Below, piece by piece: positions 1 to 10,456 of a stretch of DNA of 10,456 nt. Position numbers and translations under genes: made by a program. The stretch comes from an uncultured bacterium (GTDB lineage Bacteria > Patescibacteriota > Minisyncoccia > Phycocordibacterales > UBA1006). Every line of letters begins with the position of its first letter. Position 1 is the first letter of the stretch. The DNA lies in NCBI GenBank assembly GCA_903873095.1, contig CAIQMU010000028.1, positions 1-10,456 of the forward strand. Direction: 5' to 3'. The notes beneath the pieces were generated by a model. It had not been told where the DNA came from. It saw nothing but the letters and a program-made list of their open reading frames with translations, and did no database searches.

Positions 1-1590
1 AATATGTTTCACTGCTTCGCGCAGGATATATTTCGTCGTTCCGTTGTGCCACTTCATAGTATCAGCCAAACCTGATGCGATATTCGCAAGTTCAATATCA
101 AGAAATGGAACACGTGCTTCAAGTGAATGTGCCATGGTCATTTTGTCTGCCTTGGCAAGAATATCTCCGACAAGCCATGTATTAATATCAACCAACTGCA
201 TATTCACCGAATCAGAATGTTCAGGTTTCGCAAAATCATGAACTGGGCTTACTTGATCAAATGATGTTCCTTGCCATAATGCGCGCGCCTCGTTTTGTGT
301 GAAAATTGTTGCGTTACCGATGTACCAATCTTCTAATCGTTCGACAGAGCGTTTCAAGTACATTTTTCCTGGGAACGCTGCGGGAATTTTCTGTGCGATA
401 CTTGAACTAAGAGATCGTAAGAATTTCGGAATACGTTGCAATCTACGACGTGCATACGGTTCCAAATAAATATTGTATCCGCCAAATAATTCATCAGCTC
501 CCTCGCCAGACAATACAACTTTGACCTTTTTGCGTGCTTCGCGTGCAAGGAAATAAAGTGCCACAGCTGAAGGGTCAGCAACAGGTTCGTCAAAGTGCCA
601 TGCGATTTTTGGAAGAGATTTAAAATAATCCTGCCAGTCCAATGTTATTTCTGTATGATCAGATTTGATCACATCAGCAACTTCACGTGCGCGTGCCCAT
701 TCGTCGGCCTGGTCTGAACCGATCGTAAACGTTGAAAGGGTACGATTCGTTTTTGCGGTTTCTTGTGCTGCGTAGGTTGCAATGACACCACTATCGATTC
801 CGCCACTTAAAAATGATCCAACAGGAACATCTGCAATCATGTGTACTGATACTGAATCTTTCATTGTTGATTCTATTTTTTTCTCAAGTAAATCTTTTGA
901 CTCTGAATGTGATTCGATCTTGAATGACCAATATTCCGTGTCTTTAAATTCACCAGTCGCCGCGTTTATTTCCAAGTAATGACCCGGAGTTAGTTTAAAA
1001 ATATTCTTAAAAAATGTTTCATTTAATGGATTATATTGAAACGATAAATAATTAAATGTTGCCTCGTCATTGATTTCGCGTGCATATGCCGGATGTTCAA
1101 GGATACTTTTAATTTCAGATCCAAACGCAAGAATTTTGTTACCTTTATTTAAATAATACAGTGGCTTAATTCCGAAATAATCACGCGCAATAAACACAGT
1201 ATTTTTTTCTTTGTTATGGATAGCAAATGCAAACATTCCACGAAGACGAGAAACCATTCCGGCTCCGTATTTTTGATACATCAAAAGGATGACTTCGGTA
1301 TCTGAATGTGTCTGAAATGTCACGCCAATTTTTTCAAGTTCCGCACGTAATAATTTATAGTTATAAATTTCACCATTAAATACAATTGTGAGATTTCCGT
1401 CAGGTGTTGTAATTGGTTGTTTGCCGTGCTCCAAGTCAATAATCGAAAGACGTCGCATGGCGAGTCCGACCGTGTCGTCGCAAAAAAATCCCTCGTCGTC
1501 TGGTCCGCGATGGATGATTTTGTCGTTCATTTTTTTAAGTAGCTGATCTTTGTGGCTGATCGTGCCCACAATTCCTACAATTCCGCACAT
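1..1590 (-). CDS. asnB: Asparagine synthase (glutamine-hydrolysing), 3' end cut by window
   Basis: Makes asparagine from aspartate, ATP and glutamine in the cytoplasm. The frame is open for 530 codons from ATG at 1590 to the left edge. The family usually has about 600 or more residues, so roughly the last 80-100 should lie outside. The N-terminus MCGIVG supplies the class II amidotransferase nucleophile Cys2. HRGPDDEG (27-34), RRLSIID (46-52), FNGEIYNY (71-78) and the SDTEV stretch near 96 are typical of the glutaminase domain. The synthetase domain has the PP-loop SGGIDS (262-267) and a later SGEGADELFGGYN. The start is fixed by Cys2 and by a TATAAT box 8 nt upstream, so the mRNA should be nearly leaderless. 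Family-level identification is secure. Other AsnB-like amidotransferases, for instance in surface-polysaccharide clusters, cannot be fully excluded without the C-terminus. Confidence 0.95.
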   Translation of the reverse strand, partial: MCGIVGIVGTISHKDQLLKKMNDKIIHRGPDDEGFFCDDTVGLAMRRLSIIDLEHGKQPITTPDGNLTIVFNGEIYNYKLLRAELEKIGVTFQTHSDTEVILLMYQKYGAGMVSRLRGMFAFAIHNKEKNTVFIARDYFGIKPLYYLNKGNKILAFGSEIKSILEHPAYAREINDEATFNYLSFQYNPLNETFFKNIFKLTPGHYLEINAATGEFKDTEYWSFKIESHSESKDLLEKKIESTMKDSVSVHMIADVPVGSFLSGGIDSGVIATYAAQETAKTNRTLSTFTIGSDQADEWARAREVADVIKSDHTEITLDWQDYFKSLPKIAWHFDEPVADPSAVALYFLAREARKKVKVVLSGEGADELFGGYNIYLEPYARRRLQRIPKFLRSLSSSIAQKIPAAFPGKMYLKRSVERLEDWYIGNATIFTQNEARALWQGTSFDQVSPVHDFAKPEHSDSVNMQLVDINTWLVGDILAKADKMTMAHSLEARVPFLDIELANIASGLADTMKWHNGTTKYILREAVKHI

Positions 1591-1598
1591 ATATGTGT

Positions 1599-1627
1599 AT
1601 TATAGCGTACTCCTTGGCAAGGTGAAA
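1599..1627 (-). promoter_or_regulatory. Promoter of asnB, near-leaderless
   Basis: On the minus strand a perfect TATAAT (1604-1599) lies 8 nt before the ATG, with a weak -35 TTTCAC (1627-1622) at 17-bp spacing. Transcription should start within a base or two of the start codon. No Shine-Dalgarno is visible. Confidence 0.6.
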
Positions 1628-1638
1628 ATAACCACCTT
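1612..1638. repeat. Overlapping small inverted repeats over the asnB promoter
   Basis: CCTTG-G-CAAGG (1612-1622) lies in the spacer between the -35 and -10 of asnB. AAGGTG (1619-1624) pairs with CACCTT (1633-1638), which reaches into the stop codon of the peptidase gene. They could be an operator or a weak 3' hairpin of the upstream gene. There is no T-run, so a terminator is unlikely. Low confidence. Confidence 0.3.
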
Positions 1639-2500
1639 ATTTCACAACAACTACTTGATTTGTCAGCGCGCCCCACATGTTCATGTGCTTTATAAGCACT
1701 GCTGCGCTCCAATATTCATTTTTAACCCCAGTCAACGGATCATTCACGAAAAATCCTGTTGGATTATTTGGATCACCAACAAGTCCTGTGACGACACGAA
1801 CATGTTCGCCTCGATAAGCATTTACAATAGTTCCAGTTGGTGTTTTCCATTGGTATTTAATAAACGGAGGTGTTGCAAAGAATCCCCATATGATTACGGG
1901 ATATCCATTTGCAATTTGACTTGCGATAAATGGCGCAGAGACATTTGTATCACTTTCGGCCTGTCGTCCAAATTTTTGTGCAGCAGATGCAATCGCCGGT
2001 GCAAACGTTCCGTATCCGTTTTGATTTGGATTATCAATTGATCCAACAAACATTTCATTTGGATCATCCCAGATATTATTTTTGTGATCCCATGGATGCG
2101 GATTGTAACCGACTTTTTGTACGATCGACATATCATCAGTCACAATTCCATAATAGGCAAGTACCATGCGAAGTGATGCTTCCTCGCAGCTGCGAATATA
2201 TTGTTGAGTAAATAATGGTACGGCAAGTTGAATCACGTTTACGTTTGCAAGATCAGGAATGGTTTCCGGTTCTAGTGTTGCAATAAACGGAGCGTCACTT
2301 GCTGAAACCTGGTGTCCGGCCAAGGGTGGTTTGGTGGTCATATCATAAGGTGATGGGATAACAACAGTTGGATCAGGTGCCGCGTTCATATCATAAGGTG
2401 TTTTTACTGATTTTTTAAAAGGATGAACAATAACAAGGATGATAATGATCACAGCGAGAATTGCCGCAACGATCCATGTAATAAGAGAGTGTTTTTTCAT
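1637..2500 (-). CDS. Membrane-anchored C39-like cysteine peptidase
   Basis: A 287-residue protein with one N-terminal membrane segment (about 7-26, preceded by MKKH), a Pro-rich linker, then a papain-like domain of the Peptidase_C39_2 type. The likely triad is Cys105 in SCEEASLRMVLAYYG, His233 in GEHVRVVTGL, and Asp254 in FVNDPLTG, which fits the family pattern. An oxyanion Gln is plausible at 99 or 100 (TQQ). The domain should face outside, with the linker spanning residues 30-90. The linker contains PYDM twice, 16 residues apart, encoded by a 15-nt direct repeat (2338-2352 and 2386-2400). There is no ABC transporter fusion, so this is not a bacteriocin exporter; substrates are unknown. The start follows a TAGAAT box by 9 nt. 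Confidence 0.8.
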   Translation of the reverse strand: MKKHSLITWIVAAILAVIIIILVIVHPFKKSVKTPYDMNAAPDPTVVIPSPYDMTTKPPLAGHQVSASDAPFIATLEPETIPDLANVNVIQLAVPLFTQQYIRSCEEASLRMVLAYYGIVTDDMSIVQKVGYNPHPWDHKNNIWDDPNEMFVGSIDNPNQNGYGTFAPAIASAAQKFGRQAESDTNVSAPFIASQIANGYPVIIWGFFATPPFIKYQWKTPTGTIVNAYRGEHVRVVTGLVGDPNNPTGFFVNDPLTGVKNEYWSAAVLIKHMNMWGALTNQVVVVK

Positions 2501-2509
2501 GTGAGATCT

Positions 2510-2515
2510 ATTCTA
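2510..2515 (-). promoter_or_regulatory. -10 box of the C39-like peptidase gene
   Basis: TAGAAT on the minus strand ends 9 nt before the ATG at 2500. No clear -35 and no Shine-Dalgarno were found. The spacing matches the near-leaderless pattern of the neighbouring genes. Confidence 0.4.
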
Positions 2516-2544
2516 GTTCAAAATGAAGTTTTTAACAATTAATC

Positions 2545-2638
2545 GGCGAAAATTCTTTCTCGCCGTGAGCGCAACTTTGTTCTCGCCCGAGGCCCGGCTC
2601 GAAAAAGTGTGCATCTCCCGGCTCAACGAATTTTCGCC
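2545..2638. repeat. 94-bp palindromic, GC-rich element after comF
   Basis: Perfect 11-bp outer arms GGCGAAAATTC (2545-2555) and GAATTTTCGCC (2628-2638) enclose an interior that also pairs. GCCGTGAG matches CTCCCGGC with one mismatch, and CGCAACTTT matches AAAGTGTG with one bulged A and one G-T pair. The interior is clearly richer in G and C than the flanks. It begins 3 bp after the comF stop and fills almost the whole gap to the peptidase promoter. Neither strand shows a T-run after the hairpin, so an ordinary intrinsic terminator is unlikely. A REP- or MITE-type repeat is the favoured reading, but only one copy is visible here. Confidence 0.6.
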
Positions 2639-2641
2639 TTA

Positions 2642-3265
2642 CTAATTCGCAATGGTAATTGCAACAACATCATATGCCCCAGATTCTAATAATATTTTTC
2701 GCGCTTCATATAATGTTGTGCCAGTTGTCGTAATATCATCGACAAGTAATACTGTTTTGTTTCTTATAAGATGAGTATGTTGAACCTTGAATGATCCTGA
2801 AATATTATGAATGCGTTCTTGTTTATTTTTTGCGGTACCTTGTTTTTTTGTTTGTTTTGATTTTATTAAAATATTAGTGAGGGGTTTTTGGTGGGTGATG
2901 GTGGCGAGTGGGCGCGCCAGTAACAATGATTGATTATAACCACGCTCGCGCATTCTGGCGCGCCCGATAGGTATTGGAATGATGACAAGTTTACCGTGCC
3001 CTGCGAATCCTTGGCGAAGCAGGGCTGTCATGTTATCTGCGAGTATTTTTGCAATCCGTTTATTCGGAACATTTTTAATATGACGCATCACACGTTCAAC
3101 ATTTGGATCGCGATAATTCCACAAGCTAACAATCCAATCATAATTACTCGGTTTTGGTCCCTCAAAACTCGCCAAGCATTTCGCGCAAAGATCAGGACCT
3201 TCTGCATTACACACAATACATTTGGTAGGGAACAGAAAATTTAAAAAGACGTTTAATAATTTCAT
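2642..3265 (-). CDS. comF: ComF family phosphoribosyltransferase-like protein
   Basis: A 207-residue protein with an N-terminal zinc ribbon (Cys16, Cys19, Cys27, Cys30 in CIVC and CAKC) and a type I phosphoribosyltransferase domain. IPIPIGRARMRERGYNQS (about 96-113) is the family hallmark. VLLVDDITTTGTT (172-184) is the PRPP-binding loop with Asp176 and Asp177. ComF proteins act in the cytoplasm during natural transformation in several bacteria, with uncertain biochemistry. An upstream in-frame ATG at 3277 overlaps the TATGAT -10 box (3278-3273). The ATG at 3265, 7 nt after that box, is therefore the more likely start of a leaderless mRNA. It stands alone on the minus strand, followed by the palindromic element and the peptidase gene. 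Confidence 0.9.
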   Translation of the reverse strand: MKLLNVFLNFLFPTKCIVCNAEGPDLCAKCLASFEGPKPSNYDWIVSLWNYRDPNVERVMRHIKNVPNKRIAKILADNMTALLRQGFAGHGKLVIIPIPIGRARMRERGYNQSLLLARPLATITHQKPLTNILIKSKQTKKQGTAKNKQERIHNISGSFKVQHTHLIRNKTVLLVDDITTTGTTLYEARKILLESGAYDVVAITIAN

Positions 3266-3272
3266 GGCGAAT

Positions 3273-3278
3273 ATCATA
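3273..3278 (-). promoter_or_regulatory. -10 box deciding the comF start
   Basis: TATGAT on the minus strand ends 7 nt before ATG 3265, the distance expected between a -10 box and the first transcribed base. This makes 3265 rather than 3277 the probable start. No convincing -35 is seen. Confidence 0.5.
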
Positions 3279-3304
3279 GCAAACAGAGATAAAGGAAAAA
3301 TAAA

Positions 3305-3333
3305 TTGCCATATTTTAATGAATGTGGTATTGT
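3305..3333 (+). promoter_or_regulatory. Promoter of the small unknown gene
   Basis: TTGCCA (3305-3310), 17-bp spacer, TATTGT (3328-3333), with an extended -10 TGG just before it. Transcription should start near 3340, downstream of the ATG at 3322, so that codon cannot be the start. Translation then begins at ATG 3352 after a short A-rich leader. Confidence 0.6.
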
Positions 3334-3351
3334 TTCAAAAACAAAAAAAAT

Positions 3352-3774
3352 ATGAATTATAAAGATAATCGTCCCAAGATAGTACTCTCATCAAATATTC
3401 CCTTGATTGAAGTGTATGATTTAAATAACAAGTCCAAGATTGGAAAACTCTTTGATGGGCTTAAAGAGGTTGGTTGCGAGGTAGAATTATTAGGCGTTTC
3501 GCAATATAACCTCATGTTCCCAGACAAAGACAATTTTATGGTTAGTCTGAATGGTTGTGTTCATAAAAATGGATCTGCTATGTACGGTTCTTGTGATGGG
3601 CGGGCGAATACTAAAATAGAAGCTCTTACAAATTTTATCCAAATGTTTTTTTCAAAAATTGAGCAGGGGTATCTGGTTTGCAAATCATCATCAAGCAGAG
3701 ATCCTTTGTATAGGATCATATTGACAGAGAATGATGTAAAGATCGAAGAATACAAACCTCAAGCCGCGACGTAG
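3352..3774 (+). CDS. Hypothetical protein, 140 residues
   Basis: I do not recognise this protein. It begins MNYKDNRPKI and looks soluble: no signal peptide and no membrane segment, with mixed charged residues. It reads as a small alpha/beta domain containing the stretch GSCDGRANTKIEALTNFIQ (roughly 82-100), probably a turn followed by a helix. Four cysteines are spread out without a CxxC pair. The gene is a single unit with its own promoter, an A-rich leader without a Shine-Dalgarno, and a terminator whose 5' arm encodes its last residues (AAT) and whose loop and 3' arm hold the TAG stop. An in-frame ATG at 3322 would add ten residues but lies in the promoter. The coding call is well supported; the function is unknown. 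Confidence 0.7.
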   Translation: MNYKDNRPKIVLSSNIPLIEVYDLNNKSKIGKLFDGLKEVGCEVELLGVSQYNLMFPDKDNFMVSLNGCVHKNGSAMYGSCDGRANTKIEALTNFIQMFFSKIEQGYLVCKSSSSRDPLYRIILTENDVKIEEYKPQAAT

Positions 3775-3785
3775 TCGCGGCTTTT
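3761..3785 (+). terminator. Intrinsic terminator overlapping the stop codon
   Basis: A perfect 10-bp stem AAGCCGCGAC (3761-3770) / GTCGCGGCTT (3774-3783) with a GTA loop, continuing into TTTT. The TAG stop at 3772-3774 sits in the loop and the first base of the 3' arm, so the gene ends inside its own terminator. Confidence 0.9.
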
Positions 3786-3786
3786 C

Positions 3787-3816
3787 TTGGACATTTTTAT
3801 GGGTACTTGGTATTAT
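3787..3816 (+). promoter_or_regulatory. Promoter of pilM, leaderless
   Basis: TTGGAC (3787-3792), 18-bp spacer, TATTAT (3811-3816) with an extended TGG before it. The box ends 7 nt before ATG 3824, so the mRNA probably begins at the start codon. It lies immediately after the preceding terminator. Confidence 0.6.
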
Positions 3817-3823
3817 ATGGTAT

Positions 3824-4948
3824 ATGTCATTCCTCCAAGATATGCTCGCAAAGGGTCAGAGTTTACTCAAATTTTCAGTCCCCGTTAATAGTGTCGTCGG
3901 TATCGACATCGGAACCAGTGCGATTAAAATCGTGCAGGTGAAACGCGATGGTGGAAAAATAAAACTTGAAACATATGGCGAGATTGGACTTGGAACGTAT
4001 GCAAGTGATAAATCTGGCAAAGTTGTAACTCTTGCACCAGACGTCATTGGCAAGGCCGTTGCTGATTTATTGCGCGAAGCAAATGTCACCACAAAAAATG
4101 CCGTTCTCTCGATTCAATCACAGGCAACCCTCATTTTTCTCCTTGAACTTCCCGAAGTAAAAGAATCAGAACTTGCGACCCTTATTCCCAACGAAGCACG
4201 AAAATATATTCCAGTACCACTGACCGAAGTATCTCTTGATTGGTACGTTGTTCCAAAACAAGAAACCTATCAAGACGAGGGATCATCAACCGATCCAAAA
4301 TTAATGCGCAAGAAAAATGAAGTTGTCGTCGTAGCTGTTCGAAATGAAACACTTGCGCAGTATCGAGAAATTTCTGATAAATCAGGAATCGTTTCTCGTG
4401 GAAATGAAATTGAAATTTTCAGTGCGATTCGTTCTGTGTTCCATCGTGAAATTACACCAACCATGGTTATTGATTATGGTGCAGGAACAACAAAGGTTTC
4501 AATCGTAGAATACGGTGTTGTTCGTGCCTATCACGTGATCAATCGCGGATCGGCATTCACCAGTGAATCACTCGCGCGAACAATGGGAATTGATTTTGAC
4601 AAAGCAGAAGAGATCAAGAAAACAGTTGGGCTTGTTGGGGGCGCGAATGATGCAAAAACCGCAGAAGCTATTACAACAGACACGGCATATATTATTTCTG
4701 AAATCCAAACCATTCTTCTTGGGTACGAACGACAATCACACAAAGCGGTTACAAAAATAATTCTCTGTGGTGGTGGTGCAATGATGCCCGGATTTCTTGA
4801 AAAAGTTACTGAAACATTCGGAGTTGAAACTATCTATGGTGATCCATTTGATAAAGCCGAAGCTCCACAATTTATGGAGCAAGTTTTGAAAAAAGCAGGT
4901 CCTGAATTTACCGTTGCAATGGGACTCGCACTCAAAGATTTCGTATAA
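3824..4948 (+). CDS. pilM: Type IV pilus assembly protein PilM
   Basis: A 374-residue cytoplasmic protein of the actin/FtsA-like fold. It binds the cytoplasmic tail of PilN and links the alignment complex to the pilus motor. The nucleotide-binding signatures are visible: phosphate-1 loop GIDIGTSAIKIVQV (26-39), phosphate-2 loop VIDYGAGTTKVSIVEYG (about 215-231), and adenosine motif ILCGGGAMMPGF (about 313-324). LLELPEV and NEARKYIPVPL before the middle are typical of PilM. Length is normal for the family. It is separated from pilN by an inserted transcription unit instead of the usual tight pilMNO linkage. No Shine-Dalgarno; the start follows the -10 box at leaderless distance. Confidence 0.95.
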   Translation: MSFLQDMLAKGQSLLKFSVPVNSVVGIDIGTSAIKIVQVKRDGGKIKLETYGEIGLGTYASDKSGKVVTLAPDVIGKAVADLLREANVTTKNAVLSIQSQATLIFLLELPEVKESELATLIPNEARKYIPVPLTEVSLDWYVVPKQETYQDEGSSTDPKLMRKKNEVVVVAVRNETLAQYREISDKSGIVSRGNEIEIFSAIRSVFHREITPTMVIDYGAGTTKVSIVEYGVVRAYHVINRGSAFTSESLARTMGIDFDKAEEIKKTVGLVGGANDAKTAEAITTDTAYIISEIQTILLGYERQSHKAVTKIILCGGGAMMPGFLEKVTETFGVETIYGDPFDKAEAPQFMEQVLKKAGPEFTVAMGLALKDFV

Positions 4949-4958
4949 TGTTAGATAT

Positions 4959-4990
4959 TTGACTTTTCCACTCAAATATGCTATCATAAT
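4959..4990 (+). promoter_or_regulatory. Strong promoter of the inserted unknown gene
   Basis: TTGACT (4959-4964), 17-bp spacer, TATCAT (4982-4987). The run ATGCTATCATAAT (4978-4990) recurs exactly at 9454-9466 in the promoter of the non-coding RNA. Expected start of transcription is near 4994, giving a leader of about 45 nt. Confidence 0.75.
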
Positions 4991-5025
4991 AACGATCTAT
5001 TTTGATCATTCAAAACTAAAATAAA

Positions 5026-5032
5026 AAGGAGG
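5026..5032 (+). promoter_or_regulatory. Strong Shine-Dalgarno, the only clear one in the window
   Basis: AAGGAGG, 7 nt before ATG 5040. It contrasts with the leaderless or Shine-Dalgarno-free starts of the pilus genes, and fixes the start of the inserted gene. Confidence 0.85.
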
Positions 5033-5039
5033 ACAACGC

Positions 5040-5765
5040 ATGAATGAAACAGAATCCAAAGACAAAAAAGATGCAAGCTGGAAACAAATGATCCAACTGG
5101 CAATGTTCATCGCAGGAGTACTGGGTGAAATTTTTAACACTGATCAGATTCAGGAAAAAATCCGAAGCAAAGGCAAGCTCCGCAAGGATCTACTGAAGTT
5201 CTTCGAGGTTGTCACTGACACCTACACCGAAATCCGCGAGGAATGGCAGAAATTCTACCAGTCCGAACTCGGCATGGAGGTTGACCTAAGTGGGGTACAA
5301 ATTCCCGAAAAACCCGAAGGCGACTATCGCTTGATCTTCATCGCCAAGGGACTAACACCAAACAAAGTGTTCGACTCATGGAAATTTCCAAAATGGAGAT
5401 ACAGTGATGATCTCGACAAGGCAGTGCCAACCAACAAAAGGACTGCAAGCGAAAGCTACGCAATCTGGGCTCTCGCTGGTGACGAACCCGACAAAGAATT
5501 TCTGGGTAAATCCACAAAACAAGTTGATCCAAACATGGAGATAGGCATGACTTTACTGGAACGCATGATCTTCGAGTCAAAATATTTTGCTGAAACAGGC
5601 AAACATCTCGATGTAAAAGGTGTCACATTCTGTAGTGGTTCTCGCAGCTCGGGCGGTAACGTGCCGTACGTGGACTTGAACACCGACGGCAGGGTGTGCG
5701 TGTACTGGTACTATTTGGACCGCTCGCATGCGAAGTGCGGTGTCCGTAGAGCAGTTACGCTTTGA
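5040..5765 (+). CDS. Hypothetical protein in a self-contained unit between pilM and pilN
   Basis: A 241-residue protein of unknown function. Residues 1-75 are charged and helical, with only a weakly hydrophobic patch near 18-34, and lack a clear signal peptide. The rest looks like one globular domain with the stretches VQIPEKPEGDYRLIFIAKGL (about 86-105), DDLDKAVPTNKRT, SYAIWALAGDEPDKEF, TLLERMIFESKYFAETGKHLD and VTFCSGSRSSGG. From memory, similar proteins with these phrases recur as hypothetical proteins in Patescibacteria genomes; this is unverified. Codon use differs from the neighbours: 8 of 12 Ile codons are ATC, and C- and G-ending codons are common, while the pil genes favour ATT. It has its own strong promoter, a consensus Shine-Dalgarno and a terminator, so it is probably highly expressed and may have been transferred. 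A role in pilus function is not implied. Confidence 0.85.
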   Translation: MNETESKDKKDASWKQMIQLAMFIAGVLGEIFNTDQIQEKIRSKGKLRKDLLKFFEVVTDTYTEIREEWQKFYQSELGMEVDLSGVQIPEKPEGDYRLIFIAKGLTPNKVFDSWKFPKWRYSDDLDKAVPTNKRTASESYAIWALAGDEPDKEFLGKSTKQVDPNMEIGMTLLERMIFESKYFAETGKHLDVKGVTFCSGSRSSGGNVPYVDLNTDGRVCVYWYYLDRSHAKCGVRRAVTL

Positions 5766-5785
5766 TCTTTTAACTTTTTCCCTTG

Positions 5786-5828
5786 TTCCGCATTTTGTAA
5801 TTAAAACTTACAAGATGCGGAATTTTTT
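5786..5828 (+). terminator. Intrinsic terminator of the inserted unit
   Basis: A 15-bp stem, TTCCGCATTTTGTAA (5786-5800) with TTACAAGATGCGGAA (5808-5822), with one T-G pair and a TTAAAAC loop, followed by six T. It insulates pilN from the inserted gene. Confidence 0.95.
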
Positions 5829-5869
5829 ATTTCAATTTTTTATAACCTGTGCACAACTCGCAAATATCC

Positions 5870-5899
5870 TTGCTTGTTATTTCATAATCATAGTATAAT
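5870..5899 (+). promoter_or_regulatory. Promoter of pilN-pilO-pilP
   Basis: A perfect TATAAT (5894-5899) with a partial -35 TTGCTT (5870-5875) at 18 bp. The ATG is 12 nt after the box, so the leader is only about 5 nt and carries no Shine-Dalgarno. It probably serves the three tightly spaced genes up to the terminator at 7581. Confidence 0.6.
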
Positions 5900-5911
5900 T
5901 ACGCATATAGT

Positions 5912-6526
5912 ATGGACAACCAACTCACGACAACTTTCATTCCGAAAAAACCTCTCGCAGAAACGAGTGGTCCGATTGGTTCTGTTCCGGTTTCAAAACC
6001 AGTGGGACTTCTCTCAACGATTTCAGTGATTCTTTTCTTCGTGACAATCGCGATTGCGGTAGGTGTTTATTTCTGGAAAGCATATGAAACATCACAGGTT
6101 ACTTCGCTTTCGGCTTCTATTGCAAATGTCGAGAAAACATTTGAGCCTGACTTGATTTCAAAACTTCAGTCACTTGATAAGCAACTTACGAACGCAAATA
6201 CACTTCTCAATAATCACACGGTCATTTCTCCGATTTTTGATATGCTCGAAGCTTCGACATTGAAACAAGTTCAGTTTAATAAATTTGATGTCGAATTTGA
6301 TCAAATTAAAGGAACAACCGTAACCATGTCCGGAGTCGCTGACAGTTACCAATCGATTGCTCAACAATCTGATGTTCTTGGTTCAAATACATTTCTACAG
6401 AATATTCTCTTTTCAAATTTCTTTTTAAATCAACAGGGTCAAATTTCATTTGATCTCACATTCGGAGTTAAGCCAAATTTTGTTAATTTCACACAAGCAC
6501 CTCTTTCTGCTGCGCCTACGCAGTAA
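5912..6526 (+). CDS. pilN: Type IV pilus assembly protein PilN
   Basis: A 204-residue bitopic membrane protein. A cytoplasmic N-terminal tail (1-30), which in this family binds PilM, is followed by one membrane segment (about 31-55), a periplasmic or extracellular coiled region (about 60-100) and a small alpha/beta domain. The tail MDNQLTTTFIPKKPL is longer and less conserved than the classic PilN tail. The assignment rests on topology, size and position before PilO. The start is supported by the TATAAT box 12 nt upstream. pilO begins 10 nt after its stop. Confidence 0.8.
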   Translation: MDNQLTTTFIPKKPLAETSGPIGSVPVSKPVGLLSTISVILFFVTIAIAVGVYFWKAYETSQVTSLSASIANVEKTFEPDLISKLQSLDKQLTNANTLLNNHTVISPIFDMLEASTLKQVQFNKFDVEFDQIKGTTVTMSGVADSYQSIAQQSDVLGSNTFLQNILFSNFFLNQQGQISFDLTFGVKPNFVNFTQAPLSAAPTQ

Positions 6527-6536
6527 TCCAAATTCT

Positions 6537-7085
6537 ATGAGAATTACATTATCCATTTTAATGATCGTAGCAGTCATCGCGGGATTCGTGGTTTTTATTG
6601 TGCCTACATATCAAGATGTTGGCGCCTTGCGCACACAAGTTGCTGATTTTAATACTGTTTTGGATAATGCAAAAACTCTTCAACAACAACGAAACACACT
6701 TGTTACAAAATATAATGCATTTGATCCGAATAATATTTCAAAACTCTCGACGATGCTTCCTGCAAATCCAGAGAATGTACAACTCATCTTGGAATTAAAT
6801 GCTGCAGCCTCACAATATGGAATGGTTTTACAAAATGTTAAAATAGATGCTCCGACAGATACTTCGTCACAGATAGTTGTATCCGGAGGTAAAAGTCCTG
6901 ACATAGGGAATCTCACGATTACATTTTCAGTCTCTGGTCCTTATAATGGATTTACAAATTTTATCAAGACGATCGAAAAGAGTTTGCGTATCATTGATAT
7001 TCAGAAAGCAACCTTTACGGCTTCTGATCCAAAATCAACGAATTACCAGTATACTGTTGCAGTGGAAACGTATTGGCTCAAGTAA
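6537..7085 (+). CDS. pilO: Type IV pilus assembly protein PilO
   Basis: A 182-residue bitopic protein beginning MRITLSILMIVAVIAGF. It has one membrane segment (about 3-22), a coiled-coil stretch with repeated Gln and Leu (about 25-65), LPANPENVQLILELNAAASQYG, then a ferredoxin-like C-terminal domain. This is the usual PilO plan; PilO pairs with PilN in the alignment complex. The frame is open upstream to 6450, but that would overlap pilN by 77 nt. ATG 6537, 10 nt after the pilN stop, puts the membrane segment at the N-terminus as expected. There is no Shine-Dalgarno, so reinitiation after pilN is likely. Confidence 0.85.
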   Translation: MRITLSILMIVAVIAGFVVFIVPTYQDVGALRTQVADFNTVLDNAKTLQQQRNTLVTKYNAFDPNNISKLSTMLPANPENVQLILELNAAASQYGMVLQNVKIDAPTDTSSQIVVSGGKSPDIGNLTITFSVSGPYNGFTNFIKTIEKSLRIIDIQKATFTASDPKSTNYQYTVAVETYWLK

Positions 7086-7097
7086 CATTTCACGATT

Positions 7098-7568
7098 ATG
7101 AAACCAACATCATCAAAACTCATATGGATTATCGGTGTGGTCGTAGTGATCGGAGTTTTGGTGTACATATTTGTGATTCAGGGATCTTCTTCATCAAGTA
7201 ATTCAAGCACTGCCTCACTTGTTTCAACATCTACAGGTTCATCAGCATCAATTCCAACAGATGCGACAAGTACAGGTTCGGCCGGTGATCAAGTTGTTGC
7301 GATCTTGCGAAACTTGTCATCAATTCAACTATCAGATGCAGTGTTTCAAAATCCTGCATTTGCAATGTTGACAGATCTTAGTACGGCGCTTCCTCCAGCA
7401 ACAAACCCTGGACGTCGAAATCCATTCGCTCCGGTTGGAACAGATACAGCAGCATCATCAACACCGACCGCATTATCTACAGGTACCATAACGACACCTC
7501 CTGCTTCATCTGCTAAATCAACCCCTTCGACAGGTAAGGCAAGTATGGGAACAGGTACAGGGTTATAA
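7098..7568 (+). CDS. Short PilP-like pilus protein
   Basis: A 156-residue protein with one membrane segment (about 8-27), a Ser/Thr-rich low-complexity stretch (28-63), a conserved-looking middle (VVAILRNLSSIQLSDAVFQ, then PAFAMLTDLS), and the motif GRRNPFAPV (105-113). An NPF or DPF motif of this kind is typical of PilP and GspC-like linkers. The tail is again Ser/Thr/Gly-rich. Classic PilP is a lipoprotein that contacts the secretin PilQ through a C-terminal beta-domain; here there is no lipobox Cys and no such domain. Position after pilO, 12 nt from its stop, supports a role in the alignment complex. Orthology to PilP is inference. Confidence 0.65.
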   Translation: MKPTSSKLIWIIGVVVVIGVLVYIFVIQGSSSSSNSSTASLVSTSTGSSASIPTDATSTGSAGDQVVAILRNLSSIQLSDAVFQNPAFAMLTDLSTALPPATNPGRRNPFAPVGTDTAASSTPTALSTGTITTPPASSAKSTPSTGKASMGTGTGL

Positions 7569-7580
7569 AAATATTTTTTA

Positions 7581-7607
7581 AAAACTGTGAACATCACAGT
7601 TTTTTTT
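7581..7607 (+). terminator. Intrinsic terminator after the pilNOP genes
   Basis: A perfect 10-bp stem AAAACTGTGA (7581-7590) / TCACAGTTTT (7594-7603), ACA loop, in a run of eight T. It ends the pilN-pilO-pilP unit, so pilB must be transcribed from its own promoter. Confidence 0.9.
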
Positions 7608-7633
7608 ATTGCCTTTTATAAAAATTTACATGC

Positions 7634-7687
7634 TATACCACCACACCAATTTGAAAAAATTGGTTTTTAAATTGGTGTGGTGGTATA
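7634..7687. repeat. Perfect 19-bp inverted repeat spanning the pilB promoter
   Basis: The left arm (7634-7652, TATACCACCACACCAATTT) is the exact reverse complement of the right arm (7669-7687), with a 16-nt A/T-rich loop. The right arm contains the extended -10 of pilB. It could be an operator for a dimeric regulator or, in read-through RNA, a 19-bp hairpin ending 10 nt before the ATG. Confidence 0.9.
7645..7668 (+). terminator. Alternative terminator-like hairpin inside the inverted repeat
   Basis: ACCAATTT (7645-7652), GAAA loop, AAATTGGT (7657-7664), then TTTT. The same left segment also pairs with the identical AAATTGGT at 7669-7676 in the long repeat, so the two structures exclude each other. 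The stem is A/T-rich, so termination would be weak. Confidence 0.45.
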
Positions 7688-7689
7688 AT
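7660..7689 (+). promoter_or_regulatory. Promoter of pilB, near-leaderless
   Basis: TTGGTT (7660-7665), 18-bp spacer, TATAAT (7684-7689) with an extended TGG at 7681-7683. The box ends 8 nt before ATG 7698, so the transcript should start at or next to the start codon, without a Shine-Dalgarno. Confidence 0.65.
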
Positions 7690-7697
7690 TTTCTCAT

Positions 7698-9434
7698 ATG
7701 GGATTTCTTGAACAACTTGTAACAAGTGGTGTGATCAATCGCTACCAAATGGAAGACATTGTCGAGAAGGCAAAGACACTCGACGGTGATATTGATAAAG
7801 CTCTCGCAAATGCGGGTGTTTCGGCTGATGCAGTTCGTTCTGCAAAATCATCAGTATTTGGTGTCCCAGAACGCACACTTAATTTCCAAAACTTTTCATT
7901 TGATGTTTTGAAATTTATCTCTCCTGATGCATCAGTGAATTATAAGATTGCACCCATCGGAATGAATCATGGTGTACTCGAAGTTGGAATGCTTGATCCA
8001 GGAGACGTTGCAGCCGAAGGAGCTTTGCAGTTTATCTCGTCAAAAATAAAAATGCCGATTGATCGGTTTGTTATTTCGTACGACGATTTTAATAAAATTG
8101 CCGAAGGATACCAAGGTGTCACAAAACTTGATAATGATGAGGGTGGAAATTCAAATGCATTTGCGGATGAAATTTTGGACGTTCCTCTTGATGAGGCTGA
8201 TAATACATCAACAACCAATGTTGCCGGCGACATCACCGAAGACGCACCAGCGACAAAAATGATTGGTGTGATCGTGAAAAATGCGATCGACGGAGGAGCA
8301 TCTGATATTCATATTGAAAACGTCGGTTCAGAAGTCCGTGTTCGTTACCGAGTAGACGGAATTTTGCATACATCACTTCGTCCAAATAAATCATTTGCAA
8401 GCGCACTTGTTGCCAAGGTAAAAACACTTGCCAATATGAAACTCGATGAGAAACGAAAACCGCAAGACGGGCGTTTTGTTGCCGTAGTCGACAAGGGAAC
8501 AGGGCACGAACGCAAAGTCGATTTCCGTGTTTCGACACTGCCAACGTTTTACGGTGAAAAAGTCGTAATCCGTATCCTTGATCCAGAGCGAGGTGTTAAA
8601 ACACTCGAAGATGTGGGGCTTTCGCCTGAACACCTGGCACTGGTACGCGAAACATTGACGCGTCCACACGGAATGATTTTGATGACAGGTCCAACAGGAG
8701 AAGGAAAGTCAACAACCTTGTATGCAATGCTCAAGGAGCTTGATCGAGAAAAATTAAATATTGTATCACTCGAAGATCCGATTGAATACAACATTCCCGG
8801 AATCAATCAGTCCCAAGTAAAACCAGAAATCGGCTATGACTTTGCTGATGGATTGCGCAGTATTTTGCGCCAAGACCCGGACGTTATCATGGTTGGTGAA
8901 ATCCGCGACAAAGACACGGCGCGACTTGCCATTCAGGCAGCGCTTACGGGTCACTTGGTATTTGCAACACTTCACACCAACAGTGCGATCGGTGCGATTC
9001 CCCGTTTGATTGATATGGGTGTTGATCCCTATTTGATTGCCCCGACGCTGTTGATGTCGATGGCGCAACGACTTGTTCAAAAAATTATTCCAAATACGGG
9101 ACTTGCGATTCCTGTCGAAGGTGCGATTGCAGAACAGTTGCAAAAAGAATTTGCAGATTTGCCTGCTGATTACTTGAAAAAACTTCCGATCACCGACACT
9201 GTTTATGAAGCGCAAAAATCAGCAAGTAGTGAATCGGGAATGCATGGACGAATTCCTGTTGCAGAAATGTTCACGGTCGACAAGGAAGTTGAAAATATTA
9301 TTTTAACGAATCCGACTGAAAACGCGATTTACGAATACGTCCGAAAAAACCAAGGCATGCTTACTATCAAGGAAGACGCGATACTCAAATCGATGGAAGG
9401 GAAAGTGCCTTGGAGTGAGGTGAATAGTTTGTAA
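7698..9434 (+). CDS. pilB: Type IV pilus extension ATPase PilB/GspE
   Basis: A 578-residue hexameric cytoplasmic ATPase that powers pilin polymerisation. Residues 1-145 form an MshEN-type N-terminal domain. After an acidic linker (about 147-185) come the N2 domain, with GASDIHIE and RVRYRVDGIL, and the RecA-like domain. Walker A is GPTGEGKST (331-339, Lys337), the Asp box VSLEDPIEYNIPG (about 356-368), Walker B DVIMVGEIRD (395-404, Glu401), and the His box TGHLVFATLHTN (417-428). Family members usually carry a four-cysteine zinc site before GR.PV.E; here the region keeps MHGRIPVAEMF but has no cysteine, and the whole protein is cysteine-free. Walker A has Glu and Ser where GSGKT is commonest. 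The PilB-type N-terminal domain argues against PilT. pilC and pilT are not in view. Confidence 0.93.
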   Translation: MGFLEQLVTSGVINRYQMEDIVEKAKTLDGDIDKALANAGVSADAVRSAKSSVFGVPERTLNFQNFSFDVLKFISPDASVNYKIAPIGMNHGVLEVGMLDPGDVAAEGALQFISSKIKMPIDRFVISYDDFNKIAEGYQGVTKLDNDEGGNSNAFADEILDVPLDEADNTSTTNVAGDITEDAPATKMIGVIVKNAIDGGASDIHIENVGSEVRVRYRVDGILHTSLRPNKSFASALVAKVKTLANMKLDEKRKPQDGRFVAVVDKGTGHERKVDFRVSTLPTFYGEKVVIRILDPERGVKTLEDVGLSPEHLALVRETLTRPHGMILMTGPTGEGKSTTLYAMLKELDREKLNIVSLEDPIEYNIPGINQSQVKPEIGYDFADGLRSILRQDPDVIMVGEIRDKDTARLAIQAALTGHLVFATLHTNSAIGAIPRLIDMGVDPYLIAPTLLMSMAQRLVQKIIPNTGLAIPVEGAIAEQLQKEFADLPADYLKKLPITDTVYEAQKSASSESGMHGRIPVAEMFTVDKEVENIILTNPTENAIYEYVRKNQGMLTIKEDAILKSMEGKVPWSEVNSL

Positions 9435-9466
9435 TTGACACCCACCTCCACCCATGCTATCATAAT
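9435..9466 (+). promoter_or_regulatory. Consensus promoter of the non-coding RNA
   Basis: TTGACA (9435-9440) directly abuts the pilB stop (9432-9434). A 17-bp spacer is followed by TATCAT (9458-9463) within ATGCTATCATAAT (9454-9466). Transcription should start near 9470. No terminator separates it from pilB, so read-through from pilB is also possible. Confidence 0.8.
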
Positions 9467-9469
9467 CAC

Positions 9470-9730
9470 AAGTTACTTCTTTGAAACATCTGAGAAACGT
9501 ATCTCTTGTTTTTATAACAAGTTAGATATTTTTCTCATCAACATATGAGTAGCAGTGGTTATATATCCTTGTGATATATGACTATATGCCCGATCCCAGG
9601 GCCGTGACAGTAATGTCAACGAAGCTTGGTTTTAAGCCAAGAAAAATCACTCTTTTTGTTACTAGTAACCTCCTTCTAAAGGAGATGCTACTCAACTTTT
9701 TAAACCAGTTTCTTCGGAGCTGGTTTTTTT
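9470..9730 (+). ncRNA. Predicted structured RNA of about 260 nt, unknown class
   Basis: This stretch has a consensus promoter, a canonical terminator and dense base pairing. Hairpin 1 (9491-9537) stacks TGAGAAA/TTTCTCA, GTATCT/AGATAT and CTTGTT/AACAAG, 19 pairs in all. A 9-bp long-range helix (TGAGTAGCA 9546-9554 with TGCTACTCA 9686-9694) encloses several hairpins. These are a 12-pair stem (9556-9584, two G-T pairs), GCCC/GGGC (9588-9602), TGACA-GTAA-TGTCA (9605-9618, GNRA loop), a 7-pair stem (9625-9641), and CTCCTT-CTA-AAGGAG (9670-9684). The palindrome GTTACTAGTAAC (9658-9669) can also pair its AGTAAC half with GTTACT at 9472-9477, a possible pseudoknot. I see no signatures of tmRNA, RNase P RNA, SRP RNA or tRNA. 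The structure was paired by eye. The 3' end overlaps the end of cas1 by 39 bp. Confidence 0.75.
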
Positions 9731-10441
9731 ACTTGAACATCTTGTTTCATGTCGAAGTGGTGGATAGATAGGATTAAATTCTCGTTGTTCACTTACTGCA
9801 TTTCTAAATTCTAACAAATATAAATCAATCCAATAGGATAATGATATGCAGGCTCCTCTCTCTTGATGAAAATATTTTTTTGTAAGTTTTCTATTAATCA
9901 AATGAACAATGTATGCAATATCTTTTTGTGATATTTGAACGAGAGGTCTCTTTTTCTTATGAATCCAAGTAATGATTACACTGTCTACAAGAAAAGGTCG
10001 TAACCACTCTATTAAATCGTATGCCAGTGGATGTGAATGTTGTGATTGTGCACGATGAAATAATCCAAGATCTGTTGGGATATCTAATATCACACATCGT
10101 TTTTGAATATAATTTGTCAGGGTATGATATCCGATATCAAATACTCTGTTCCCCGGGTCAGATCGGTGGGGTTTTCTTTTTGGAAAAAATATTTTTGATT
10201 GTAATTCTTTTCTAATGGTAATCCAGTAGGTTCGAGCCGAACGCGCTTCATATAAAAGTATTTTTTGTACGTCGTTTAACTCAGCATATTCACTATATTT
10301 TGTAATGTGTGTAGTTGATTTCAGAATAGTAAGATTATGATCTTGAAAAAAGATTTTATCGTTAATAATTTTATAAATTGCATGGTTACCAAATTCAGAT
10401 TCTCTATATTTTATAAATTGTTCGAGCCATTTTGCATTCAT
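9692..10441 (-). CDS. cas1: CRISPR integrase Cas1, apparently without the N-terminal domain
   Basis: Cas1 integrates new spacers into CRISPR arrays. From ATG 10441 the protein has 249 residues and matches the catalytic alpha-helical domain: Glu65 in LLYEARSARTYW, NRVFDIGYHTLTNYI (98-112), His129 in LGLFHRAQ, and HPLAYDLIEWLRPFLVD (137-153) with Asp142 and Glu145 as the likely metal ligands. Canonical Cas1 has about 300-330 residues, with a beta-domain before this region and the catalytic Glu nearer 140-190. The chosen start has a TATAAT box 6 nt upstream, as in other genes here. However, the frame remains open to the window edge (five more codons, TTG at 10456), so a longer form cannot be excluded. 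The C-terminal residues KKTSSEETGLKS come from the terminator of the opposing RNA. No Cas2, effector or array lies in the window. Short Cas1 without Cas2 is known in type V-C and V-D systems. Confidence 0.88.
   Translation of the reverse strand: MNAKWLEQFIKYRESEFGNHAIYKIINDKIFFQDHNLTILKSTTHITKYSEYAELNDVQKILLYEARSARTYWITIRKELQSKIFFPKRKPHRSDPGNRVFDIGYHTLTNYIQKRCVILDIPTDLGLFHRAQSQHSHPLAYDLIEWLRPFLVDSVIITWIHKKKRPLVQISQKDIAYIVHLINRKLTKKYFHQERGACISLSYWIDLYLLEFRNAVSEQREFNPIYPPLRHETRCSSKKTSSEETGLKS
9702..9730 (+). terminator. UUCG-capped intrinsic terminator of the non-coding RNA
   Basis: Stem AAACCAG (9702-9708) / CTGGTTT (9720-9726) with a bulged T, an inner TTC/GAG closed by a TTCG tetraloop (9713-9716), and seven T (9724-9730). 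On the other strand the same bases encode the last 12 residues of Cas1. Confidence 0.92.
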
Positions 10442-10447
10442 ATTTTT

Positions 10448-10453
10448 ATTATA
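10448..10453 (-). promoter_or_regulatory. -10 box supporting a short Cas1 start
   Basis: A perfect TATAAT on the minus strand ends 6 nt before ATG 10441, the leaderless arrangement seen for asnB, comF, pilM and pilB. The -35 would lie beyond the window. If cas1 is read from an upstream gene or start, this match is coincidental. Confidence 0.4.
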
Positions 10454-10456
10454 CAA

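Follow-up and report, generated by a model that had tools for sequence, protein, structure and literature searches.

The 3′ end of the window, that is, of the whole 10,456-nt stretch of DNA analysed here, contains a structured RNA that probably (we put the chance at around 70%) acts as the guide-RNA scaffold, similar to a tracrRNA or a scoutRNA, of a type V CRISPR system of compact size, consisting of a mini-Cas1 and, most likely, a TnpB/Cas12f-like protein encoded on another contig (C54) of the same genome. The fold of this RNA, its homologues, the covariation of its stems, its position at CRISPR arrays and mini-cas1 genes and, in relatives, the complementarity between a scaffold loop (the dock) and the end of the repeat (the anchor) were computed directly. 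From these data we infer that the RNA is transcribed, that it is bound by an effector, which protein it pairs with and what role the window copy plays.

Results

The features found at the 3′ end of the window are collected in Table 1. The stop codon of pilB directly abuts the promoter of the RNA, the RNA and the minus-strand mini-cas1 gene meet tail to tail, and a 66-codon frame (9571-9771) overlaps the RNA. The 5′ end of the RNA was deduced from the promoter and its 3′ end from the terminator. Further upstream, at 5040-5765, a 241-aa frame without a Pfam match lies among pilus-like genes.

Table 1. Coordinates of genes and RNA elements at the 3′ end of the window.
Feature	Position	Strand	Evidence or remark
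pilB (type IV pilus ATPase)	7698-9434	+	Pfam T2SSE, 4.2e-114
Sigma-70-type promoter of the RNA	9435-9463	+	TTGACA-17-TATCAT
Structured RNA (putative tracr/scoutRNA-like scaffold)	9470-9731	+	z = −7.44; homologues
Hairpin P1, outer stem TGAGAAA/TTTCTCA	9491-9537	+	Outer stem identical in G945 and G128
9-bp long-range helix, 5′ arm, includes GTAGCA	9546-9554	+	Minimum-energy fold
Hairpin P2	9555-9585	+	Compensatory changes among relatives
Hairpin P3, GCCC/GGGC, loop GATCCCA	9588-9602	+	
Hairpin P4, GNRA-type loop in the window; longer loop with GAGC in relatives	9605-9618	+	
Hairpin P5, followed by AAAA	9625-9641	+	
Repeat-like tail: hairpin CTCCTT/AAGGAG, then ATGCTAC	9665-9691	+	By-eye comparison and alignment A3
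9-bp long-range helix, 3′ arm, TGCTACTCA, anchor-like	9686-9694	+	
Intrinsic terminator	9702-9731 (hairpin 9702-9726 and T tract)	+	Overlaps 3′ end of cas1 on the opposite strand
mini-cas1, 249 aa	9692-10441	−	Pfam PF01867, 4.9e-20

A preliminary description of this DNA had proposed a consensus promoter, and the site indeed matches the consensus at 11 of 12 positions. Since the 401-base region holds two promoter-like sites of at least 9/12, against 1.0 in shuffled sequences, the promoter taken alone is weak evidence. Folding of the plus strand between 9470 and 9731 gave −84.8 kcal/mol, a value that none of 200 dinucleotide shuffles equalled, in agreement with the claim that the pairing is too ordered for a neutral spacer; the minus strand folded less strongly (z = −4.67). 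The 19-pair hairpin (P1) and the 9-bp helix that had been described are both present in the computed fold, and P4 carries the GNRA-type loop. The terminator and its T tract were also recovered, whereas the proposed UUCG cap persists only as an alternative, C(UUCG)G, to a minimum-energy loop that closes with 3 bases. As had been stated, the RNA falls into no known class: Rfam 15 returned no family at the gathering score, the six matches of a permissive search all lay far under it, and neither a tRNA nor a tmRNA was detected. No description of this RNA appeared in the titles or abstract openings among the literature matches listed, a set that leaves subscription journals mostly outside its scope.

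Homologues of the RNA were sought at the level of sequence and of structure. A nucleotide search of 148 relatives returned the source genome and one weak match, in G120. A model built from the window, G945 and G128 (R1) matched 9 of 396 relatives of G128 (E ≤ 0.01), and four of these matches, all from the same order, proved real on inspection: G128 and G945, which are both part of R1, G048 and G865. The matches in G138, G808, G990 and G033 turned out to be hairpin look-alikes when their sequences were read, and that in G790 was dropped unread because its genus label and match length were as in G033. In three of the four homologue genomes, a CRISPR array follows immediately downstream of the RNA. 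Both G128 and G945 present cas1, the RNA-like stretch and the array on one strand, with the contig ending within or just ahead of cas1, while the G048 contig begins with the RNA, which leads into five 40-base repeats and a degenerate sixth. These arrays are regular, with spacers of 31-32 nt, including those of G048. Fold z values of shorter stretches from the relatives were −4.0 (G945), −3.2 (G128) and −3.0 (G048), and the −7.4 obtained for the 262 nt of the window was the lowest measured.

Two further models, from which the window was left out, recovered it with E-values that are rough in both cases owing to a short calibration: R2, built from G945 and G128 only over P1-P3, at 26.2 bits (E = 0.00079 in 205 kb), and R3, which rests on the four relatives and covers P2-P5 but leaves out P1, at 24.1 bits (E = 0.00014 in 228 kb; next match 0.56). 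R2 also found G048 (4.8e-9) and three of the G865 copies (2.5e-5 to 5.8e-5), and, counting against the assignment, a chance hairpin on the minus strand of L079 that at 24.0 bits (E = 0.0026) comes near the score of the window. For R3, the window was the only match under 0.5 in 57 sources.

One spacer of G048 (L079:359-389) contains a tRNA T-arm-like stretch that weakly matches phage tRNA/tmRNA genes. A comparison of the G048 array with phages yielded 89 records with E-values of 10 or less; the best 8 were weak (lowest E 0.008) and included tRNA/tmRNA genes. Three 22-base spacer cores and one 25-base mini-array piece had no match in viral contigs, which counts against the scaffold assignment.

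The preliminary description had proposed a covariation check in homologues from Patescibacteria, and in these the stems do covary. Alignment A9, with 7 rows and the window among them, showed changes on both sides in 10 of 23 pairs and had 93.6% of its cells paired, compared to 28-43% when the partners were slid; in A10 (the four relatives, window excluded) the corresponding values were 11 of 27 pairs and 90.7% versus 35-53%. None of 500 shuffles reached the double-change count of either alignment, in both of which P5 is poorly aligned. A hand alignment of five lineages, which leans towards structure, showed double changes in 8/10 pairs of P2, 2/4 of P3, 5/5 of P4 and 3/5 of P5, and left three cells unpaired in P1 and P2. 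The seven pairs of the outer P1 stem (four lineages) presented no double change in this alignment, and one of them is broken in G048. The covariation relates to five lineages only, a point against the scaffold assignment. Alignments A3 and A5 place P2/P3 wrongly; A3 was used for the comparison of the repeat-like tail.

A further feature of the relatives is found in the loop of P3. This loop reads GTAGCA in G945 and G865, GTAGCC in G128 and GTAACC in G048, and the repeats end in TGCTAC, GGCTAC and GGTTAC, respectively, so that in all four relatives, and in three sequence versions, the loop and the final six bases of the repeat are perfectly complementary. In the three full arrays, those of G945, G128 and G048, this terminal 6-mer is the only one in the repeat that fits the loop, and of 50,000 shuffled repeats only 26, 59 and 31, respectively, would fit it. 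Six nucleotides is also the longest Watson-Crick complement between scaffold and repeat in these three genomes; longer ones, up to 11, form only if G-U pairs are allowed. A second contact, a pseudoknot between GAGC in the P4 loop and GCTC behind P5, is present in 4/4 relatives and absent from the window copy. The dock and the anchor provide a covarying rule that is directly testable.

The preliminary description had overlooked the neighbouring cas1 gene. Its product aligns to the Pfam profile from position 84 of 283 onward (PADLOC gave a similar result) and does not contain the usual N-terminal part of Cas1. In a set of 5.8 billion proteins, the family comprised seven members including the window's own, with lengths of 242-253 aa except for one 192-aa piece; the six longer ones have the start MNAKW in common, preceded in one of them by ten extra residues. 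Judging from these lengths and from the common start, the window protein is a complete mini-Cas1 and no fragment. Its frame is open and the columns invariant in the family are retained. Counting the source genome, profile matches were obtained in 13 of 379 genomes of the phylum (E ≤ 1e-10) and in 6 of 397 genomes of the order (E ≤ 1e-12), weaker matches falling mostly in longer frames of 310-373 aa. The mini-Cas1 was absent from the viral contigs and phages searched and from 3 other genomes of the genus, and a search of assembled genome contigs gave one Prevotella locus (33% over 72 residues).

Mini-cas1 or similarly short genes also occur in apparent two-protein CRISPR loci. G499 (L058:7461-10480) encodes a 242-aa mini-Cas1, a 602-aa Cas12f-like effector (PADLOC 2e-213) and an array of five repeats, the last one partial, and G746 carries a mini-cas1 and a Cas12f-like effector. 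In G825 (L066), a 254-aa cas1 (7819-8583) and a 649-aa effector-like frame with CxxC motifs (8657-10606) are flanked on both sides by arrays of the same repeat (7285-7750 and 11033-11137), each beside a degenerate repeat and a long hairpin. The effectors of these three loci, in G825 a candidate only, are different ones, and R1 found no such RNA on the stretches examined (best E 1.6).

The first 28 bases of the promoter have a single other occurrence in the 656,782-base genome (E ≤ 0.001): they form the last bases of contig C54, directly behind a gene for a 403-aa TnpB/Cas12f-like protein. PADLOC assigned this protein to Cas12_x1 (V-F group; 1.7e-32), ahead of Cas12f models (1.5e-8 and weaker), NCBIfam to TnpB (4.9e-13, below cut-off), and Pfam gave no match. 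The profile of its family, compared with solved structures, matched TnpB (2.4e-14) and, as best hit, an AI-designed nuclease (7.4e-24). C54 also encodes pilT- and pilC-like genes. We found pilT in 18 of 20 genomes of the family, the source genome among them, and in 16 of the 17 others pilB stands directly ahead of pilT and pilC (tblastn). The exception is the sister species G001, with pilB and pilT at the ends of two contigs. Because pilB and pilT are contiguous in these 16 genomes and the promoter is repeated on C54, the arrangement suggests that the RNA, cas1 and the effector gene belong to one insertion between pilB and pilT, which was split in the assembly and whose middle is missing. On the basis of the promoter in common and of the synteny, the C54 protein is most likely the partner of this RNA.

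The G001 contig ends (L041:230-611; L010/L042:1-1351) carry fragments of another gene, which seems to be broken off where the contigs end and by eye is sigma-factor-like with a DnaA-C-like end; Rfam gave no match there.

An alignment of eight relatives of the effector, read at the usual positions of the RuvC motifs, showed that the RuvC-I aspartate is kept, while by eye the usual RuvC-II glutamate is present in none of the eight, some having one a residue or two off. The C-terminal zinc-ribbon part is missing in seven of them, P0001 included, and P0008 has PF07282. These observations suggest that effectors of the C54 type bind DNA rather than cut it, as does Cas12m, for which the opening of the abstract reports DNA binding without cutting. 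Among 285 genomes of the class the effector family was found in the source genome only, and both the effector and the promoter pattern were absent from the viral contigs searched. A search without a positive control gave no effector relative in five genomes (G128, G945, G825, G928 and G368), which counts against the scaffold assignment.

Compared to its relatives, the window copy is divergent, with one repeat-like tail and the dock paired in cis. The tail occupies the position of the first repeat of the relatives, follows the same plan by eye and, like the repeats of G945 and G128, ends in GCTAC, but it is followed by the terminator with no spacer. The P3 loop does not fit this tail, which, like the missing pseudoknot, argues against a scaffold. 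The GTAGCA that serves as P3 loop dock in G945 and G865 is found here upstream of P2, where it pairs with TGCTAC within the 9-bp helix; this helix would therefore be the contact between a dock-like and an anchor-like piece, made in cis. Thus, the long-range helix of the preliminary description holds for the window copy and was not seen in the relatives, where a hairpin loop contacts the array repeat. Also counting against the scaffold assignment, the RNA is opposite in direction to cas1, unlike in G945 and G128. On the same side of the balance, no CRISPR array was found in the source genome by a search with the RNA sequence (five chance-level matches elsewhere). The window copy may be a self-contained scaffold that acts in trans, or it may be an array without spacers, these having been lost or never gained.

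In G865, for which 21 contig starts and 19 contig ends were examined out of about 30 contigs (the ends of C14 read N), at least four copies of the RNA were found, on contigs C15 and C29 and at either end of C18, each cut on its 5′ side by the contig end. The 3′ half of the RNA is visible at L080:1-280, L081:1-340, L082:1-290 and L082:4660-5026 (minus strand). Behind the four scaffolds, within 850 bases, there are 3, 7, 6 and 8 anchors (24 in total) near GGTGTGCTAC, allowing up to 3 mismatches and requiring a final AC; the background elsewhere in G865 is 1.08 per kb. The gaps between anchors measure 1-24 bases, with one of 77, unlike those of arrays made by Cas1, and a terminator-like hairpin follows each series. 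The piece CGGAGTCA between anchors is common to two copies. G865 was not among the mini-Cas1 profile matches listed for the order genomes (E ≤ 1e-12). On contig C11 of G865 (L093:111-806), a Y1 (REP-associated) transposase-like gene, recognised by eye, lies beside a uvrB-like frame and adjoins a contig end that leads into an RNA copy.

Discussion

The proposal that this region encodes a structured, probably ribonucleoprotein RNA gains support from the fold, the homologues and the covarying stems. Calling it an undescribed stand-alone RNA was too open, since both its genomic context and its relatives assign it to a CRISPR system, with the role of a guide-RNA scaffold. In such a system, the scaffold would fold into hairpins P1-P5, and the dock of the relatives would pair with the last six bases of the repeat, thereby holding the crRNA on the effector. 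With the scaffold directly before the array on one strand, scaffold and guides could share a transcript in these genomes. The window copy, with a promoter and a terminator of its own, would be reduced to a single repeat-like tail whose TGCTAC is paired with the dock-like GTAGCA.

Other explanations have to be weighed against a CRISPR scaffold. The long tracrRNA form of Cas9 systems is a natural single guide that switches a chromosomal target, and TldR, according to the opening of an abstract, is an RNA-guided TnpB-like protein that does the same. By analogy, the window RNA might be a single-guide or regulatory RNA in which the scaffold and one repeat-like unit direct a probably non-cutting TnpB/Cas12-like protein to such a target. 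The single unit, the terminator and the dock- and anchor-like pieces already paired in cis speak for this, and the C54 protein, which keeps the RuvC-I aspartate and by eye has neither the RuvC-II glutamate nor the zinc-ribbon part, fits as well. However, the bases past the anchor are used by the 9-bp helix and then by the terminator, leaving no evident guide; the first 17 of them have no match at fewer than 5 mismatches in contigs C28 and C54, apart from themselves, and the mini-Cas1 argues for spacer acquisition, so we consider a single guide rather unlikely. We regard as unlikely, too, that the RNA is the remnant of a decayed CRISPR locus that lost its array and whose scaffold is drifting. 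The mismatch of the P3 loop with the tail, the missing pseudoknot and a repeat-like tail of only 27 nt speak for decay, but there is no damage to promoter, stems or terminator, the fold z is the lowest of those measured, and the Cas1 frame is open with its invariant columns kept.

It would be very surprising if the RNA were the omega-RNA of an IS200/IS605 or IS607 transposon with the C54 protein as its TnpB. This protein is TnpB-like, and the Y1-transposase-like gene of G865 sits near a contig end leading into an RNA copy; yet the relatives have regular CRISPR arrays, two of them with mini-Cas1, and inspection by eye revealed no transposase in the window or C54 ORFs. Chance pairing in a neutral spacer, for which we found no argument, has a negligible probability given the z of −7.44 and the homologues, and it is refuted by covariation beyond both the shuffles and the slid controls.

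If the RNA is indeed a CRISPR scaffold, the system may be among the smallest of its kind, with a mini-Cas1 of about 250 aa and a TnpB-like effector of about 400 aa, and it may offer material on how transposon guide RNAs split into a separate scaffold and array. More tentatively, and with the odds rather against it, these RNAs could represent a new guide-RNA architecture of Patescibacteria, in which the scaffold is fused before the guides and a 6-nt dock selects any downstream anchor. The G865 repeat would then be cut down to the 10-nt anchor, in a genome where no mini-Cas1 was detected, and the RNA would present a series of short guides, in cis, to a TnpB/Cas12-like protein that probably does not cut. 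Such an arrangement would stand halfway between the arrays of CRISPR systems and the guide RNAs of transposons. If true, the G865 mini-arrays would be a case of a CRISPR repeat reduced to little more than its scaffold-contacting bases.

Types V-C and V-D are among the known systems closest to the one described here. The Cas1 of type V-C has no N-terminal domain. Excerpts of PMC6977970 describe both types as devoid of cas2 and the V-C Cas1 as a mini-integrase that works without Cas2, and excerpts of PMC9522604 give a contact of 3-5 nt between scaffold and repeat end in the Cas12c family, with the scoutRNA docked on the repeat end in the Cas12c2 structure. The relatives likewise show a short scaffold contact with the very end of the repeat, but of 6 nt, and have spacers of 31-32 nt, which also sets them apart; the candidate effector, TnpB/Cas12f-like and of about 400 aa, differs from CasY/Cas12d, whose size is 1,153-1,304 aa according to an excerpt of PMC6509639. 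Like a scoutRNA, the RNA is encoded at a CRISPR locus, cas1 adjoining it in the window, G945 and G128 and an array following it in G945, G128 and G048. As regards the dock of a scoutRNA, all four relatives have a short one that complements the last bases of the repeat; in the window copy the P3 loop is mismatched and GTAGCA lies elsewhere. Because the candidate partner, a 403-aa TnpB/Cas12_x1-like protein, is neither Cas12c nor Cas12d, we propose that the RNA works like a scoutRNA and do not class it as one.

Type V-F (Cas12f) tracrRNAs are brought to mind by the best PADLOC model of the candidate effector, Cas12_x1, which belongs to that group; the effector shows no C-terminal zinc ribbon, however, and the Cas1 beside the RNA is a mini-Cas1 of 249 aa, which would set it apart from the adaptation genes of type V-F. 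In general, tracrRNAs usually show extended anti-repeat pairing with the crRNA repeat. An omega-RNA overlaps a transposon end and carries a single guide at its 3′ end. Omega-RNAs and, as far as the abstract opening tells, TldR resemble the present case in that a scaffold RNA goes together with a TnpB-like protein, one with a seemingly incomplete nuclease site, and differ from it in that the relatives have CRISPR arrays, two of them also a mini-Cas1. Finally, the mini-arrays of G865, and these only, resemble TIGR-Tas as outlined in the opening of the abstract of PMC12045711, with short guides placed between short repeats.
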